Assembly: GCA_030065915.1 (NCBI GenBank)
Contig: JASJCQ010000004.1
Location: 1 to 64,000, forward strand
Length of the DNA stretch: 64,000 bases
Source of the DNA: Woeseiaceae bacterium
GTDB lineage: Bacteria > Pseudomonadota > Gammaproteobacteria > Steroidobacterales > Woeseiaceae
Direction: 5' to 3'
Below, piece after piece: positions 1 to 64,000 of this stretch. The translations under genes were made by a program, and so were the position numbers. Positions within the stretch are counted from its first letter, which is position 1, and each line of letters opens with the position of its first letter. Below the pieces are notes generated by a model. That model saw nothing but the letters and a program-made list of their open reading frames with translations. It did not search any database and was not told where the DNA came from.

Positions 1-13
1 CCCCAAAATCGAT

Positions 14-1396
14 CTAGGTCCCCGCGCCGATTCGTGGCAACTCCAGTCTAACCACCAACCCGGCGCCATCGGGTGCGTCGGACAGCAGCAAAGACCCTCC
101 GTGAAGTTCGGCAATGTCCTTTGCTATGGCGAGGCCCAGACCACATCCGCTCTGCTCCTTTGGCCCGAGCCGCCGAAAACGACGGAGGGCATCTTCGCGA
201 AGCGGCTCCGGTATTCCCGGGCCGTTGTCAACAACTTCCAGCGCAGCGGCAAGTTCTGCCGGCGAAGTACGGACCGTCACCTCCGACCCTTCTGGACTGT
301 ACTGAATTGCATTCTGTATGAGGTTGTTCAAGAGCTCTTCCAAAAGGTCCTGATTGCCGCGCACGAGCAAGGTCTCGGGAGAGCGATCGAGCCCGAGGTC
401 TACCTTGGCCTGCAATGCCCGGGCGACCCAGTTACGAGTGACCGATTCCGCCAGCTGGCCGAGCTCAAGGACCTCAAAGTCCTGCGACCCGCCCGCACGG
501 GCATGGACCAGCAACTGTTCAGCCAGTCGCCCTGTGCGACTGGTAGCCACAAGCAGCTCGTCAAGACTGACGCGCAGTTTCTCCGGGTCGGGTTCATTGG
601 TTGCGAGCTCGAGCTGAGTCTTCAGCGACGCGAGTGGCGTTCTCAGTTGATGGGAAGCATCGTCAACAAACTCCCGGATTTCCGAGAAGCTTCGCTGCAA
701 TCGATCCATCAAGCTGTTTATCGCCTCGACCAACACCTTGATTTCCGTTGGCACGTCCAGGTCGATGGGCCGAAGATCGTGTTGCGATCGGCGGCTAAGC
801 GACTCCTCAAACTTCTTCAGCGGCTTGAGTGCGCGACTGGTACCAAACCATGCAATTGCGATTAGCAGAATAATCAGCAACAGGAAACGCGAGCCGAAAG
901 ACGTTGTCAGCTCACGTGCAAGCCTTTCTCGTTCGCCAACTGTTTCGGCTACGTAGACAGAAAACTCGAAGTTGCGTGACTGTCGATGAATGCTTCGATC
1001 CAGTTTAGCAACGCGAATTGTCTGCCCACGAAACTCCGAGTCGAAGAACGTCGTTTCACCATTTTCTGACTGTGCGTCGGCCTCCGAAGGCTCCGGCAGA
1101 TCCTTGTAACCGGTGATAAAGGTACCGTTCTCACCCACAACCTTGTAGTACACGTGATCATCGCCGGTGGCCGACAACATCTCGAGTGCGATGTACGGGA
1201 GATCGACCTCCAGCGCGGTTCCCTCAACAACAACATGATCTGCGATCGCCAGGGCCGAGGCATACAGCGAATTATCGTGAGCCGCGTTAGCAGATCGATG
1301 TGCATTATGGTAGTTCTCGAAAAGAAGGACGCCCGCGGCAAGCAACAAAGGAATGCCCAACCACAGCGAGAAGCTGGCCCGCAGTGACCTGCTCAT
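14..1396 (-). CDS. tctE: TctE-like sensor histidine kinase
   Basis: Membrane histidine kinase of 460 residues. TM helices lie at about 8-28 and 170-187 and flank a periplasmic sensor domain of about 140 residues. A HAMP linker follows, then the H-box with phospho-acceptor His249 (DASHQLRTPLAS), an N-box (LLNNLIQNAIQYSP) and ATP-lid motifs DNGPGI and GCGLGLAIA. The start codon overlaps the stop of the response regulator gene (ATGA), so the two are co-translated. They lie divergently beside tctCBA, the classic tricarboxylate regulation arrangement. The ligand is inferred from context (a carboxylate or phosphorylated carboxylate), not from sensor residues. The symbol rests on family and neighbourhood. 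Confidence 0.9.
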   Translation of the reverse strand: MSRSLRASFSLWLGIPLLLAAGVLLFENYHNAHRSANAAHDNSLYASALAIADHVVVEGTALEVDLPYIALEMLSATGDDHVYYKVVGENGTFITGYKDLPEPSEADAQSENGETTFFDSEFRGQTIRVAKLDRSIHRQSRNFEFSVYVAETVGERERLARELTTSFGSRFLLLIILLIAIAWFGTSRALKPLKKFEESLSRRSQHDLRPIDLDVPTEIKVLVEAINSLMDRLQRSFSEIREFVDDASHQLRTPLASLKTQLELATNEPDPEKLRVSLDELLVATSRTGRLAEQLLVHARAGGSQDFEVLELGQLAESVTRNWVARALQAKVDLGLDRSPETLLVRGNQDLLEELLNNLIQNAIQYSPEGSEVTVRTSPAELAAALEVVDNGPGIPEPLREDALRRFRRLGPKEQSGCGLGLAIAKDIAELHGGSLLLSDAPDGAGLVVRLELPRIGAGT

Positions 1397-2061
1397 TCGG
1401 GGGGTTCCAGCAGGTAGCCGATGCCTCTCACGGTGCGAAGATGAAAGGAGTCTTTCGGAAGCTGCTTGCGCAATCTGTGGATATAGATTTCGATTGCGTT
1501 GTCGCTGCTGTTGTCGTCGAAACTGTACAGATGCTGCGCGAGCTGCTGTTTGCTGAGCACCCGACCGACAGATCGAAGCAACGTCTCGAGCACGCCAAGT
1601 TCCTTGGCACGAAGCGAGAGCTCCTGATCGTCAACGTACACCCGTTTCGCCACGGTGTCGTATTTTATGCGGCCGTGGTCGATGGTTGGCTTGGTCTGAT
1701 TCGCGCCGCGACGGAGGTTTGCCCGGACCCGGGCAAGCAGCTCACTGAGCTCAAATGGCTTCGTCATGTAATCGTCGGCACCGAGATCCAGGCCGACAAT
1801 CTTGTGATCCAGGCCGCTGCGAGCGGTCAAAATGATGACCGGCAACCGGTCACCGCGGGCACGCAGCTTCCGCAGAACGTCCTGACCATCCATCTGGGGC
1901 AGCCCCAGATCCAGGACCAGAAGATCGTAAGTCTCGGTCGACAGGAGCTGATCAGCCGATGCGCCGTTGTCCGCAACGTCAACAGCGTAGTTCTCGCGCA
2001 CGAAAGCCTGCTGAAGGGCAGTCGCCAGTGGTTGATCGTCCTCGACGAGCAGCAATTTCAT
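1393..2061 (-). CDS. tctD: TctD-like OmpR-family response regulator
   Basis: Response regulator of 222 residues. The receiver domain has acidic residues E7/D8/D9, phospho-acceptor Asp51 (LVLDLGLPQMDG), the switch Thr in ILTARSG and Lys101 (MTKPFE). The C-terminal winged helix of the OmpR/PhoB type ends in a typical RTVRGIGYLL turn. It is the first gene of a two-gene unit with the kinase that follows. It presumably binds in the 166-bp divergent intergenic region, which holds a perfect 9-bp inverted repeat at 2116-2143, to control the transport operon on the other strand. The partnership is clear; the signal is inferred. Confidence 0.92.
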   Translation of the reverse strand: MKLLLVEDDQPLATALQQAFVRENYAVDVADNGASADQLLSTETYDLLVLDLGLPQMDGQDVLRKLRARGDRLPVIILTARSGLDHKIVGLDLGADDYMTKPFELSELLARVRANLRRGANQTKPTIDHGRIKYDTVAKRVYVDDQELSLRAKELGVLETLLRSVGRVLSKQQLAQHLYSFDDNSSDNAIEIYIHRLRKQLPKDSFHLRTVRGIGYLLEPPE

Positions 2062-2115
2062 GAATTTCTTCCGGTGAAAGGCTCCTGACAGAATCTTTCG
2101 TTAGAAAGTCAGTGA

Positions 2116-2143
2116 CGCCTGAGTTTCTACCACGACTCAGGCG
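2116..2143. promoter_or_regulatory. 9-bp inverted repeat between tctD and tctC
   Basis: CGCCTGAGT at 2116-2124 and its exact reverse complement ACTCAGGCG at 2135-2143 are separated by 10 nt. They sit between the divergent two-component genes and tctC. A second short repeat, CTTTC-GTTA-GAAAG, lies at 2095-2108. The position suits a regulator site, but OmpR-type regulators usually bind direct repeats, so a 5'-UTR hairpin is an alternative. Confidence 0.5.
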
Positions 2144-2227
2144 AGCGGCACCAGTTCATAAGGACTCGCAGGGCTGGCAGGAACCGCTTTCGATAGCCTG
2201 GAAGTCATTGTAGGGGTGTAGACACCA

Positions 2228-3265
2228 ATGTTCGCCCATTCAAACAGTGAACGTCTTGCTGCGATTGCTCTGGCAATACGCGTGACGGCCGTTATCGTCG
2301 CCACAATCGGCGTCGCCGCCTGTGAGCAATCTGACACAAACGACGCACACAGCAATGGCGAACGGCTTCACATTCTGATCCCCGGCGGTGCAGGCGGCGG
2401 CTGGGATACGACGGCCAGGGCGGTTGGCGAAGGACTTCGGCGATCAGGCCTCGTCCCCGCCGTTTCGTACGAGAACCGCTCGGGAGGAGGCGGCGGAGTC
2501 GCGATAGCGCACCTCATTGAGACTGGTGAACGTCAACGAAACACCATCATGGTCGGTTCCGCGGCGCTGGTGGTCAGGTCCCTGAACGGTCTGTTGCCGC
2601 AAGGGGTTGGCGATCTGGTGCCCGTTGCGAGTGTTGTCTCGGACTACGGTGCTTTGGTGGTTCGCGGTGACTCGCCCTATCAGTCCTACCGCGCATTCGT
2701 TCGAGCATCGTCATTGACGCCAGGTTCGACGATGATTGCCGGGGGATCGGTTCGCGGCGGGATGGACCACCTCGTGATTCAGCAAGTAATGCTCGCCAGT
2801 GGCTACGCGCCGGACACCGTCTCTTACGTGGCTTACGACGCGGGAGGCCAGGCCATGACGAGCCTGCTTTCCGGAGAGACACAGGCACTGTCGACTGGCG
2901 TCTCGGAGGTGGTCAGTGCGCACAACCAGGGGCAGGTGCGGATTCTTGCTATAACCGCGCCGAAGCGGCTGCCTGAATTGCCAGGCGTTCCGACATTCCG
3001 GGAGTTAGGCGTGGACGCACTGTTCGCGAACTGGCGCGGATTCTTCGGACCGCCGCAGATGACACAGGAGGAGCGCGATCGCGTGGCAGGTCTGATCGCC
3101 GAACTCGTGCAGCGTCCTGAATGGGAGGTGCAGCGGTCGCGGCTTGCGTTGACGAATTTCCTGTTGTCCGGCGGGGATTTCGAGCGTTTTCTCGAGGAGA
3201 ACCGCTTGCAGATGCTGCAGATCGTGAACTCGGCACGTGAGCCACTGGACGGGCCGAAGCGATGA
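2228..3265 (+). CDS. tctC: Tripartite tricarboxylate transporter substrate-binding lipoprotein TctC
   Basis: Periplasmic binding component of a TTT transporter, 345 residues (Bug/TctC family). The N-terminus is a signal peptide ending in a lipobox-like VAAC with Cys32, so it may be lipid-anchored. The mature start carries the typical IPGGAGGGWDTTAR ligand-loop motif, followed later by VPTFRELG. It overlaps tctB by 4 nt and is the first gene of an operon that runs through tctB, tctA and probably on to the TonB receptor, phosphoesterase and binding protein. TctC proteins bind citrate or other carboxylates; the exact ligand cannot be read from the sequence. Confidence 0.92.
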   Translation: MFAHSNSERLAAIALAIRVTAVIVATIGVAACEQSDTNDAHSNGERLHILIPGGAGGGWDTTARAVGEGLRRSGLVPAVSYENRSGGGGGVAIAHLIETGERQRNTIMVGSAALVVRSLNGLLPQGVGDLVPVASVVSDYGALVVRGDSPYQSYRAFVRASSLTPGSTMIAGGSVRGGMDHLVIQQVMLASGYAPDTVSYVAYDAGGQAMTSLLSGETQALSTGVSEVVSAHNQGQVRILAITAPKRLPELPGVPTFRELGVDALFANWRGFFGPPQMTQEERDRVAGLIAELVQRPEWEVQRSRLALTNFLLSGGDFERFLEENRLQMLQIVNSAREPLDGPKR

Positions 3266-3714
3266 ACGCCTGGAACGGTGAAACCTATGTCGCGCTCCTA
3301 TGCCTGGCTTTCTGCGCGTTCTACGGGATGTCGGCCGGATCAATCGACTTGTTCAGCGCAGCGCAGCACGAGGTAATGACCAGCCGGACGTTTCCTTACA
3401 TTCTGACTGCTGTCGGTGCCGCCTGCTCACTATCGATTCTCTACAGCGCGCTACGCGAACAGGCCGCCTCCGGTCCGGGAAGAGCTCACGAGGTGCGTCA
3501 CTGGCGCGCTTGCGCGGGACTCGTTGGTCTTGCGCTTGTCTATGCTTTCTTACTCACAAGGATCGGTTTCATCGTGTCGACGGCAGGGTTCCTCGCCGCC
3601 GGTATCGTCTACCTCGGCGAGCGACGCTGGCGTTATGTTGTGCCGGCGGCTGTACTGCCACCCCTGATTTTCTGGCTGCTGCTCGAGCTTGGCCTCGACA
3701 TAAGCCTGCCGTGA
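3262..3714 (+). CDS. tctB: Tripartite tricarboxylate transporter small membrane subunit TctB
   Basis: Protein of 150 residues with about four hydrophobic segments, the size and topology of the small TctB subunit. It lies between and partly overlaps the binding protein and large permease genes, as in known TTT operons. TctB sequences diverge strongly, so the call depends as much on position as on sequence. It would pair with TctA in the inner membrane to form the Na+- or H+-driven permease. Confidence 0.88.
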   Translation: MNAWNGETYVALLCLAFCAFYGMSAGSIDLFSAAQHEVMTSRTFPYILTAVGAACSLSILYSALREQAASGPGRAHEVRHWRACAGLVGLALVYAFLLTRIGFIVSTAGFLAAGIVYLGERRWRYVVPAAVLPPLIFWLLLELGLDISLP

Positions 3715-3736
3715 ATATGAGCTTGGGGATTCAAGC

Positions 3737-5236
3737 GTGATTGACGGAATTCTTACAGGACTGGAGGTCGCGATTCGCCCAGTCAATCTACTGCTGGTGA
3801 GTGTCGGTTGTTTTGCCGGGACAATCATCGGCATGCTGCCGGGCCTCGGTCCGGTGTCGGCCATTGCGTTGTTGGTCCCTGTGACCTATGCGTTCGACCC
3901 CGCGAGTGCATTGATTCTTCTGGCTGGCGTCTACTATGGCGCGGTCTTCGGTGGCTCGACGTCAGCAATCCTGTTGAACGCACCGGGCGTAGCCGGAACC
4001 GTTGCTACGACCTTTGACGGCTATCCGTTAGCTCAGAAGGGCTTGCCGGGTAAGGCGTTGGCGGTTGCAGCGTATGCTTCCTTTGCGGGCGGCACCATTG
4101 CCGCCGTCCTGCTACTGCTGGCAGCGCCCGCATTAGCTGTTGTCAGTTTGTCCTTCCAATCGCCTGAATACTTTGCGTTGATGGTTCTGGGCCTGATATC
4201 CGTCACGGCGTTCGCAGGCGAGGACAATGCGGCCAAGGCCGGATTTATGGCCGTACTTGGTCTGATGCTCGGCACGGTAGGCACCGATCGAACAGACGGC
4301 GTCATGCGCTTTACCTATGGCCGCCTGGATCTATTGGATGGCATAAGCTTCCTGTTGCTCGCCATGGCCGCTTTTGCACTGTCAGAAGTGCTGTTGAGCG
4401 TACTTTCAGGTCACAGCGTAAGCGGAAACGCACGCCGTTCTGCACTGGGGTCATTGCGCCTTAAGCGCAAAGAAGTGAAGCAGGTTGCCCCTGCGGTCGG
4501 ACGGTCCTCGCTCCTGGGCTTCTTCGTCGGCGTGCTTCCCGGAGCCGGAGCCACCATCGCTTCGTTCATGGGTTACTCGATGGAGCGCAGCATCGCGAAG
4601 GGCGAGGCGCAAAAGGAATTCGGCAAGGGTTCGCTTCGAGGACTGGCTGCGCCGGAAAGCGCCAACAACGCCGCGTCGTCAGGATCGTTCGTCCCGCTCC
4701 TGACACTTGGCGTTCCCGGTTCTGGCACGACGGCCGTCATGTTGGGAGCGCTAATTTCCTACGGTATAAACCCGGGTCCAACGCTCTTCGTCGAACGGCC
4801 CGACGTCTTCTGGGGCGTCATCGTCTCCATGTATATCGGCAACGTCGTGCTGCTGATTTTGAACCTCCCGCTCATCCCGTACATATCCCGGGTGCTGACT
4901 CTGCCGTCCAATGTGCTGGCGCCATTGATTGTGTTCTTCTGCCTGGCTGGCGTGTTCCTGGTGTCCTTCAACACCTTCGACTTGTACATGATGATCGGAA
5001 TTGGCGTGATTGCGGTGGTGCTACGACTCTACCGATACCCAATGGCGCCTATGATTGTCGGCTTCACCCTTGGAGGCTTGCTGGAAACCAATCTGCGTCG
5101 GAGCCTGGTGCTCTATAACGATTCGTTCAGTTTTCTTTGGGAACGACCGATAACCCTGGCTATCCTCTCCGCAACCGTTCTGATAGCCGGCATTCCATTG
5201 TTTCGTAAAGCATGGCGCAGGGCTGTCGTTGATTAG
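3737..5236 (+). CDS. tctA: Tripartite tricarboxylate transporter large permease TctA
   Basis: Large permease of 499 residues with about 11-12 membrane helices. It carries the two family glycine-rich repeats: GMLPGLGPVSA near residue 34 and GVLPGAGATIAS near residue 265. Both are signatures of the TctA/DUF112 family. It starts 22 bp after tctB and is followed after 84 bp by a TonB receptor on the same strand. It imports the substrate delivered by TctC across the inner membrane. Confidence 0.95.
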   Translation: MIDGILTGLEVAIRPVNLLLVSVGCFAGTIIGMLPGLGPVSAIALLVPVTYAFDPASALILLAGVYYGAVFGGSTSAILLNAPGVAGTVATTFDGYPLAQKGLPGKALAVAAYASFAGGTIAAVLLLLAAPALAVVSLSFQSPEYFALMVLGLISVTAFAGEDNAAKAGFMAVLGLMLGTVGTDRTDGVMRFTYGRLDLLDGISFLLLAMAAFALSEVLLSVLSGHSVSGNARRSALGSLRLKRKEVKQVAPAVGRSSLLGFFVGVLPGAGATIASFMGYSMERSIAKGEAQKEFGKGSLRGLAAPESANNAASSGSFVPLLTLGVPGSGTTAVMLGALISYGINPGPTLFVERPDVFWGVIVSMYIGNVVLLILNLPLIPYISRVLTLPSNVLAPLIVFFCLAGVFLVSFNTFDLYMMIGIGVIAVVLRLYRYPMAPMIVGFTLGGLLETNLRRSLVLYNDSFSFLWERPITLAILSATVLIAGIPLFRKAWRRAVVD

Positions 5237-5320
5237 TGTCTTCGCTGAAAGGCTGGTGAAAGCTTCGCGCTCTAGCCTCATCGTGTCGAAGTCGAATTGT
5301 CAGACGACACGGGGGCACCA

Positions 5321-7912
5321 ATGATCCGCGCAAGAAACGTCACTCAACTAAGTTTTGTAGCAATCTCAGTCCTGGGCGTCATGGTCCTGCCGTCCCAGGC
5401 ACTGGCCCAGGACAGCGATGTCCCAACTGAGGAGATTCTCGTTGTCGGTCAGAAGGCCAGCCAGGCCGCATCAATTGAGCAGGAGCGCGCGTCCGACTCC
5501 CTCAAATCGATAGTCGCCTCGGACCAGATTGGTAACTTCCCGGACCAGAACGTTGCGGAATCCTTACAACGCTTACCCGGCATCTCAGTTACCCGGGATC
5601 AGGGTGAGGGTCGATTCCCCGTTGTTCGCGGCGCAGACCCCAATTTCAACGCAGTCACAATCAATGGTGTTCGTGTGCCATCGCCAGTTGGTACTGAACG
5701 ATCCGTGCCGCTGGATGTGATTCCTGCGGACTTGCTCGAGACCCTGGAAGTGACGAAGACGTTGACCCCCGACATCGATGGCGACTCCATTGGCGGCAGT
5801 ATCAACATACGAAGCTTGACGGCTTTCGATCGCGGCGGGTACTCGCTGCAGTTTCGAGGGGAAGCTCGATACAACGAGCAGTCGGAGGAGATGAGCCCCA
5901 AGGGGTCAGTCACCTGGACCAACCTGTTCGATTTTGGCAATGGTTCCGAGAACTTTGGAATCGCAGCATCGATAAGCTACTCACAGCGAGAGGCCGAGAG
6001 TGACAACATTGAAGCTGACGGCCCGCCCGAGCTGACGACAGACACTACCGGCGATTTCTTCGCATTCGGCGAACTGGAACAGCGTGCTTACGAAATCGAC
6101 CGCGACAGGCTTGGCGCAACGCTGAGTTTCGATTACAGGCCGACGGACAGCGCAAGCTACTACCTTAAGTTCCTGCACAGTGACTTCGAGGACGTGGAGA
6201 CACGCCGGCGCAACGAAGTTGGTTTCGGCCGTGGAGACCTGGTCCCCGGGACGCTGGGCGAGGGCACAGGCCAGTTCACTGATACCCGCGTGGACAGAGA
6301 GTATCGAACTCGCAAGATTGACCAGACAATCTCGTCTTACGTGTTGGGTGGCGAGAACGTGTCGGATGACTGGGTCATTGACTATAGCGTCGCATATTCT
6401 CTCGCCGAGACCGATGTGAATAATCGAATCGACGCGACGTTTCGCACTGGCGGAATTGATATTGGCTACATTGCGGGAACCACGTCAGCACAGTACATCA
6501 ACGCCGAGCCGGACTTCTTTAGCGGCGACGCATTCCCGCTGGAGGACCTCGAGCTGCGGCAGCAGGATACCGAAGATGATGAAACGGCAATTCGGCTGAA
6601 CTTTGAACGCATGTTGGAATGGGGCGGAAAGCCCGCATCGATCAAGTTCGGCGGCGCCATCAGGATGCGCGATAAGTCTGCGAATGAAGACCGCGAAGTG
6701 TTTGACGACTTTGACGCACTTGGCGGACCGCCGTTGCTGACACAGTTTATTGAGGGAGAACAGTCTGGTTTCGACCTCGGTGTCTTCGGGCCGCGTATCA
6801 GCGCGAGCGGACTTGCCGACTATTTCTTCTCAAACCTCGATACGCTGCGTGCGACTGGTTTGGACACGGGCGGTACGCTCGAGGATTCGAATGTCGGCGA
6901 CTACTCGTCAAGTGAGGATGTGACTGCCCTGTATTTGATGGGTACTGTCGATCTTAGTGACACGGTTCGTCTGATCGGTGGCGTCCGTTACGAGGACACC
7001 GACTTCGAGACCCAGGGCAAGATTGTCGATATCGAGAATGAGACAGTGGCTCCCGCACCCACCGTTTCGAACTCCTACTCCAATGTTCTGCCGAGTTTGC
7101 ACCTGCGTTGGGATGTCAGCGACACCGTGGTAGTGCGAGCCTCCTACGCCGCTTCGCTGATCAGGCCTCTGTTTGACCAGTCGGCGTCGCGGTTGATTGA
7201 TGACGACGGCGATGTTTTCGCTGGAAATCCGGAGCTTGATCCTATCGAGTCGCAGGCCTTTGATCTGTCGCTTGCGTGGTACCCGGAAGGTTTACAGGCA
7301 GCCGTTGGCATCGGAGTCTTCTACAAGCAACTCGACGACTTCATTGTGCAGGCCGATGTTCTCGGCGTCGATCCCGACTTTCCTTTGTCGACCGGCTTTA
7401 ACGAAGTTATCAAGGCGATCAACGGCGACGAGGCCGATGTGCTCGGCTTCGAGATCTACTATCAACAGTCGTTCGACAATCTGCCGGCGCCATGGGATGG
7501 TTTCCTGATCAGTGCGAACGCCGCGTTCATCGATAGTGAAGCAGACCTGGGATCCATCAGGAATGGCGAAAAGATTCCGCTGCCACGGCAGTCCGATACG
7601 GTCGGCAACTTGTCGATTGGATACGAGAAGAACCGGTGGAGCCTTCGCGCCTCCATGGCCTACCGGGACGCGTACCTCGACCTGCTCGAGGACCCGTCGG
7701 ACTCTGCGGCAGACAACTATGCGCGTGACCACACGCAGCTGGACTTCACGGTCAAATACGATCTGACCGACAGCTTTACAGTCTACCTCGAACACAGCAA
7801 TGCGAATGACGAAGCTCTAAGTGTTGTCTATGGAGGCGCGAGCAGTCGCTTCCTGCGGCAGTATGAAGTCTACGGCTACACAACGGCCCTCGGCGTTCAG
7901 GGCAACTTTTAG
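5321..7912 (+). CDS. TonB-dependent receptor (Xanthomonas/Caulobacter type)
   Basis: Outer-membrane receptor of 863 residues from the ATG at 5321. An upstream TTG at 5297 is possible, but a G-rich ribosome site (GGGGG, about 5312-5316) precedes the ATG, and that start gives a clean signal peptide ending near ALAQ (residue 30). A TonB-box-like EEILVVG follows, then a plug domain with DQIGNFPDQNVAESLQRLPG, the hallmark of the TonB-Xanth-Caul family, and GDSIGGSINI. The C-terminus ends in Phe (VQGNF). It is placed in the tct operon, 3 bp ahead of the phosphoesterase. It probably brings the TTT substrate, or a larger or ferric form of it, across the outer membrane. Confidence 0.92.
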   Translation: MIRARNVTQLSFVAISVLGVMVLPSQALAQDSDVPTEEILVVGQKASQAASIEQERASDSLKSIVASDQIGNFPDQNVAESLQRLPGISVTRDQGEGRFPVVRGADPNFNAVTINGVRVPSPVGTERSVPLDVIPADLLETLEVTKTLTPDIDGDSIGGSINIRSLTAFDRGGYSLQFRGEARYNEQSEEMSPKGSVTWTNLFDFGNGSENFGIAASISYSQREAESDNIEADGPPELTTDTTGDFFAFGELEQRAYEIDRDRLGATLSFDYRPTDSASYYLKFLHSDFEDVETRRRNEVGFGRGDLVPGTLGEGTGQFTDTRVDREYRTRKIDQTISSYVLGGENVSDDWVIDYSVAYSLAETDVNNRIDATFRTGGIDIGYIAGTTSAQYINAEPDFFSGDAFPLEDLELRQQDTEDDETAIRLNFERMLEWGGKPASIKFGGAIRMRDKSANEDREVFDDFDALGGPPLLTQFIEGEQSGFDLGVFGPRISASGLADYFFSNLDTLRATGLDTGGTLEDSNVGDYSSSEDVTALYLMGTVDLSDTVRLIGGVRYEDTDFETQGKIVDIENETVAPAPTVSNSYSNVLPSLHLRWDVSDTVVVRASYAASLIRPLFDQSASRLIDDDGDVFAGNPELDPIESQAFDLSLAWYPEGLQAAVGIGVFYKQLDDFIVQADVLGVDPDFPLSTGFNEVIKAINGDEADVLGFEIYYQQSFDNLPAPWDGFLISANAAFIDSEADLGSIRNGEKIPLPRQSDTVGNLSIGYEKNRWSLRASMAYRDAYLDLLEDPSDSAADNYARDHTQLDFTVKYDLTDSFTVYLEHSNANDEALSVVYGGASSRFLRQYEVYGYTTALGVQGNF

Positions 7913-7915
7913 CCT

Positions 7916-9817
7916 GTGCCACAGAAAGGCCCCTCAAGGCCGATCGGACTCGCTGCGATCCTGCTAGCCTGTCTGGTCGGCTTTGAGGCTTCCGGCAGCG
8001 ATGCGGCGGGCGTACCGCCTTCCATAACACCGCACATCTCCCATGGGCCGATTCTGGGACGTCTCGGTGACGACAGCATTGCGGTCTGGGTAAGAACCTC
8101 GCGCCCGACGTCGTTCTACGTTCGTTATGGCAACAATCCGGAACGACTGACCGCTTCTTCACGCGTCGTCACTACGCTGCTCGAGCGTGACAACACTGCA
8201 CACGTCGTGCTCCCAGAGCTGCGACAGGACACCCGTTATTACTACCAGGCTGTTATCCAGGAGCATCCTGACGTCGCAACAGAGGTGTTTTCGTTTCGCA
8301 GCCTGCCGGCGCAGGATGCGCGTCGAGGCCAGCTGAATCCGCAAGGCCTGTTCAATTTTTCGTTCTCAGCGACGTCGTGCGGGAAGCAATCTCCAACCTT
8401 GAGTCAGGGCAGAGCACAGCACCGTATGATGCTGGCACGGCATGCCGACGACATGGCGTTTCACATAGCACTCGGTGATTGGCTGTACGAAGAAGACCGG
8501 TTGCAGTCGGCGGACCACTGGTTCGCAAGCTCAAGCGAGCCTGGATCAGTACTTCCCGATCTTGTCCGCGACGTCCCTTCCCTTCCCGGAGTGTGGGAAA
8601 ACTACAAACACTATCTCGAAAACGATCCTGATCTGAGTCGTTGGCACGCTTCGGTACCGTCGATGGCGGTGTTTGACGATCACGAGGTTCTCAACAACTT
8701 CCAGGACGCGACCGTCGTCGGTCACAGCGCACGAAACGCACTATTCCGCGATCCTGGTCTGCGCGGCTGGCGAGACTACCTGGGCTGGGCAAACCCCGAA
8801 CAGGACGAGTCGACCGTCGTGTTCGGACGAGGGCACATCGACTCCGCCAGTAGTACATTGCACGACCCTGATGCGGACTTTCTGGGCCTCGATCTGAAAA
8901 CCTCGACAAACCTGCACGTCCACTGGGGCGGTCCCTATGCCGGATTTCGAAATACCGATGCAAAGAACCGCTCGGCTATTGACGCATCGATTGACGGCGC
9001 GGGTCCGAACGATCCGAATGCCGGTGTGTACAGTATCGGGAAGATCATTGACCGCAACACCGTCGAGATCGACCCGGCGCCGAAGTCAGATGGAGAGTCG
9101 TCATACTCGATAGGCGGCCTGCGGTACTTTTTCGGTTGGCAGTTGGCGAATGTCGAGTTCCTCGGCTTGGACACGCGCAGTCGTCGTCGGTCAACGCTCG
9201 CGTCCAGCGAGCCCAGCATGCTTGGCGACGAACAGTGGCAGTGGCTGGCCGACCGAGTCGAAGGCAGCAGCGCCGACCTGCTCGTCCTGCTTTCATCGGT
9301 CAGCATCGTCATTCCTCACGTCTCGGGCACGCCGCCAGCGGTCGACGACCAGTCTTGGAGCGGCTACCCCGGGGAGCGTGACCGCCTGATTGAGCTGCTT
9401 GAGGCGAGTGGCAAAACCGTCGTGATTCTGACGGGAGATTTGCACAACGCTTACTCGATACAGATTTCCGAGAACGTGTGGGAGTTCGCCGTAGGCCCGA
9501 TCGGTTCGTTGAATCGCACAGTCAAGGAAGGCCAATCACACCTCGTGGGCGCAAACGGTCTTCTTCAACAGGGTGCGTTCGACGCGGATATTCGATGGGG
9601 CACCTGGTACCACGACGAGACGCCATCGCGCCTGCGTCGAACGCCCGTCTATACGGTTGTTCAAGTGAACAATGTCATCGATAGTCCGGGCGAGGACGGC
9701 GCGTCGCGTTGGGTGGCGTACGAGCGACCTCAAGTAGTAGTACAATTTTACCATGCAGGCACAGGCCACCTTCTTTACGCGGAGAGCGTTCACTTCGGTG
9801 ATCACAGCGCGGACTAG
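7916..9817 (+). CDS. PhoD-like alkaline phosphatase/phosphodiesterase
   Basis: Secreted metallophosphoesterase of 633 residues with a GTG start 3 bp after the receptor stop codon. The N-terminal hydrophobic stretch ends in LLAC (Cys19), a possible lipobox. A fibronectin-like PhoD N-domain covers about 35-130. The catalytic domain has ALGDWLYEEDR (about 185-195), FDDHEVLNN (253-261) and LTGDLHNAYS near 525; these carry the metal-binding Asp and His residues of PhoD. PhoD enzymes use Fe3+ and Ca2+ to cleave phosphomono- or diesters. The setting suggests it dephosphorylates or trims the imported substrate outside the inner membrane. An insert at about 290-390 is longer than in simple PhoD proteins. 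Confidence 0.85.
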   Translation: MPQKGPSRPIGLAAILLACLVGFEASGSDAAGVPPSITPHISHGPILGRLGDDSIAVWVRTSRPTSFYVRYGNNPERLTASSRVVTTLLERDNTAHVVLPELRQDTRYYYQAVIQEHPDVATEVFSFRSLPAQDARRGQLNPQGLFNFSFSATSCGKQSPTLSQGRAQHRMMLARHADDMAFHIALGDWLYEEDRLQSADHWFASSSEPGSVLPDLVRDVPSLPGVWENYKHYLENDPDLSRWHASVPSMAVFDDHEVLNNFQDATVVGHSARNALFRDPGLRGWRDYLGWANPEQDESTVVFGRGHIDSASSTLHDPDADFLGLDLKTSTNLHVHWGGPYAGFRNTDAKNRSAIDASIDGAGPNDPNAGVYSIGKIIDRNTVEIDPAPKSDGESSYSIGGLRYFFGWQLANVEFLGLDTRSRRRSTLASSEPSMLGDEQWQWLADRVEGSSADLLVLLSSVSIVIPHVSGTPPAVDDQSWSGYPGERDRLIELLEASGKTVVILTGDLHNAYSIQISENVWEFAVGPIGSLNRTVKEGQSHLVGANGLLQQGAFDADIRWGTWYHDETPSRLRRTPVYTVVQVNNVIDSPGEDGASRWVAYERPQVVVQFYHAGTGHLLYAESVHFGDHSAD

Positions 9818-10925
9818 CAAACAACGAATCACTGCTATTCGCCGGACTCTTCACCGGCTCGCGACAGCTGCAGTCGTTCTGTCGCTCGCCTCGTCTCCGC
9901 TCATCGCGTCCGCGGAGTTATATGAATTCCCTCCAGCCGACGGAGCTAGCGGGGAAAGTCGACTGCTGACGGTGTATGGCTCAATGGACATTGCGTCGGC
10001 TAGGCCGTTGATCGAACACTTTCTGCGCGAAACGCCCGGCGTTGGCCTTGCGTATCACGAGCTCGACACGCTCGAGATATACGCTGCCGTTGTCGATGGT
10101 CTTCAGCGAGATGAAGCGCCAGCGGACGTATTGCTAAGCCCGGCGATGGACCTGCAGGTAAAGCTCGCCAACGACGGCTATGTTCGGCAATACCAACCGA
10201 GCAGGGCCGACGCTCTGCCAAAATGGTCACAATGGCGCAATGAAGTCTTCGGATTCAGTTTCGAGCCCGCTGTTGTTGTCTATAACAAGAATGCACTCGA
10301 CGAAGACGACGTGCCTACTACCCGAGACGAGTTACGCAGGCTGCTTCTGGACAGGGAGGAGATGCTCTACGGGCGAGTCGCCACCTACGATATAGAGCGA
10401 AGCGGGCTCGGGTTCCTGTTCTTGACTCAGGACGCCGAACGCTCGGAGGAAATCTGGCAGCTGGTCGGTGCACTGGGAAACAGCTCGGTAAGGCTTTATA
10501 CGAACACGGCTGCCATGCTCGATCTGATATCAAGCGAACGATTTGTGCTCGGCTACAACTTGCTCGGGTCTTACGCAATGAGCAGGGCGGAAGATGATGA
10601 GAATCTCGGAATCATGTTCTCGCGGGACTACACCCTGGCGATGGTCCGAACAGCGGTTCTGCCACGCAATAGCCTGGAGCCAGAACTGGCGAATCAATTC
10701 CTGGAGTTTCTGCTGTCACCGGGTGGTCAACAGACTCTCGCGAGCTCCGCCGGTCTATACGCACTGGATCCCGATGTATCCGGAACGTTTACAGCGGCGA
10801 ACCTGGGCAGGTTGGCACCGAGTATCGTACCGATAAGAATGAGCCCGGCGCTCATGGTCTATCTTGACCGAGCAAAGCGCCAGAAGGTACTGGGAAAATG
10901 GCAGAGCGCCCTGAATAGCCAATAG
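9798..10925 (+). CDS. Periplasmic solute-binding protein (PgtC / iron(III)-binding type)
   Basis: Family 1 extracellular solute-binding protein, about 375 residues from the GTG at 9798 (an ATG at 9753 would add 15 residues). Both starts lie inside the phosphoesterase gene, so translation is coupled. A signal peptide rich in Ala and Leu ends at about ASA-ELYEF. The fold resembles iron(III)-binding proteins and the phosphoglycerate-system protein PgtC. No ABC permease or ATPase is nearby. Beside a TctE-type kinase it may act as a periplasmic ligand receptor for the sensor, as PgtC does, rather than as part of an ABC importer. That role is inference. Confidence 0.75.
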   Translation: MITARTSKQRITAIRRTLHRLATAAVVLSLASSPLIASAELYEFPPADGASGESRLLTVYGSMDIASARPLIEHFLRETPGVGLAYHELDTLEIYAAVVDGLQRDEAPADVLLSPAMDLQVKLANDGYVRQYQPSRADALPKWSQWRNEVFGFSFEPAVVVYNKNALDEDDVPTTRDELRRLLLDREEMLYGRVATYDIERSGLGFLFLTQDAERSEEIWQLVGALGNSSVRLYTNTAAMLDLISSERFVLGYNLLGSYAMSRAEDDENLGIMFSRDYTLAMVRTAVLPRNSLEPELANQFLEFLLSPGGQQTLASSAGLYALDPDVSGTFTAANLGRLAPSIVPIRMSPALMVYLDRAKRQKVLGKWQSALNSQ

Positions 10926-11088
10926 TCGAGACTGTCTATTTTGTGCTAATTCGTTTCAAACGCTGGGAATGCGTTGACACCGGCCGGATGGGACGGCGAA
11001 CGGCCGATTGGCGCATAAGCGCCCGGGATGAGAGTACCGAGAAGCTTTGACGTACACTGCCTGCTTGCCTCGTTTCGTTGCTCCTTAA

Positions 11089-11976
11089 GTGGACAAACAG
11101 AAGTATCAAGACGTTTACCCGTCCTCGCCGATCCTGGACAGTGCGAAGCACGCGCGTGCGTCCGCAGCCGAGTTGCTTACGCTCGAGTACTTCGAGGCGG
11201 AGCCGGGCACCATGCCCACGCAGGTGTTCGACCAGCATCATATTCTCCTCAACCTGAAAGAAGATGCGCACCGGGTAGAGAACTGGCGGGACGGCGAACA
11301 TCGTGACTTCACGTTTCGCAAGCACGAGATCATCGTCACGCCAGCCGGTGTCGAAAGTGGCTGGCGGTGGCATGCCAGGTCAAAGGTGGTCGTTGTAACG
11401 CTGGATCCGGGCAAGTTCGAGCGGTTTGCGCAGACCGAAGTTGGCGTATTGCTCGCCGAAGCGCAGTTGAAGTCTCTGGCGCAATTCAAAGACCCGGACA
11501 TCTGTTATGCCGGAGCGATGTTGAGAGACGCGTTGGCCAGTGACGAGCAGGGGTCTGAGCTGCTCTTCGAAAGCCTCGCGCGAGTGTTTCTCGTCAAACT
11601 CATTCAGAAATACGGCCTGCAGGAGGACGCGTACGCTTTCTCCAGCAGTTTCACTGCGAAACACTACAAACGCGTTCTCGACTTCGTCGCGCGAGACTAC
11701 GGAAAGACGATTCTCGTCGAAGACCTCGCCCGGGAGGCGGCATTGAGCGCGTCGCATTTCGCTCAGCTGTTCAAGCGGACGATCGGGATGAGTCCAATCC
11801 AGTTCGTCATGGCCTTTCGGGTCGAACAGGCGAGGAAAATGCTAGGACGACGCGATACGCCGATGATCGATATCGCGATGTCCTGCGGGTTTGCGGATCA
11901 GGCCCATTTTTCCCGCGTATTCAAGCAGGTAGCGGGGGAATCACCCTCAAAGTACCGCAAACGCCTGTTTCCATAG
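11089..11976 (+). CDS. AraC-family transcriptional regulator
   Basis: Protein of 295 residues from a GTG start. A cupin-like N-terminal sensor domain is followed by a C-terminal double helix-turn-helix (about 195-295) with ILVEDLAREAALSASHFAQLFK and a second helix pair ending AHFSRVFKQVAGESPSKYRKR, the AraC/XylS signature. It lies just upstream of an alpha/beta hydrolase and a SnoaL-like protein on the same strand and is the likely local activator. A small GGCGC-ATAA-GCGCC hairpin sits upstream at 11010-11023. The effector is unknown. Confidence 0.9.
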   Translation: MDKQKYQDVYPSSPILDSAKHARASAAELLTLEYFEAEPGTMPTQVFDQHHILLNLKEDAHRVENWRDGEHRDFTFRKHEIIVTPAGVESGWRWHARSKVVVVTLDPGKFERFAQTEVGVLLAEAQLKSLAQFKDPDICYAGAMLRDALASDEQGSELLFESLARVFLVKLIQKYGLQEDAYAFSSSFTAKHYKRVLDFVARDYGKTILVEDLAREAALSASHFAQLFKRTIGMSPIQFVMAFRVEQARKMLGRRDTPMIDIAMSCGFADQAHFSRVFKQVAGESPSKYRKRLFP

Positions 11977-12060
11977 CGGTCATTTCTCTCCGTAGAATCC
12001 TTCAAAACTTCCGCAGGCCGGTTCAAGAGCGAGTCACGTCGCCTCGGTAGATTGGTTGCC

Positions 12061-13035
12061 ATGCTCACCACCCCATCAACGAGGACAGTTGTGAAGACAT
12101 TACTTGCTGCGACGGCGATCGCCGTCATCCTGACATCGAACTCAGCGGAGGCTGCCATGAAGAAGCGCGTCACCTTCGAAAGCGCCGGCCAAACCCTTGT
12201 CGGCGACCTTTACCTGCCCGACTCGTACAGCGAGGGCGACCGACTGCCGGGTGTCGTTGTGACCGGCGCCTGGATGACGGTCAAGGAGCAGATGGCGGGC
12301 ACCTATGCCGCCGAGCTCGCGGATCGTGGCTATGCTGCGCTGGCGTTCGACTTCCGCGGCTGGGGCCAGTCACCCGACGAAGTGCGGTTTCTGGAGGACC
12401 CGGCTCGCAAGACCGAGGACATCAATGCGGCAGTCAATTTTCTCGCGAAACGCCCGGAGGTCGACTCAGCGAGGATCGCGGGACTGGGTGTTTGCGCATC
12501 CGCCGGCTACATGAGTGACGCCGCGCTTCAGAATGCCAACATCAAGAGCCTGACGCTGGTTGCGCCCTGGTTGCACGATGCGGACATCGTCGATGCCGTT
12601 TACGGTGGCGAAGAAGGCGTTTCCGGGTTGATCGGGATTGGCCGCGAAGCCGCTCAGTCGAACGAACCGGTCTTTCTCGAAGCGGCGAGCCTGACGAACG
12701 AGAATGCGGTCATGTACCAGGCGCCGTACTACACGGAAACGGATCGAGGTCTGATTCCCGAGTTCGACAACCGGTTCAATGTTGCTTCCTGGGAAGGTTG
12801 GCTCACTTACGACGCCATTCAGACGGCCGACCGGCTTGAGAAACCAACCCTGCTCGTGCACTCGGAGGCCGCGGCGATTCCGCAAGGCGCCAGGGAGTAC
12901 GCCAACCGCATGGGCGAGAACGCAACCGCGATCTGGCTGCCCGAAGTCACGCAGTTTGATTTCTACGATCGTCCGGATGTCGTGAAGACTGCGGCAGACG
13001 CTGTAGCCAGGCACCTCGAGGAGACCCTGAAATAG
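12061..13035 (+). CDS. Exported alpha/beta hydrolase
   Basis: About 324 residues from the ATG at 12061 (nine bases after an alternative ATG at 12052). A signal-like segment ends near NSAEA. The hydrolase fold shows the oxyanion region VVTGAWMTVKEQ and a nucleophile elbow GVCASAGY with Ser near residue 147; the first Gly of the GxSxG elbow is Cys. The C-terminal block reads EVTQFDFYDRP, where a catalytic His would be expected near the Gln, so either the His lies elsewhere or activity is altered. The gene is followed 11 bp later by the SnoaL-like gene, a common pairing. Substrate unknown. Confidence 0.8.
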   Translation: MLTTPSTRTVVKTLLAATAIAVILTSNSAEAAMKKRVTFESAGQTLVGDLYLPDSYSEGDRLPGVVVTGAWMTVKEQMAGTYAAELADRGYAALAFDFRGWGQSPDEVRFLEDPARKTEDINAAVNFLAKRPEVDSARIAGLGVCASAGYMSDAALQNANIKSLTLVAPWLHDADIVDAVYGGEEGVSGLIGIGREAAQSNEPVFLEAASLTNENAVMYQAPYYTETDRGLIPEFDNRFNVASWEGWLTYDAIQTADRLEKPTLLVHSEAAAIPQGAREYANRMGENATAIWLPEVTQFDFYDRPDVVKTAADAVARHLEETLK

Positions 13036-13046
13036 GGAAGACAACC

Positions 13047-13985
13047 ATGAGATACACAATCCAGGGAATACTCATCATGACACTATTATTCGCCAGCCCC
13101 ACGATCGCCTATGCCGAATCAACGGATGTCGCCGCGATCAAAACCATCGTCGAAAGTGTTGCCGTACTGGCGGACAGCGGGAACTTCGAGGCGCTGGAAG
13201 AGCTCTACGCCGACGAGATTCAGGTTGACTACACGTCACTGGCCGGTGGGGAACCCGAGCTCAAGAGCCCAAAGGCATTGATGATGGAGTGGGCAGGCGT
13301 TTTGCCCGGTTTCGAACGAACCCGCCACGAGATCTCGAACATCGAAGTCAGCGTAAGTGGCTCCCAGGCCGTCGCGACAGCTGACGTGATCGCCGACCAT
13401 TACGTTGCCGAGCTCTTCTGGCAGGTCACTGGCGACTATCGCTACGAACTTGTCAACGCCGGAGAGGGTTGGCGCATTGCTGCGGCAACGTTCAACCTGC
13501 GAAACGAGCAGGGCACACGCGAAGTGTTCGGCCCTGCCGCCGAAAACGCGGCGGCAAATCCGCCTTCGTACATCAGGCGTCAGCAAACAGCGGAAGCCGT
13601 TCGGGTCTTGCTGACCTCTCTCGAAGAGAAGGACATGGAGAAGTTCGCGTCGATCTGGGCTGAAGACGCTGTACAGGACATGCCCTATTCCCCGGAAGGT
13701 CATCCCAAGCGCGTGGTTGGCAAGGATGAACTCGTGAAGCTCTACTCGGGTTGGCCGCAAAACAGCGGCAAGGCCGACTTTACATCGCAGCTCATCTTCT
13801 ACCCGATGCAGGATCCGGAGACGATCTTCGTCGAATTCAAGGGTGACGTAGAGATCATTCCGACCGGGCGCCAGTACAAACAGACCTACGGCGGCCTCTT
13901 TCACGTGGTCGACGGAAAGATCAAACTGTTCCGCGAGTACTACGACCCGGCGCCGTTCGCCTGGGCATTTGGTCTGAGCGAATGA
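13047..13985 (+). CDS. Exported protein with two SnoaL/NTF2-like domains
   Basis: Protein of 312 residues with an N-terminal signal peptide (ending near AYAES) and two tandem SnoaL-like cone domains, about 25-150 and 175-310. The first includes FEALEELYADEIQVDYTSL and the second DMEKFASIWAEDAVQDMPYSP; both are typical SnoaL openings. SnoaL domains bind small hydrophobic molecules or act as isomerases or cyclases. It is probably co-transcribed with the preceding hydrolase under the AraC regulator. No substrate can be named. Confidence 0.8.
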   Translation: MRYTIQGILIMTLLFASPTIAYAESTDVAAIKTIVESVAVLADSGNFEALEELYADEIQVDYTSLAGGEPELKSPKALMMEWAGVLPGFERTRHEISNIEVSVSGSQAVATADVIADHYVAELFWQVTGDYRYELVNAGEGWRIAAATFNLRNEQGTREVFGPAAENAAANPPSYIRRQQTAEAVRVLLTSLEEKDMEKFASIWAEDAVQDMPYSPEGHPKRVVGKDELVKLYSGWPQNSGKADFTSQLIFYPMQDPETIFVEFKGDVEIIPTGRQYKQTYGGLFHVVDGKIKLFREYYDPAPFAWAFGLSE

Positions 13986-14011
13986 CGTTTCGTTGAACCT
14001 GAGCCTCCGAA

Positions 14012-14036
14012 GGAAGCGTTCACAGGACGCGCTTCC
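14012..14036. terminator. Hairpin downstream of the SnoaL gene
   Basis: GGAAGCG (14012-14018) pairs with CGCTTCC (14030-14036) across an 11-nt loop, 27 bp past the stop codon. There is no T-run, so it is at best a weak intrinsic terminator or a transcript-end stabiliser. Confidence 0.4.
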
Positions 14037-14172
14037 CGGCTGACTAGCGATTGTCAGGCCGCTTCGACGAAAGTTCGAGCCTTGATTCGGACGAAACGAC
14101 CAATATATTTTCTAAGCGTACGGGGCGTCCTGTACGGTCACATCGAGGGGCTTACAGGGAACCTGACACAGC

Positions 14173-15123
14173 ATGGATGACGCGAATGGACCGCGCGGCG
14201 ATCGACCCGGCAAAGTACTCGTGTTGGGTGGCGCAGGTTTTATTGGCCGTCACGCCGTCGCCGCCCTGCTGAACGAAGGCGTAGAGGCCGTCATTGGTAC
14301 CCGCTTTCCGGGCCCGCTCGGCAAACGAGAGCCTCCGCATCCTGCTGCAGCCAGGTCCCCGCGGCGAAAGGTCAGGCTCGAACGCCTGACCGCGCCCGAC
14401 GACTGGCTGCCACTCATTGACGACGTCGATGCAGTTCTGAACTGTGTGGGCATCTTGCGTCAGCGCGGCAAAGAAACCTATGACCTCGTGCATCACCGAG
14501 CGCCGGCTGCGCTGGCTGAGGCGTGCCGCGAGCAGCAAAAGCGCTTTGTCCACGTCAGCGCGCTTGGCCTCGACAAGCCGGCGCGAAGCCGCTTTCTGAC
14601 GTCCAAGCTTGCGGGCGAGAAGGCCATCCGCAGGATCGGCGGCGACTGGGTTTTCGCGCGACCCTCACTGCTCGATGGCGTAGGCGGTTTCGGCGCCGCC
14701 TGGCTACGCGGTATTGCGCGCTTGCCCGTGTTTGTCGCCCCGGCGGACGCGAAGGGACGTATTGCTGCACTTGACGTCTACGAACTCGGTGAGGCGTTGA
14801 CGCGGCTCAGTCTCGGCAATGCTGAGGAACTCAGGCTTGAGGATTCGCGGGTATTCGAACTCGGCGGAACCGAATCCTGGGAGTTTCGCGACTATATCTT
14901 TGCACTCAGGCGGACGTACACAAACAAGCCCGCGCTCTGCGTTCCGCTGCCCGGCATCCTCGCGCGCGCCGGCGCGCACCTGTTCGACGTCCTGCACTTC
15001 TCGCCGTTCTCTTTCGGGCACTGGGAGCTCTTGCGCCGAGACAACGCGCCAACGCGAAACCGCTTGCCCGAACTCCTCGGCCGCGAACCGATATCCGTGG
15101 TCTCAAGGAACCTTCTCGACTAG
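14173..15123 (+). CDS. NAD(P)-binding atypical SDR (NDUFA9-like)
   Basis: Extended or atypical short-chain dehydrogenase of 316 residues. The N-terminal Rossmann motif is VLVLGGAGFIGRHAVAALL, after a 13-residue leader. Features of the NDUFA9/complex-I-associated and UbiE-like SDR group include NCVGILRQRGKETYD, FVHVSALGLDKPARSRFLTSKLAGEKAIR and FARPSLLDG. The usual catalytic YxxxK is replaced by FLTSK, as in non-catalytic NAD-binding members. It appears to be transcribed alone. Proteins of this group often bind quinone-pathway or respiratory complexes, but no specific role is shown here. Confidence 0.8.
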   Translation: MDDANGPRGDRPGKVLVLGGAGFIGRHAVAALLNEGVEAVIGTRFPGPLGKREPPHPAAARSPRRKVRLERLTAPDDWLPLIDDVDAVLNCVGILRQRGKETYDLVHHRAPAALAEACREQQKRFVHVSALGLDKPARSRFLTSKLAGEKAIRRIGGDWVFARPSLLDGVGGFGAAWLRGIARLPVFVAPADAKGRIAALDVYELGEALTRLSLGNAEELRLEDSRVFELGGTESWEFRDYIFALRRTYTNKPALCVPLPGILARAGAHLFDVLHFSPFSFGHWELLRRDNAPTRNRLPELLGREPISVVSRNLLD

Positions 15124-15330
15124 AGGCCAAGGCACTTTGTCGCTACTTCGAAGGTCCGGTCGTCACTCTCGAAATTGTCCGTCGCTGATTGCGGCAGAAG
15201 TGTGTGAGTTTAACGATGACTGGAACCCTGTTTCTCGTACTCGGAATCGACAGGGCCAGGATGCGGGTCGTTGGTGTCCCGCTTGCTCTTCCGGTTAATG
15301 GGCGGACAACTGTTTTCAGAGGGAAACACT

Positions 15331-15870
15331 TCAGGCGTTAGGCAACGCGAAGAAACTCACAAGGTCGCTCTCCTGGATCGCGGCCATTTGATCGGAAACC
15401 GGTCCCATGATCATTCCAACGCTTGCCCAGTACAGTACCTGGGCCCGCATACCTACGTCGTCGTGATCGCCTCCGATGGCAACCAGCAATTGGCGAACAT
15501 ACTCCATGCGCTTTACGTCTATCCGAGACACAAACCTGGCAACGCTTTTTTTGTCGATTGCCCAACAGCGTACCGCCCTCTCCAACCGGGTCTTGGCACT
15601 GAGAGAGGTTCGGACAAGGGTCGCAAGCCTTTGCTCCGCGCTCTCCAGGGTTTCCATCTCCGCGATAATCGAGTCGGTCGTCAACTGCTGCCAACGCTTG
15701 AGCACACTGGTCTCAAAGTCCTCGATGTTCTGAAAATGCCAGTAGAAGCTGCCTCGGGACACGCCAAGAACCGAAGCCAGGCGGTTCGCCGATAACGAGC
15801 CATGACCGTGCGTCGCTAGCTCCTTCAGAGCAACGACCACCCAATCCTCCCTGGTAAGTCGATCAGTCAC
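15331..15870 (-). CDS. TetR-family transcriptional repressor
   Basis: About 179 residues. I place the start at the GTG at 15870 rather than the ATG at 15882, because a perfect GGAGG (15876-15880) lies 5 nt upstream of the GTG while the ATG would sit inside the operator. The N-terminal helix-turn-helix is ANRLASVLGVSRGSFYWHF, and the C-terminal ligand domain is variable. The gene is divergent from a small membrane protein. The 76-bp gap holds two near-identical palindromes (15880-15895 and 15917-15938), so it very likely represses itself and the membrane protein. Confidence 0.9.
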   Translation of the reverse strand: MTDRLTREDWVVVALKELATHGHGSLSANRLASVLGVSRGSFYWHFQNIEDFETSVLKRWQQLTTDSIIAEMETLESAEQRLATLVRTSLSAKTRLERAVRCWAIDKKSVARFVSRIDVKRMEYVRQLLVAIGGDHDDVGMRAQVLYWASVGMIMGPVSDQMAAIQESDLVSFFALPNA

Positions 15871-15879
15871 AGAAACCTC

Positions 15880-15895
15880 CATACACCCTTGTATG
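15880..15895. promoter_or_regulatory. TetR operator 1 (CATACA-N4-TGTATG)
   Basis: Perfect 6-bp inverted repeat with a CCCT spacer, immediately upstream of the ribosome site of the TetR gene. It is the same core as the second site, whose centre is 40 bp away. It would block the repressor's own leader, giving autoregulation. Confidence 0.75.
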
Positions 15896-15916
15896 TTCCT
15901 ATGCTAACATGCTAGC

Positions 15917-15938
15917 CTCCATACATACCTGTATGGAG
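15917..15938. promoter_or_regulatory. TetR operator 2 (CTCCATACA-N4-TGTATGGAG)
   Basis: Perfect 9-bp arms around a TACC spacer. The right arm contains the GGAG ribosome site (15935-15938) of the membrane protein starting at 15946, so a bound repressor would cover the start of that transcript. It shares the core CATACA-N4-TGTATG with operator 1. Confidence 0.8.
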
Positions 15939-15945
15939 TGGAACA

Positions 15946-16317
15946 ATGATTGCCCAGCATGTGCTCTTTGTAACCGCCGGTGCGGTCGGGGTAGCAGTAT
16001 CAGTAATCCACGGCGTGCTGATGCAGCGCTTGATGATTGCCCCGATTCTCGCCGGCGGCGACCTGCCCGATCGGAGCCGCAGGATCTTTCCGGCCCTTAT
16101 GCACTTCAGCACGGTCGTGTGGTTCCTGGCCGGCGTTGCCCTGGTTTTCGCGAGTGTCTACCTGCCTGCATCGACGACGATGGTCGTCGCCTGTGTGACG
16201 GCTTTGCTATACGCGTTGGGCGCGTTCGGGAATTTCTGGGGCACCCGCGGCCGGCACTTTGGCTGGATTCCCCTCGCGTTTTCGGTCGCGCTTATCGCAT
16301 GGGCATTGGTGGTTTGA
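15946..16317 (+). CDS. Small four-helix membrane protein, target of the adjacent TetR
   Basis: Protein of 123 residues with about four membrane helices (near 5-27, 48-68, 75-95 and 103-122) and a short charged loop GGDLPDRSRR. No family can be named with confidence; it resembles small uncharacterised membrane proteins of the DUF-type found beside TetR genes. Its ribosome site overlaps operator 2. The context suggests an inducible membrane function, such as tolerance to the TetR ligand, but nothing in the sequence proves this. Confidence 0.75.
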   Translation: MIAQHVLFVTAGAVGVAVSVIHGVLMQRLMIAPILAGGDLPDRSRRIFPALMHFSTVVWFLAGVALVFASVYLPASTTMVVACVTALLYALGAFGNFWGTRGRHFGWIPLAFSVALIAWALVV

Positions 16318-16381
16318 CAGATTCAATGAGGTGGTACAGTCGGTTCGTTCGATGACCACCCGCAAAAGGACCCGGAATCAC

Positions 16382-16825
16382 ATGGAATTCGCCTGCGCTT
16401 GTGGGGCTACCCACTTTCAAACAGACGGTGAGCCGCTATTCCGTATCCTGTGCCACTGCAGCATTTGCCAGCGATACAACAGCGCCCCATTTGCCGACGT
16501 CCTCGTCTTCCGGGCCGAAGACGTATCGATGCCGCCGCCCGGTGCTGTCGAATTCGAAACCTATAAACCACCGCCTAATGTCAAGCGGGGCAAGTGTGCC
16601 AAGTGCGCCCAGCCGGCGATCGAGGTTTTCATCGTTCCCGTGTTTCCCAAGCTGGTCATGGTCCCCACGCCAATGCTCAGCATAGAAGCCGAATTGCCGG
16701 CGCCGAAAGCGCACATCTTCTACGACAAGCGGGTATCGGACGCGCAGGACGACTACCCGAAGCACCGAGGTTTTCTCAAGAGCCAACTCGCCTTTATGAG
16801 TTATCTGCGTTCGGCGAAACGCTAG
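16382..16825 (+). CDS. GFA-family zinc protein
   Basis: About 147 residues from the ATG at 16382 (an in-frame ATG at 16352 is possible). It has the Cys pattern of the glutathione-dependent formaldehyde-activating (GFA) / CENP-V fold: CAC near the start, LCHCSICQR about 25 residues later, and a GKCAKC pair near residue 75. Together these bind one or two zinc ions. Many GFA members have no proven link to formaldehyde, so the enzyme activity is not asserted. It starts 64 bp after the membrane protein stop and could share its transcript. Confidence 0.82.
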   Translation: MEFACACGATHFQTDGEPLFRILCHCSICQRYNSAPFADVLVFRAEDVSMPPPGAVEFETYKPPPNVKRGKCAKCAQPAIEVFIVPVFPKLVMVPTPMLSIEAELPAPKAHIFYDKRVSDAQDDYPKHRGFLKSQLAFMSYLRSAKR

Positions 16826-16934
16826 ACGCGACATCGAGTATCCATGTCTGACCACGGCCTGCTGACCGCGCACTTTGAGGTAGACTGGCGGCTCCTGGCT
16901 CACAACGGTCGCGGAATGATCCGCATGGCGGGCT

Positions 16935-17870
16935 ATGCAGAAGCGGGCGCTATTTTTTATCGGCCTGGCCATCCTGGCCGGTTTCCTGACCCTGAACTAT
17001 CTTGAGCCGCAGCGCACGCTGGAGGTGCGCACGCTACCGGTCGATGCGGAAGATTCCGATGCCGCACACGCCGACAGCCGCGACCGACCCAAGAGTGAGC
17101 TGGCGTCCGCTGGTATCACGGCTGGCTCTCCGGAACCCGAACCGTTCTCTTCGGTCACCGAATCCGGCGCCAATGAGCCGACCCAATCTCAGACGAATTC
17201 AGTGAGCTACGCCGCCTCTACTCGGGCGCCTGCAGTTTCAGAGACCGAAGCAACCGAGGACCTCCCGGATCAGGATGGATCCGGTTCGACCCGGTACGTG
17301 CCCAGGCATTGGGATGTGGTTGACGGGTCGGCCGGCGCTACTCTGCTGATGGAAAGTGACTTCGATGAAATGCAGGACGGGCAGGCCAGCGCGTCACTTA
17401 GCCTGTCGGGAGCGACCGGTCCGGGACAGTTCGGTGGCATTGTGCAAGCTGTAAGGGCGGAAGGGTTCGCGGATCAGCGGCTGAGATTCTCAGGCTTCCT
17501 GAAGCGGCAAGACGCCGAGGGAGCGTCTCCGGTTCTGGGCTCTTTATGGATTCGAGCCGACGATCAAACCGGACGGCTTGTCGCTTTCGAAAACTCGCAT
17601 GGGCAATTTCTGCCGAGTGAAGAGGTCTGGTTGGAATCGACCATCATCATTGATATACCCACCAGCGCGGAGAACCTGTTCTATGGAGCAACAATCATCG
17701 GCGATGGCAGGGTATGGGTTGATAACCTGAGCATCGCGATAGTCGATGACAGCTTTCCACTGACCGCGCCGTTGTACGATCGCCAAACCACCAACCTCGT
17801 ACCGCGCGAGGCGCTGGATCGACCGGCTAACTTGAGTTTCGAGGATGTCGTCCCGCTCACTGGCGATTGA
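16935..17870 (+). CDS. Membrane-anchored protein with a beta-sandwich-like C-domain
   Basis: Protein of 311 residues. A single hydrophobic segment (about 5-22) is followed by a Ser/Thr/Glu/Pro-rich low-complexity linker (about 30-110) and a folded region of about 130-265. That region reads like a carbohydrate-binding or jelly-roll module: FSGFLKRQ, LGSLWIRADDQTGRLVAFEN, and GDGRVWVDNLSIAIVDD near its end. Similar modules occur attached to erythromycin-esterase-like and AraC proteins. No catalytic motif is seen. The gene appears to be transcribed alone and its function is unknown. Confidence 0.6.
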   Translation: MQKRALFFIGLAILAGFLTLNYLEPQRTLEVRTLPVDAEDSDAAHADSRDRPKSELASAGITAGSPEPEPFSSVTESGANEPTQSQTNSVSYAASTRAPAVSETEATEDLPDQDGSGSTRYVPRHWDVVDGSAGATLLMESDFDEMQDGQASASLSLSGATGPGQFGGIVQAVRAEGFADQRLRFSGFLKRQDAEGASPVLGSLWIRADDQTGRLVAFENSHGQFLPSEEVWLESTIIIDIPTSAENLFYGATIIGDGRVWVDNLSIAIVDDSFPLTAPLYDRQTTNLVPREALDRPANLSFEDVVPLTGD

Positions 17871-18133
17871 CGGGCTGCACGACGTCTTTCCACCGCTCTC
17901 GACAGAGGTCGTCGAGTTGTTGAACCAGACAACAGCGTCTGCCTTTAGTCGTAACGTGCGTTTCGAAACCTGTTGAGACGAGACGCGTAGCCGTCCGGTG
18001 TCAGAGTCAGCTAGCCGACTACACACGCGGCAGGCTTCTCGAGTTGAACCGCAGCTTCAAGAAGGGTCCTTGATGCCACCTCCTTTTGAGTTGGCGGGTA
18101 CGAACTCAATCGCCAAATGGTAAGCGCCCGACT

Positions 18134-19300
18134 CTAAGCCGCAGCCGCAAAAAAATGGTCCTTCAGAGGCAGCGACGCCGCGCCGATCGCACTCGCATGC
18201 CCGCCCGCTTTCGATACGACCAGCCGCGGCAATGCCCGCGGCTTTCCGCGTCTCGAATCGTTGTAGATATCAATGTGCGGGATAACGCGGCGCGCGAGCT
18301 CCGCAGGCATGCGACCACCGAGCACGATGGCCTCCGGGTCGAGAATGGCGGCGAGCGCAGAGGCGATCAGTGAGAACGAGCTTCGGGTCTTGGCAATCCA
18401 CTCATCGATGCCCGGCCACTCGATATCGAAATTCGCGATCATCTCCGAGACGCCGGCATGCTCGATGCCATACTCGCCCAGGGTCTGCCGAAGCGATTCG
18501 AGCGACGGGTGCTGGTAGATATTCTGCGGCAGCAACAGGCCGATCTCGCCGCCATTGCCGTTGGTGCCGCGCATGAGTTCGTGGTCCATGATGATGCCGC
18601 CACCCAGCAGGGTATCGACGAAAAGGTATGCGAAGTTGTCGTAGATTCGTCCGGCGCCGACGAGGCTCTCACCGACCGCAGCCGCGTTGCCGTCGTTCTC
18701 GACCCACACCGGCATATCGAAGCGCTCCTCGAACAAGCGATCGATGGCGACCAGTGCCCAGTCATCGAGCAGGCGAGGCGTGTTGTAGATCGCCCCGGGG
18801 CCAATGTAACGGCCCGAGACACTGACGCCCATGCCGAAAATCCGGCTCTCGTCGATGGCATGATCGGCGACCATCTGACCGATGCTTTCTTCAGCGGTAT
18901 TCAATACCGCGTTTCGCGTCATCGCTGGCAGGTCGAAGTGTTCCTCGTGCACGACGGTGCCCGAGAAATCGAACAGTGCGACGGCAATTGCGTCGGTCAT
19001 CAATGCGACGCCAAACGAGTAGGCAAATTCGGGTCGAATTCGCACCGCGAGACCAGGTTGCCCGCGGCGGCCACTCATCACCTTGCGGCCTTCGGCAATG
19101 GCGTCAATCGAAATCAGGCCTTTGACGATGCGGGATATGCTCTGCTGCGCGAGGCCGGTCGCTTTGGCGAGCGCAGGCTGCCCAATCTCGCCCGACCGGA
19201 CGATGGTGCCGAGAACTCGCTGCTCCGAGCGCGACATCGGGTTGAGGCCGTGGTCGGCGTAAAACCGCGGGGTCGTGGCGCTTTTTCGAATCTCCAGCAC
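18134..19300 (-). CDS. ROK-family transcriptional repressor
   Basis: Protein of 388 residues with an N-terminal winged helix (about 20-80, GQPALAKATGLAQQSISRIVKGL) and a ROK sugar-kinase-like domain (VSGRYIGPGAIYN, VENDGNAAAVGESL, LGGGIIMDHELMRGTNGNGGEIG). The ROK zinc motif (CxCGxxGCxE) that normally follows GEIG is absent; LLPQNIYQHPS occurs there instead. It is divergent from the TonB receptor of the mannosylglycerate-type locus and is its likely repressor, with a sugar or glycoside as inducer. Binding sites are probably in 19301-19510. Confidence 0.9.
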   Translation of the reverse strand: MLEIRKSATTPRFYADHGLNPMSRSEQRVLGTIVRSGEIGQPALAKATGLAQQSISRIVKGLISIDAIAEGRKVMSGRRGQPGLAVRIRPEFAYSFGVALMTDAIAVALFDFSGTVVHEEHFDLPAMTRNAVLNTAEESIGQMVADHAIDESRIFGMGVSVSGRYIGPGAIYNTPRLLDDWALVAIDRLFEERFDMPVWVENDGNAAAVGESLVGAGRIYDNFAYLFVDTLLGGGIIMDHELMRGTNGNGGEIGLLLPQNIYQHPSLESLRQTLGEYGIEHAGVSEMIANFDIEWPGIDEWIAKTRSSFSLIASALAAILDPEAIVLGGRMPAELARRVIPHIDIYNDSRRGKPRALPRLVVSKAGGHASAIGAASLPLKDHFFAAAA

Positions 19301-19380
19301 GGCTAATTAACTCCTGGTGGGTGCTAATAATAGCGCTTATTCCCGAAAATTATGCAATTGCCGTCTGAAAAACCCTCGTT

Positions 19381-19416
19381 TATTACTCATTAAGGGTTGT
19401 AATACGGGTTTTAATG
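19381..19416. promoter_or_regulatory. AT-rich inverted repeats between ROK gene and TonB receptor
   Basis: TATTAC (19381-19386) pairs with GTAATA, and CATTAA (19388-19393) pairs with TTAATG (19411-19416), in an unusually AT-rich stretch within the 210-bp divergent region. The two pairs interleave. They are candidates for promoter and repressor binding, with arms too short to be certain. Confidence 0.35.
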
Positions 19417-19510
19417 TGGCAAAAATACACGTGGGTAGATGGCCCGACATCGGAACGCGATGGATCTCCGGGCTCGACCAATACAACGATGGAATTCAGG
19501 GGGATTTCCT

Positions 19511-22009
19511 ATGTTTAGCAAGAGACTACTGTTCCGTTCGGTCAGTGCCATTTGCGCATTGTCGATGTCGGCCTTCGCGTTTGCTCAATCAGATGCAGAC
19601 GATGAAGAAGTTATTGAAGAGGTCGTCGTAACCGGTACGGGCGCCAGTGTGGCTCGTACCCAGTTCGAGACGCCACAATCCGTCACGCAGTACAACGAAG
19701 AAGACTTGCGGTCCTTCTCGTCGTCGAGCCAGGCAGACATCCTGACCCAGCTGCCGGGTGTAAGCGCTGAAGGCGGCGGCGGTGAGGTTGCCACCAACGT
19801 CTTCCACCGTGCCCTGCCGTCAGGCGGCCAGTTTTCGTTCACGCCATTGCTATATGACGGCATGCCCGCGTTCACGACGTTCGGTCTGAACTCATCTGCC
19901 TTCGACGTCTTCTACCGGAACGACCTCGGTATCGAACGATCTGAGTTCGTTAGCGGCGGTGTATCGAACCTGTTCGGACCGGGATCTGTCGCCGGTATCG
20001 TCAACTATCTCAGCAAGACAGGTGATGACGATCCGACCGGCACTCTGCAGATCGAGGTAGCCGAAGAGGGACGCTTCCGCGGCGATTACTTCTTCAGCGG
20101 GCCGCTGAGTGAAGATTCCGACACCTATTACGCGTTGTCCGGCTACTATCGCGTCGATGAAGGTCCGCTCAAGTCGGGTCTCGAAACCAAGGGCTTCCAG
20201 GTCCGCGGCAACATCAAGCACATGTTCGACGACGGCAGCGGCTCTGTGACCGTCTATGGCCAGGCCATCGATGACAGCGTGCAGTTCTTCCTGCCGCTAC
20301 CCGTCGACGGCAATTCGCGGGAACGCGTCAGCGGCAACGACGGAGGCGAGGTGTTCACGATGAATACGGTGGACGCTACCGGTCTGTCTTACAGCACGCC
20401 GGACGGGCGCTTCGTCACGCCCATCGGCGACGGTGTCGTCACCAAGGGCCAGTCCATTGCTGTCGTTCTCGACAAAGACCTGAACGAAGACTGGACGATG
20501 AACGCGAAGATTCGCTACGCGCGTTACGACCACCAGTTCAACCTGTTCCTCGATGGCGACGCCATTGGTCCGAACACGCCGGAGACGCAAGCTGAATACC
20601 TGGCGAACCGCGGCATCGACGCCTTTGCTGCGAATGCAGTATTTACCTTCGCCGACAACAACGAAGTACTGCCGGCGAACTACCTGTTGTTCGGCAACCG
20701 CACATTGGATCGCTGGCGCGATGCCACAGACTTTTCGGCCGAGTTCAGCGTCGGAAGGAATCTGACGATTGGAGACGCCGAACACGCGATTACAATCGGC
20801 GGCTTCTTTTCCAACTCCGAAGCGGATGACATCAACTACATCACGACCTACCTCGGCGAGTTCAGTAACGCGCCAAGACTGGTCAACGTCACGCTGACCG
20901 ATGTCGCTGACGACGGCTCAGGCGAAAACGTTTTGGTCGCGACCCCGGGGTCGGACTTCATGTGGACGATGAACGGACTTGCGAACGCGAACGGCATGGT
21001 TGGCAATCGGCTTCGCAGCGCAAGCCGCACCGCGTTCTACGTCGCCGATCAGATTGAAGCCGGCGACTGGTCATTCGACTTCGGCGCACGCGTCGAACGC
21101 CTGGACGGTGATGTTCGCCAGTTCAACACCGACTCGTTCCAGATGGGCAACGACCCGACGGTCAGTGACCTGATCGAGAACGTCAGCTTCACCGACGGTT
21201 CGATCACGGCAGACACCCTCAGCGCTACCGAATGGGCATTCTCCGGTGGTCTTTTGTACCGCCTGGACGACACCAAGAACCTGTTCTTCAACGCGTCACG
21301 CGGCTTCTTCTTCCCGCAGATCCGCAGTGTGCCGTTCAGCGAAGGCCGCCTGGCGTCCTATGAAGGCGAGATCATCGACACGATCGAGGCCGGTATTAAG
21401 TTCGACTACGACAACTGGGACGGTTACGCCGCGTTCTTCTTCACGACGCTGGACGATCGTCGCAACGTCGACTTCGAGAACGACCCGAACAACCCGGGTA
21501 ACATCATCGAGGTCGTCACGCTGCAGTCGACGGAAGCTTACGGTATCGAAGGCAGCATTACGTACTACCTGAACGACTACTGGTCTCTGCATGGCAACAT
21601 CACGCTGCGCGACCATGAGTTCACGAAGGCGGGTAGCGCGGACGTCGTCGGCAAGGAGCTGCGCCGGCAGCCGACCGAGATGGTCAATACGGCGGTGCGC
21701 TTCAACTACGGCAACTTCGATGCCGCGTTGTTCCACAACTATCACGGCGACAACTTCGCTAACGACAATAACTCGGTCGAGCTGGACGGATACAACCTCG
21801 TCAGGCTCGAGGCAGGCTACAACTTCGAATTCGACAGTGGTCAGACGATGCGCATCAGTGCGCACGTCTTCAACCTGACGGACGAGCAGGGCATCACCGA
21901 GGGATCGCCGCGACAGGGTAACGCACAGTCTGGCGAGCCGGCGCAATTCTTCGTCGGCCGGCCCATCCTTCCCCGCAGAACAATGCTCAGGGTCACCTAC
22001 GACTTCTGA
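19511..22009 (+). CDS. TonB-dependent receptor for a sugar or glycoside
   Basis: Outer-membrane receptor of 832 residues from the ATG at 19511. A longer in-frame start at 19439 adds 24 residues before the signal peptide; AGGGGG just upstream favours 19511. The signal peptide ends near AFAQS and is followed by a TonB box (EEVVVTG), a plug domain (SSSSQADILTQLPGVSAEGGGGEVATNVFHRALPSGG split by short breaks, about 65-110) and a 22-strand-sized barrel ending in RVTYDF. It is first in the run of uptake and catabolic genes opposite the ROK repressor. The neighbouring enzymes point to mannosylglycerate as the ligand. Confidence 0.9.
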   Translation: MFSKRLLFRSVSAICALSMSAFAFAQSDADDEEVIEEVVVTGTGASVARTQFETPQSVTQYNEEDLRSFSSSSQADILTQLPGVSAEGGGGEVATNVFHRALPSGGQFSFTPLLYDGMPAFTTFGLNSSAFDVFYRNDLGIERSEFVSGGVSNLFGPGSVAGIVNYLSKTGDDDPTGTLQIEVAEEGRFRGDYFFSGPLSEDSDTYYALSGYYRVDEGPLKSGLETKGFQVRGNIKHMFDDGSGSVTVYGQAIDDSVQFFLPLPVDGNSRERVSGNDGGEVFTMNTVDATGLSYSTPDGRFVTPIGDGVVTKGQSIAVVLDKDLNEDWTMNAKIRYARYDHQFNLFLDGDAIGPNTPETQAEYLANRGIDAFAANAVFTFADNNEVLPANYLLFGNRTLDRWRDATDFSAEFSVGRNLTIGDAEHAITIGGFFSNSEADDINYITTYLGEFSNAPRLVNVTLTDVADDGSGENVLVATPGSDFMWTMNGLANANGMVGNRLRSASRTAFYVADQIEAGDWSFDFGARVERLDGDVRQFNTDSFQMGNDPTVSDLIENVSFTDGSITADTLSATEWAFSGGLLYRLDDTKNLFFNASRGFFFPQIRSVPFSEGRLASYEGEIIDTIEAGIKFDYDNWDGYAAFFFTTLDDRRNVDFENDPNNPGNIIEVVTLQSTEAYGIEGSITYYLNDYWSLHGNITLRDHEFTKAGSADVVGKELRRQPTEMVNTAVRFNYGNFDAALFHNYHGDNFANDNNSVELDGYNLVRLEAGYNFEFDSGQTMRISAHVFNLTDEQGITEGSPRQGNAQSGEPAQFFVGRPILPRRTMLRVTYDF

Positions 22010-22023
22010 ATTGCCTCTGCATA

Positions 22024-22071
22024 GGCCGGCGGGGCTCGATGGCCCCCGCCTCCCCGCCGGCCGATTTTTTT
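22024..22071 (+). terminator. Strong rho-independent terminator after the TonB receptor
   Basis: A perfect 11-bp GC stem (GGCCGGCGGGG at 22024-22034 with CCCCGCCGGCC at 22052-22062) is followed by GA and seven T (22065-22071). It separates receptor transcription from the downstream symporter and enzyme genes, which must be reached by read-through or a second promoter. Confidence 0.9.
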
Positions 22072-22075
22072 CTTG

Positions 22076-22091
22076 CGGTAATCTTGTACCG
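22076..22091. promoter_or_regulatory. Inverted repeat before the symporter gene
   Basis: CGGTA (22076-22080) and TACCG (22087-22091) flank a 6-nt spacer, just after the terminator and 25 bp before the symporter start. This is a possible operator for a second promoter of the enzyme genes. Confidence 0.35.
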
Positions 22092-22115
22092 TAACTCGAC
22101 GCCTGAAGGCTGCTC

Positions 22116-23705
22116 ATGAACGCATTGGATTACACCGTCGTTGCCGCATACCTCGGAGGCTTGCTGCTGTTCGGCTTCATGCTCCGCGACCAATCGAGTG
22201 AAGGTGACTACTTTCTCGGCGGCCGCAGCATGGGGTGGTTCCCGTTGACCTTGTCAACAATGGCGACTCAGCTGTCCGCCATCAGTTTCGTATCGGCGCC
22301 CGCGTTCGTCGGTCTGCGAGAAGGTGGCGGTCTCAAGTGGCTGACCTACGAGTTCGCATTGCCGCTGGCCATGATCCTGGTCATGTTCGTCATCGCGCCA
22401 GCGCTGTATCGGGCAGGCATTGTCAGTATCTACGACTATCTCGAAAAGCGTTTCGGACGGGGTACGAGAATACTGATCAGCGCGTCATTCCAGATCGTCC
22501 GGTCGTTTGCCACCGGCATCATGGTGTACGCCATGGGTCTCATTCTCGAGGCCGTGCTTGGCATACCGCTATGGCAGTCCTTGTTCGTCGTCGGAATCAT
22601 CACGCTGGTGTACTCGACATCGGGCGGCATGAAGGCCGTCGTTTACGGCGACGCCATCCAGATGTTCCTGATCTTTGGCGGCCTGCTCGTCGTCACAGGC
22701 TACGCGCTGGCCGAGATCGGCGGCCTCGGCGAGTTCTGGAGTTCGGTCGACAAGGAACGCCTCGTGGCGGTGGACTTCAATTCGCTGGGCTTGAACGGCG
22801 ACGAGTTTGGCTTCCTCCCGATGCTGTTCGGCGGATTCGTGTTATACGCATCGTATTACGGTTGCGACCAGACGCAGGCGCAGCGCATCATCTCCGCGAA
22901 GGACTTGAAGGACACGCGCATCCTGCTGTTTGCCAATGGCATCCTGCGCTTCCCGCTGGTGCTCTTGTACTGCTTCGCCGGCCTCATCGTCGGTGTCGCC
23001 TTCTTCAACGATCCCGAGCTACTTGCGAAGATACCCCCTGACAAACCCGACTATATGATGCCGATATTTATCATCGAGCATCTGCCTCACGGCGTTATCG
23101 GCCTGCTGCTTGTCGCGATAATGGCGGCTGCAATGTCGTCGCTCAGTTCCGCGGTGAACTCGCTGGCCGCGGTGACGATGGAAGACCTGTCGGTGCTGGG
23201 AGCGAAGCCGTCTACCGAGCGAGCCGAAGTCATGCTGGCGAGGGGCGTATCCGTGTTCTGGGGTATAACGATCCTGATCATGTCGTTATTTGCCGGAGCC
23301 ATCGCGCCGACGGTGATCGAGGCGATCAACAAGGTCGGCTCGGCGTTGTACGGGCCGATCCTGGGCGTCTTCCTGCTCGGTATGCTGACGAAGAAAGTGA
23401 ATGGCGTTGGCGCCAGCACCGGGTTGCTGGTTGGAATGTTCTTCAACCTCTATCTCTGGAAGTCACATCCGGAGATCTTCTGGATGTGGTGGAACTTCAT
23501 CGGGCTCGTCCTGACGTCGGTCGTGGCAATCGTCGTCAGCGGGATCATAGGCAAGGTTCCGGAGGAGCTGCCGATCGCAGACCACCGAGCGACGGTGGCC
23601 AGCGTTGCACGATCGCCGTACACGATCGCGCTGGTGTCGGTTTTCGGCCTGATTGTCCTCATCAGCACCGTGCTTAAGGACCTGCATGCATGGATCTCAG
23701 GGTAG
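22116..23705 (+). CDS. Sodium:solute symporter (SSS family)
   Basis: Inner-membrane symporter of 529 residues with about 13-14 helices. SSS features include GDYFLGGRSMGWFPLTLSTMATQLSAISFVSAP (broken here across residues 29-61) and the helix-5 region STSGGMKAVVYGD. The last 16 nt overlap the glycerate kinase gene. Its position between an outer-membrane receptor and cytoplasmic catabolic enzymes makes it the inner-membrane importer of the intact glycoside, Na+-driven by family rule. The substrate is inferred from neighbours. Confidence 0.92.
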   Translation: MNALDYTVVAAYLGGLLLFGFMLRDQSSEGDYFLGGRSMGWFPLTLSTMATQLSAISFVSAPAFVGLREGGGLKWLTYEFALPLAMILVMFVIAPALYRAGIVSIYDYLEKRFGRGTRILISASFQIVRSFATGIMVYAMGLILEAVLGIPLWQSLFVVGIITLVYSTSGGMKAVVYGDAIQMFLIFGGLLVVTGYALAEIGGLGEFWSSVDKERLVAVDFNSLGLNGDEFGFLPMLFGGFVLYASYYGCDQTQAQRIISAKDLKDTRILLFANGILRFPLVLLYCFAGLIVGVAFFNDPELLAKIPPDKPDYMMPIFIIEHLPHGVIGLLLVAIMAAAMSSLSSAVNSLAAVTMEDLSVLGAKPSTERAEVMLARGVSVFWGITILIMSLFAGAIAPTVIEAINKVGSALYGPILGVFLLGMLTKKVNGVGASTGLLVGMFFNLYLWKSHPEIFWMWWNFIGLVLTSVVAIVVSGIIGKVPEELPIADHRATVASVARSPYTIALVSVFGLIVLISTVLKDLHAWISG

Positions 23706-24973
23706 GCATTGACGGGCATCGAGACATGCTCGAGCAGCTGTTCAAGGCCGGCGTCGGTCGTTGCCTGCCGCGCAAGGTGCTGCCGCAGCTGTTGCCAGCC
23801 GACGCACCGCGAGGTCGCAATATAGTCCTGGGCGCCGGCAAGGCATCGGCAGAAATGGCCGCCGTCGCGAACGACATACTCAAAGGGACAACCGTAGGCC
23901 TGGTCGCAACTCGTCACGGCCACGGTGCGTTTTCATCCACCGGTGACATTGAGGTCATCGAGGCCGGTCATCCGGTACCGGATGCCTATTCCTTTGAAGC
24001 GGCCGAGAAGATGCTGAAGCTGGCCGAGACCGCGACGGCCGATGATCGTGTGCTGTTCATGTTCTCAGGCGGAGGCTCTGCGCTGCTGAGTGCGCCAATA
24101 GCCGGCATTTCCGCCGATCGTAAACAGCAGATCACGCGTTTCCTGTTGCACAGCGGGGCAAAGATCGACGAGATCAATTGTGTTCGCAAACATCTGTCGC
24201 GAATAAAGGGAGGCGCGCTCGCTCATCGGGCTGCCAACGCCGAGCTGATGACCTTCGTGATCTCCGATGTCGTCGGTGACGATCCGTCGGATATTGCGTC
24301 GGGTCCATCGGTGCCCTACCAGCGGGACGTCAGGAAGGCCTCCGCCATACTGGAGAGATACAACTACCCGGACGTCAGCGTCGTTGCGGAGGCGATCCGC
24401 CAGGCGGAGCAATTCGACGCTCCTGAGCACCCCATCCTCGTTGCGGCAACGGCTACGATGGCTCTCGACGCGATCGCAGCCGAAGCCGAGATCGCAGGCT
24501 GGAAACCGATCAGCATCGGCGAGAATCTTGAGGGCGATGCATCAGAGACCGGCAAAGCGCATGCCGAGCTTGCCCTGCGGTACCGCGACCAGGCAGAGCG
24601 AGTGGCACTGATCTCGGGCGGCGAGCTGACCGTCCAGGTCAACAATCGTGACGGACACGGCGGACCGAACCTCGAGTACCTTGCGAGCCTGATGCTGAGT
24701 CTCGACGGCGCGAACGGCATTGAGGCGCTGGCCTGCGACAGTGACGGCATCGATGGTTCGGAAGATAATGCCGGCGGTTACGTCTCTCCAACGTCCCTGC
24801 AGCGCGCCTCCGACAAACACGTTGTGGTAGAGGACCTTCTGAACAACAACGACACGTACACGTGCTTCCAGGCCCTGGGCGATCTGATCGTGACCGGCCC
24901 GACACGCACGAACATCAATGACATCAGGGTCATCCTGGTTGACCCGAACGTAAGGAGTGGTGCCAATGCCTGA
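23690..24973 (+). CDS. Glycerate 2-kinase (GK-II, MOFRL family)
   Basis: Protein of 427 residues with the DUF4147 N-domain (NIVLGAGKASAEMA, MFSGGGSALLSAP, CVRKHLSRIKGG, DVVGDDPSDIASGP) and the C-terminal MOFRL domain (LISGGELTV, ALACDSDGIDGSEDNAGG). These are hallmarks of class II glycerate kinases, which make 2-phosphoglycerate from D-glycerate and ATP. It is translationally coupled to both neighbours (16-nt overlap with the symporter, 8-nt overlap with the hydrolase). In this operon it would process the glycerate released by the GH63 hydrolase and feed lower glycolysis. Confidence 0.92.
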   Translation: MDLRVGIDGHRDMLEQLFKAGVGRCLPRKVLPQLLPADAPRGRNIVLGAGKASAEMAAVANDILKGTTVGLVATRHGHGAFSSTGDIEVIEAGHPVPDAYSFEAAEKMLKLAETATADDRVLFMFSGGGSALLSAPIAGISADRKQQITRFLLHSGAKIDEINCVRKHLSRIKGGALAHRAANAELMTFVISDVVGDDPSDIASGPSVPYQRDVRKASAILERYNYPDVSVVAEAIRQAEQFDAPEHPILVAATATMALDAIAAEAEIAGWKPISIGENLEGDASETGKAHAELALRYRDQAERVALISGGELTVQVNNRDGHGGPNLEYLASLMLSLDGANGIEALACDSDGIDGSEDNAGGYVSPTSLQRASDKHVVVEDLLNNNDTYTCFQALGDLIVTGPTRTNINDIRVILVDPNVRSGANA

Positions 24974-26234
24974 CGAAGTAGACAACAAGGCAAAAGAGAT
25001 TCTGCGCGCCAACGACAAAGGCGGTTTCACGGTGCCGACCGGTGGTCTGTACCCCTACCAATGGAACTGGGATTCGATGTTTGTCGCGTTGGGATTCGCG
25101 ACCTTCGATCGATCACGAGCTTGCCAGGAAATCGAAACCCTGTTTGAAGCTCAGTGGAGTGACGGCTTCGTGCCGCATATCGTATTCAGGCGCGAGGATC
25201 CCGATTATTTTCCCGGCCCATCGGTATGGCAAGCCGGAGAGACGCTTAAGACCTCCGGTATCACTCAACCGCCGGTCGCTGCGACCGTCGTAAACAAACT
25301 ATGGTCCGAGACAGAGGATGAGTCGATCAGGGAACGCCTTGCCGCGTTGTTTCCGAAGCTGCTGGCCTGGCACCGCTGGTTTCACAGCTGTCGGGTTCCG
25401 GAGGACGTTGGCGCTGCTGTCGTCATACACCCGTGGGAAAGCGGTCGCGATAACTCGCCGGAATGGGATTCGCCTGCAACCGCCATCGACGTGTCCGGGA
25501 TCGAGCCTTACACGCGACGCGATCTGCAACATGCCGATCCGCACATGCGCCCGACGAAACAGGATTACGATCGCTACATCGCGCTGGTCGAGTATGGAAG
25601 GGGTACCGGCTGGGATCAGAAGAAAATAGCCACCGAAGGCCCATTCCGCGTCGCCGACGTAGGTATGACGATGATACTGCTGCGAGCCACCCGAGATTTG
25701 TTGGAGTTGGGCAGACGACTTGAGCACGATGACGTTTTGCCGGAAATCGAGGGTTACCTGCGCCAGCTGGAAACGGGCGTTGACTATCTGTGGGACAATG
25801 ATCGGAAGACATTCTGTTCGCGGGATACGGTGAATGGCCGGCATTCCGGAATGGTCACCAGCGCGTCATTCCTTTACGCCTACGCAGGCGCGGGTAATAA
25901 AGAGCAGAGAGAGCACATGATGAAGCATTGGGAACGCATCAGTGCCAGCGCCGAATACACGGTGCCCAGCCAGGACCCTGGCGACGAGAACTTCGACCAC
26001 ATGCGCTACTGGAAGGGCCCCGTGTGGATCGTCGTCAACTACATGGTGTCGCGAGGCTTTGCAGAGCAGGGCATGCAGGAGGCGGCGGATCGCATTCGCA
26101 CAGACTCCGGACGCCTCATCGAGCAGCACGGGTTTAACGAGGCCTTCTCGCCGAAGACCGGTGCCGGCACCGGTGGCAGTGATTTCTCCTGGACGGCCGC
26201 AATGTGGCTCGCCTGGTGCGGCGACGGCGCCTGA
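24966..26234 (+). CDS. mgh: GH63 mannosylglycerate/glucosylglycerate hydrolase
   Basis: About 422 residues from the ATG at 24966, 8 nt after an AAGGAG site; a GTG at 24957 is less likely. It is an (alpha/alpha)6-barrel hydrolase of the GH63-type MgH group, matching the length of Thermus MgH (about 420). Motifs include LYPYQWNWDSMFVALGF (28-44), WSDGFVPHIVF, HPWESGRDNSPEWD (155-168, bearing the acidic cluster expected for the general acid) and a C-terminal EAFSPKTG...FSWTAAMWL. MgH enzymes split mannosylglycerate or glucosylglycerate into hexose and glycerate. The flanking glycerate kinase strongly supports this. No signal peptide, so cytoplasmic. Mannose versus glucose preference is inferred from the isomerase and sugar kinase that follow. 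Confidence 0.85.
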   Translation: MPDEVDNKAKEILRANDKGGFTVPTGGLYPYQWNWDSMFVALGFATFDRSRACQEIETLFEAQWSDGFVPHIVFRREDPDYFPGPSVWQAGETLKTSGITQPPVAATVVNKLWSETEDESIRERLAALFPKLLAWHRWFHSCRVPEDVGAAVVIHPWESGRDNSPEWDSPATAIDVSGIEPYTRRDLQHADPHMRPTKQDYDRYIALVEYGRGTGWDQKKIATEGPFRVADVGMTMILLRATRDLLELGRRLEHDDVLPEIEGYLRQLETGVDYLWDNDRKTFCSRDTVNGRHSGMVTSASFLYAYAGAGNKEQREHMMKHWERISASAEYTVPSQDPGDENFDHMRYWKGPVWIVVNYMVSRGFAEQGMQEAADRIRTDSGRLIEQHGFNEAFSPKTGAGTGGSDFSWTAAMWLAWCGDGA

Positions 26235-26237
26235 CCC

Positions 26238-27203
26238 ATGCGACGCGTGGTCTGTTTCGGCGAAGCGCTGATCGATTTTCTGAATACCGGTCAGGAGTTG
26301 GCCGACGGGGCAGCGCATAAGGTCTTCACTCAGTTTCCCGGCGGCGCTCCGGCCAACGCTGCCGTGGCGGCTGCCAAGCTCGGCGCGGACGCGGCGTTCG
26401 CAGGCCAGGTCGGCGACGATCCTTTCGGGACGTTCATTATCGATGCGCTCGAGCGCTACGGTGTCGACACGAGCCTGACGCTTGTTCATCCGGATGCGCC
26501 TACAGCGCTGGCGTTCGTTTTTCTTGATGCGAACGGCGAGCGCAGTTTCTCATTTCGTCGCGACAGAACCGCTGATGTCGTGATGACCGAACAACAGGTC
26601 GGCTCCGACTGGTTCGTCGGCAGACCGATACTGCACTTTTGCAGCAACACGCTGACAGACGCTCACATCGCCGGCGTCACTCGGTACGTCGTCGATCAGG
26701 CAAGAAGCGGCGAGGCCACGATCAGCTTCGACGTCAATTTGCGCCACAACCTCTGGCCGCGTGGCGTGGCGGACGCAGAGGCCGTCAACAACCTCGTCCG
26801 CCAGTCAGACGTTGTCAAATTCTCTAAAGACGAACTGGATTTCCTTTGTGGAGGAGACCGTGATGCTTACCTCGAGTCCGCATTTGCAGCCGGCCTGAAA
26901 GCAGCGCTGGTTACGGATGGGCCGGGAGATATCGAGGTCGCAACCGCTGAGTCACGCTCGACGGTATCGCCACCGGCGACGGATGTCGTCGACACGACCG
27001 GGGGAGGAGACGCGTTTATCGGTGCAGTCCTGTACGGGCTCAGTCTGCAGGACGACGTTACTGAATTCCTGCTCAACGTCGACAGGCTCACGAGCCTCGT
27101 TGCCTCAGCGGCGCGCTGCGGAGCGATTGCCGTATCTCGCAAAGGTGCGTTTCCGTCGTTTCCCACGTTTGACGATGTTGCGAACACATGGAGCGTGCAG
27201 TGA
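26238..27203 (+). CDS. PfkB-family sugar kinase (probable fructokinase)
   Basis: Ribokinase-family kinase of 321 residues. The N-terminal motif is FPGGAPANAAVAAAKLG (about 35-50), and the C-terminal signature is DTTGGGDAFIGAVLYG with the catalytic Asp. The sugar contact loop and size match fructokinases. It begins 3 bp after the hydrolase stop. With the next gene, an AGE-type isomerase, it completes mannose to fructose to fructose-6-phosphate. The assignment of fructose is from context; mannokinase or 2-keto-sugar kinase activity is possible. Confidence 0.88.
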   Translation: MRRVVCFGEALIDFLNTGQELADGAAHKVFTQFPGGAPANAAVAAAKLGADAAFAGQVGDDPFGTFIIDALERYGVDTSLTLVHPDAPTALAFVFLDANGERSFSFRRDRTADVVMTEQQVGSDWFVGRPILHFCSNTLTDAHIAGVTRYVVDQARSGEATISFDVNLRHNLWPRGVADAEAVNNLVRQSDVVKFSKDELDFLCGGDRDAYLESAFAAGLKAALVTDGPGDIEVATAESRSTVSPPATDVVDTTGGGDAFIGAVLYGLSLQDDVTEFLLNVDRLTSLVASAARCGAIAVSRKGAFPSFPTFDDVANTWSVQ

Positions 27204-28381
27204 CCGACTTTCGGAGTCGTGAGTTCCTGCTTGCGCACATCAAGTCGATTCTGGATTTCTACCTGCCGGCAGCGGTTGACCACAGCGGAGGCTACTTTCA
27301 GAACTTCAAGGACGACGGCAGCGTCTTTGACCCCGGCCAGCGTCACCTCGTCAGCAGCTGCCGGATGGTGTTCAACTTCTGCAAGGCGTACGAGCTGTTC
27401 GGCGATGTTGCCTATCGCGACACGGCAAAGCATGGGCTGGAGTACATCCGGGAGCGACATTGGGACGAGGCGAGGCAAGGGTTTAACTGGACATTGAAAG
27501 ACGGGCACCTGCCCGATGACCAGACTAACCAGTGCTATGGGCTGGCATTCGTCATGTTGACTTCAGCGGCGGCGCACGAGGCGGGTCTGGACGGAGCGCT
27601 TGCCGACATTGAGCGCGCCTGGTCGACCATGGAAGCGCGTCTGTGGGATGCGCCGATCGGGCTCTACGCCGATGAGGCGACACCCGATTGGTCCAGCGTC
27701 GACACTTATCGCGGACAGAACGCCAACATGCACAGCTGCGAGGCGCTCATCGCGGCATTCGAGGCGACGAGGGAGGAGAAATACCTCGGTCGCGCGTACG
27801 ACCTGGCGAGACTCATAACGATCGATCTGGCCGACAAGTCGGATGGCCTTATCTGGGAGCACTTCACGTCGGACCTGAATGCTGACTGGGACTACAATAA
27901 GGACGATCCGCGGAACCTGTACCGGCCGTGGGGCTTCCAGCCCGGCCACCAGACGGAATGGGCCAAGCTGCTACTGACCCTTCACGTCCATCGACCCGAA
28001 GAGTGGATGGTCGAACGAGCCACACAGTTGTTCGATCGAGCCCTCGAAACCTGCTGGGACCATGAGCACGGCGGCATTTTGTACGGTTTCGCGCCGGACG
28101 GCAGGATTTGCGACTCGGACAAATACTTCTGGGTGCAGGCCGAGTCATTCGCAGCCGCAGCCAGGCTGCATCGCCAGACGGGCGATCAGAAGTACAGCGA
28201 GTGGTACGAGCGAATCTGGCAGTACGCCTGGGAGCACATGATCGATCATGAATACGGAGCCTGGTATCGGATCCTGACCAGGGACAATCGAAAGTACAGT
28301 GACGAGAAGTCCACCGCGGGTGGCAAGTGCGACTACCACACTATCGGCGCGTGTTGGGACGTGCTCCGTATCTCCGACTGA
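27200..28381 (+). CDS. AGE-family sugar isomerase/epimerase (probable mannose isomerase)
   Basis: About 393 residues. I favour the GTG at 27200 (GTGA overlap with the kinase stop, GGAG 7 nt upstream) over the ATG at 27188. It is an (alpha/alpha)6 barrel of the N-acylglucosamine 2-epimerase family, with MVFNFCKAYELF, AHEAG, NANMHSCEALIAAFEAT, RPWGFQPGHQTEWAKLL and the final HTIGACWDVL. In this family such His-bearing loops catalyse aldose-ketose isomerisation or C2 epimerisation. Next to a fructokinase and a mannosylglycerate hydrolase, mannose isomerase is the most coherent activity. Cellobiose 2-epimerase is the main alternative. Confidence 0.85.
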   Translation: MTDFRSREFLLAHIKSILDFYLPAAVDHSGGYFQNFKDDGSVFDPGQRHLVSSCRMVFNFCKAYELFGDVAYRDTAKHGLEYIRERHWDEARQGFNWTLKDGHLPDDQTNQCYGLAFVMLTSAAAHEAGLDGALADIERAWSTMEARLWDAPIGLYADEATPDWSSVDTYRGQNANMHSCEALIAAFEATREEKYLGRAYDLARLITIDLADKSDGLIWEHFTSDLNADWDYNKDDPRNLYRPWGFQPGHQTEWAKLLLTLHVHRPEEWMVERATQLFDRALETCWDHEHGGILYGFAPDGRICDSDKYFWVQAESFAAAARLHRQTGDQKYSEWYERIWQYAWEHMIDHEYGAWYRILTRDNRKYSDEKSTAGGKCDYHTIGACWDVLRISD

Positions 28382-28548
28382 CGCGACTGCCGGAAAGCCC
28401 GCAACTTCGCGTGCGGCCAAAGCCGTATTCGATGGTTCCTGGTGGCTACCACGCCCGATAGACAATCCGCGGCATTGGCAACTTTGAGCGGTGAGGGTTC
28501 TCCCGGCCACTTGTGGTTGCCAGTCGCCGTCGTCGCTATGATCAGCCG

Positions 28549-30495
28549 ATGAATTTGTCGCGGCCACTCATCATTGTCTTCCTTTGCGCTGCAGCCGGAT
28601 GTTCCGGTGCACAGGAGCCTGTATCAGCTGTCGCGCAGGCTTCGGCTCCACCGGAATTCGTCGGCAGCGACGCGTGCGCCGACTGTCATGCTGACGAGTA
28701 CACCGAATGGCAGGGCTCGCATCACGAGCTGGCAATGCAGGTCGCGAACGAGCAAACGGTGCTTGGCGACTTCGACGACGCCAGCGTCGACTACTACGGT
28801 GCGACCACTCGCATGTATCGGGACGGCGATCGTTTCATCATGCAGATCGGGAACGCATCCGGCGATCTCGAGGAGTTCGACGTCAGTTTTGCGTTCGGCG
28901 TAGAGCCGTTGCAGCAGTATCTGACCGACTTTCCGGACGGGCGCAAGCAGGTGCTTCCCTTCGCCTGGGACACCCGGGCGCCCGACGAAGGCGGGCAGCG
29001 GTGGTACCACCTGTATCCGGATGAAGAGATCCGTCACGAAGACGTCCTGCACTGGACGGCCCGCTACGCCAACTGGAACTACATGTGTGCGGAGTGCCAC
29101 TCAACGGACCTGCGAGTAGGTTACGAACTGGAAACGGACACGTTCAACACCACCTGGTCCGAGGTTTCGGTCGGCTGCGAGGCCTGTCATGGCCCAGGCT
29201 CAACTCACATAGCGCAGGCGAGTGGCGGTTTCGACGACCGGCATGGTCTGCAGGTCGATCTCGACGATCGCAGGGATGCGGCGTGGATCATGAACCCCGA
29301 GACCGGGATCGCCGAACGCAGCGAGTCGGTTGTCACGCAGCAACAGCCCGAGAGTTGCGGACGCTGTCATTCACGGCGCGGCGTCATCGCGGATCCCTAC
29401 GAGTACGGCAAACCGTTGCTGGACACGCATCGGCTCGCGCTCCTCGAGGAGGGCCTTTATCACGCGGACGGCCGTATCCTCGATGAAGTGTACGTGTACG
29501 GGTCATTCGTCCAGAGCAAGATGTATCGAGCCGGCGTCACCTGTTCCGACTGTCACAACCCACACTCCGCCGACCTGCATACCGGACCGGATCCCAACGA
29601 TATCTGCGCGCAATGCCACCTGCCGACGAAATTTGCGACAACGGAGCATGCGCCCGGCAACGACTGCGTCGCCTGTCATATGCAGGACGAGGTCTACATG
29701 GGCATAGACCCGCGACGTGATCACAGCTTCCGGCTTCCTGGTACGCAGTCGGATCCGGACCACTACGGCGCGGCGATTGCCGCCGCACGCAGTGGCCAGG
29801 TCGATGTCATGGCCGCTAAGAACAGAGCATATCCTGCAGTCGCTCGAGCGACTCTGCTGACGCTCCTTCGGGCGCCATTCGAAGACGATGAGGTCGCTTT
29901 GCTGGACGGTGCGGTACGTGACCCGGACCCACTGCTGCGCTTTGCGGCACTACAGGCCCTGCACGCAGCACCGCCGGAACTTCGCCCATCGCTGGGCGCA
30001 GAGTTGCTTGCGGATCCGGTTCGTTCGGTTCGCATCCAGGCGGCGCTGACCTTCGTCGAGAGTCGTGACCTCCTGCCGCTGGACGCCGCCCGCGCGTATG
30101 CCGGCGCCGCCGAGGAATACCGGCAGGCTCTGTTGGCGACCGCAAGCGTTCCCGAATCGATGACATTCCTGGCGGATTTCGAGTTTCGCATGGGCGACAA
30201 CGGTCAGGCGATTGAGTACCTTCAGCACGCCATCCGACTCGATCCGAGACTGGCTGTGGCGCGCCACTCCTATGGCCTGGCGCTGGTTCGAGAGCGCCGC
30301 TACGACGAGGCACTGGCTGAACTCGAGCGAGCTTACGAACTCGAGCCTGGCAATGCGCGCTTCGCGTATGTTTACGCGGTCTCCCTGAATTCCCTGGGCC
30401 TGGTGAAGGAGGCCAGGGCGGTTCTCGCGAAGGCAAGCGAGGATTTCCCGGGCGACTCAGACATCCAGTCTTTCTGGCGATTGCTCAATCAGTAG
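28549..30495 (+). CDS. Seven-heme c-type cytochrome lipoprotein with TPR domain
   Basis: About 648 residues from the ATG at 28549; a start at 28513 would add 12 residues. The lipobox is AAAGC (Cys18). Seven CxxCH heme sites are visible: CADCH (43-47), CAECH, CEACH, CGRCH, CSDCH, CAQCH and CVACH, all in the first two thirds, as in c554-like multiheme cytochromes. An alpha-helical repeat region and TPR units fill the C-terminus (EYLQHAIRLDPRLAVARHSYG). It is periplasmic and lipid-anchored, with a redox or electron-relay role; the partner is unknown. It is convergent with the persulfide-dioxygenase-like gene. Confidence 0.88.
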   Translation: MNLSRPLIIVFLCAAAGCSGAQEPVSAVAQASAPPEFVGSDACADCHADEYTEWQGSHHELAMQVANEQTVLGDFDDASVDYYGATTRMYRDGDRFIMQIGNASGDLEEFDVSFAFGVEPLQQYLTDFPDGRKQVLPFAWDTRAPDEGGQRWYHLYPDEEIRHEDVLHWTARYANWNYMCAECHSTDLRVGYELETDTFNTTWSEVSVGCEACHGPGSTHIAQASGGFDDRHGLQVDLDDRRDAAWIMNPETGIAERSESVVTQQQPESCGRCHSRRGVIADPYEYGKPLLDTHRLALLEEGLYHADGRILDEVYVYGSFVQSKMYRAGVTCSDCHNPHSADLHTGPDPNDICAQCHLPTKFATTEHAPGNDCVACHMQDEVYMGIDPRRDHSFRLPGTQSDPDHYGAAIAAARSGQVDVMAAKNRAYPAVARATLLTLLRAPFEDDEVALLDGAVRDPDPLLRFAALQALHAAPPELRPSLGAELLADPVRSVRIQAALTFVESRDLLPLDAARAYAGAAEEYRQALLATASVPESMTFLADFEFRMGDNGQAIEYLQHAIRLDPRLAVARHSYGLALVRERRYDEALAELERAYELEPGNARFAYVYAVSLNSLGLVKEARAVLAKASEDFPGDSDIQSFWRLLNQ

Positions 30496-30601
30496 GCGTT
30501 GGCTGAAGCCCGGTGATGGTCCGCCATTCGCGGCGCCCGAGGGTCGGCCAGGCGCGGGGCGACGACAGTAGCGTGTCGAGCTGGCACCTCGGTTCATGCA
30601 T

Positions 30602-31465
30602 TCAGACAGCGTTGAGCGGGATCTTGAGATAGCGGACGTCATTGTCCTCCGGGTCGGGGAACTGCCCGGCCCGCACGTTGACCTGGATGGACGGCAGCAA
30701 AAGCCTGGGCATGCCGAGCTCCCTGTCTCGGCTTTCGCGCATCGCTACGAACTCCTGCTCGCTGACCGTCTTGTTGATGTGTACATTCTCGTCGCGCTGC
30801 GTGGCGACGGTCGTCTCCCAGGCGTAAACATCGCGTCCCGGCGCCTTGTAGTCGTGACACATGAAGAGGCGCGTGTCGTCCGGTAAGGACAGTATTTTCT
30901 GTATCGATGCGTACAGCTGAGACGCACTGCCGCCCGGAAAGTCGGTGCGCGCCGTTCCAAAATCCTGCATGAACAGCGTATCCCCGACGTAAGCCGTATC
31001 GCCGATGACGTAGGTGATGCAGGCAGGGGTGTGGCCGGGCGTGCCCATGACGCGGCCTTCGATGTCGCCGACGGCAAACGCGTCGCCATCCGAGAAAAGT
31101 CGATCGAATTGGCTCCCATCCGTTGCCAGGTCGGCCAGGTTGAACACGCCCTTGAAGGTTTCCTGGACGGCCGTGACCCGTGCGCCAATCGCTGTTTGAC
31201 CGCCGAGCCTGTCCTGCAAATAGGGAGCGCCACTCAGGTGGTCCGCGTGCACATGCGTCTCGAGAATCCAGTCGACACCCAGTCCGTTCTTCTCGAGGTA
31301 CCCGATGACGGCGTCGGCCGACACCGTCGACGTGCGTCCGGAAGCCGCATCGTAGTCGAGCACAGGGTCGATGATGGCCGCACGGCTCGTCGCAGGATCG
31401 CTGACGATGTAGGTGATCGTATACGTCGCCTCGTCGAAGAACGCTTTTACGCTGGGCCTTTGCAT
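30602..31465 (-). CDS. Persulfide-dioxygenase-like metallo-hydrolase (ETHE1/Blh type)
   Basis: MBL-fold protein of 287 residues. The metal motif is THVHADHLSG (70-79), with TPGHTPAC, VGDTLFMQDFGTARTDFPGG and CHDY. The single-iron ETHE1/persulfide dioxygenase group carries this pattern: H71, H73, the second-half His and the Asp in GDTLF. Such enzymes oxidise glutathione persulfide to sulfite. A lactonase-like hydrolase is the alternative. It is divergent from an OsmC gene 72 bp away. The nearby alternative oxidase suggests sulfide handling. Confidence 0.82.
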   Translation of the reverse strand: MQRPSVKAFFDEATYTITYIVSDPATSRAAIIDPVLDYDAASGRTSTVSADAVIGYLEKNGLGVDWILETHVHADHLSGAPYLQDRLGGQTAIGARVTAVQETFKGVFNLADLATDGSQFDRLFSDGDAFAVGDIEGRVMGTPGHTPACITYVIGDTAYVGDTLFMQDFGTARTDFPGGSASQLYASIQKILSLPDDTRLFMCHDYKAPGRDVYAWETTVATQRDENVHINKTVSEQEFVAMRESRDRELGMPRLLLPSIQVNVRAGQFPDPEDNDVRYLKIPLNAV

Positions 31466-31537
31466 AACGGGTCTCGGCCTCGAATCCGGAGCGTACTATT
31501 ATGGCTTAGACGTGCCTATAAAGAAGAGGAAGCGAGC

Positions 31538-31975
31538 ATGCAGGACTATCCGCACCATTACCGCGCCACAGCGAACGCGGCCGCAGACGCCAACGTCGAA
31601 GTTACGAGCCCCGGGCTCGCATCCATCGAGGCTGCCCCGCCAACGGAGTTTGGCGGACCGGGCGACCTCTGGTCACCGGAAACGCTGCTGGCCGCGGCCG
31701 TGGCGAACTGTTTCGTCCTGAGCTTCCGCGCAATTGCACGCGCGTCGAAGCTGGAGTGGAATGCTCTGACTTGTGACGTTGAAGCCGTGCTCGATCGCGA
31801 GGACCGCGTCACGAAATTCACCCGTATCAACGAGCGCGTCGTGCTCGATGTGCCGGCCGGTACCGATCCGAAGAAGGCCCGGCGCCTGCTCGACAAGGCC
31901 GAACAGGTGTGCCTGATCACCAATTCAATGACCGCGGAGGTCACGCTCGAGGCCGAGGTCCGCGTCGCGGGCTGA
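31538..31975 (+). CDS. OsmC/Ohr-like peroxide-stress protein
   Basis: About 145 residues from the ATG at 31538, after a GAGGA ribosome site. OsmC-family features are a GGPGDLWSPETLLAAAVANCFVLSF stretch (the first reactive Cys, about residue 57) and a second Cys in the terminal segment EQVCLITNSMTAEV. These thiol peroxidases reduce organic hydroperoxides. An upstream in-frame extension to 31031 is not credible. It is divergent from the persulfide-dioxygenase-like gene and convergent with the alternative oxidase, 33 bp apart. It fits a redox-stress block. Confidence 0.85.
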   Translation: MQDYPHHYRATANAAADANVEVTSPGLASIEAAPPTEFGGPGDLWSPETLLAAAVANCFVLSFRAIARASKLEWNALTCDVEAVLDREDRVTKFTRINERVVLDVPAGTDPKKARRLLDKAEQVCLITNSMTAEVTLEAEVRVAG

Positions 31976-32008
31976 TACGAACGCGCTGTCGCGGCAGCGC
32001 GGCCAGCG

Positions 32009-32647
32009 TCAAGCGCTTTCGGTCGCTGCCTTGCGGCCCGTTGCGAGCTCGTCTGCGAACGCGTGGTTCTTGTCGCGGTGCCCCATTTCATCTTCGCGGA
32101 CGGCGATGACAACGTCGCGCAAGCGGGCGTTCGCGGGTAGTCGCCAGTAGTCGATGGCGATATCGGGCGCCGGGACGTTTTCCAGGCGGCCGGCATCGAT
32201 CTCGGCCAGGTAGTCCGTGTAGCTGCGAACGGCTTCCTCTTCGAAGTAAGCAACGATGCGATGAGCCGTCTTCGCGGAGAACAGGTAGATGAAAAAGTAC
32301 AGGTTGTAGAAGATTGCCTGCGCAACCATGATCAGGCCGCGTTCGAACGCGCTGGGCTTAGCGATGTGAATGAACGTCATCAGGTGCATGCGCTCGTTTT
32401 CCGCCTCGTCGAGCAGCTCACGGATCCATCCCTGATCGTCGCGAATGTGGCGAATGGCCTTCAGGTGCTGCAACAGACCGCCCACCATGCCCGGTACGGC
32501 CGCGACCGTCTCGAGGACGACCGCCCGGTGGCCGTAGCGGCGCCGGAAGAAGGCGTCGGCGAAAAAGCGCAGCAAACGCGTGAAGCCCAGTGCAATCCTG
32601 TCGGACAGGCTGCGTGGCAAGCGGTGTAGAGGGGCCGGGTTGCTCAT
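32009..32647 (-). CDS. aox: Bacterial alternative oxidase (ubiquinol oxidase)
   Basis: About 212 residues from the ATG at 32647, which has an AGGAG site on the minus strand. A longer frame to 32770 is unlikely because bacterial AOX proteins are about 210-230 residues. Diiron ligand motifs are all present: LET (E46), NERMH (E85, H88), FEEEA (around E137) and REDEMGHRD (E187, H190). The protein is a membrane-associated di-iron ubiquinol:O2 oxidoreductase that does not pump protons and resists cyanide and sulfide. Bacterial AOX is patchy, mostly marine. It is convergent with OsmC. Confidence 0.95.
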   Translation of the reverse strand: MSNPAPLHRLPRSLSDRIALGFTRLLRFFADAFFRRRYGHRAVVLETVAAVPGMVGGLLQHLKAIRHIRDDQGWIRELLDEAENERMHLMTFIHIAKPSAFERGLIMVAQAIFYNLYFFIYLFSAKTAHRIVAYFEEEAVRSYTDYLAEIDAGRLENVPAPDIAIDYWRLPANARLRDVVIAVREDEMGHRDKNHAFADELATGRKAATESA

Positions 32648-32897
32648 GAGGATCTCCTGAATACCCTGCCGATATTGGGGCCGGGGCGGGATTTTCACAT
32701 CGAGTTTTTCTTTCCGAGCGATGAAAAAATCGAAGTGAACAACGCACTCTGCACGGTAACGTTCCGGCACCTTGCACTCCCCCGGGCGCCGGAGTCCTGT
32801 AGCCCGCTTCTCGCTGCCCTCAGTTGCCCCGATGGAGGCACGATTGCGGCATCCGGTCCGGCCCGGTAATTCATGTCATGCCGTAGAATGTCTGACG

Positions 32898-33719
32898 ATG
32901 GCTACACGATTGATCAGACAAGCTTTGGTCGGAGCATTCCTGCTTGTTTCCGGGTGTGCATCGATTACTCCTGTTGCAGTCATCCCTGTGGAAATCATGC
33001 ACGGCAACCCGGTCACGTCTGCGAGCATCGGAGACGAACAAATAGACGTAATCGTCGACACGGGTGGCCTCGGGGTGATTGCTGTTTCTCCCGTGGACCT
33101 GGAGCGCCTGGCAGTGACGTTCACGGGAGAGACCATCCAACGAACCGATGCGGCAGGGGACACCTTCGAGTCTCGCGAGTTCATCGTTCCGGAAATGCTC
33201 CTCGGGGGACACAGGTTCCAGAACGTCAAGGGTTTCGAGCGTATCGGAGCAGCCGGCGGATTCGCGGGCGGCAGGCCTGTGAACGTCCTGGGGAGGGGTC
33301 TGCTGCACGACTATACCGTCGTTGTCGATTACCCGGGTGGCGAGATTCGATTGTACTCGCCTGATCAGTCCAGAAGCGTCTGTGGCCCTCCGACAAGCGA
33401 ACTGATAGAGCGAGACGACGAGATTCTCGCTGTGCCGATAGAAAGCGATGGCGGTCGACTGCTCGCATTGATGGACACAGGCGCTACGTACTCGTTTATC
33501 CAAAGCGACGTGGTTGACTCGAGAAATCTGAGCACGACTGACCAAGTCTACAGGACGCGGTCCTTCAGGTTAGGAGGTCGAGACTTCGGGCCGTTGGAAA
33601 TGGTTTCACTGCCGATAGACGGCGCACCCCAGATTGATGCGATTATCGGCACCAACTTCTTTGCCGGGCACGTGGTGTGTTTCGACTATCGGGATCGGAA
33701 GTTCTCGGTGCTTGACTGA
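32898..33719 (+). CDS. Retropepsin-like aspartyl protease lipoprotein
   Basis: About 273 residues from the ATG at 32898; the in-frame upstream start at 32772 has no signal peptide in front. The lipobox is LVSGC. Two D-T/S-G motifs typical of clan AA aspartic proteases are seen: VIVDTGGLGVIAVS near residue 50 and ALMDTGATYSFI near residue 195, so both half-sites are in one chain. The closing INFF-like segment is SLPIDGAPQIDAIIGTNFF. It is periplasmic with unknown substrate and appears to be transcribed alone. Confidence 0.78.
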   Translation: MATRLIRQALVGAFLLVSGCASITPVAVIPVEIMHGNPVTSASIGDEQIDVIVDTGGLGVIAVSPVDLERLAVTFTGETIQRTDAAGDTFESREFIVPEMLLGGHRFQNVKGFERIGAAGGFAGGRPVNVLGRGLLHDYTVVVDYPGGEIRLYSPDQSRSVCGPPTSELIERDDEILAVPIESDGGRLLALMDTGATYSFIQSDVVDSRNLSTTDQVYRTRSFRLGGRDFGPLEMVSLPIDGAPQIDAIIGTNFFAGHVVCFDYRDRKFSVLD

Positions 33720-33904
33720 TCAACAAGCTGGTCCTGACCAATTCAAGTGGGACACCGTGTCACCCACAACGACTCCTTCCGGCCCGAAGAGGATACGGCT
33801 GGCAAGCCTGCAAAAAGGCGACTGCTGGTTTCCTGCGAGCAAGTCACGGTGCGCCGCGCGACGATCGTCGCGCTCGCGATGCACATGCAGGTATGACGGA
33901 GTCG

Positions 33905-34789
33905 TCAGTCAAGGTCATAAACGGGCGGGTACCCATCAGGCTGCTTCTTGAAGCGCTTGTAGAGCCACCAATACTGCTCCGGGGCTTCACGAATCAAGTC
34001 AGCCAACGAGCAATTGACTGCTTCCAGCGCCGGCCTTGTTTCGAGCGCGGCGATGTCCTGCTCGGCCTGCCGAACCACCAGTTGGTACCCCTTGCCGCCC
34101 GGCAGGCGTCTAGCGAATGCGAACAGCACGACCGCATTCGTGCTCTTGGCAAGCCTGGGCAGCAGCGTCATCGTGTAGGCGGGATGCCCGAAGAAGTCTG
34201 CGAACTCGCCCTGGCCGGTTGGCGTCTGGTCCGGCATTAGCACAACGAGCTCGTGCTTCTTCAATGCCTTGCCCATTGCCCGTATTCCACTGGCATTAGT
34301 CGGTACCAGTTTCGCGCCCACCCGTTCCCGGGCGTCTCGAACGAGTTCATCGAAGCCGGGGCGATTCCTGACCTTGAACATGCCTGTCATCGGATAGTGT
34401 TTGGCGATGTAGAAACTGACGGTCTCCCAGCAGCCGCAATGCGGGATGGCCAGGATCACGCCGCGGTCCTGCCGGCGCGCCTCGTCGATCAGCGACTCGC
34501 CATCGGATGATGTCATCAGGGTGAGCAGCTTGTCAGGATCGCCCCGCCACATCTTGCCGCCTTCAAGTATCGTCTTCCCTGCCTCGGCAAGCGATTTCTT
34601 CGCCAGCTCGGTGCGGGCCTCCTGGTCCAGCTCGGGGAAACACAGGCGAAGATTGGTCTCGACCGTTCGCCGCGCATCACCATTAGCGAGCCAGGCTATC
34701 CGGCCGATCAACGAACCCAGCCAATGCACAAAGCTCAGGGGCAGGGCATTCATGAGTGCCAGCGCCGACTTGAACAGGAAGAGCTTCAT
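33905..34789 (-). CDS. LpxL/HtrB-family lipid acyltransferase
   Basis: Protein of 294 residues with an N-terminal hydrophobic anchor (about 5-35). The lysophospholipid acyltransferase motif is HxxxxE: IPHCGCWE with H117 and E122. FKVRNRPGFDELVRDARE and LMPDQTPTGQGEFADFFGHPAYT are LpxL/LpxM-type signatures. It would add a secondary acyl chain to lipid A precursors at the inner membrane and is not linked to other LPS genes here. The closest family alternative is LpxM-type acyltransferase. Confidence 0.85.
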   Translation of the reverse strand: MKLFLFKSALALMNALPLSFVHWLGSLIGRIAWLANGDARRTVETNLRLCFPELDQEARTELAKKSLAEAGKTILEGGKMWRGDPDKLLTLMTSSDGESLIDEARRQDRGVILAIPHCGCWETVSFYIAKHYPMTGMFKVRNRPGFDELVRDARERVGAKLVPTNASGIRAMGKALKKHELVVLMPDQTPTGQGEFADFFGHPAYTMTLLPRLAKSTNAVVLFAFARRLPGGKGYQLVVRQAEQDIAALETRPALEAVNCSLADLIREAPEQYWWLYKRFKKQPDGYPPVYDLD

Positions 34790-34951
34790 GAATGGCGCTG
34801 ACTAAAGGTTCGTATCGACAAACGGCGATCGAGTCACCGGCGTTGTCGATTTTACGCAACAGGGCCGCGACGGTTTCGAGGACGAAAGCCGCCCGCTCGA
34901 AGGACATCTTGGCCGAAACGTTTTCGAGAGCCCATTGCTGATCCTGTGCAT

Positions 34952-36013
34952 CTAGGTCACACTTCGCCGCGCGACCATCGTTACGCCTACGATGCAAACA
35001 GCGAACAAGGCGCCCTCGACAGAATTCGTTACGATCTGCGTCAACTCACCGAATCCGTTCTCGCCAAACAAATGGCCAATCCGGTCGAGGCGGAAGCGGG
35101 TACCGGAAAACTGGCGGACAAGCAGATCCAGGCTGCCGACCATCAACCGCCCGCCCAGCAGGGCGATGACGGTTCCGGCACCAGCGCCGATCAACGCAGC
35201 TGCTGCGATGAGACGCTTCGCAGGTGAAGGTCGGGTATCACTGCTCGCCATCCACACAGCAAGGCCGACGGCTCCGCCAAGCAAAATGCCCTCGGCCGCG
35301 CCTGTGATGTCTCCGGGCGACTGCCCGAAAAAGAGATTGAACGCATCGATGCCGATCAGCTTCACCGCTGCACCAACGAGCATTCCTCCAATGGCACCCC
35401 CGGCTACGCTGGTAAACCAGGAGGGGCGGAACAGCGTAGTCGCCGCAGCGATTCCGAATGCCACACCGGTCCCTCCGATCACCGCCATCAGTATCGTCAT
35501 AGAGGCTACGACGAGCAGCACCGAGATCGCGCCTGTGCCGGGCTGAAGCGCCTGGGAGGCTGCCGCAAATCCGTAGAGCAGGCCACCGACAACACCTGCT
35601 ACGCCGCCCCCAGCAATTCCGGCAGTACCGAGCGCGAGGAATCTCTCCCTCGCTTCGTCTCGTCGGTTATCCCGCCTGGTCTGTAATGCGTTTGAAATCT
35701 GTTCGACCGGGGCAATAAACCGGTAACCATGCTTTGGAATCGTCTCGATGAAACGCGGGTTCGAGGCGCTGTCACCCAGGCGCTTTCGCAGCGTCTTGAC
35801 GCATTGGGTGATCACCTCGTCTGTTACTGGTACTCCCTTCCAGACTTCGTCGAGAAAGCGATCTTTCGAGACTAGCTGGCCCCGCTCTGCCACCAACAGC
35901 GCCAGTGCATCGAGATAGCGACTGTTGAGTTCGACCTGCGTACCGTCCCGCGTAAGCTGGCGGTTTTCGGTATCGAGTACGAATCGATCGAAAGCAAAGC
36001 TGTCGGCCTTCAT
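34952..36013 (-). CDS. Membrane-bound CadC-like winged-helix regulator
   Basis: Protein of 353 residues. The N-terminal OmpR-type winged helix covers about 1-105 (ELNSRYLDALALLVAERGQLVSKDRF, TKTLRKRLGDSASNPRFIETIPKHGYRF). It is followed by about six hydrophobic glycine-rich segments between about 130 and 335. It therefore looks like a one-component regulator that senses at the membrane (ToxR/CadC arrangement), except that it has several helices rather than one. The direct targets are unknown. It is divergent from an FxLYD protein. Confidence 0.85.
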   Translation of the reverse strand: MKADSFAFDRFVLDTENRQLTRDGTQVELNSRYLDALALLVAERGQLVSKDRFLDEVWKGVPVTDEVITQCVKTLRKRLGDSASNPRFIETIPKHGYRFIAPVEQISNALQTRRDNRRDEARERFLALGTAGIAGGGVAGVVGGLLYGFAAASQALQPGTGAISVLLVVASMTILMAVIGGTGVAFGIAAATTLFRPSWFTSVAGGAIGGMLVGAAVKLIGIDAFNLFFGQSPGDITGAAEGILLGGAVGLAVWMASSDTRPSPAKRLIAAAALIGAGAGTVIALLGGRLMVGSLDLLVRQFSGTRFRLDRIGHLFGENGFGELTQIVTNSVEGALFAVCIVGVTMVARRSVT

Positions 36014-36102
36014 ATTTCAGCGAAACCTCAGAAGATGCTCATGACGTTCACCTGTTGTCCTGGCGAGATAGACGGACTCAAATCAGTCACCGAGGCAAGG
36101 CT

Positions 36103-36579
36103 ATGGCAACCGATGATAACAGTAAGGCCAAACCGTCCGAAAACCGGCGAACGAGGGGCATACGAGTAGCCGTCTCGGCTCTCGTAGTGGTGCCTCTGCT
36201 CATCCTGTGGGTCCTGGCGGCCACGGACGACGACGGCAACATCGCGCTGATACGCAACGACGTTGTGCAAGGCGATTCCGGCGATCGCGTCTGGCATGGC
36301 TCGATGGGAAATACGACCGACAGCCAGTATCGCGAGATCGCTGTCACAATCCGCTTCTTAGACAGCGATGATCAAACCGTGGGCGAGATACAAGGGAGCG
36401 CCGACGTGCTCGAGCCGGGCGAGTCATTCGACCTGCAGACGCCGCTGGTGCCGCAGGCGGTGTCGATGCAAGTTTATTCGCTGGAGTGGCGTACCGGTCG
36501 AAAAGACAAGAAGACCGACCCGCCGCTGGGACCCTGGGCACCCTGGCCGTTCGGCCACGTGCAGACGCATTGGCCTTGA
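36103..36579 (+). CDS. Membrane-anchored FxLYD-like protein
   Basis: About 158 residues from the ATG at 36103 (an in-frame start at 36055 is less plausible). A basic start is followed by one TM helix (about 20-45) and a beta-rich exported domain. The stretch WHGSMGNTTDSQYREIAVTIRFLDSDDQTVGEIQGS has the FxLYD pattern of a dangling NTF2-like/Ig-like domain. No catalytic residue is evident. It is divergent from the CadC-like gene and may be its target. Confidence 0.65.
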   Translation: MATDDNSKAKPSENRRTRGIRVAVSALVVVPLLILWVLAATDDDGNIALIRNDVVQGDSGDRVWHGSMGNTTDSQYREIAVTIRFLDSDDQTVGEIQGSADVLEPGESFDLQTPLVPQAVSMQVYSLEWRTGRKDKKTDPPLGPWAPWPFGHVQTHWP

Positions 36580-36765
36580 GCCTATCGCGCTGAAGATGGC
36601 GGAAGATCCCTTCCCGGAACCTCTGTCCAGTTGCAGCGGCAGGCCCTGCGCCGCCGGCTTCCGGTCTGTTCCTTTCCTGGTGGACAGCATCAAGACTCGC
36701 ATCGCGGTTTTCGCTAACGGAAGTGAAGCCGCGGAGGTATATTAGCCGGCGGGTCGGGCAGGCCA

Positions 36766-37626
36766 GTGCTCGGATCGGGTTCCGCTATACGGACGCAGCA
36801 ATTGAGATTCAGAACCGGGCTTCTCTTCCAGCTCTTCAAATACACCGTCTACAGCCTGCTGACGCTGAACATCGTCCTTTTCTTCCTCGAAGATCACGCG
36901 GCGGTGCTGGTCAAGTCTATGGAAGGCCTGACGCCCGCATTGATACTCGAGGGCTACGCGACGTCGATCGACACTGCGGCCTGGGTGATCCTGTTGCTGG
37001 TCTTCGAGCTCGAAACCTACATCCTCGACGATCGTCATTTCACGAGAACCGTGAACCGTCTCCTGACGGCGATCAGGGTCGTCTGTCTTGCGTTCATCGT
37101 TTTCGCATTCTACGGCTACTCCCAGACGATGCTGTCCGCCTACCAGCTAAAACCTGCGCCGGCGGTTACGGACCTGTGCTCAGTTGCCGGCACCGGCGAC
37201 CTGTACGCGATTGACGAGAGTGAGTACGCAGTAATCACATCGGAGAACTGCGCCGCGTTGTCGGAAGAAGAAAGCTTCCAACGTTTCGCTGACTCAGACG
37301 CGCTGGCAGACAACATCGTGGCCGTGCATATCCAGAGACTGGCCTGGGCTGACGTCGTCAACGCAGGCGTCTGGATCCTGATCGTTATCCTGCTGGAAAT
37401 CGATGTCCGCCTGCAGGAGCGCAATCGTTATGAGGGCGTCGCCTTCAGGACCAGCATGGCCCTGAAAGCTGTGTTCTACCCCGCGTTGTTCATCGTCGCG
37501 GTGTATTGGGGCATCAAAGGCGACTTCATCGACTTCTGGGATGCCTTCCTGTGGCTCGTGGCATTCCTGTTCATCGAGAACAACATTCTCGAATGGCGCG
37601 AAGAGGAGCGCGCTGCGTCAGCCTGA
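36766..37626 (+). CDS. Unknown multi-helix membrane protein
   Basis: Protein of 286 residues from a GTG start. Hydrophobic helices lie at about 20-40, 65-85, 100-125, 200-220 and 240-260, between which is a periplasmic-size loop with Cys residues (TDLCSVAGTGD...SENCAALSEE) that could form a disulfide. I recognise no named family. The last segment is short and acidic. The 186 bp upstream (36580-36765) holds no clear promoter or gene. Confidence 0.6.
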   Translation: MLGSGSAIRTQQLRFRTGLLFQLFKYTVYSLLTLNIVLFFLEDHAAVLVKSMEGLTPALILEGYATSIDTAAWVILLLVFELETYILDDRHFTRTVNRLLTAIRVVCLAFIVFAFYGYSQTMLSAYQLKPAPAVTDLCSVAGTGDLYAIDESEYAVITSENCAALSEEESFQRFADSDALADNIVAVHIQRLAWADVVNAGVWILIVILLEIDVRLQERNRYEGVAFRTSMALKAVFYPALFIVAVYWGIKGDFIDFWDAFLWLVAFLFIENNILEWREEERAASA

Positions 37627-37737
37627 TGATTCGCCGGCTTCACCATACGTGGCCGTCGACCGGGTCTCGCGCCTCCGACAGCGCGAGTATGGTCATCTTC
37701 CCGGCTCGCAGACATCGCTGAGCCTGCCTTCGCAGAC

Positions 37738-38217
37738 TCAGTATCGGCCGTGCTGCTTGAACACGTAGTTGTTCAGTTCGATGAACTCGTGGTTCATTCG
37801 GTGAACGATCCGATGCGTTGAGCGAACGATAGCGCGCATGACCTTGTAGACGAGCTGCGGGTGCTTATCGACTATCGTTTCGAAGTCCGTGCGCGACAGG
37901 CTGATGACCCGCGCGCCCGACAGCGCTCGCAGGCCGACCGTATGTGCCTGGCCGTCGACGAAGCCAAGCTCTCCGGCCATATCGCCGGCCTTAAGAATTG
38001 CCAGGCTCATTTCATCGTTGCCACCGACGAGCTTGATGACTTCGAGCCTGCCTTCGAGCAGCACGTGCAGCGCATTGTCGCGCGTACCTTCCTTGATCAG
38101 GAACTCCCCGTCTTCGAGCGTATGTGTGCTCATGAGTCCGGCAAGCGTCATGGCCTCCTTTTCGGTCAGCTCCCGTCCAACCGATGAATCGCGTATCAGG
38201 TCCGGTGTTTCCTTCAT
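37738..38217 (-). CDS. Cyclic-nucleotide-binding (Crp-like sensor) protein without HTH
   Basis: About 159 residues from the ATG at 38217, taken because the extra N-terminal 53 residues of the longer frame are unlike the family. A single cNMP-binding beta-roll is visible: LEDGEFLIKEGTRDNALHVLLEGRLEV, then the phosphate-binding region AGELGFVDGQAHTVGLRALSGARV. The C-terminal helix-turn-helix of Crp/Fnr proteins is missing; the tail is a helical VYKVMRAIVRSTHRIVHRM. It may sense cAMP or c-di-GMP and act through a partner. Confidence 0.78.
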   Translation of the reverse strand: MKETPDLIRDSSVGRELTEKEAMTLAGLMSTHTLEDGEFLIKEGTRDNALHVLLEGRLEVIKLVGGNDEMSLAILKAGDMAGELGFVDGQAHTVGLRALSGARVISLSRTDFETIVDKHPQLVYKVMRAIVRSTHRIVHRMNHEFIELNNYVFKQHGRY

Positions 38218-38420
38218 TGTCAGAGCCCCTACTGCCAGGGAAAATCTGAGTATTGCGCGTTCAATGAACGCTGAGCAATACGCAAAAGACGCTAGATCAG
38301 GCTTCATCCCTGGAGTCGCATTCAACGACTTCAACAGGCCTTTCGAAAACCCATCGATATAGAGCGCGAGAACCAATCAGACCGTTGGCCAAGGCGCGAG
38401 AGCCCGCACGCTGGAAGCGT

Positions 38421-38455
38421 TCGCGGCGCGACGATGCTTACCCGTCGCGCCGCGA
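38421..38455 (-). terminator. Perfect 13-bp hairpin after the DUF11 gene
   Basis: TCGCGGCGCGACG (38421-38433) pairs fully with CGTCGCGCCGCGA (38443-38455) around a 9-nt loop. On the minus strand it begins 7 nt past the stop of the DUF11 gene. No U-tract follows, so it may be a rho-dependent transcript end or RNA stabiliser rather than a classical terminator. Confidence 0.6.
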
Positions 38456-38462
38456 GGTCTCG

Positions 38463-41400
38463 TCAGAACGAGAACTTGACGCCCAGCATTGGCACGTCGA
38501 CCCAGTCGTCCAGCTTGTAACGATCCCAGTCGAGCGTAACGGACCAATCCGGGGCCAGCTGCCATTCGACACCGACACCGAAGTAGGGTTCGTTACCCTC
38601 TGCGTCGCCTTCTACGCGACCGCTACCGCCACTGACCACTTCGACCTCGAGGTCGGCCTGCCAGACGAAGAGGCCGGCACGACCGGTCAGCGCAAAGTTG
38701 CTGTCTGGCAATGGCCAGCGTGCCGCACCGCCGAGAATCCAGCCGTCGCCGAGCGACGGATGAACGGCCAGCGTATCGTTGAGAATTGAACTGACCTGGT
38801 TCGGCGGAATGGTTGCGCCGAAACGAGTGGTTGCCTCGCCGAGATCGACATAGCCGGTTTCGATGGCGAAGAACTCGTTGAAGCTCATGCCGACAATAAT
38901 CTTCCATGCCGTATCTTCATCGTCGACACTGGGACTGTTGATCGACCAGCCACGTGCTGACAGATCGCCAACTAGGTCATCGCTGCTGTAGTCGGCGCTG
39001 CTCTGGCCGATACCGCCTGCGACATACCAGTCCTGGGCCAGTGTCTCGGATGGCGTGCTGACAAGGAATGCTGCGACCGCAATCGTCAACAATGTCATTC
39101 CCGCTGCGGAGCGAACGGCACGCAGCCGAGCAATTGCCGCCGTCAGCAACGCGACCAACGCGATCCAGCCGAGACTGCCCGTGCCGCCGACACCCTCAAT
39201 GATCAAGTCGATGGTATCGATCACGGAGATCTGTTGCTCGTCACTGGCGGGAGCGCTGAAGTCGCCTCCGATTGTCGCGACAAGCGTCAGCACAGCGGCC
39301 TCGCCCGGCGTCGTCAGCACGATCTCGGCAGTCACGGTTGCACCCGCGACAAGGTCGCCGATATCGCAGCTGATGACACCTTCATCGTCGGTGCAGCTTC
39401 CCGAGTCTATCGTCACCGAGACCAGTGCGGTGCCTTCCGGCAAGGTCACGCCGAGCGTGACGTTGGTATCGTCACTCGGCCCGTCGTTGCTGACAACCAC
39501 CTGGTACGTCACCCGTTCATTGATGGATGGCTCAACTGGTGTCGCCGTGACGTTGACACTTGTGACTGCCTGGGGCGGGTTGACAGTCGTGATAACGGAC
39601 ACGCTGTTGTTGGCGGTGTCCGGATCTTCCTCATCGGCTGTCACTGACGCCGTATTCGTAATGTCGATTGCCGTCGTTGCGATTCGCGGCGCCACGACGA
39701 TCGTAACGGTTACGTTGGATCCATCAGCGATGTCGCCCAGGCTGCAGCTCAACATGCCTCCCATATCAGGTGCAGTGTCACAGCTGCCCGTGCCGCTGGC
39801 CGAAGCCGATACGAAATCGACATCGCCCATCGGCAGGTTGTCCGTCAGCACGACGTTGGTCGCATCATCGGTACCGTTGTTTTGTACGGTCAACGTATAG
39901 GTCAGTTCAGGACCTCCGGAGAAGACCGGGCTCGGAGCAGCGATCTTGGTCAACGCAAGGTCAGCCTGCGCAGGGCCCGACGGCAGCACGATAACGTCAA
40001 CGCTGGCGCTGTCGTTGGTCGAAACAGGGTCGGCCTGATCGCCGCTGACCGTCGCGACGTTGGTCACGGTCGTGTTGTCAGCGACGTCCGGTGTTGCCAC
40101 AACGATGCTGACTGTCGCATCGCCGCTCGCAGCGATAGCGCCCAGCACGCAGGTGACCTGCACAGGGGTACCTGCCGTCGTGCAGGCGGCCCCCTGGCTT
40201 GGCGTTGCAGAAACGAAGCTCAGCAGGTCGTCCAGCGTGTCGACAAGCGTGACGCCGGTTGCATCGTCGGGACCGTTGTTGTCCACGCCGATCGTATACG
40301 TGATTTGCGTGCCTTCTGTGACAGGACCGGCCGGACTCGCCGACTTGGCCACCGCGAGGTCTGCCGAAGGCACCGCACCCGGCACGAATTCGTCCATGCC
40401 GATGTCGACCGTTGCTGTGCCGTCGCCGTCGCCGTCCTGCGGCCGTGCCTCGTTTTCGAAGTCAACGCTCGGCACGAGCGGTGCCGCATTATCGCCGGCG
40501 TCGATCGTTGGGGATCCGGCACCCTGCGTCGGGTCGGGATCGATCGCTGTGATGTTCGGCAGGATCGGCGCCTCGTCGATATTCGCACCGGACGTCAACT
40601 CAGCGGATGATGCGATGCCGAACTCGGTGCTCGCGCCAGGGAAGCCGGTCAGGTCCGTGATCGCATTGTTGACGAACTGGATGCTCGCCGGAATGTCCGA
40701 GAACGGGTCGTTGTCGACGAAGATGTCGCGGCCGGCCGTTGCATCCGTATTGTCGTAGATGATGTTGTTGTAGATCCTTCCGAGGCCGGTTGAGCCGCCG
40801 ACCGTTATGAAAGCGCCGCCACCTCTACCAACGGCGCTGTTGCCATAGATCGTGTTGTTCGTGATCGTGAGAAATGTGCCGTCCCGCCTGGCATTGTAGA
40901 TGCCACCGCCGTCGCCGCTTGCCGCGTTGGCGGCAAAACCGGTGTTGACAAGGACGAAGTCGAAGACGCCTTCCCTGACGTGCACTCCGCCGCCGTTTGT
41001 CGCGGTGTTGTCCACGAACCCTGCGATCCTGGCTGAGAATGTGTTGGCCCCGACGTCCGCGCCGCCGCCGTTACCCTGCGCCGTATTGCCGGTGAACTGG
41101 ATATCGTCGAACCCGACCTCAGTGAGCCTCGCCGTAAGAGGATCGGAGGGATCAAGACCTTCGATCTCGACGGCACCGCCGTTTCCCTGAGCAATATTGT
41201 TGAAGAAATCGGCATCGGTGATGAACGCACCGGCTACCGTGCTGGCGCCGATGTGGATCGCGCCACCGTCTCCGGTGCCGTCTCCGGCGATACCGCGAGC
41301 CTCGTTACCGTCGAAGGTCACGTCGAAAATATTGATCGGCACCTCGGCGAGGTCCTCGATGCGGACAAACAGGGCGCCGCCATCGTCATCGGCGGCGTTG

Positions 41401-41879
41401 TCGAGAAACACGCTGCCGGACACGGTCACGCCTGCGCCGTTGACGGTGATGGCCAGCGCGCCGCCGTCACTGGGTGTGCCCACGGCGTTGCCGTTGACGA
41501 AGGTCATGTTCTGGACAACGATCAGAGCTCCGCCGTCGCCGGTCGCGCCGCGCGTGTCGATACGGAGTATCGGCACCGTGCTGTTACCGCTCAGAATCCG
41601 GGTGTCGGAATCCACACCATCGATGGTCAGCGAAAAACCCTCGCCGGAAGCTGCGGTGTAGGTCAGCGGGGACGTCAGTGTGTAGACCGAGTCCGATCCG
41701 ACGACCGTACAACCCGTTCCGGAGCAGGTTTGAACCTGGATCGTGTCATTTTCGCCATTGGATTGCGCCGTGGTCAGCGCGTTCTGAAATTCGGCAGGGT
41801 TTTCGACTGAGAAGTTGTCAGCCCCCACCACGGTTGCTGCAAACAGCAGCAACAGGGAAAAAAGTCGCCACGATTGCAT
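38463..41879 (-). CDS. Beta-helix/DUF11 surface protein fused to a small outer-membrane barrel
   Basis: Very long protein of 1138 residues. A signal peptide ends near VVGAD and GGAGG precedes the ATG. A polymorphic right-handed beta-helix (about 50-500) shows repeated GNGGGA/GDGG turns. Three DUF11 repeats (about 505-880) follow, each with a NNGPDDATGVTLVDTL-like core. Then come Gly-rich residues with GTGSLGWIALVALL, resembling a GlyGly-CTERM sorting signal, with a basic tail. The last 211 residues (from Met928, ATG at 39098) form a second signal peptide (ending ETLAQ) and an OmpA-like eight-strand barrel ending in KFSF. This looks like two gene products in one frame. Function is probably surface adhesion. 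Confidence 0.8.
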   Translation of the reverse strand: MQSWRLFSLLLLFAATVVGADNFSVENPAEFQNALTTAQSNGENDTIQVQTCSGTGCTVVGSDSVYTLTSPLTYTAASGEGFSLTIDGVDSDTRILSGNSTVPILRIDTRGATGDGGALIVVQNMTFVNGNAVGTPSDGGALAITVNGAGVTVSGSVFLDNAADDDGGALFVRIEDLAEVPINIFDVTFDGNEARGIAGDGTGDGGAIHIGASTVAGAFITDADFFNNIAQGNGGAVEIEGLDPSDPLTARLTEVGFDDIQFTGNTAQGNGGGADVGANTFSARIAGFVDNTATNGGGVHVREGVFDFVLVNTGFAANAASGDGGGIYNARRDGTFLTITNNTIYGNSAVGRGGGAFITVGGSTGLGRIYNNIIYDNTDATAGRDIFVDNDPFSDIPASIQFVNNAITDLTGFPGASTEFGIASSAELTSGANIDEAPILPNITAIDPDPTQGAGSPTIDAGDNAAPLVPSVDFENEARPQDGDGDGTATVDIGMDEFVPGAVPSADLAVAKSASPAGPVTEGTQITYTIGVDNNGPDDATGVTLVDTLDDLLSFVSATPSQGAACTTAGTPVQVTCVLGAIAASGDATVSIVVATPDVADNTTVTNVATVSGDQADPVSTNDSASVDVIVLPSGPAQADLALTKIAAPSPVFSGGPELTYTLTVQNNGTDDATNVVLTDNLPMGDVDFVSASASGTGSCDTAPDMGGMLSCSLGDIADGSNVTVTIVVAPRIATTAIDITNTASVTADEEDPDTANNSVSVITTVNPPQAVTSVNVTATPVEPSINERVTYQVVVSNDGPSDDTNVTLGVTLPEGTALVSVTIDSGSCTDDEGVISCDIGDLVAGATVTAEIVLTTPGEAAVLTLVATIGGDFSAPASDEQQISVIDTIDLIIEGVGGTGSLGWIALVALLTAAIARLRAVRSAAGMTLLTIAVAAFLVSTPSETLAQDWYVAGGIGQSSADYSSDDLVGDLSARGWSINSPSVDDEDTAWKIIVGMSFNEFFAIETGYVDLGEATTRFGATIPPNQVSSILNDTLAVHPSLGDGWILGGAARWPLPDSNFALTGRAGLFVWQADLEVEVVSGGSGRVEGDAEGNEPYFGVGVEWQLAPDWSVTLDWDRYKLDDWVDVPMLGVKFSF

Positions 41880-42262
41880 GGGACACCTCCAATTGCTGAT
41901 TACAGTTCAGTTTTCTGATTGAAGCTAACAACTGGACATAATCTTGTGAATTCGTAGCTTCCCTCTTCTGATTACGTGTAACTCCGAGATTGAAAATCGC
42001 GCTTCGAAACAGATTCTTTAACTTAGTTGTGTTCTTCGATAAGACGCCTCGCGCTGAATTCGGCAGCTGTCAGTCGTAGCAATCTTCGACAGGAATCGAC
42101 GTTCGGGCAGACCGTCGATTGACACCTCGCTGCGAGCGAGGCCATTGGGCGATAGCTCGCCACGAGCAGGTGTCGGCATGGCCGGATCGAACGGGCTCCG
42201 ACCAGGTCTCTATCAGCGAGAATGCGACGAAGAACGGAACAGGCCGATAGATAAAGTGAACA
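41880..42262. other. 383-bp divergent intergenic region between DUF11 gene and B3 lactamase
   Basis: No credible gene. It is locally AT-rich near 41880-42030. The octamer CTGATTAC occurs at 41896-41903 and 41968-41975, with the related TTCTGATT at 41913 and 41966; these may be regulator sites. A perfect hairpin CCTCGC-TGCGA-GCGAGG lies at 42125-42141. Both flanking genes must be expressed from here. Confidence 0.6.
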
Positions 42263-43273
42263 ATGATCGGCACACTGCAGTCACTTAATCAGTACCGTCC
42301 AAGTGGAATCGCTTCAGTGACACCCCGCCATCGCCTGGATCATCGAAACACTGACCGGACAACCGGCCGCCGCTTCATCGCTCGATCCCTGGCGCTGCTG
42401 GGTGGCGTGCTGTTCGGCATCGCCGCTTCAGCGAGTGAATTCGACCCGCCGATCGAATGTCGGAGCTGCGATTCGTGGAATCAGCCGCAGGACGCCTTCC
42501 GGATTCACGGCAACACGTGGTATGTCGGTGTTGCCGGCCTGTCGGCTATCCTGATCGACACGGGCGACGGACTGATCCTGCTGGACGGTGGATTGCCGCA
42601 ATCGGCACAGCCAATCGCGCAGAGTATCGAGAGCATCGGTTTCTCGGTCGCCGATATCCGAACCATTGGCCTGTCACACGCACACTTTGACCATGCCGGC
42701 GGCATAGCGGCACTACAGCGCTTGAGCGGCGCCGAGGTAATTGCGAGTCCACACGCGGCGAAGACGCTGAAGGCTGGCCGCCTCGTCAACGATGACCCTC
42801 AGTTCGCTTTCGGCTATGCGAATACCGGCTTCCCGGCTGTCGAGAAGGTCCGCATCGTTCGCGATGGTGACACGGTTGCGCTCGGTGACGTAAACCTCAC
42901 CGTCGTATTCACGCCGGGGCACACGCCTGGCGGTACCACGTTCACGTGGAAGAGCTGCGAAGCAGGCGACTGCAAAGCTGTCGTCTACGCAGACAGCCTG
43001 ACACCGGTGACGGCGCCCGGCTTTCGTTTCACCGGGGTGCCTGCCGACGTGCTACGCGAGAGTGTCGAGAAGGTTGCCGCGCTTGACTGTGACGTGTTCC
43101 TGTCGCCGCATCCGTTTTTCTTCGACATGGCCGAGAAGCTCGAACGCGTCGGCGATTCAAACCCATTTGTCGACGAGGAAGGCTGTGCTGAATACGCGTA
43201 CGCCGGGCTTGGCGCACTCGAGCAGCGCCTGAGCAAGGAGGCCTCCGACACCGGATCGGCGGCTGAGCCGTAG
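42263..43273 (+). CDS. Subclass B3 metallo-beta-lactamase
   Basis: Protein of 336 residues with an N-terminal hydrophobic segment (about 42-56) and a cleavage site near ASASEF, so it is periplasmic. B3 zinc ligands are all in place: HAHFDH (H139, H141, D143, H144), H220 in TPGHTPGGTTF and H283 in SPHPFFF. No B1-type Cys ligand. Subclass B3 enzymes hydrolyse most beta-lactams including carbapenems, although some environmental members have weak or unrelated activity. The gene stands alone, divergent from the DUF11 gene. No transposon or integron element is nearby, so it is a likely intrinsic environmental member. Confidence 0.88.
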   Translation: MIGTLQSLNQYRPSGIASVTPRHRLDHRNTDRTTGRRFIARSLALLGGVLFGIAASASEFDPPIECRSCDSWNQPQDAFRIHGNTWYVGVAGLSAILIDTGDGLILLDGGLPQSAQPIAQSIESIGFSVADIRTIGLSHAHFDHAGGIAALQRLSGAEVIASPHAAKTLKAGRLVNDDPQFAFGYANTGFPAVEKVRIVRDGDTVALGDVNLTVVFTPGHTPGGTTFTWKSCEAGDCKAVVYADSLTPVTAPGFRFTGVPADVLRESVEKVAALDCDVFLSPHPFFFDMAEKLERVGDSNPFVDEEGCAEYAYAGLGALEQRLSKEASDTGSAAEP

Positions 43274-43351
43274 TCTTTTTTGGTGTAGAGGCGCTGTTCC
43301 CGGAATCACGGCTGCGCCCTGTCACTCGGCGGCGACATCCGCACGGACGTC

Positions 43352-44506
43352 CTACCGGTCCGCTCGCTTCGGCAGGTTCAGTTGCTGTTGCCAGACGTCG
43401 AGCGCCAGTCGCGGGTTCAACGCTTCATCGTAGAGCCCGGTGTCGCGCCAGATGCGGGCAAGCGGGTCCTGCCCGAGCGCACCGTCCCATAGTGCGTCGA
43501 AGTCGACAAGTGCCCACCAGATAATGAACTCCGCATCGGCGGCTCGAGCTTCTGCGAACAGTTCGGTCACGTAGTCCGCCTGATTCTGTGCGTCCGCCGC
43601 CACGTCGACGCCGAAGGTCGGTATGTCGAGTCTCTCAGCGATCCACGCGGTTTCAGCGACGGCGACCGGTTTGCCGTTGGCGATGGCCTGGATCTGTGAG
43701 AACCAGTTCACCGGCAGGTTCGCGGGGTCGCCTTTGTCGGCATGGTCGAAGAATACATACGGGTAAACGCTAACACCGACGACATCGACCAGGTCGATCA
43801 ACGGACCGATGTTGGCCTCGATGGCGTCTGCCCGGGTCGAGCCTGGCGACTTCAGGGCGACACTGATCATCAGGCGAAGATCCGGAAACTCGGCCCGCAG
43901 CGTCGTGGACACCTGCGTGGCAAACGCCACGTAGCGATCGAAGCGCGCGAGGTCGTTGACGAGCAGTTCACTGGCTTCGATCCCGAGGTTGAAATAAGTC
44001 GGCTCGAAGCGTGTGATCATGTCGCGGGCAAAATTCGTGTAGGCCGTGATCACTTCCGGGCTGTCAAAGTCGCGTGCATCCCACGGCGCCGACAGGTCCT
44101 CATTGGGATCGGCTCCCCAGTTGCCCGCAAGGCCGTCGCGCCCGGTATTGAAAGGACTGATGGCGAGGTAGGTACGCTGGCTCGCGGCCGTGTTGTCGAT
44201 GCGCCCCCGGATCTCGGCCTCGACGGCCGGGTCATACGGCGTCCCGTCGAGCGCCGCCTGCCAGGGAATGCCGCTGTCGATGTGATGGGCGACAAAGTCG
44301 CCGCGCGCCGCGATCTCCGTGTAGACGAAACTAACCGCCGCAACCGTGGCATCGTAGGGCCAGGTCGTAAAACCCATGTCAAACGCGCGGGTGATCGGCA
44401 CGGGCAGATCCGGCTCGTCCGAACTCGATCCGCCGCCACCACCACCGCCGCAGCCTGAGACCGCGGTCGCTAACAACGCGAAGGCCAGTGTCCTGATCAG
44501 TTTCAT
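43352..44506 (-). CDS. Clan GH-A glycoside hydrolase lipoprotein
   Basis: About 384 residues from the ATG at 44506; the frame continues to 44599 but the lipoprotein signal starts at 44506. The lipobox is AVSGC (Cys19) followed by a Gly/Ser run. It has a TIM-barrel form with an acid/base candidate E176 in NLGIEASELL and a nucleophile candidate E284 in VAVAETAW, which fit the clan GH-A spacing. The closest named relatives seem to be GH53-like or related endo-galactanase/mannanase families; I do not assign a precise family. A cell-surface endo-glycosidase next to an AraC regulator and a GH13 operon. Confidence 0.7.
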   Translation of the reverse strand: MKLIRTLAFALLATAVSGCGGGGGGGSSSDEPDLPVPITRAFDMGFTTWPYDATVAAVSFVYTEIAARGDFVAHHIDSGIPWQAALDGTPYDPAVEAEIRGRIDNTAASQRTYLAISPFNTGRDGLAGNWGADPNEDLSAPWDARDFDSPEVITAYTNFARDMITRFEPTYFNLGIEASELLVNDLARFDRYVAFATQVSTTLRAEFPDLRLMISVALKSPGSTRADAIEANIGPLIDLVDVVGVSVYPYVFFDHADKGDPANLPVNWFSQIQAIANGKPVAVAETAWIAERLDIPTFGVDVAADAQNQADYVTELFAEARAADAEFIIWWALVDFDALWDGALGQDPLARIWRDTGLYDEALNPRLALDVWQQQLNLPKRADR

Positions 44507-44622
44507 TCGGTCAATATACGGCAAGCCAGGGTCAGCAGAGCTGACCGAGTGCTCATTTGCGAAAGCTGGCCGGAACGCAATCTGAAGAGCGCTGTTCATA
44601 TTCGCAGGGATGCGCGACCGCG

Positions 44623-45477
44623 CTAACCGACGATCTGCACCATGCGTCGCAAGCCAACGAGTTTGGACAAGGGCTTATCGCCGCCCTCTCGTAACTGGGC
44701 TCGAAGGTCACGCGGGCTGAGTTCGTAGGCCTCCTTGAAACAGCGGGAAAAATGGAACTGGCTCTGGAAACCGCAGATCTCGCTGACGCGGCTGATCTTG
44801 TAGTTCGTTCGCGCGAGCAGCAGCAGCCCGTGGTCCAGGCGAAGGTAGCGCATCAGTTCCTGCGGCGAGACGTCGAGCTCCTGGCGGCAGACGCGGGCGA
44901 GGTGTCCGCGTGAGACCCCGGCAGCCTTCGCCCAGGCATCCATCCCCGGCGGCACCTTGTGGCCGTCGCCCCAGATCTGGTGCAGGGCGCGAAGCGCGCG
45001 AAGAATCACCGGGTGCAGGTCGCGGGACGTGCCGACCGTGCCCTGTTCGAAGTGTCCGTTGACGTACCAGGTCAAAGCGTGTCGCAGCGCCTGTGCGGCC
45101 AGCTCATCGTTGCCGGCGTCGCCGTGGCTTGCGAGCCAGATCGCGTGCCGCAGCAGCGGTCGAAGCACGTCGTTGTCCGATACGATGCGACGACTCGGCA
45201 TGACGGCGCTGAACGCAGACAGGAAATCGAAATGAATAAATCCATGCCGGGTGGTGGCCTCCGGGTCCCAGTACCACGTGTCCCGCATACCCGGCGGACA
45301 CATCAGGATGCTGCCGGGGTTGCATTCCTCGACGCGCCCGTCGTGTTCCCAGGCGCAGTTGCCCCGCTCGATCCAGAGAATTTCATAGTCTGACATCGTA
45401 CGCGGGCCGAGCTGACCGCCGGTCGGATAGTCGGCGATGCCGCAGTCGTTGATGCGAAGGGGCGGGATTCTCAGCAT
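44623..45477 (-). CDS. AraC-family regulator of the carbohydrate locus
   Basis: Protein of 284 residues. An N-terminal cupin-like sensor contains CAWEHDGRVEECNPGSILMCPPG. The C-terminal AraC double HTH reads GVSRGHLARVCRQELDVSPQELM and ICGFQSQFHFSRCFKEAYELSPRDLR. It is divergent from the GH13 alpha-glucosidase-P450-sulfatase operon and is its probable activator. The 264-bp divergent gap contains a perfect GCTGCAG-AGAA-CTGCAGC repeat at 45645-45662. Confidence 0.88.
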   Translation of the reverse strand: MLRIPPLRINDCGIADYPTGGQLGPRTMSDYEILWIERGNCAWEHDGRVEECNPGSILMCPPGMRDTWYWDPEATTRHGFIHFDFLSAFSAVMPSRRIVSDNDVLRPLLRHAIWLASHGDAGNDELAAQALRHALTWYVNGHFEQGTVGTSRDLHPVILRALRALHQIWGDGHKVPPGMDAWAKAAGVSRGHLARVCRQELDVSPQELMRYLRLDHGLLLLARTNYKISRVSEICGFQSQFHFSRCFKEAYELSPRDLRAQLREGGDKPLSKLVGLRRMVQIVG

Positions 45478-45644
45478 GGCTTCACGCCAACGTCAGCTCG
45501 ATGCAAGTTTCGCCTGGTCATGCAGTAATGTTACACACAGGCATAAAAAAGCGCACTTTTAGCATTCACCGTAACGCGATGTGTCTCTACGATGCTTGGT
45601 CACAAGAGGGGGATTCATGGTTCATCCACAACAACAGCATCGCT

Positions 45645-45662
45645 GCTGCAGAGAACTGCAGC
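45645..45662. promoter_or_regulatory. GCTGCAG-AGAA-CTGCAGC inverted repeat
   Basis: Perfect 7-bp arms with a 4-nt spacer, 80 bp before the alpha-glucosidase start and within the AraC divergent gap. It may be a regulator site or leader hairpin; no half-site repeats typical of AraC binding are obvious. Confidence 0.4.
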
Positions 45663-45741
45663 GCGGTTCAAGGGAACCCGAGAGTCTCCGTATTAGACGC
45701 CGGCCGCGCTGTCCGGCCCGGCGACCCAAGGGATACGCAAA

Positions 45742-47361
45742 GTGACGAACAATGCTGAATGGTGGCGCGGGGCCGTGATCTACCAGATCTACCCGCGCAG
45801 CTTCTTCGATTCCAACGGTGACGGCATCGGTGACCTGCCGGGGATCACCGAGAAGCTCGACTACGTTGCGAGCCTGGGCGTCGATGGCTTTTGGGTATCT
45901 CCTTTCTTCACGTCGCCCATGAAGGACTTCGGTTACGACGTGTCGGATTACAACGACGTTGATCCGATGTTCGGCACGCTGGACGATTTCGATGCCATGG
46001 TCGAGCGAGCGCATGAGCTCGGTCTGAAGGTGATAATCGACCAGGTCTACTCGCACACGTCCGACCAGCACGCGTGGTTCAAGGAGAGCCGGGAGAGCCG
46101 CGACAACGACAAGGCGGAATGGTACGTGTGGGCGGATGCCCGGTTCGACGGCTCACCGCCCAACAACTGGCAGTCGGTCTTTTCAATTCCGGCCTGGACC
46201 TGGGATGCGCGCCGACAGCAGTACTACATGCACAACTTCCTGTCTGAGCAGCCCGACCTGAACCTGCACCACCCTGACGTGCAGGAGGCGCTGCTCGACG
46301 TGGCGAGGTTCTGGCTGGACCGTGGCGTGGACGGCTTCCGGCTCGACGCGATCAACTGCGGCATGCATGACCCATTGCTGCGCGATAATCCGCCGGCGAA
46401 GGCGCCGACTCGTAACGAGACGCGGCCGTGCTTCATGCAGACACCCAAGTACAACATGTGCCACGACAACATGCCGCAGGTGCTGGAACGCCTGCGGGCC
46501 GTCACCGATCAGTACGGCGAGGTCTTCACAGTCGCCGAGGTTGGCGCTGCGGAGCCACTGCCGGTCATGAAGGACTACACCTACGGCGGCAAGCGACTCA
46601 ACACGGCCTACGGCTTCGAGTTCCTGAGCACGCCCGACCTGACAGTAGATCACGTGCAAGAGATCCTGGCCGGCTGGCCGGGTGAAGAGGGCGAGGGCTG
46701 GCCGTCCTGGGCATTCTCGAATCACGATGCGCCACGGGTCGCGAGCCGCTGGTTGCAGGACCTGGAGCATGCGAGCCGTGTGCGGCTGATCGCCCTGTTG
46801 CAGTTCGCGCTGCGTGGCAACGTGTTCGTCTACAACGGGGAGGAGCTCGGCCTGACGCAGGCGTCCGTACCGTTCGAAAAGTTGCAGGATCCTGAAGGCA
46901 TCAACAACTGGCCCCACACGATGGGTCGCGACGGTGCGCGCACGCCGATGCCGTGGACGACCGACGAAGCGCGGCACGCCGGGTTCTCCGAGGTCGAGCC
47001 CTGGCTGCCCGTCGACGAGACGCATCCGTCGATGTCCGTGGCCGCCCAGAACGACGACAGGGGTTCGACGCTCAATTTTTTCCGGTTGCTGATAACTCTG
47101 CGCAGGTCGCTGAAGGTGCTGCAGGTCGGCGACCTCGAGTTCATTGACGCGCCGCCGGGTGTGCTTGCATTCCGGCGCTGCTACGACAACACATCTGTAC
47201 TCTGTGTGTTCAACCTCTTGAGCGACGATGTCGCGTGGTCGCCTGATACAGCCTCGGATTACACGGTCGTTGCCGATGTTAGCGATGTTGGGACGGCCGA
47301 GGCGCTTCCAGCCACGCTTCAGGCATATAGCGGCTACATCGGGTTCAACGACAATGACTGA
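45742..47361 (+). CDS. GH13 alpha-glucosidase (cytoplasmic)
   Basis: Protein of 539 residues from a GTG start, without a signal peptide. The four GH13 regions are readable: I DQVYSHTS (D100, H105), II GFRLDAINC (nucleophile D202), III VAEVG (acid/base E266) and IV FSNHDAPR (N327, H328, D329). YQIYPRSFFDSNGDGIGDLPG at the start is typical of oligo-1,6- and alpha-1,4-glucosidases of subfamilies 17/23-like. Ser replaces the usual Asn in region I, as in some marine and Xanthomonas enzymes. It is the first gene of the operon and would cut imported oligosaccharides. Confidence 0.92.
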   Translation: MTNNAEWWRGAVIYQIYPRSFFDSNGDGIGDLPGITEKLDYVASLGVDGFWVSPFFTSPMKDFGYDVSDYNDVDPMFGTLDDFDAMVERAHELGLKVIIDQVYSHTSDQHAWFKESRESRDNDKAEWYVWADARFDGSPPNNWQSVFSIPAWTWDARRQQYYMHNFLSEQPDLNLHHPDVQEALLDVARFWLDRGVDGFRLDAINCGMHDPLLRDNPPAKAPTRNETRPCFMQTPKYNMCHDNMPQVLERLRAVTDQYGEVFTVAEVGAAEPLPVMKDYTYGGKRLNTAYGFEFLSTPDLTVDHVQEILAGWPGEEGEGWPSWAFSNHDAPRVASRWLQDLEHASRVRLIALLQFALRGNVFVYNGEELGLTQASVPFEKLQDPEGINNWPHTMGRDGARTPMPWTTDEARHAGFSEVEPWLPVDETHPSMSVAAQNDDRGSTLNFFRLLITLRRSLKVLQVGDLEFIDAPPGVLAFRRCYDNTSVLCVFNLLSDDVAWSPDTASDYTVVADVSDVGTAEALPATLQAYSGYIGFNDND

Positions 47362-48502
47362 CTGGGACGCATCGGATCCGTTCGCAGCAGCGCGCCGGGA
47401 GTCCGGCGTGGCCGACGGCGACTTCATCGGCGAACGGATTCCGCTGATCCTGCGCTACAAGGACGTGCGCGCAGCCGCTGCCGACTATGAGACTTACAGT
47501 TCCGACGCGCCGTTCCGCGTGCCCATCCCGAGCGAGGAAAGCGTGCGCAACGTTCGCCAGTTGCCCATCGAGACGGATCCGCTAGACCATGGTGACTACA
47601 AGGCGATCGTTAAACCCTTCTTCTCGGCGCCGAAGCAGCCGGAGACGATCGCAAAGATCGAAGCGCTGATCGACGAGATGATGCACGATTTCCTTGACGC
47701 AGGTCCTATCGACATCGTCGACCAGTTCGCGCTGCCGCTGCAGTCTCGTGCATTGACGATTCTGTTGCGAATGCCGATGGAATCGGCAGACCAGTGGATA
47801 AGCTGGGGCCAGCATGTGTTTCACGACATGGATGGTCACAAGGAAGAGAAGGGCACGGTGCTTGACCAGTACCTGCACCGGCAGTTCGACCGAGCCGAGG
47901 AAGCGCCGGGTGAAGACTTCTTCAGCGCACTGGGCGAAGCCACGTTTCGCGGCCGACCGCTAACGCGGGACGAGAAGGTCGGTTTCGCCAACCTGGCGTT
48001 TGCCGGTGGGCGCGACACCGTGATTTCCAGCGTTTCGCTCGCGATGGCGCATTTCGCGGCACACTCGGAAGACCTGGACGCACTACGTGACAACCCGATG
48101 CTGGTTCGCACGGCGGCTGAGGAGGTGTTTCGCATCGCGTCGCCGCTGACGATGATCGGGCGCACCTGTCCGAAAGATACCGACGTGCACGGCTTGTCGG
48201 TGCCGGCCGGGGGACGAGTGGCGATTTGCTGGGCGTCGGCGAACCGCGATGAGACCGTTTTCGAGAACCCGGAACTTCTCGATATTCATCGCAAGCGGAA
48301 TCCGCATGTCGCGTTCGGCGCTGGAACGCACACGTGCCTGGGCGCATCGCACGCCCGGCTGATCGTGCGCAGCTTGCTCAGCTACCTGAGCGCCAGCGCG
48401 GGCACACTTCGCTTGCTGGATAGCGATGCGAGAATTGAATCCTGGCCGGCTTACACTCGACAGACCGGCTTCGACCGACTCATGATGCGTTTCGACAGCT
48501 GA
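47354..48502 (+). CDS. Cytochrome P450 in a carbohydrate operon
   Basis: About 382 residues from the ATG at 47354, which overlaps the alpha-glucosidase stop by 8 nt. P450 hallmarks are the I-helix AGGRDT (217-222), ExxR E257-R260 and the heme pocket FGAGTHTCLG with Cys328. It is soluble, bacterial class I-type, needing a ferredoxin and reductase that are not in this window. Its coupling to glycosidases and a sulfatase recalls the CYP236-type P450s that demethylate 6-O-methyl-galactose in porphyran breakdown. The same kind of role (oxidative sugar O-demethylation) is proposed here, not shown. Confidence 0.9.
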   Translation: MTDWDASDPFAAARRESGVADGDFIGERIPLILRYKDVRAAAADYETYSSDAPFRVPIPSEESVRNVRQLPIETDPLDHGDYKAIVKPFFSAPKQPETIAKIEALIDEMMHDFLDAGPIDIVDQFALPLQSRALTILLRMPMESADQWISWGQHVFHDMDGHKEEKGTVLDQYLHRQFDRAEEAPGEDFFSALGEATFRGRPLTRDEKVGFANLAFAGGRDTVISSVSLAMAHFAAHSEDLDALRDNPMLVRTAAEEVFRIASPLTMIGRTCPKDTDVHGLSVPAGGRVAICWASANRDETVFENPELLDIHRKRNPHVAFGAGTHTCLGASHARLIVRSLLSYLSASAGTLRLLDSDARIESWPAYTRQTGFDRLMMRFDS

Positions 48503-48519
48503 AGCGCGGGGGGGAACCA

Positions 48520-49929
48520 ATGACCAGACCAGTAGCTCTGTTGATTTTGCTTATTCTGACTTCGGTGGCGCACGCGGAGAAAACGCCGAATATTGTGCTG
48601 TTGATCGGCGATGACCACGGCTATCCGTACTTCGGGTTCATGGGTGACGACACCGTCGTGACGCCATCCATGGATGCCATCGCCGAGGGCGGTGTGACCT
48701 TTACACAGGGCCACGTGCCGATTCCCTATTGCCGCCCATCGCTTCGCACGATGATCACCGGCCTGTACCCTGCCCAGTACCAGCTGAAGTTGAACGCCCA
48801 TGTCGAGAAGGAACTCGCTACGGATCAGAAGTACGCGTCGATGAGCGATCGCGACAAGGCGATGTGGATGTCCGTCGCCAAGGCAAACGGTATGTCGCAA
48901 TTCGATACCTTGCCGAGACTCCTGAAAGAGAAAGGCTACGTGTCCTGGCAGGGCGGTAAGTGGTGGGAGAACTCCTACAAGACAGCCGGCTTCGACGAGG
49001 GCATGTCACCGGGCTGGGACATGGAGAAGTTCGGTACCGATGATTTCTTTCACGAGATGATGGGTGCCGAAGGCAACGAGCTCGTTCGCGAAACGATGGA
49101 TCCGCTCTATGACTTCATCGACCGTCAGAAAGACAATCCGATGTTTATCTGGTTCGGCCCGATGCTGCCGCATACGCCACTGGACGCGCCGTACACCTAC
49201 TCGAAGTTCTACGAGCACAAGGACCTGACGGTCTCGGCGAAGAAGTACTACAGCAACATCACGTGGTGGGACGATGGCGTCAGTCAGCTGATGGACTACC
49301 TCGAGGCTGCGGGCGAGCTCGATAACACGCTGTTCATCTACCTGAGTGACAATGGTTGGGAACAGGACCCCGACGTCGAGTACTGGGAGTCCGGGTTTGT
49401 TTTCGGCACGGGCAGCAGCGAGTGGCAGACGGGCGGCTACGGCGGCAAGGGTTCGATGAACGACCTGGGACTGCGCACGCCGATCATCTTTTACTGGAAG
49501 GACGGTCTCGACGCGACGTTCAACGACAAGAGTCTGGTCTCATCCGCCGACCTCGTGCCGACCATTCTGGACATCGTCGGTATCGACGCACCGGACGAGC
49601 TGCCGGGCCGTTCGCTGAAGCCGTTGCTGACGGGTGAGGGCGACTACGAGGAACGCGTGGAGATGATCGGTTATACCGACAACAAACGCAGCCCCGACGA
49701 CAAGATGGGTGTACGGTCCGAGGGCTGGGCGGTCCGTACGCACGAGTGGCACTTCTGGTATTACCCGAACGAGGACGAGATGCGCCTGTATGACGTCGTC
49801 AACGATCCGCGCGGCACGGTGGACGTGTCGGCCGAGCACCCGGACCTCGTCGATCAGTTCAAGTTGTCGATCAGCGCCTACAAACGGCAGTTTGGCATGC
49901 CGGAAGACACGCTGACGGTTTACGAATGA
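48520..49929 (+). CDS. Sulfatase (S1-type, variant activation motif)
   Basis: Exported protein of 469 residues (signal peptide about 1-19). Alkaline-phosphatase superfamily features are NIVLLIGDDHG (metal D31, D32), the activation site YCRPSLRTMITGLYP with Cys71 and C-terminal FIYLSDNGWE. The usual C-x-P-S-R is C-R-P-S-L here, with Arg one residue later, so formylglycine conversion may depend on a broader maturase. No maturase is in the window. It probably removes sulfate from the target polysaccharide. It follows the P450 by 17 bp. Confidence 0.85.
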   Translation: MTRPVALLILLILTSVAHAEKTPNIVLLIGDDHGYPYFGFMGDDTVVTPSMDAIAEGGVTFTQGHVPIPYCRPSLRTMITGLYPAQYQLKLNAHVEKELATDQKYASMSDRDKAMWMSVAKANGMSQFDTLPRLLKEKGYVSWQGGKWWENSYKTAGFDEGMSPGWDMEKFGTDDFFHEMMGAEGNELVRETMDPLYDFIDRQKDNPMFIWFGPMLPHTPLDAPYTYSKFYEHKDLTVSAKKYYSNITWWDDGVSQLMDYLEAAGELDNTLFIYLSDNGWEQDPDVEYWESGFVFGTGSSEWQTGGYGGKGSMNDLGLRTPIIFYWKDGLDATFNDKSLVSSADLVPTILDIVGIDAPDELPGRSLKPLLTGEGDYEERVEMIGYTDNKRSPDDKMGVRSEGWAVRTHEWHFWYYPNEDEMRLYDVVNDPRGTVDVSAEHPDLVDQFKLSISAYKRQFGMPEDTLTVYE

Positions 49930-51497
49930 AACCGATCGCCACACTCGCATCGCTGGGATTGCTCAACGTTCTGGCGGGTTGCGCGGAAGACGCACCGGCG
50001 CCCGAGGCCGCGCCGGCGCATGAGGCCGCATCGATACCTGAGGTGCATTCCTGGCACGACGAGGTCATCTACCACGTCATGCCGCGCAGCTTTCGCGACT
50101 CGAACGGCGATCGGCACGGTGACCTGAACGGGTTTGTCGAGCAACTCGACTACCTCGAGGCGCTCGGCGTCACGGCCATACTGTTCACACCGCTCTATGC
50201 TTCGGACTTCTATCACAACTATTTTCCGAGCGATTACGAGGCGATCGATCCCGAGTACGGGACGATGGAGGACTACATCGCGTTCGTTAAGGCCGTACAC
50301 GCGCGCGACATGAAATTCATCATGGACATGGAGACGCAGTACGCGCCGGAAGGTCACCCGTGGCTCGATGACTCGCTCGGCAATCCCGCTTCAGAGTACT
50401 CGGACTTCATCGCCTACGCCGATGATGGCAATCGCTTGCCCGAGCAGTTCCTGATCGAAAGCGGTGAGCCGCTGACGCCTTACAGCGTATGGCCGGACAA
50501 GAAGCTTGCGATCGCACACCTCGACCTGAACCATCCGACGGTCAAGCAGTGGATGTCCGACTTCTTTGTGTACTTTGTCGATCCGAACGGCGACGGCAAC
50601 TTCGACGACGGCGTCGACGGTTTTCGCATCGACCACATCATGGACGATTTGGATCATCGCGGTCAGTTCACCAACCTGTATCGCGGCCTGTGGCGACCAA
50701 TCTTCGAACGCAGTCGATCGATCAACCCGGCGGTCTTCGTCGTCGGCGAACAGGCAGACTGGGGCAGCACCGGCGCCGAGATGGTTAGCGAGAGCAATGC
50801 CGACGCGTCTTTCCACTTCGCGCTGCACGGCGCCATCGGCGGCAACGAGGGCAAGTACGCATTGTTCGATGCCGATAAGATCGAAACCGCGGTGACGAGC
50901 AGCCTCGACTACGCGCCGGGATCGCCGTACGTCGTAAACTTCATCGAGAACCACGACACGACTCGCTTTGCCACGTTGGCCGAGGGCCGTGACGGTCCGA
51001 TGCGCGCCGCCGCGGTGCTGAACCTGTTCCTGCCGGGCGTGCCGGCGATCTACTACGGACAGGAGGTCGGCATGACGGGACGCAAGATGAAAGATGCCGG
51101 CGACAGCGACGGCGTCGACATCCCGAAGCGCGAGGCCTTCCCGTGGAGTAGCGACATTGACACTGACGGCATGGCGGCCTGGTACGTGGACTCCGGTCCC
51201 TGGTGGGACCAGTCGCTCTACCACGGGTCCGATGTCAACAAAATGACCGTCGTTGTGCAACGCGCAGACCCCGGATCGCTCTGGAACCACTATCAAGAAC
51301 TGATCGCGAAGCGCAAGTCGAGCGAGGCCCTGCGTCGCGGCGGCTTCGAGCGCGAGGAAACCGATGACGATCAGGTCTTCGCCTTTCGAAGGACCGCTGG
51401 CGATGACAGCGTGCTGGTGATCGTCAACCTGTCGAACGAGCCGAAGACGGCAATGGGGCAGGAACTCGATCCATGGGCCTACGCCCTGGTGGACTAG
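49926..51497 (+). CDS. GH13 alpha-amylase-like lipoprotein
   Basis: Protein of 523 residues with lipobox VLAGC (Cys19) and a Pro/Ala linker. GH13 regions: I MDMETQYA (D134), II GFRIDHIMDD (nucleophile D236), III VVGEQADWG (acid/base E275) and IV ENHDTTR (H343, D344). Region I has Gln-Tyr in place of the usual Asn-His, which marks a divergent subfamily. Overlaps the sulfatase stop codon by 4 nt. It is attached to the outer membrane or periplasm and likely makes oligosaccharides for the cytoplasmic alpha-glucosidase. Confidence 0.88.
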   Translation: MKPIATLASLGLLNVLAGCAEDAPAPEAAPAHEAASIPEVHSWHDEVIYHVMPRSFRDSNGDRHGDLNGFVEQLDYLEALGVTAILFTPLYASDFYHNYFPSDYEAIDPEYGTMEDYIAFVKAVHARDMKFIMDMETQYAPEGHPWLDDSLGNPASEYSDFIAYADDGNRLPEQFLIESGEPLTPYSVWPDKKLAIAHLDLNHPTVKQWMSDFFVYFVDPNGDGNFDDGVDGFRIDHIMDDLDHRGQFTNLYRGLWRPIFERSRSINPAVFVVGEQADWGSTGAEMVSESNADASFHFALHGAIGGNEGKYALFDADKIETAVTSSLDYAPGSPYVVNFIENHDTTRFATLAEGRDGPMRAAAVLNLFLPGVPAIYYGQEVGMTGRKMKDAGDSDGVDIPKREAFPWSSDIDTDGMAAWYVDSGPWWDQSLYHGSDVNKMTVVVQRADPGSLWNHYQELIAKRKSSEALRRGGFEREETDDDQVFAFRRTAGDDSVLVIVNLSNEPKTAMGQELDPWAYALVD

Positions 51498-51522
51498 TCC
51501 GCCTGACACCAACGGAGTGAAT

Positions 51523-52440
51523 ATGAAACGTTTATTCTGGATCGCCGCGATACTGACCGCAGCCACAACTACCCAGGCGACCGAGTATCACGTCTACTAT
51601 CTCGGCGGTCAGTCCAACATGGACGGCTACGGCTGGAACAAGGAGCTGCCTGCGGCGCACGCTGAAGCGGTGGAGGGCGTGTATATCTTCCACAGTCAGC
51701 CACGCTTCGACGACAAGCCGGCGACCGGACAAGGGCGATGGACGAAGCTCAAACCCGGTCATGGCACCGGCTTCAAGAGCGAAGGTGAGGCTAACGCCTA
51801 CTCAGATCGGTTCGGTCCGGAGTTGGCCTTTGGCCGGGAGCTTAAGACGCTGTATCCGAATCGGCGTATCGCGCTGATCAAGTACGCACTGGGCGGCACC
51901 GCCTTGCAGGAGGGTACACCGGCGTACGGCACCTGGGCGCCGGACTACCGCGACATCAATCAGTACGACCATGCGCTCGCAACGATTGCGAATGCAGCCG
52001 ACGTGACCGACATCGATGGCGACGGCGAACTCGATCGCCTCGTGCCCGCCGGTATCGTCTGGATGCAGGGCGAGGCCGACGCGTACGAAAGCTATGACGC
52101 CGCGCTCGCCTACGAAGCCAACCTGAAGCGCATGATGGACCTGCTTCGGGCGGCGCTGCGTATCGATGACTTACCCGTCGTGATCGGCCGCATAACAGAC
52201 TCCGGACGAGCTGACGATGGCAACGTCATGGACCACATCAAGATCGTCCAGGAGGCGCAGCGACGCTTCGTCGAAAAGGACAGCTGCGCGGCTTACTCGA
52301 CCGTTACCGACGACCAGTCCTACCCGGAGAACGACGACTGGCACTACGACAGCGCGGCATATCTCGCTATGGGTGTCGACTTTGCCCGGCAGCTAAAGGG
52401 TCTGGACGGTCAGTGCCTCAAACCGCAAGTGCAGGAATAG
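51523..52440 (+). CDS. SGNH acetylesterase (sialate O-acetylesterase-like, CE6/DUF303)
   Basis: About 305 residues from the ATG at 51523, 7 nt after an ACGGAG site. A signal peptide ends near TTTQA. The SGNH nucleophile block is LGGQSNMDGYGW (Ser31), with the GIVWMQGEADAY block and the C-terminal DDWHYDSAAY bearing the catalytic His. The family deacetylates sugars, including xylan and sialic acid. As the last gene of the operon it would remove acetyl groups before amylase or glucosidase action. Confidence 0.85.
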   Translation: MKRLFWIAAILTAATTTQATEYHVYYLGGQSNMDGYGWNKELPAAHAEAVEGVYIFHSQPRFDDKPATGQGRWTKLKPGHGTGFKSEGEANAYSDRFGPELAFGRELKTLYPNRRIALIKYALGGTALQEGTPAYGTWAPDYRDINQYDHALATIANAADVTDIDGDGELDRLVPAGIVWMQGEADAYESYDAALAYEANLKRMMDLLRAALRIDDLPVVIGRITDSGRADDGNVMDHIKIVQEAQRRFVEKDSCAAYSTVTDDQSYPENDDWHYDSAAYLAMGVDFARQLKGLDGQCLKPQVQE

Positions 52441-52449
52441 AAGCCCTCG

Positions 52450-53694
52450 TCAGGTCTCGCCAAGCATCCAGTCCAGATGTTCTCCGACGCGCTCGCGCCA
52501 TGACGATTCGCTGTGATCCGCGCCCTCGAATTTCTTCATCTTGAAGTCGGTGCCCTCGGTGAACCCCTGTTCAAGTAACCAGGCTTTGACCGCAAGATGC
52601 GGCGGCTCGTAGTCCGCATCAAGTCCCTCGGTCCCGTAGTCGAAGAACGGACGCACACCCGATGGCATCGTTGCGCCCGCAGCGATGTCCCGCTCGATGT
52701 AAGGCGTAGGGTCAGCCTGTGACGGGTCGCGTCCCATGAACCACTCGAGCATCTGCTCGGACATCGGGAAATGCGACGATACGCAGCCACAGGCGCCGAA
52801 GATATTGGGGTGATTCTGGACGAGGTAGAAGGACAAGAGTCCGCCCATCGATGAGCCCATGACGAAGGTATTGCCAGGTCCGGTCTTTACATTGAACTCG
52901 GACTCGACGCGCGGCATCAGTTCTTCGATCAGGAACTGCGCATATTTCGGCGCGTCATGCCACGGTGAGTATTCCCTGATTCGCGCGGCCGAGTTCCAGA
53001 CGCCGACAATGATGGCCGGCTCGTAGTCGCCCGCCTCCACGCCGCGCTGCATGGCCTCGTCCACACCCCAGTCGACGTTTGTGTATGACATCCGGGGATC
53101 GAACAGATTCTGGCCGTCGTGCATGTAAATGACTTTGTAGCGCCTGTCGTCCGCTGCGTCGTAGCCGGGCGGCAGCAACGTGACGACGTGTCGCTTCTCG
53201 GTCAGGAAATCGGAGGCGACATCTTTCCAGTAAACAAGCTCTCCCTTGGCGCCTGCACCCTGCCAGTCGGCGATGAGCAGCTCCGGATCGACCCTGAAAC
53301 CGGCAATCTCGGCGGTAAGCTCCTTGTCGCTGTCGATGTCGGCAGTGAATGCGGGCAATAGTGTGCCTGATGGTCCGAGCCCTTCCCGCTCCCAGGAGCC
53401 CGCCGTCACCTTGTAGCTCAGTGAGAATCCGTGAGGCACTGAAAGCGTTGCCATGCGCTTCGTCGAATCGCCGGACAGCTCCAGTCCGGCCGGGTGCCAC
53501 GGTCCGAGTTCGGGCAGGTTGCCGGCCAGGTAGACGGTCGGCGCATCCTCAGGCACGGTCACGGTGATGGTGACCGTGTGCATGACCGGATCGGTTGCCG
53601 CATCCGTTGCCGCTTCCGGCGTCGTCTCTTCCTGACTGCAGCCCGCCATTGCGGATATCACAATCATCAGTACAGCCCACCCCAATACCTTCAT
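52450..53694 (-). CDS. Lipoprotein esterase with starch-binding-like domain
   Basis: Protein of 414 residues. The lipobox is AMAGC (Cys19). A beta-sandwich resembling CBM20/CBM48 lies at about 38-115 (VTITVTVPEDAPTVYLAGNLPELGPWHP). The C-terminal domain is an esterase D/IroE-like hydrolase: VIYMHDGQNLFDP (188-200) and the nucleophile GSSMGG (Ser282). Cell-surface carbohydrate esterase is the best reading: feruloyl or acetyl type. It is convergent with the acetylesterase, with a 9-bp gap. Confidence 0.82.
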   Translation of the reverse strand: MKVLGWAVLMIVISAMAGCSQEETTPEAATDAATDPVMHTVTITVTVPEDAPTVYLAGNLPELGPWHPAGLELSGDSTKRMATLSVPHGFSLSYKVTAGSWEREGLGPSGTLLPAFTADIDSDKELTAEIAGFRVDPELLIADWQGAGAKGELVYWKDVASDFLTEKRHVVTLLPPGYDAADDRRYKVIYMHDGQNLFDPRMSYTNVDWGVDEAMQRGVEAGDYEPAIIVGVWNSAARIREYSPWHDAPKYAQFLIEELMPRVESEFNVKTGPGNTFVMGSSMGGLLSFYLVQNHPNIFGACGCVSSHFPMSEQMLEWFMGRDPSQADPTPYIERDIAAGATMPSGVRPFFDYGTEGLDADYEPPHLAVKAWLLEQGFTEGTDFKMKKFEGADHSESSWRERVGEHLDWMLGET

Positions 53695-53795
53695 CTTGTT
53701 CCCCTCGTCAGGCGATGACCGCCATCATCGTGCCGTTAATGCTAACGTCTGCGCCGCGTCCCGGCGAGCCTTCTTACGAAGGGCGAGGTTCCCAT

Positions 53796-55256
53796 TCAGC
53801 GGCTCGCCAGTTCGAGCGCCACCTGCAGGCTGCGGTCGACGCCGTTCAACTCGTCTTCAACACTGGTCGTTACACGCACGTCCGGGCTCAGGCCCTGGCC
53901 GTAGAAGCGCTCCACCGAATCGGAGACCTGCAGGAACCAGGGGACGCGAACGGTGATCTCGCTGTTAGGCAGTTTCAGAAAAAACATGATGCCGGCCGTC
54001 GGACCGTCCGGGTTGCCACCCGTCGGCTCGCCAACAAGCACGGTGTTTTTGCGGGACCGAATGACGGTTAGCAATGACGTCGAGCCCGATGAGTTCGCGT
54101 TATCGGTCAGCACGACGAGGCGGCGGTCGAAGGCGTCCGCAACCGGTGTCTTCACGCCCTGGTCCATGCCCGGCACGCCCGGTTTCAGAATGAACCAGCC
54201 GTCGTCTGTCTGATCGAATGCGGCCGGGTCAGGATCCAGCGCCGCCTGCTCCCAGGTGTTCATGTGCTGCCGCAGGTCGCCGTACTCGATACGGCGTACT
54301 CGGATTTCACGGTAGACCCGGAACGGCCTGTCCATCACGTAGCGCAACAGTCCGTTCGCGGCGTCAGAGGACCCGCCACCGTTTCGGCGCAGGTCCAGGA
54401 TCAGTGTGTCGGCGTCTTTGTCAGCGATCTCCTGGAAGATCGACCGGTAGACCGCGTCGGGATCGACAGGTTTGCGGTAGTTGACGAAGGTGTCGACGGC
54501 AAGATAGGCAACGCCTTTCTGCGGAAAGCTGAGGCGCACCTGGTCGTCGTCGCTGAAGTTCGTGTACTGGCGGCCGACCTCGCTATCGAGCTTGAGCCAG
54601 TCATCGTAAGTCAGTGCTGCCAGCGTCAGCGTCTGTGCAACCGACTTCGTATCGCGAACTTCGAGCTCAAATGACGTCGACTCGCCGTAGAGCATCGGCA
54701 GGAAATTATCGAGCGCGCCTCCCTGCCATTCGCCGTTGCGTCCGAAGGCCTCCTCGCGGACGTAGTCTGTAAACCCGTCGACAGGGATCAGCGGCAGGAT
54801 ATCGCGGATGATGGAGGCCGCCGTGCGTCCGTTGATACTGAGTATTTCAGAGCCGACCGCAAGACGTTGATCGCCGCTGAATCGCACAAACATCCGTCCG
54901 TCCCTGACGATTGCATGAAAAGGCAGGTACGTAGGCTGCTCCTTGCGATAGTCCGCTATCGACTTCGGCAGCTCCGCCTTCGTGTGATCGCAGCGCAGCT
55001 CAGCCAGCGTGCGGGACACTTCGGTGTACAGCGTGCTGACGTCACTGCCGTCTCGCTGTTGGGTTTCCAGCCGGCCCCAGAACGCCTGCATGTGTGTTTC
55101 ACTGGTGTAGCGTCCGTAGCCCGGGTGCAAGGTGGTCAGCGCTTCCTTCAGGATCGCGACGTCTTCATTGACCTGCTCGGCGGTCAGCGCAGCATTCGGC
55201 AGGTCGGCAGTCGCGGCAGCCGGAAGGAGCAGGAAGAGCAGGAGAAAGCGTTTCAT
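53796..55256 (-). CDS. S41-family peptidase (tail-specific-like)
   Basis: Exported protein of 486 residues (signal peptide ends near ATADLP). The middle and C-terminal S41 core has LILDLRRNGGGSSDAANG, TDNANSSGSTSLLTVIRSRKNTVLVGEPTGGN and the catalytic Ser in SSGS, with a helical N-domain that includes AELRCDHTKAEL. A PDZ motif is not obvious. It lies between the esterase and a regulator, alone on the minus strand. The target is unknown; a role in the carbohydrate system is not supported by the sequence. Confidence 0.85.
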   Translation of the reverse strand: MKRFLLLFLLLPAAATADLPNAALTAEQVNEDVAILKEALTTLHPGYGRYTSETHMQAFWGRLETQQRDGSDVSTLYTEVSRTLAELRCDHTKAELPKSIADYRKEQPTYLPFHAIVRDGRMFVRFSGDQRLAVGSEILSINGRTAASIIRDILPLIPVDGFTDYVREEAFGRNGEWQGGALDNFLPMLYGESTSFELEVRDTKSVAQTLTLAALTYDDWLKLDSEVGRQYTNFSDDDQVRLSFPQKGVAYLAVDTFVNYRKPVDPDAVYRSIFQEIADKDADTLILDLRRNGGGSSDAANGLLRYVMDRPFRVYREIRVRRIEYGDLRQHMNTWEQAALDPDPAAFDQTDDGWFILKPGVPGMDQGVKTPVADAFDRRLVVLTDNANSSGSTSLLTVIRSRKNTVLVGEPTGGNPDGPTAGIMFFLKLPNSEITVRVPWFLQVSDSVERFYGQGLSPDVRVTTSVEDELNGVDRSLQVALELASR

Positions 55257-55344
55257 TGGCGTGGTCCATCGTGTGAATCGAGGACCGAAATCTATCGATC
55301 ACTCCCTCTGTCCGCGCCCCAAAAACTCGATACCTAAGCCGTTT

Positions 55345-56466
55345 TTATGATTTGGCACCTTTCAGGGCCGTCTTGAACGCCGATGGGGTCTGTCCGGTCA
55401 GCTGTTTAAACACACGATTGAAGCTGGTCTTCGATGAGAACCCGGCTTCCAGCCCGATATCGAGCAGCGTTCTCGAGCCCTGTTCGGCGATGGCCTCGCG
55501 CACCTCGTTGACCCGGTAGCCGTTGATGAAGTCACTGAAGTTCTGGCCCAGCCTCCTGTTGATGGCGGCCGACGTCGTGGTCGTGTTCGAGCCAACGAGG
55601 CTGGCGAGGCGTTTCAGGCTCAGGTCCGGGTCACGGTACAGCTTCTCGCCTTCGACCAGCGACTGCAGTCTTGTTGCAAGCGCCTCAAGGCGGGAGGTGT
55701 CGTCCACCGGTTGCGGATCGACTTCCTCCAGCGTTACCGGCATAACGGGATTGGGCAGTGCTGCGTGCCGCAGCGCCTCATAGCCCAGCCAGTAAGTTGC
55801 TATTGAGATCCAGACGTAAAAGTAGAAACCCTCGACGTAGGAAACCGGATCGACGAAGCGGTCGTAGAGCAACTCGGCAAGCACCCAGGCCAGCGTGAAC
55901 ACCAGCGCGATGAAGTAGTGCCGGACCCAGGTCGGGTCATGCGTTTCGCCATTGGACACGTTCTGCTGCATCCACATTCGATAGCGAAGCACTCGCCGCC
56001 ATGAAATGCCGATGGCGATCACCGCGAATGCCAGCGCCAATAGTTCCTGGGCGGGATCGATGTAGGGAGAGTGCACCACGTCGTCCCAGTCCCAGCGTGT
56101 GCTTACCGGCAGCGCGAAAAGCACCGAGTAGTACCCGATCTGGATCAGCAAAGGGACGAACAACCAACGCCAGTACGACGGAGGCGATCCGTGCACGAGG
56201 CAGTAGCAGTACAGGTAGATCAGTACGCCGTAACCGAGACTCCAGTTGCTCGGCATGAAGGTCAGCCACGGAAACGCCTGGTAGAACCCGGCGAAGCCGA
56301 TGATCTGCGGTGTCATCCACAGAACGAAGGCAAGGATCAGTGTCGCAACGAAGCGATTCATCGCTCGATTGACCGGCACGCGCCACAAGCCAACGATGGT
56401 AATCAGTCCCTGGATGGCGCCTATGAGCAGGATGGCTGAACGCCAGCCTATCGAGATGGACTCCAT
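55345..56466 (-). CDS. Membrane-embedded AraC-family regulator
   Basis: About 373 residues from the ATG at 56466; the in-frame extension to 56550 lies before the first helix. The N-terminal half has about seven membrane helices (5-240). The C-terminal AraC HTH reads GSNTTTTSAAINRRLGQNFSDFINGY and LEAGFSSKTSFNRVFKQLTGQTPS. It is a one-component membrane regulator, similar to other 7TM-AraC proteins. The nearest target could be the S41 peptidase or DUF533 genes. The signal is unknown. Confidence 0.88.
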   Translation of the reverse strand: MESISIGWRSAILLIGAIQGLITIVGLWRVPVNRAMNRFVATLILAFVLWMTPQIIGFAGFYQAFPWLTFMPSNWSLGYGVLIYLYCYCLVHGSPPSYWRWLFVPLLIQIGYYSVLFALPVSTRWDWDDVVHSPYIDPAQELLALAFAVIAIGISWRRVLRYRMWMQQNVSNGETHDPTWVRHYFIALVFTLAWVLAELLYDRFVDPVSYVEGFYFYVWISIATYWLGYEALRHAALPNPVMPVTLEEVDPQPVDDTSRLEALATRLQSLVEGEKLYRDPDLSLKRLASLVGSNTTTTSAAINRRLGQNFSDFINGYRVNEVREAIAEQGSRTLLDIGLEAGFSSKTSFNRVFKQLTGQTPSAFKTALKGAKS

Positions 56467-56690
56467 TGGCGAAGCATGCCACAAGCGCCGACGCCGGTCG
56501 TGCCTTGTACCTGCTGCGGCTGACCAGTCGGAATACGTGGGCAGTTTCAACGTACGACTGCAGCGCTTCGAGATTCGTAAGGTGCCTGGGAAAGCCTCGG
56601 CTTTCCCGATGATTTGGTATGAATAAATCCGATTTTCCTTAAGGCTTGTCCTGTCTAACCTACATAGCCACTCAAAAAGGACTTAACAGC

Positions 56691-57383
56691 ATGGACTTCA
56701 ACAAAATCGTCAAGGGCCTCTCCAGCAGCGGCGCCGTATCGGGCTTCGCGGGCGGGCTCGCCGGCAGTGCCCTGGTCGGCGCGGTCAGCGGCAAGAAGGG
56801 CAAGAAGATGGCGAAGGGTGCACTGAAAGTGGGTGCTCTGGCGGCCGTCGGTGGCCTCGCTTACAAGGCCTACAACAACTACCGTCAGCAAAACTCGGCT
56901 GCGCCGGCGCCGGTCCCAACGCGCGGGCCGGCAATGGGCGCACTGCCGGCGACTCCGGAACAGTGGAACGACATTTCACAGGATCGCTTTGAGGCCGTTG
57001 TCGAAGATGACACCAGCCCGGGTTCGCTGCTGCTGATTCGCGCCATGATCGCGGCGGCAGCATCAGACGGACACATGGACAGCGAAGAGCAAGACCGCGT
57101 CTTCCAGCAGGCCGAGCAGCTCAACTTGTCACAGCAGGAAAAGGCCGCGCTGTTCGACGAGCTTCGACAGCCGCTAGGCATGCAAGCCCTCGTATCGCAG
57201 GTCAACAACCCGGAAACGGCAGTCGAGGTCTACGCCGCTTCCGTCGCCGCTATCGACGAGACGCGACCGGAGGCCAGGACCTACCTTCGGGCACTGGCAG
57301 TATCACTCGACATACCCGGCGAGCTCGTACAGTCGATTCACGACGAGATTGACGCAGCGAAGCAACAGGAAGCGGCAGCCTGA
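56691..57383 (+). CDS. DUF533/YebE-like protein with TerB-type domain
   Basis: About 230 residues from the ATG at 56691 (AAAAGGA upstream). A Gly-rich N-terminus includes GFAGGLAGSALVGAVSGKKGKK and a membrane-like helix. A linker PAPVPTRGPA follows, then a TerB/DUF533 helical domain (about 110-230) with LLIRAMIAAAASDGHMDSEEQDRVF. YebE relatives are inner-membrane stress proteins of unknown activity. Not linked to the neighbours. Confidence 0.82.
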   Translation: MDFNKIVKGLSSSGAVSGFAGGLAGSALVGAVSGKKGKKMAKGALKVGALAAVGGLAYKAYNNYRQQNSAAPAPVPTRGPAMGALPATPEQWNDISQDRFEAVVEDDTSPGSLLLIRAMIAAAASDGHMDSEEQDRVFQQAEQLNLSQQEKAALFDELRQPLGMQALVSQVNNPETAVEVYAASVAAIDETRPEARTYLRALAVSLDIPGELVQSIHDEIDAAKQQEAAA

Positions 57384-57507
57384 TTTACCGCCGACCGGTC
57401 TCTTTTCCCTGAGGCGACACCACTGACGGAACGCCGGTGGCCGGGTTAGAATTTCCCCATTCTGGCCCGCCATCGGCGGCCCGCTTTTTCAGTTCCGGGG
57501 ACCCCCA

Positions 57508-58428
57508 ATGACAAACACCTCTGCATGGCCCAAGCTGGACTACGCCAAGTGGAGCGATTCGCTCGCGACCTTACACATGTGGACGCAGATCGTCGGCAAG
57601 ACCCGCATGGTGCAGTCGCCATGGCTGAACCACTCCTGGCACGTCACGCTGTACGTCACCCCCCGGGGCCTGACGACCGGCAATATCCCGCACGGCGATC
57701 GCTATTTCAGCATTGAGTTCGACTTTGTCGAGCACGCACTGTTCATCCGCGAGTGCAACGGCGAGACCAGGACCATCAAGCTCGCGCCCAAGGACACGGC
57801 GGACTTCTATCATGAGGTCATGGACGCTCTCGAACAGCTGGGTGTACCCGTATCGATCAACACCAAACCGAACGAGGTGCCGGATCCGATCCCGTTCCCG
57901 GAGGACAGGACGCACAAGGCCTACGATCCCGATGCCGTATACGATTTCTGGCGCGCGCTGTACCTTATTGACCGCGTTTTCAGCCGCTTCCGCGCTGACT
58001 TCGCCGGCAAGGCCAGCCCTTCGCACTTCTTCTGGGGCAGTTTCGACCTCGCGGTGACGAGGTTCTCAGGCCGGGAGGCGCCCGATCATCCGGGCGGCCT
58101 GCCCAACATGCCGCTGTGGGTGGCGCAGGAAGCGTATTCACATGAGGTTAGCAGTGCGGGTTTCTGGCCCGGCGGAGACAGCTTCCCGGAGCCGATCTTC
58201 TATTCTTACGCGTATCCGTCGCCCGAAGGTTTCGACCAGGCCGTCGTTCTGCCGGAGGCGGCACAGTGGTCGAAGGACCTCGGCGAGTTCGTCCTGCGCT
58301 ACGAGGATGTGCGGCTCGCCGACGACCCCGAAGCGACGCTCCTGAGCTTCCTTGAGAGCACGTTCGAAGCGGCGGCGGCGCTGGGCGACTGGGATCTCGA
58401 TCAGTATCAGCGCCGACACTTCCCTTAA
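57508..58428 (+). CDS. DUF5996-family protein
   Basis: Protein of 306 residues, starting after a G-rich GGGGAC site. Family features are a Trp-rich start (WPKLDYAKWSDSLATLHMWTQIVGKTRM), HSWHVTLYVTPRGLTTG and HFFWGSFDLAVTRFSGR. The domain is conserved among Proteobacteria but has no known role. No membrane helices or signal. It is convergent with the RND pump, 22 bp apart. The upstream gap has a CCGCC-ATC-GGCGG hairpin and T5 (about 57470-57490). Confidence 0.85.
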   Translation: MTNTSAWPKLDYAKWSDSLATLHMWTQIVGKTRMVQSPWLNHSWHVTLYVTPRGLTTGNIPHGDRYFSIEFDFVEHALFIRECNGETRTIKLAPKDTADFYHEVMDALEQLGVPVSINTKPNEVPDPIPFPEDRTHKAYDPDAVYDFWRALYLIDRVFSRFRADFAGKASPSHFFWGSFDLAVTRFSGREAPDHPGGLPNMPLWVAQEAYSHEVSSAGFWPGGDSFPEPIFYSYAYPSPEGFDQAVVLPEAAQWSKDLGEFVLRYEDVRLADDPEATLLSFLESTFEAAAALGDWDLDQYQRRHFP

Positions 58429-58450
58429 GTATCGATCGGCGAGTATTTGC

Positions 58451-61400
58451 TCAGGCTTGGGTCGCGGGTTCTTCGCGGGCAGAGGTTGTCCGCGGAGAGA
58501 CGAGCTTGCGCAGGTCATCGACAATGACGGCCACCGACGGTGTCACGAATAACACCATAAACGCGGAAATGACGATGCCGAAACCCAGGCTAACCGCCAT
58601 CGGAATCAGGAACTGGGCTTGTGGGCTCTTCTCGAACAGCAGCGGTGCGAGACCGAGCGCGGTCGTCAATGTGGTCAGCAACACGGGACGGAAGCGACGA
58701 GCTGCCGAATCTGCAGCGGCCGTGATCGGGGGGCGGCCTTCATCGCGGTACTGGTTGTAGAGATCGACCAGGACGACGGACGCGTTCACGGCAACACCCG
58801 CCAAGGCGACGATGCCGAAGATCGAGATAAACGACAGAGCGAACCCGAGCACGAAGTGACCGAGAATGGCGCCCGCTACGCCCAGCGGGATGGCGATAAG
58901 GATTGCGATTGGCTGTATGTACGACCGCAGCTGTGTCGCAATCATTGCGAAAATAACCAGCACTACGACAATGAAGGCACGGGCAATTTGCGCCAGGTCT
59001 TCGTTCTGCTCGCGGGCCGATCCGGCTCGTATCCAGCGCAACCCGGGGTGCGCCTCCTCGAGGGCCGGCATGACGTCTGCGACGATGGCGTCATTGACGA
59101 CATTCGGCGTCGATATGCTCTCGTCCACGTCGGCACTGACGGTCACCACGCGGCGCCCGTCGACACGCTCGATTGACGAGTATGCGCGGCTTTCTTCGAC
59201 ACTCGCGACGGTGAACAGGGGAGCGCTGCCGCCAGCGGGCAACTGAACCCGAAAATTATCCAGGGCATCGAGACTGGCTCGTGTGGCCTCCGGGTAACGC
59301 ACGTAGACCCGGACTTCCTCGCGGCCGCGCTGGATTCTCTGCACCTCTTCTCCAAAGAAACCCTGGCGTACCTGTACCGCTATGTCCGCCTCCCGAAGGC
59401 CTGCGGCACGGCCGGCTGCCGTCAGCTCGAAGACGAGCTGGCGTTTGCCGAGGTCAAAGCTGTCTTCGATCTGGTTGACGCCGTCGATGTTGGCCAGGAG
59501 TTGTTTCATGTCATCGGAGGCCGCGATCAGCTCAGCTTCGTCCTGATGCGCGAGTTCGAATTCGACGTCGGATCCGAAGCGGACGAAGCTCGAACTGAAG
59601 CTCACACGTTCGGCGCCTTCGATCGTACCGGTCTGCTCTCGCCAACGTCGCTCGATCTCTGCCGCCGACGTCAGGCGCTCGCCGTAGGGTGTCAACTCGA
59701 TGCGAATCTGTCCGATGTTTTCCTGGCTTGTGAAGCTGCTCTGCGCTCCGGGACCGTTGCCTGTTGACGCGCGGCCACCGGCCGTTGACGTCACCGCAAC
59801 GAGAATCGACTCGCCGGTTTCCTCTTGCATCTGGTCGGCCACTTCGTAGGCCGCGGCCTTCATTCGCTGGATCGCGGATTCAGTACGCTCATAAGGTGTG
59901 CCCTCCGGCATGACCAACGATGCGGACAGGCTGTTCCCTTCGACGGCCGGGAAGAAGATGAAGCGAACCTGGCCATTCTGTACAAGACCGATGCACAGGA
60001 TGAAGAAGGCAATCGCAACGCTAACCGTCGCGTAGCGCCACCTGGACGTGAACGCGACTGCGGGCCGCACGCCGCGCTCCCTGATGAATTCGACGCCCCC
60101 GGCGATCTTGAGCTGAACGCGCTTGACGATGCCCCGGGACCACGGACCGCCGCCGCTCAGGTGCGACGGCAAGATACAGAACGCTTCGAGTACGGATACA
60201 AGTAATACACTAATCACGACCAGCGGAATTGCCCGCGTGATGTCGCCGAAGGTCCCCCCGGTTACTAATAATGGCGCGAAGGCCGCCACCGAGGTCAGTA
60301 CGCCGACTATGACCGGCGCGAACATACGTTTTGCGCCGCGCGCTGCTGCGTCCTCTCCGGACCCGCCATTCTCACGCTCCGCGTCGATGTTCTCACCGAT
60401 GACGATCGCGTCATCGACGACCAGCCCCAGTACGATGATCAGGCCGAACAGCGAGATCATCGTCACGGTGACGCCAAGCGCACCGAACACCATGAAGCCG
60501 CCCGCGAAAGCCGTCGCGATGCCCATGCTGACCCAGACCGCCAGGCGAAGGTCGAGCATCAGTACGAGGAACAGGAAGACCAGGGCAAAACCGAAAGCAC
60601 CGTTGCGCAGCAGCAGGTTGACGCGCTCGCGCAGCAGCTGGGTCTCGTCTCGCAGCTGCACGAGTTCGATGCCCGGCGGTGGTGCGAAATCAGCAAGGTA
60701 GTCGTCGACCGCGGCCTTGACCTTCAGGACGTCCTCGGCTTCGGCGCGCGAGACTTTGACGAACACAGCGGGCCGTCCGTTGTACAGGTTGCTGAGCCGC
60801 TCACGTACGAATCCGTCGCGAACCGTCGCGATGTCATTTAGCGTAATAACAGAACCGTCCGGCAGCGTGCGAACGACGACGGACTCGAACTCCTCGCCGG
60901 TTTGCCGCTTCTGGTTGGTGCGCAGCAGGATTTCACCGGAGCTCGAAACGATCGAGCCGCCGGCGAGGTCAAGTGACGATCGTCGCACCGCGTCGGCGAC
61001 GTCGGCAAAGGTCAGGTCGTAACGCCGAAGTGTCTCTTCGCTGATCTCGATCGAAATCTCGAGGTCGCGATCGCCTTCCAGCTCGACAAGAGAGATACCC
61101 GGTCGCGTCAACAGGTCTCGTTCGATGCTTTCGGCCATCTTTCTAAGCGCCATCGGGCCGACGTCACCAACCACCGCAAGCGTTACGACGCCGCCGGTAG
61201 GCTTCGGTGCAACGACGACCGGCTTCTCGGCGTTTTCGGGCGGGAAGTCGCTCAGGCGATCCACGGCGGATTCAACGTCGTCCTTGACGAGATCGACATC
61301 GGCGAAGTCACTCGTCTCGACGACGATGCGGCCGACGTTTTCGGAGGCGGTCGATGTGACGCGCTTCACGCCGTCGATACCCAGGACGGCTTCCTCGACG

Positions 61401-61618
61401 CGCCGTGTAACACCTTCCTCGACCTCGGCCGGCGTCGCGCCCGGAAAGGGAACGGTAACGTCAACGGTGCCCGGCGAAATCGTCGGGAAGACCTGCCGCT
61501 GCAGGTTCATAGCCGACAACGCGCCGCCGACAAGCAGCACGACCATCACAAGGTTGGCCGCAACCGGGTTGCGGATGAACCAGCTGATCAGTCCCTTGTT
61601 GTCACTTGCCTGCAGCAC
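58451..61618 (-). CDS. RND-family efflux pump permease
   Basis: About 1055 residues from the GTG at 61618, which lies after GGAG and overlaps the adaptor gene end; the longer frame to 61687 is not needed. Two repeats of six helices and two large periplasmic domains. The first contains FPTISPGTVDVTVPFPGATPAEVEEGV in two segments, and the fourth-helix proton-relay pair is GLVVDDAIVIGEN. It matches multidrug-type RND transporters. Coupled to a membrane-fusion protein. No outer-membrane channel gene is in the window. Confidence 0.93.
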   Translation of the reverse strand: MLQASDNKGLISWFIRNPVAANLVMVVLLVGGALSAMNLQRQVFPTISPGTVDVTVPFPGATPAEVEEGVTRRVEEAVLGIDGVKRVTSTASENVGRIVVETSDFADVDLVKDDVESAVDRLSDFPPENAEKPVVVAPKPTGGVVTLAVVGDVGPMALRKMAESIERDLLTRPGISLVELEGDRDLEISIEISEETLRRYDLTFADVADAVRRSSLDLAGGSIVSSSGEILLRTNQKRQTGEEFESVVVRTLPDGSVITLNDIATVRDGFVRERLSNLYNGRPAVFVKVSRAEAEDVLKVKAAVDDYLADFAPPPGIELVQLRDETQLLRERVNLLLRNGAFGFALVFLFLVLMLDLRLAVWVSMGIATAFAGGFMVFGALGVTVTMISLFGLIIVLGLVVDDAIVIGENIDAERENGGSGEDAAARGAKRMFAPVIVGVLTSVAAFAPLLVTGGTFGDITRAIPLVVISVLLVSVLEAFCILPSHLSGGGPWSRGIVKRVQLKIAGGVEFIRERGVRPAVAFTSRWRYATVSVAIAFFILCIGLVQNGQVRFIFFPAVEGNSLSASLVMPEGTPYERTESAIQRMKAAAYEVADQMQEETGESILVAVTSTAGGRASTGNGPGAQSSFTSQENIGQIRIELTPYGERLTSAAEIERRWREQTGTIEGAERVSFSSSFVRFGSDVEFELAHQDEAELIAASDDMKQLLANIDGVNQIEDSFDLGKRQLVFELTAAGRAAGLREADIAVQVRQGFFGEEVQRIQRGREEVRVYVRYPEATRASLDALDNFRVQLPAGGSAPLFTVASVEESRAYSSIERVDGRRVVTVSADVDESISTPNVVNDAIVADVMPALEEAHPGLRWIRAGSAREQNEDLAQIARAFIVVVLVIFAMIATQLRSYIQPIAILIAIPLGVAGAILGHFVLGFALSFISIFGIVALAGVAVNASVVLVDLYNQYRDEGRPPITAAADSAARRFRPVLLTTLTTALGLAPLLFEKSPQAQFLIPMAVSLGFGIVISAFMVLFVTPSVAVIVDDLRKLVSPRTTSAREEPATQA

Positions 61619-62759
61619 CAACGACTCCACCGGCGTCAGCAACTGCGCCGTTGTTGATGCGCCGCACCGGCATGCCGACACGAGCATCCGGCGGTGGAAT
61701 GGCGACTACGCCGTCAGCGGTATCGAAGGCACTAACGATGACAGCGTCGCCGTCCCTGCCAAGCAGTTCGACTCTCCGGTCCGCAAGCGCTTCGCCGTCC
61801 ACGACCCAAAGCCGATCCCGAGCCGTCAGCGCGGCAGGCGGCAGGATGATGGCATCTGCCGTCGCGGCGCCTTCGATGGTGACCGAGACAAACTCGCCGA
61901 CCGTCAGGGCCCTGGAGTCCTCGCTGATGACAAACAACGTGCCCAGGCGCGTACGCTCATCCAACGCGGCCGCCTTGCGAACAACCGTGCCCTGAATCTC
62001 CTCGCCTGTCGGCGTGGAGATCATCGCCGTACGTCTGGCGACAGAACCGATACGCTGCAGCTCGTCGCTGGAGACCGGGACCGCAATCTCGAGACTCGCC
62101 GTCGAGAACATCGAGCCAACAGATCCGGCCATACCAACGACCTGACCGACGTCGAGCTGCGTGTTCAGGATACGGGCGTCGAAGGGTGCGCGAATGACGG
62201 TGCGGCTGAGTGCGAGTTCGGCGGTCGCGCGTGCGGCCTCTCCGCTGTGGAGCCTGGCCTTGGCTGCTGCGATCTGCGGTACCCGCGCACGCAGGTCGGG
62301 AATCTCCCTGTCCGGCGACGTCGACTGCCAGATCTCGCGTTCGGCGGCCGCTTCGGCTTCGAGTTGTGCCAGCTCACTGCGTGCCACCTCGATATCGGCC
62401 AGCGTTCGCTCGACGGCCAGCTCGTAGTCGGCCGGATCGATGCGGAACAGGCTGTCGCCCTCAGCAACCACGGCGCCGGGCCGGAATGCCGGTGCGACCT
62501 CGATGACGCGTCCTTCGACCTGCGGGATGATGCTCGTGATCGTGCGAGCTTCGACGACGCCGTTGAGTTCGACAACCGGGGAGTAGGCCGTTGCAACCGG
62601 CTTGACCACGGTAACGGCGACCTGGTCCGAGACCGAGCGCGGCCGTACGTCGCGCTCGTCAGGCTTTAGCGATGCGGACAGCAGCACCGCCGATCCGACG
62701 ACCGCAATGACGAAAGCGAGCTGAAACGCCCCCGCGTGGCGCTTGATGAATGAAGCCAT
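61602..62759 (-). CDS. RND periplasmic adaptor (membrane fusion protein)
   Basis: Protein of 385 residues with an N-terminal anchor helix (about 12-30). Lipoyl/barrel-sandwich parts are SIIPQVEGRVIEVAPAF and the helical hairpin DIEVARSELAQLEAEAAAE (about 140-160). The C-terminal membrane-proximal domain holds GDAVIVSAFDTADGVV. Adaptor for the RND pump that follows, to connect it with a TolC-like channel elsewhere. The first gene of this two-gene operon; its 3' end overlaps the pump start. Confidence 0.92.
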   Translation of the reverse strand: MASFIKRHAGAFQLAFVIAVVGSAVLLSASLKPDERDVRPRSVSDQVAVTVVKPVATAYSPVVELNGVVEARTITSIIPQVEGRVIEVAPAFRPGAVVAEGDSLFRIDPADYELAVERTLADIEVARSELAQLEAEAAAEREIWQSTSPDREIPDLRARVPQIAAAKARLHSGEAARATAELALSRTVIRAPFDARILNTQLDVGQVVGMAGSVGSMFSTASLEIAVPVSSDELQRIGSVARRTAMISTPTGEEIQGTVVRKAAALDERTRLGTLFVISEDSRALTVGEFVSVTIEGAATADAIILPPAALTARDRLWVVDGEALADRRVELLGRDGDAVIVSAFDTADGVVAIPPPDARVGMPVRRINNGAVADAGGVVGAAGK

Positions 62760-62843
62760 GAGTTTGCACCTTTATGAGCCAATATGGTGACGCATATGGG
62801 GCGCGGGGTGTGTTTCGTGTTGTAACTGTGCCCGAAACTGTGC

Positions 62844-63383
62844 TCAGGTGCCCAGTGCTGCCTCGATCTCGGCGACCAGCTTGTCGTCGTAGGGCTGGGT
62901 GCGCGGGCTGAACTCGGTGATCACCTGGCCATCGCGGCCGATCAGGTACTTGTGGAAATTCCACGTCGGGAAAGTGCCTGCAGCCTCGGCGAGGTCTGCG
63001 TAAAACGGGTGCGCGTCTTTTTCCTTGACCGTGATCTTTTCGAACATCGGGAAACGGACCTTATAAGTCAGGCGGCAGAACTCCTGGATCTGCTCCTCGG
63101 TGCCCGGTTCCTGACCCATGAAGTCGTTCGACGGAAAGCCGAGGACGACGAGACCCTTGTCACCGTACTCGCTGTAAAGTTTTTCCAGGCCGTCGTACTG
63201 GGGCGTATTGCCGCACTTCGACGCCGTGTTGACGACCAGCAGAACCTTGCCGGCATACTCGTCCGCCAGGTTTACGACTTCGTCCGAGGCGAGCCGGCGG
63301 AAGTCCTGGTCAAGCAGGGCGTCGTCAGACGCGATCGATGTTGTTGCAGACATAAGCAGCAGTATCCCGATGAGTTTCTTCAT
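62844..63383 (-). CDS. Exported glutathione peroxidase
   Basis: Protein of 179 residues with a signal peptide (ends near SIASDD), so periplasmic. Thioredoxin-fold peroxidase with peroxidatic Cys57 (NTASKCGNTPQYDGLE), resolving-type Gln91 (NDFMGQEPG) and Trp141 (WNFHKYL), the Cys-type GPx triad. It removes hydroperoxides, more often using thioredoxin than glutathione in bacteria. It follows the RND operon on the same strand and appears transcribed separately. Confidence 0.92.
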   Translation of the reverse strand: MKKLIGILLLMSATTSIASDDALLDQDFRRLASDEVVNLADEYAGKVLLVVNTASKCGNTPQYDGLEKLYSEYGDKGLVVLGFPSNDFMGQEPGTEEQIQEFCRLTYKVRFPMFEKITVKEKDAHPFYADLAEAAGTFPTWNFHKYLIGRDGQVITEFSPRTQPYDDKLVAEIEAALGT

Positions 63384-63640
63384 GACTTGCTCCGTTCAGG
63401 CCCGATGCCTGAGCATGGATTTGAAAGACGAACCACCTGCCTAAGCGGCTTCGAATAGCGGCATCGGCCTTTTGGTCCGGATCATAGCGGTTACGAATCT
63501 GGAGCGTGAGAATGACCGAATAACCGGTCAACGTGTGTATCGACTTGTAACGATGCCGGTTCCGCGGCGCCCTGGCATCGCCAGCAGCCGTGTCCGGCGC
63601 AGCAGTTCCATTTCATCGCCTGCTGAAGCATGCTCGTGAC

Positions 63641-64000
63641 ATGGACAAGACCTACCTGTTTCCCCCTTTTCGGAGGCCTGCCGCGCTCGTTAGTGGCACA
63701 TCGCAGTTATTCCCGGTCAACCGAATCTTCTGCGTGGCCAAGAATTACCAGGCACATGCGAAAGAGATGGGCATGGCGGTCGACAAGGGCGCGCAGAGTC
63801 CCAGCTATTTCCAGAAGAACCCGGTGAATCTCGTCGCGTGCAGACCTGAAATCGACTATCCACCGGGCACGTCGGATTGCCACTACGAGATGGAACTAGT
63901 CGTGGCTATCGGAAAAACCGGATTCGAAGTGAAAGAGGACGACGCGAACGAACTGATTTTCGGTTATGCCTGCGGCCTCGACATGACGCGACGCGATTTG
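63641..64000 (+). CDS. Fumarylacetoacetate-hydrolase-family protein (3' truncated by window)
   Basis: The N-terminal 120 residues from the ATG at 63641; the frame is open to the last base. FAH family features are FCVAKNYQAHAKEMG, the FQKNPVN loop and the metal-ligand region HYEMELVVAIG, with E-x-E type acidic residues. Such enzymes hydrolyse fumarylpyruvate or related 2,4-diketo acids, or isomerise 2-hydroxyhepta-diene dioates. The complete gene and operon lie beyond the window. Confidence 0.85.
   Translation, partial: MDKTYLFPPFRRPAALVSGTSQLFPVNRIFCVAKNYQAHAKEMGMAVDKGAQSPSYFQKNPVNLVACRPEIDYPPGTSDCHYEMELVVAIGKTGFEVKEDDANELIFGYACGLDMTRRDL

Follow-up and report, generated by a model that had tools for sequence, protein, structure and literature searches.

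The window analysed here is a 64,000-nucleotide stretch from a Woeseiaceae bacterium, and at 18134-28381 it carries a putative operon of the mannosylglycerate type, comprising seven reading frames that are all open at the coordinates collected in Table 1. The families named in a first-pass annotation, namely a TonB-dependent receptor (TBDR), an SSS symporter, a GH63 hydrolase (MGH), a glycerate 2-kinase, an AGE isomerase, a PfkB kinase, and a ROK protein, were all matched in Pfam. The same genes stand in a slightly different order from the one it listed, TBDR-SSS-kinase-MGH-PfkB-AGE, with the ROK gene divergent from the receptor gene. Its description of overlaps or 3-bp gaps between most enzyme genes agrees with the coordinates. 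A gap of 106 bp follows the TBDR gene, the symporter and glycerate 2-kinase genes overlap by 16 bp, and the latter overlaps the MGH gene by 8 bp if the ATG at 24966 is the start or by 17 bp if the GTG that opens the frame at 24957 is used; the PfkB gene lies 3 bp beyond MGH and overlaps the AGE gene by 16 bp. The receptor frame extends from 19439 to 22009, and its in-frame start at 19511 yields a signal-peptide-like N-terminus. A scan for promoters and terminators gave no excess over shuffled sequences. A multihaem cytochrome/TPR gene at 28513-30495 was considered as a further member and rejected, as a 131-bp gap separates it from the isomerase gene; among the loci compared, it adjoins the isomerase gene only in L010.

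Table 1. Positions, strands and supporting matches of the genes and the candidate operator in the window
Feature	Position	Strand	Support
ROK-family protein, probable repressor	18134-19300	-	PF00480 1.3e-26
Imperfect inverted repeat, candidate ROK operator	19381-19404		leave-one-out motif search
TonB-dependent receptor (TBDR), predicted outer-membrane uptake, ligand inferred	19511-22009	+	PF07715 (plug), PF00593 (barrel), both above cut-off
SSS-family sodium:solute symporter, predicted inner-membrane uptake, ligand inferred	22116-23705	+	PF00474 1.3e-47; TIGR00813 above cut-off
DUF4147/MOFRL glycerate 2-kinase	23690-24973	+	PF13660 1.3e-72, PF05161 2.7e-32
GH63 mannosylglycerate/glucosylglycerate hydrolase (MGH), predicted	24966-26234	+	PF22422 2.2e-111
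PfkB-family sugar kinase, probably fructokinase	26238-27203	+	PF00294 5.9e-50
AGE-superfamily isomerase, probably D-mannose isomerase	27188-28381	+	PF07221 8.4e-104

The characteristics of the hydrolase can be described by comparison with enzymes of known structure. MGH is 47% identical to the Thermus MgH chain 2z07 (193/410) and 36% identical to the mycobacterial chain 6g3n (150/415), and it keeps all 17 placeable contact residues, with D165 and E395 among the matches (17 of 18 positions identical; Gln434 unplaceable). The contact residues and the catalytic Asp/Glu used here are those named in the accessible part of PMC6608630. From its family and these conserved residues, MGH is predicted to hydrolyse mannosyl- or glucosylglycerate. 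According to that source, the MgH enzymes of Thermus and Selaginella are about equally efficient on the two glycosides and glucosylglycerate is preferred by the mycobacterial one, so MGH does not by itself settle the sugar. Reading the sugar from the residues was also attempted and given up: all 53 rows compared show the same residues at the 17 placed contacts, and the hydrolase sequence therefore does not separate the two sugars. A neighbouring position does vary: D409 of the window protein corresponds to G in the Thermus enzyme and to Q in the mycobacterial one. In a tree of 53 rows (L099 and L100 left out), the window protein falls in a six-row clade, termed type I (100/100), separate from a type II clade (100/99); the deep branching of the Thermus enzyme and the mycobacterial one came with a long-branch warning, is uncertain, and was not used.

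The AGE protein is probably a D-mannose isomerase, being 53% identical to PDB 5x32 (205/384) and 55% identical to 3gt5 (214/387), with the histidine motifs RGQNANMH, QPGHQTEW, and DYHT common to all three. The PfkB kinase is probably a fructokinase, with the fructokinase 3ljs as its best PDB match (3.3e-57). The glycerate 2-kinase exceeds the cut-offs of both DUF4147 (244.5 bits) and MOFRL (111.5 bits) and matches the glycerate kinase 2b8n at 1.2e-64. Curated equivalog cut-offs in NCBIfam lie above the scores of the hydrolase, the isomerase, and the kinases: the D-mannose isomerase model NF051846 gives the AGE protein, which is nearer to 5x32 and 3gt5, 216.9 bits (cut-off 600), the fructokinase model NF006957 gives the PfkB protein 190.5 bits (cut-off 450), and two models give the glycerate 2-kinase 207.5 and 163.1 bits (cut-offs 550 and 670, respectively).

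Judged by family and linkage, the solute would cross the outer membrane through the TonB receptor and enter the cytoplasm with sodium through the SSS symporter, where MGH may split mannosylglycerate into mannose and glycerate. Glycerate would be converted to 2-phosphoglycerate by the glycerate 2-kinase, and mannose would be isomerised by the AGE protein to fructose and then phosphorylated by the PfkB kinase, steps through which both halves would reach glycolysis. The locus is most likely a glycosylglycerate uptake and catabolic operon, with mannosylglycerate as the most likely substrate; glucosylglycerate may be a lesser substrate of the receptor and the hydrolase.

A search with the TBDR, independent of MGH, matched 10 of the 296 genomes searched from the order and 3 of 398 in a phylum sample, the window's own genome included in both, and MGH lies within the receptor locus in all 12 genomes found in this way. 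The next best match to the TBDR in its own genome reaches 28%, only over residues 5-201. The genome search for gene order suggested by the first-pass annotation found the full order again in G025 and, from another genus of the family, in G476; G021 keeps it with PfkB missing, and in G020 and the Woeseiaceae MAG contig JASJBE010000056 the contig ends interrupt it. Such recurrence argues that the order is not due to chance. The ROK gene is also divergent from the TBDR gene in G025, G021, and G476. Farther away, in G1021, from the same class, AGE-MGH adjoins TBDR-SSS-glycerate kinase-ROK, and G949, of another class, has TBDR-MGH followed by an SDR, a mannonate dehydratase, a KdgK-like PfkB protein, and an SMP-30/gluconolactonase-like protein, with a glycerate kinase, ROK, and SSS nearby. 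The mannonate dehydratase, which exceeds the cut-off of TIGR00695, stands there in the place of the isomerase, and this branch fits a second, different route for mannose. Mannonate dehydratase serves glucuronate breakdown too.

A different hexose branch occurs in six sister loci of the genus (type II), where a glucosylglycerate phosphorylase (GH13_18) accompanies ROK, TBDR, SSS, and a 40%-identical MGH. All seven GH13_18 copies at MGH loci, from six Woeseiaceae and L026, carry the TETN and PYELN motifs, marks of a strict glucosylglycerate phosphorylase according to the accessible parts of PMC7178133 and PMC10608839. The TBDRs of five of these sister phosphorylase loci are 73-76% identical to that of the window, and the receptor therefore probably takes glycosylglycerates as a class. 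Such receptors, together with the characterised hydrolase relatives that take both glycosides in the accessible part of PMC6608630, could also mean that mannosyl- and glucosylglycerate are served about equally, through one receptor and one symporter, with a promiscuous hydrolase releasing both hexoses, mannose going to the isomerase and glucose to a glucokinase elsewhere. This reading is considered unlikely, as the isomerase is present in all six type I loci seen and the operon in the window lacks GH13_18, which also had no match in the host genome at E 1e-10.

The isomerase was followed across genomes. It is present in 8 of the 12 TBDR/MGH genomes tested, in a single copy each and always at the MGH locus (8/8), and absent at E 1e-10 from G434, G023, G028, and G615, which implies that the pair of TBDR and MGH is not bound to mannose in every carrier. 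Among 368 sampled genomes of the class, window excluded, the isomerase had 12 matches and MGH 5, with 2 genomes shared (P 0.009), a weak association given that one MGH match is a 101-aa fragment and the genes lie on different contigs in both sharing genomes; the isomerase occurs without MGH in the other 10 of 12. Among the 8 of these 12 isomerase loci that were fetched, PfkB adjoins or lies near the isomerase in three, and a mannosidase-like GH2 adjoins it in one.

It could further be supposed that glucosylglycerate is the true substrate and that the isomerase is incidental or acts on another sugar. NF047898, the glucosylglycerate hydrolase equivalog, is the best NCBIfam match of MGH, at 352.3 bits below its curated cut-off of 550, and marine cyanobacteria accumulate glucosylglycerate, going by a title cited in PMC11631117. 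Nevertheless, MGH is nearer to the Thermus than to the mycobacterial enzyme, and the isomerase, nearest to mannose isomerases, is linked to MGH wherever it occurs among the TBDR/MGH genomes or is replaced by the mannonate dehydratase branch in G949, so this supposition appears very improbable. The earlier argument that glucosylglycerate would need no isomerase holds, and the G949 core gives it independent support. The proposal of a mannosylglycerate uptake and catabolic operon, in turn, is backed by gene content, order, residues, and the linkage comparison; what has to be added to it is possible dual use with glucosylglycerate, in view of the hydrolase family taking both glycosides and of the phosphorylase in the six sister loci.

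As to the origin of the solute, mannosyl-3-phosphoglycerate synthase (MpgS) had no match in the host genome (99.98% complete), with the Thermus positive control matched, and no glucosyl-phosphoglycerate synthase exceeded its cut-off there; only the cut-off of the latter model was used, since all 14 controls match it at low score. The absence of an MpgS match favours scavenging. MGH relatives adjoin MpgS in 8 of the 18 Verrucomicrobiota MGH loci seen, which makes bacteria a possible source as well, and the idea that the source is red-algal digeneaside gained no support. The same arrangement might suggest that the operon recycles mannosylglycerate made by the host itself, for which there is scarcely any probability: the two synthase searches, which covered enzymes other than the GT78-type mannosylglycerate synthase, speak against it, and a TonB receptor and symporter head the operon. 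A scavenging system for 2-O-alpha-mannosylglycerate is, with good confidence, the preferred reading of the gene set.

Control by the ROK protein is plausible, as the divergent gene and the inverted repeat, a candidate operator, are conserved in type I loci; repression at this repeat would probably be released by a sugar or the substrate. The helix-turn-helix match of the protein is MarR_2 at 22.9 bits (cut-off 27). In a leave-one-out search among type I loci, the candidate operator was recovered in 4/4 at widths 20 and 24 and in 3/4 at width 22, and a matrix from the three other loci gave the window repeat 17.9 at width 24, with the second-best site of the 64 kb at 7.8. A joint palindrome search of ten ROK-TBDR gaps reached 152, and 40 shuffles of the bases never exceeded 132, a comparison that does not allow for relatedness. 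Scanned with the matrix of the six type II loci, the 64 kb gave its two top-ranked sites at 19381 and 19305, in that order, and the ROK-TBDR gap came first in 4/4 type I loci; with the type I matrix it did so in 3/6 type II loci. These cross-type matches are partly circular because the frame of 22 bases had been taken from the joint search. An operator common to both types was rejected, as a frame from type II alone put its best site in the gap in 0/4 loci at widths 20, 22, and 24. Loci without this TBDR score equally high (up to 12.0). No claim is kept for 19305 as an operator, and only the type I leave-one-out result stands.

Several known systems can be compared with this locus. E. coli mngAB likewise serves the uptake and use of mannosylglycerate, and it differs in working through the phosphotransferase system, by which the solute enters as a phosphate ester, and in having another hydrolase. 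MGH loci of an ABC type occur in Rhodobacterales and some Gammaproteobacteria. There the hydrolase gene neighbours a sugar importer (19 of the 50 loci in the comparison), the ABC transporter replaces TBDR and SSS, and the isomerase is in none of the 19 as fetched. The GH13_18 loci share ROK, TBDR, SSS, and MGH with the window, whose operon lacks the phosphorylase. The Thermus thermophilus MgH (GH63; PDB 2z07, 4wva) has all placed contacts in common with MGH and is described as an enzyme; a TonB/SSS uptake operon was not found in the literature searched. The statement that no TonB version was known is corrected by digeneaside loci predicted in marine Flavobacteriia, which the accessible text of PMC6298971 places among mostly SusC/D-bearing North Sea PULs and that of PMC8072126 reports citing Barbeyron 2016; the idea of digeneaside loci, SusC-type included, is thus not new. 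Those of Zobellia galactanivorans, Maribacter, and the North Sea PULs concern the same glycoside in marine bacteria, with breakdown predicted. Compared by their accessible descriptions only, they belong to another phylum, whereas the window has a TBDR not named SusC, an SSS symporter, and ROK. What seems to be new is the proteobacterial gene set.

On the comparative evidence, it seems somewhat probable that two or more classes of Pseudomonadota have a TonB-dependent glycosylglycerate system, one that runs in parallel with the digeneaside loci predicted in Flavobacteriia and did not arise from them. Its core would consist of TBDR, MGH, a ROK or LacI regulator, and usually SSS and a glycerate kinase, combined with interchangeable hexose branches (mannose isomerase plus fructokinase, mannose oxidation via mannonate, or glucosylglycerate phosphorolysis). 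Red algae and certain microbes make mannosylglycerate as protection against salt, and it is a major solute in some of these algae and in some bacteria. Little is known about the bacteria that consume it, as open-access literature searches gave, in the accessible texts, only the predicted flavobacterial loci, and the operon offers testable genes. A TonB receptor that otherwise has no name would gain a likely ligand class, and this TBDR beside MGH may serve as a marker for tracking the mannosylglycerate pool. The exchange of isomerase, mannonate dehydratase, and phosphorylase behind related receptors may allow the sugar to be read comparatively from the gene set, and the system, if real, would amount to a general route for feeding on red-algal and bacterial osmolytes.

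A conserved operon is present in the window, consisting of a divergent gene for a ROK regulator and six plus-strand genes encoding, in order, a TonB-dependent receptor (TBDR), a sodium:solute symporter (SSS), a DUF4147/MOFRL glycerate 2-kinase (GCK), an MGH1-like GH63 hydrolase (MGH), a PfkB kinase, and an isomerase of the AGE superfamily. These families, named in the first-pass annotation, were all recovered by family searches, and the tight spacing it described for the enzyme genes was likewise found, with neighbouring genes from SSS through AGE overlapping or lying 3 bp apart, and a gap of 106 bp between TBDR and SSS. A multihaem cytochrome gene follows; among the compared loci, such a gene adjoins AGE in L010, a Woeseiaceae contig, only.

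Positions of the operon, the candidate regulatory site, and related features
Feature	Location	Strand	Content
Operon	window 18134-28381		ROK gene and six plus-strand genes
Candidate site	window 19381-19404		24-base imperfect inverted repeat
Multihaem cytochrome	window 28513-30495	+	TPR repeats; directly 3' of operon
G615 locus (another family of the order)	L071 4464-13609		LacI, TBDR (42%), SSS (50%), MGH (55%), GH65-family enzyme; no isomerase
Second MGH1-like hydrolase, G949	L099 2767-4605	-	612 aa; between SSS and glycerate kinase
Second GH13_18 copy, G015	C12:12937-15428		41-43% identical to L048 copy
Second GH13_18 copy, G024	C134:822-3424		41-43% identical to L048 copy
Rhodobacteraceae locus	L026 3113-13569		LacI, ABC sugar importer, MGH, glycerate 2-kinase (46%), GH13_18 enzyme with glucosylglycerate phosphorylase motifs

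The genome search for this gene order that had been proposed returned matches in G025 and G476 and, without PfkB, in G021, while in G020 and L010 the order is truncated by contig ends. In the nearest named relative, a Woeseiaceae MAG, MGH is 85% identical to that of the window, and the SSS-to-AGE genes are present as far as the contig end, which places the host in the Woeseiaceae or among close kin of that family (Woeseiales, Gammaproteobacteria). Leave-one-out analysis of these type I loci recovered the window's inverted repeat from three others, succeeding in 4/4 loci at widths 20 and 24 and in 3/4 at width 22; since the promoters are related, this conservation amounts to footprinting and is not proof, and the repeat is a candidate site. 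Its prediction from sites of the sister loci failed a clean test and was rejected.

Those sister (type II) loci, found in G023, G028, G024, G015, G031, and G434, carry ROK, TBDR, a GH13_18 enzyme, and SSS; their MGH shares about 40% identity with the one in the window. AGE is present in three of the six loci and PfkB in one. Identities to the window in five of them are 73-76% for TBDR, 42-46% for ROK, 53-55% for SSS, and 39-41% for MGH (G434: 70%, 46%, 56%, and 39%), and the second-best TBDR match within the window genome is 28%, over residues 5-201. The motifs TETN and PYELN, described in passages of PMC7178133 and PMC10608839 as the fingerprint of strict glucosylglycerate phosphorylase, occur in all seven GH13_18 copies (six type II loci and L026). 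The presence of so similar a TBDR beside these motifs suggests that the receptor probably recognises glycosylglycerates. The second GH13_18 copies of G015 and G024, distant from the uptake locus, adjoin a glycosyltransferase with a sub-cut-off glucosyl-3-phosphoglycerate synthase match, and perhaps serve own glucosylglycerate metabolism.

TBDR searches at E 1e-100, run on 296 genomes from the taxonomic order and on a phylum sample of 398, gave matches in 10 and 3 genomes respectively. The window genome is in both sets of matches, hence 12 genomes, and MGH lies within the TBDR locus in every one; a thirteenth, G025, was located via MGH and is not counted as independent linkage. In G1021, of the same class (TBDR 52%), AGE-MGH adjoins TBDR-SSS-GCK-ROK.

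The window MGH is 47% identical (193/410) to Thermus thermophilus MgH (2z07) and 36% (150/415) to the mycobacterial chain 6g3n. PMC6608630 names 18 positions with a contact or catalytic role; the window protein is identical at 17 of them, D165 and E395 included, Gln434 being unplaceable, and these 17 are invariant across 53/53 MGH rows compared. According to the same paper, the Thermus and Selaginella enzymes act with similar efficiency on mannosyl- and glucosylglycerate, whereas the mycobacterial enzyme prefers the latter, so MGH alone cannot tell the sugar. AGE retains three histidine motifs and is 53% identical to 5x32, a D-mannose isomerase of Marinomonas mediterranea in the relevant section of PMC7762179; fructokinases are the nearest relatives of PfkB, and GCK matches solved glycerate kinases. 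The hydrolase, isomerase, and kinases score below the NCBIfam equivalog cut-offs, and enzyme specificity therefore rests on relatives and context.

Among 12 TBDR/MGH genomes tested (G020 and G025 in, G949 and G1021 out), eight carry the isomerase, each as a single copy that lies at the MGH locus; across 369 genomes sampled from the class, it usually occurs without MGH. Its absence from the G434, G023, G028, and G615 genomes counts against a uniform mannose reading. In G615, a GH65 enzyme adjoins SSS, and the substrate is possibly a related alpha-glycoside of glycerate. G949, of another class in the phylum (TBDR 56% identical), has SSS, a second MGH-like hydrolase, GCK, a weak LacI match, ROK, TBDR, and MGH, followed, close-set on the same strand, by an SDR dehydrogenase, a mannonate dehydratase scoring 469 bits against a cut-off of 199.55, a PfkB (KDG kinase nearest, 272 bits, under the cut-off of 400), and an SMP-30/gluconolactonase-like protein. 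This argues strongly for mannose oxidation through mannonate, short of proof because mannonate dehydratase also acts in glucuronate breakdown.

E. coli mngAB, a PTS route, is a comparison system for mannosylglycerate use. An open-access search for mannosylglycerate with TonB-dependent returned only a Halomonas genome paper, the term being confined to its reference list, and mannosylglycerate with mannose isomerase returned nothing. Among the open-access matches listed, with few subscription papers in the searched literature, none described TBDR and SSS, MGH, glycerate kinase, mannose isomerase, and ROK in Proteobacteria. Bacterial use of digeneaside, the mannosylglycerate of red algae, is already predicted, for a group of loci most of which bear SusC: a passage of PMC6298971 names it among possible substrates of flavobacterial loci, and one in PMC8072126 mentions homologues of Zobellia digeneaside-degradation genes, with Barbeyron 2016 as source.

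The host genome (99.98% complete) yielded no match to mannosyl-3-phosphoglycerate synthase (MpgS; control search positive in Thermus composti), none to the GH13_18 phosphorylase at E 1e-10, and no glucosyl-phosphoglycerate synthase above cut-off. In Verrucomicrobiota, MpgS and a HAD-type protein adjoin MGH in 8 of 18 loci, these calls resting on Pfam for L011 and on similarity for the rest, with some of the other ten loci on short contigs. Judged from the host searches for MpgS, the GH13_18 phosphorylase, and glucosyl-phosphoglycerate synthase, scavenging is more likely than turnover of the host's own product. Red-algal digeneaside is a hypothetical source. Taken on gene content and homology, the operon very likely serves glycosylglycerate catabolism, and mannosylglycerate would be its most likely substrate.
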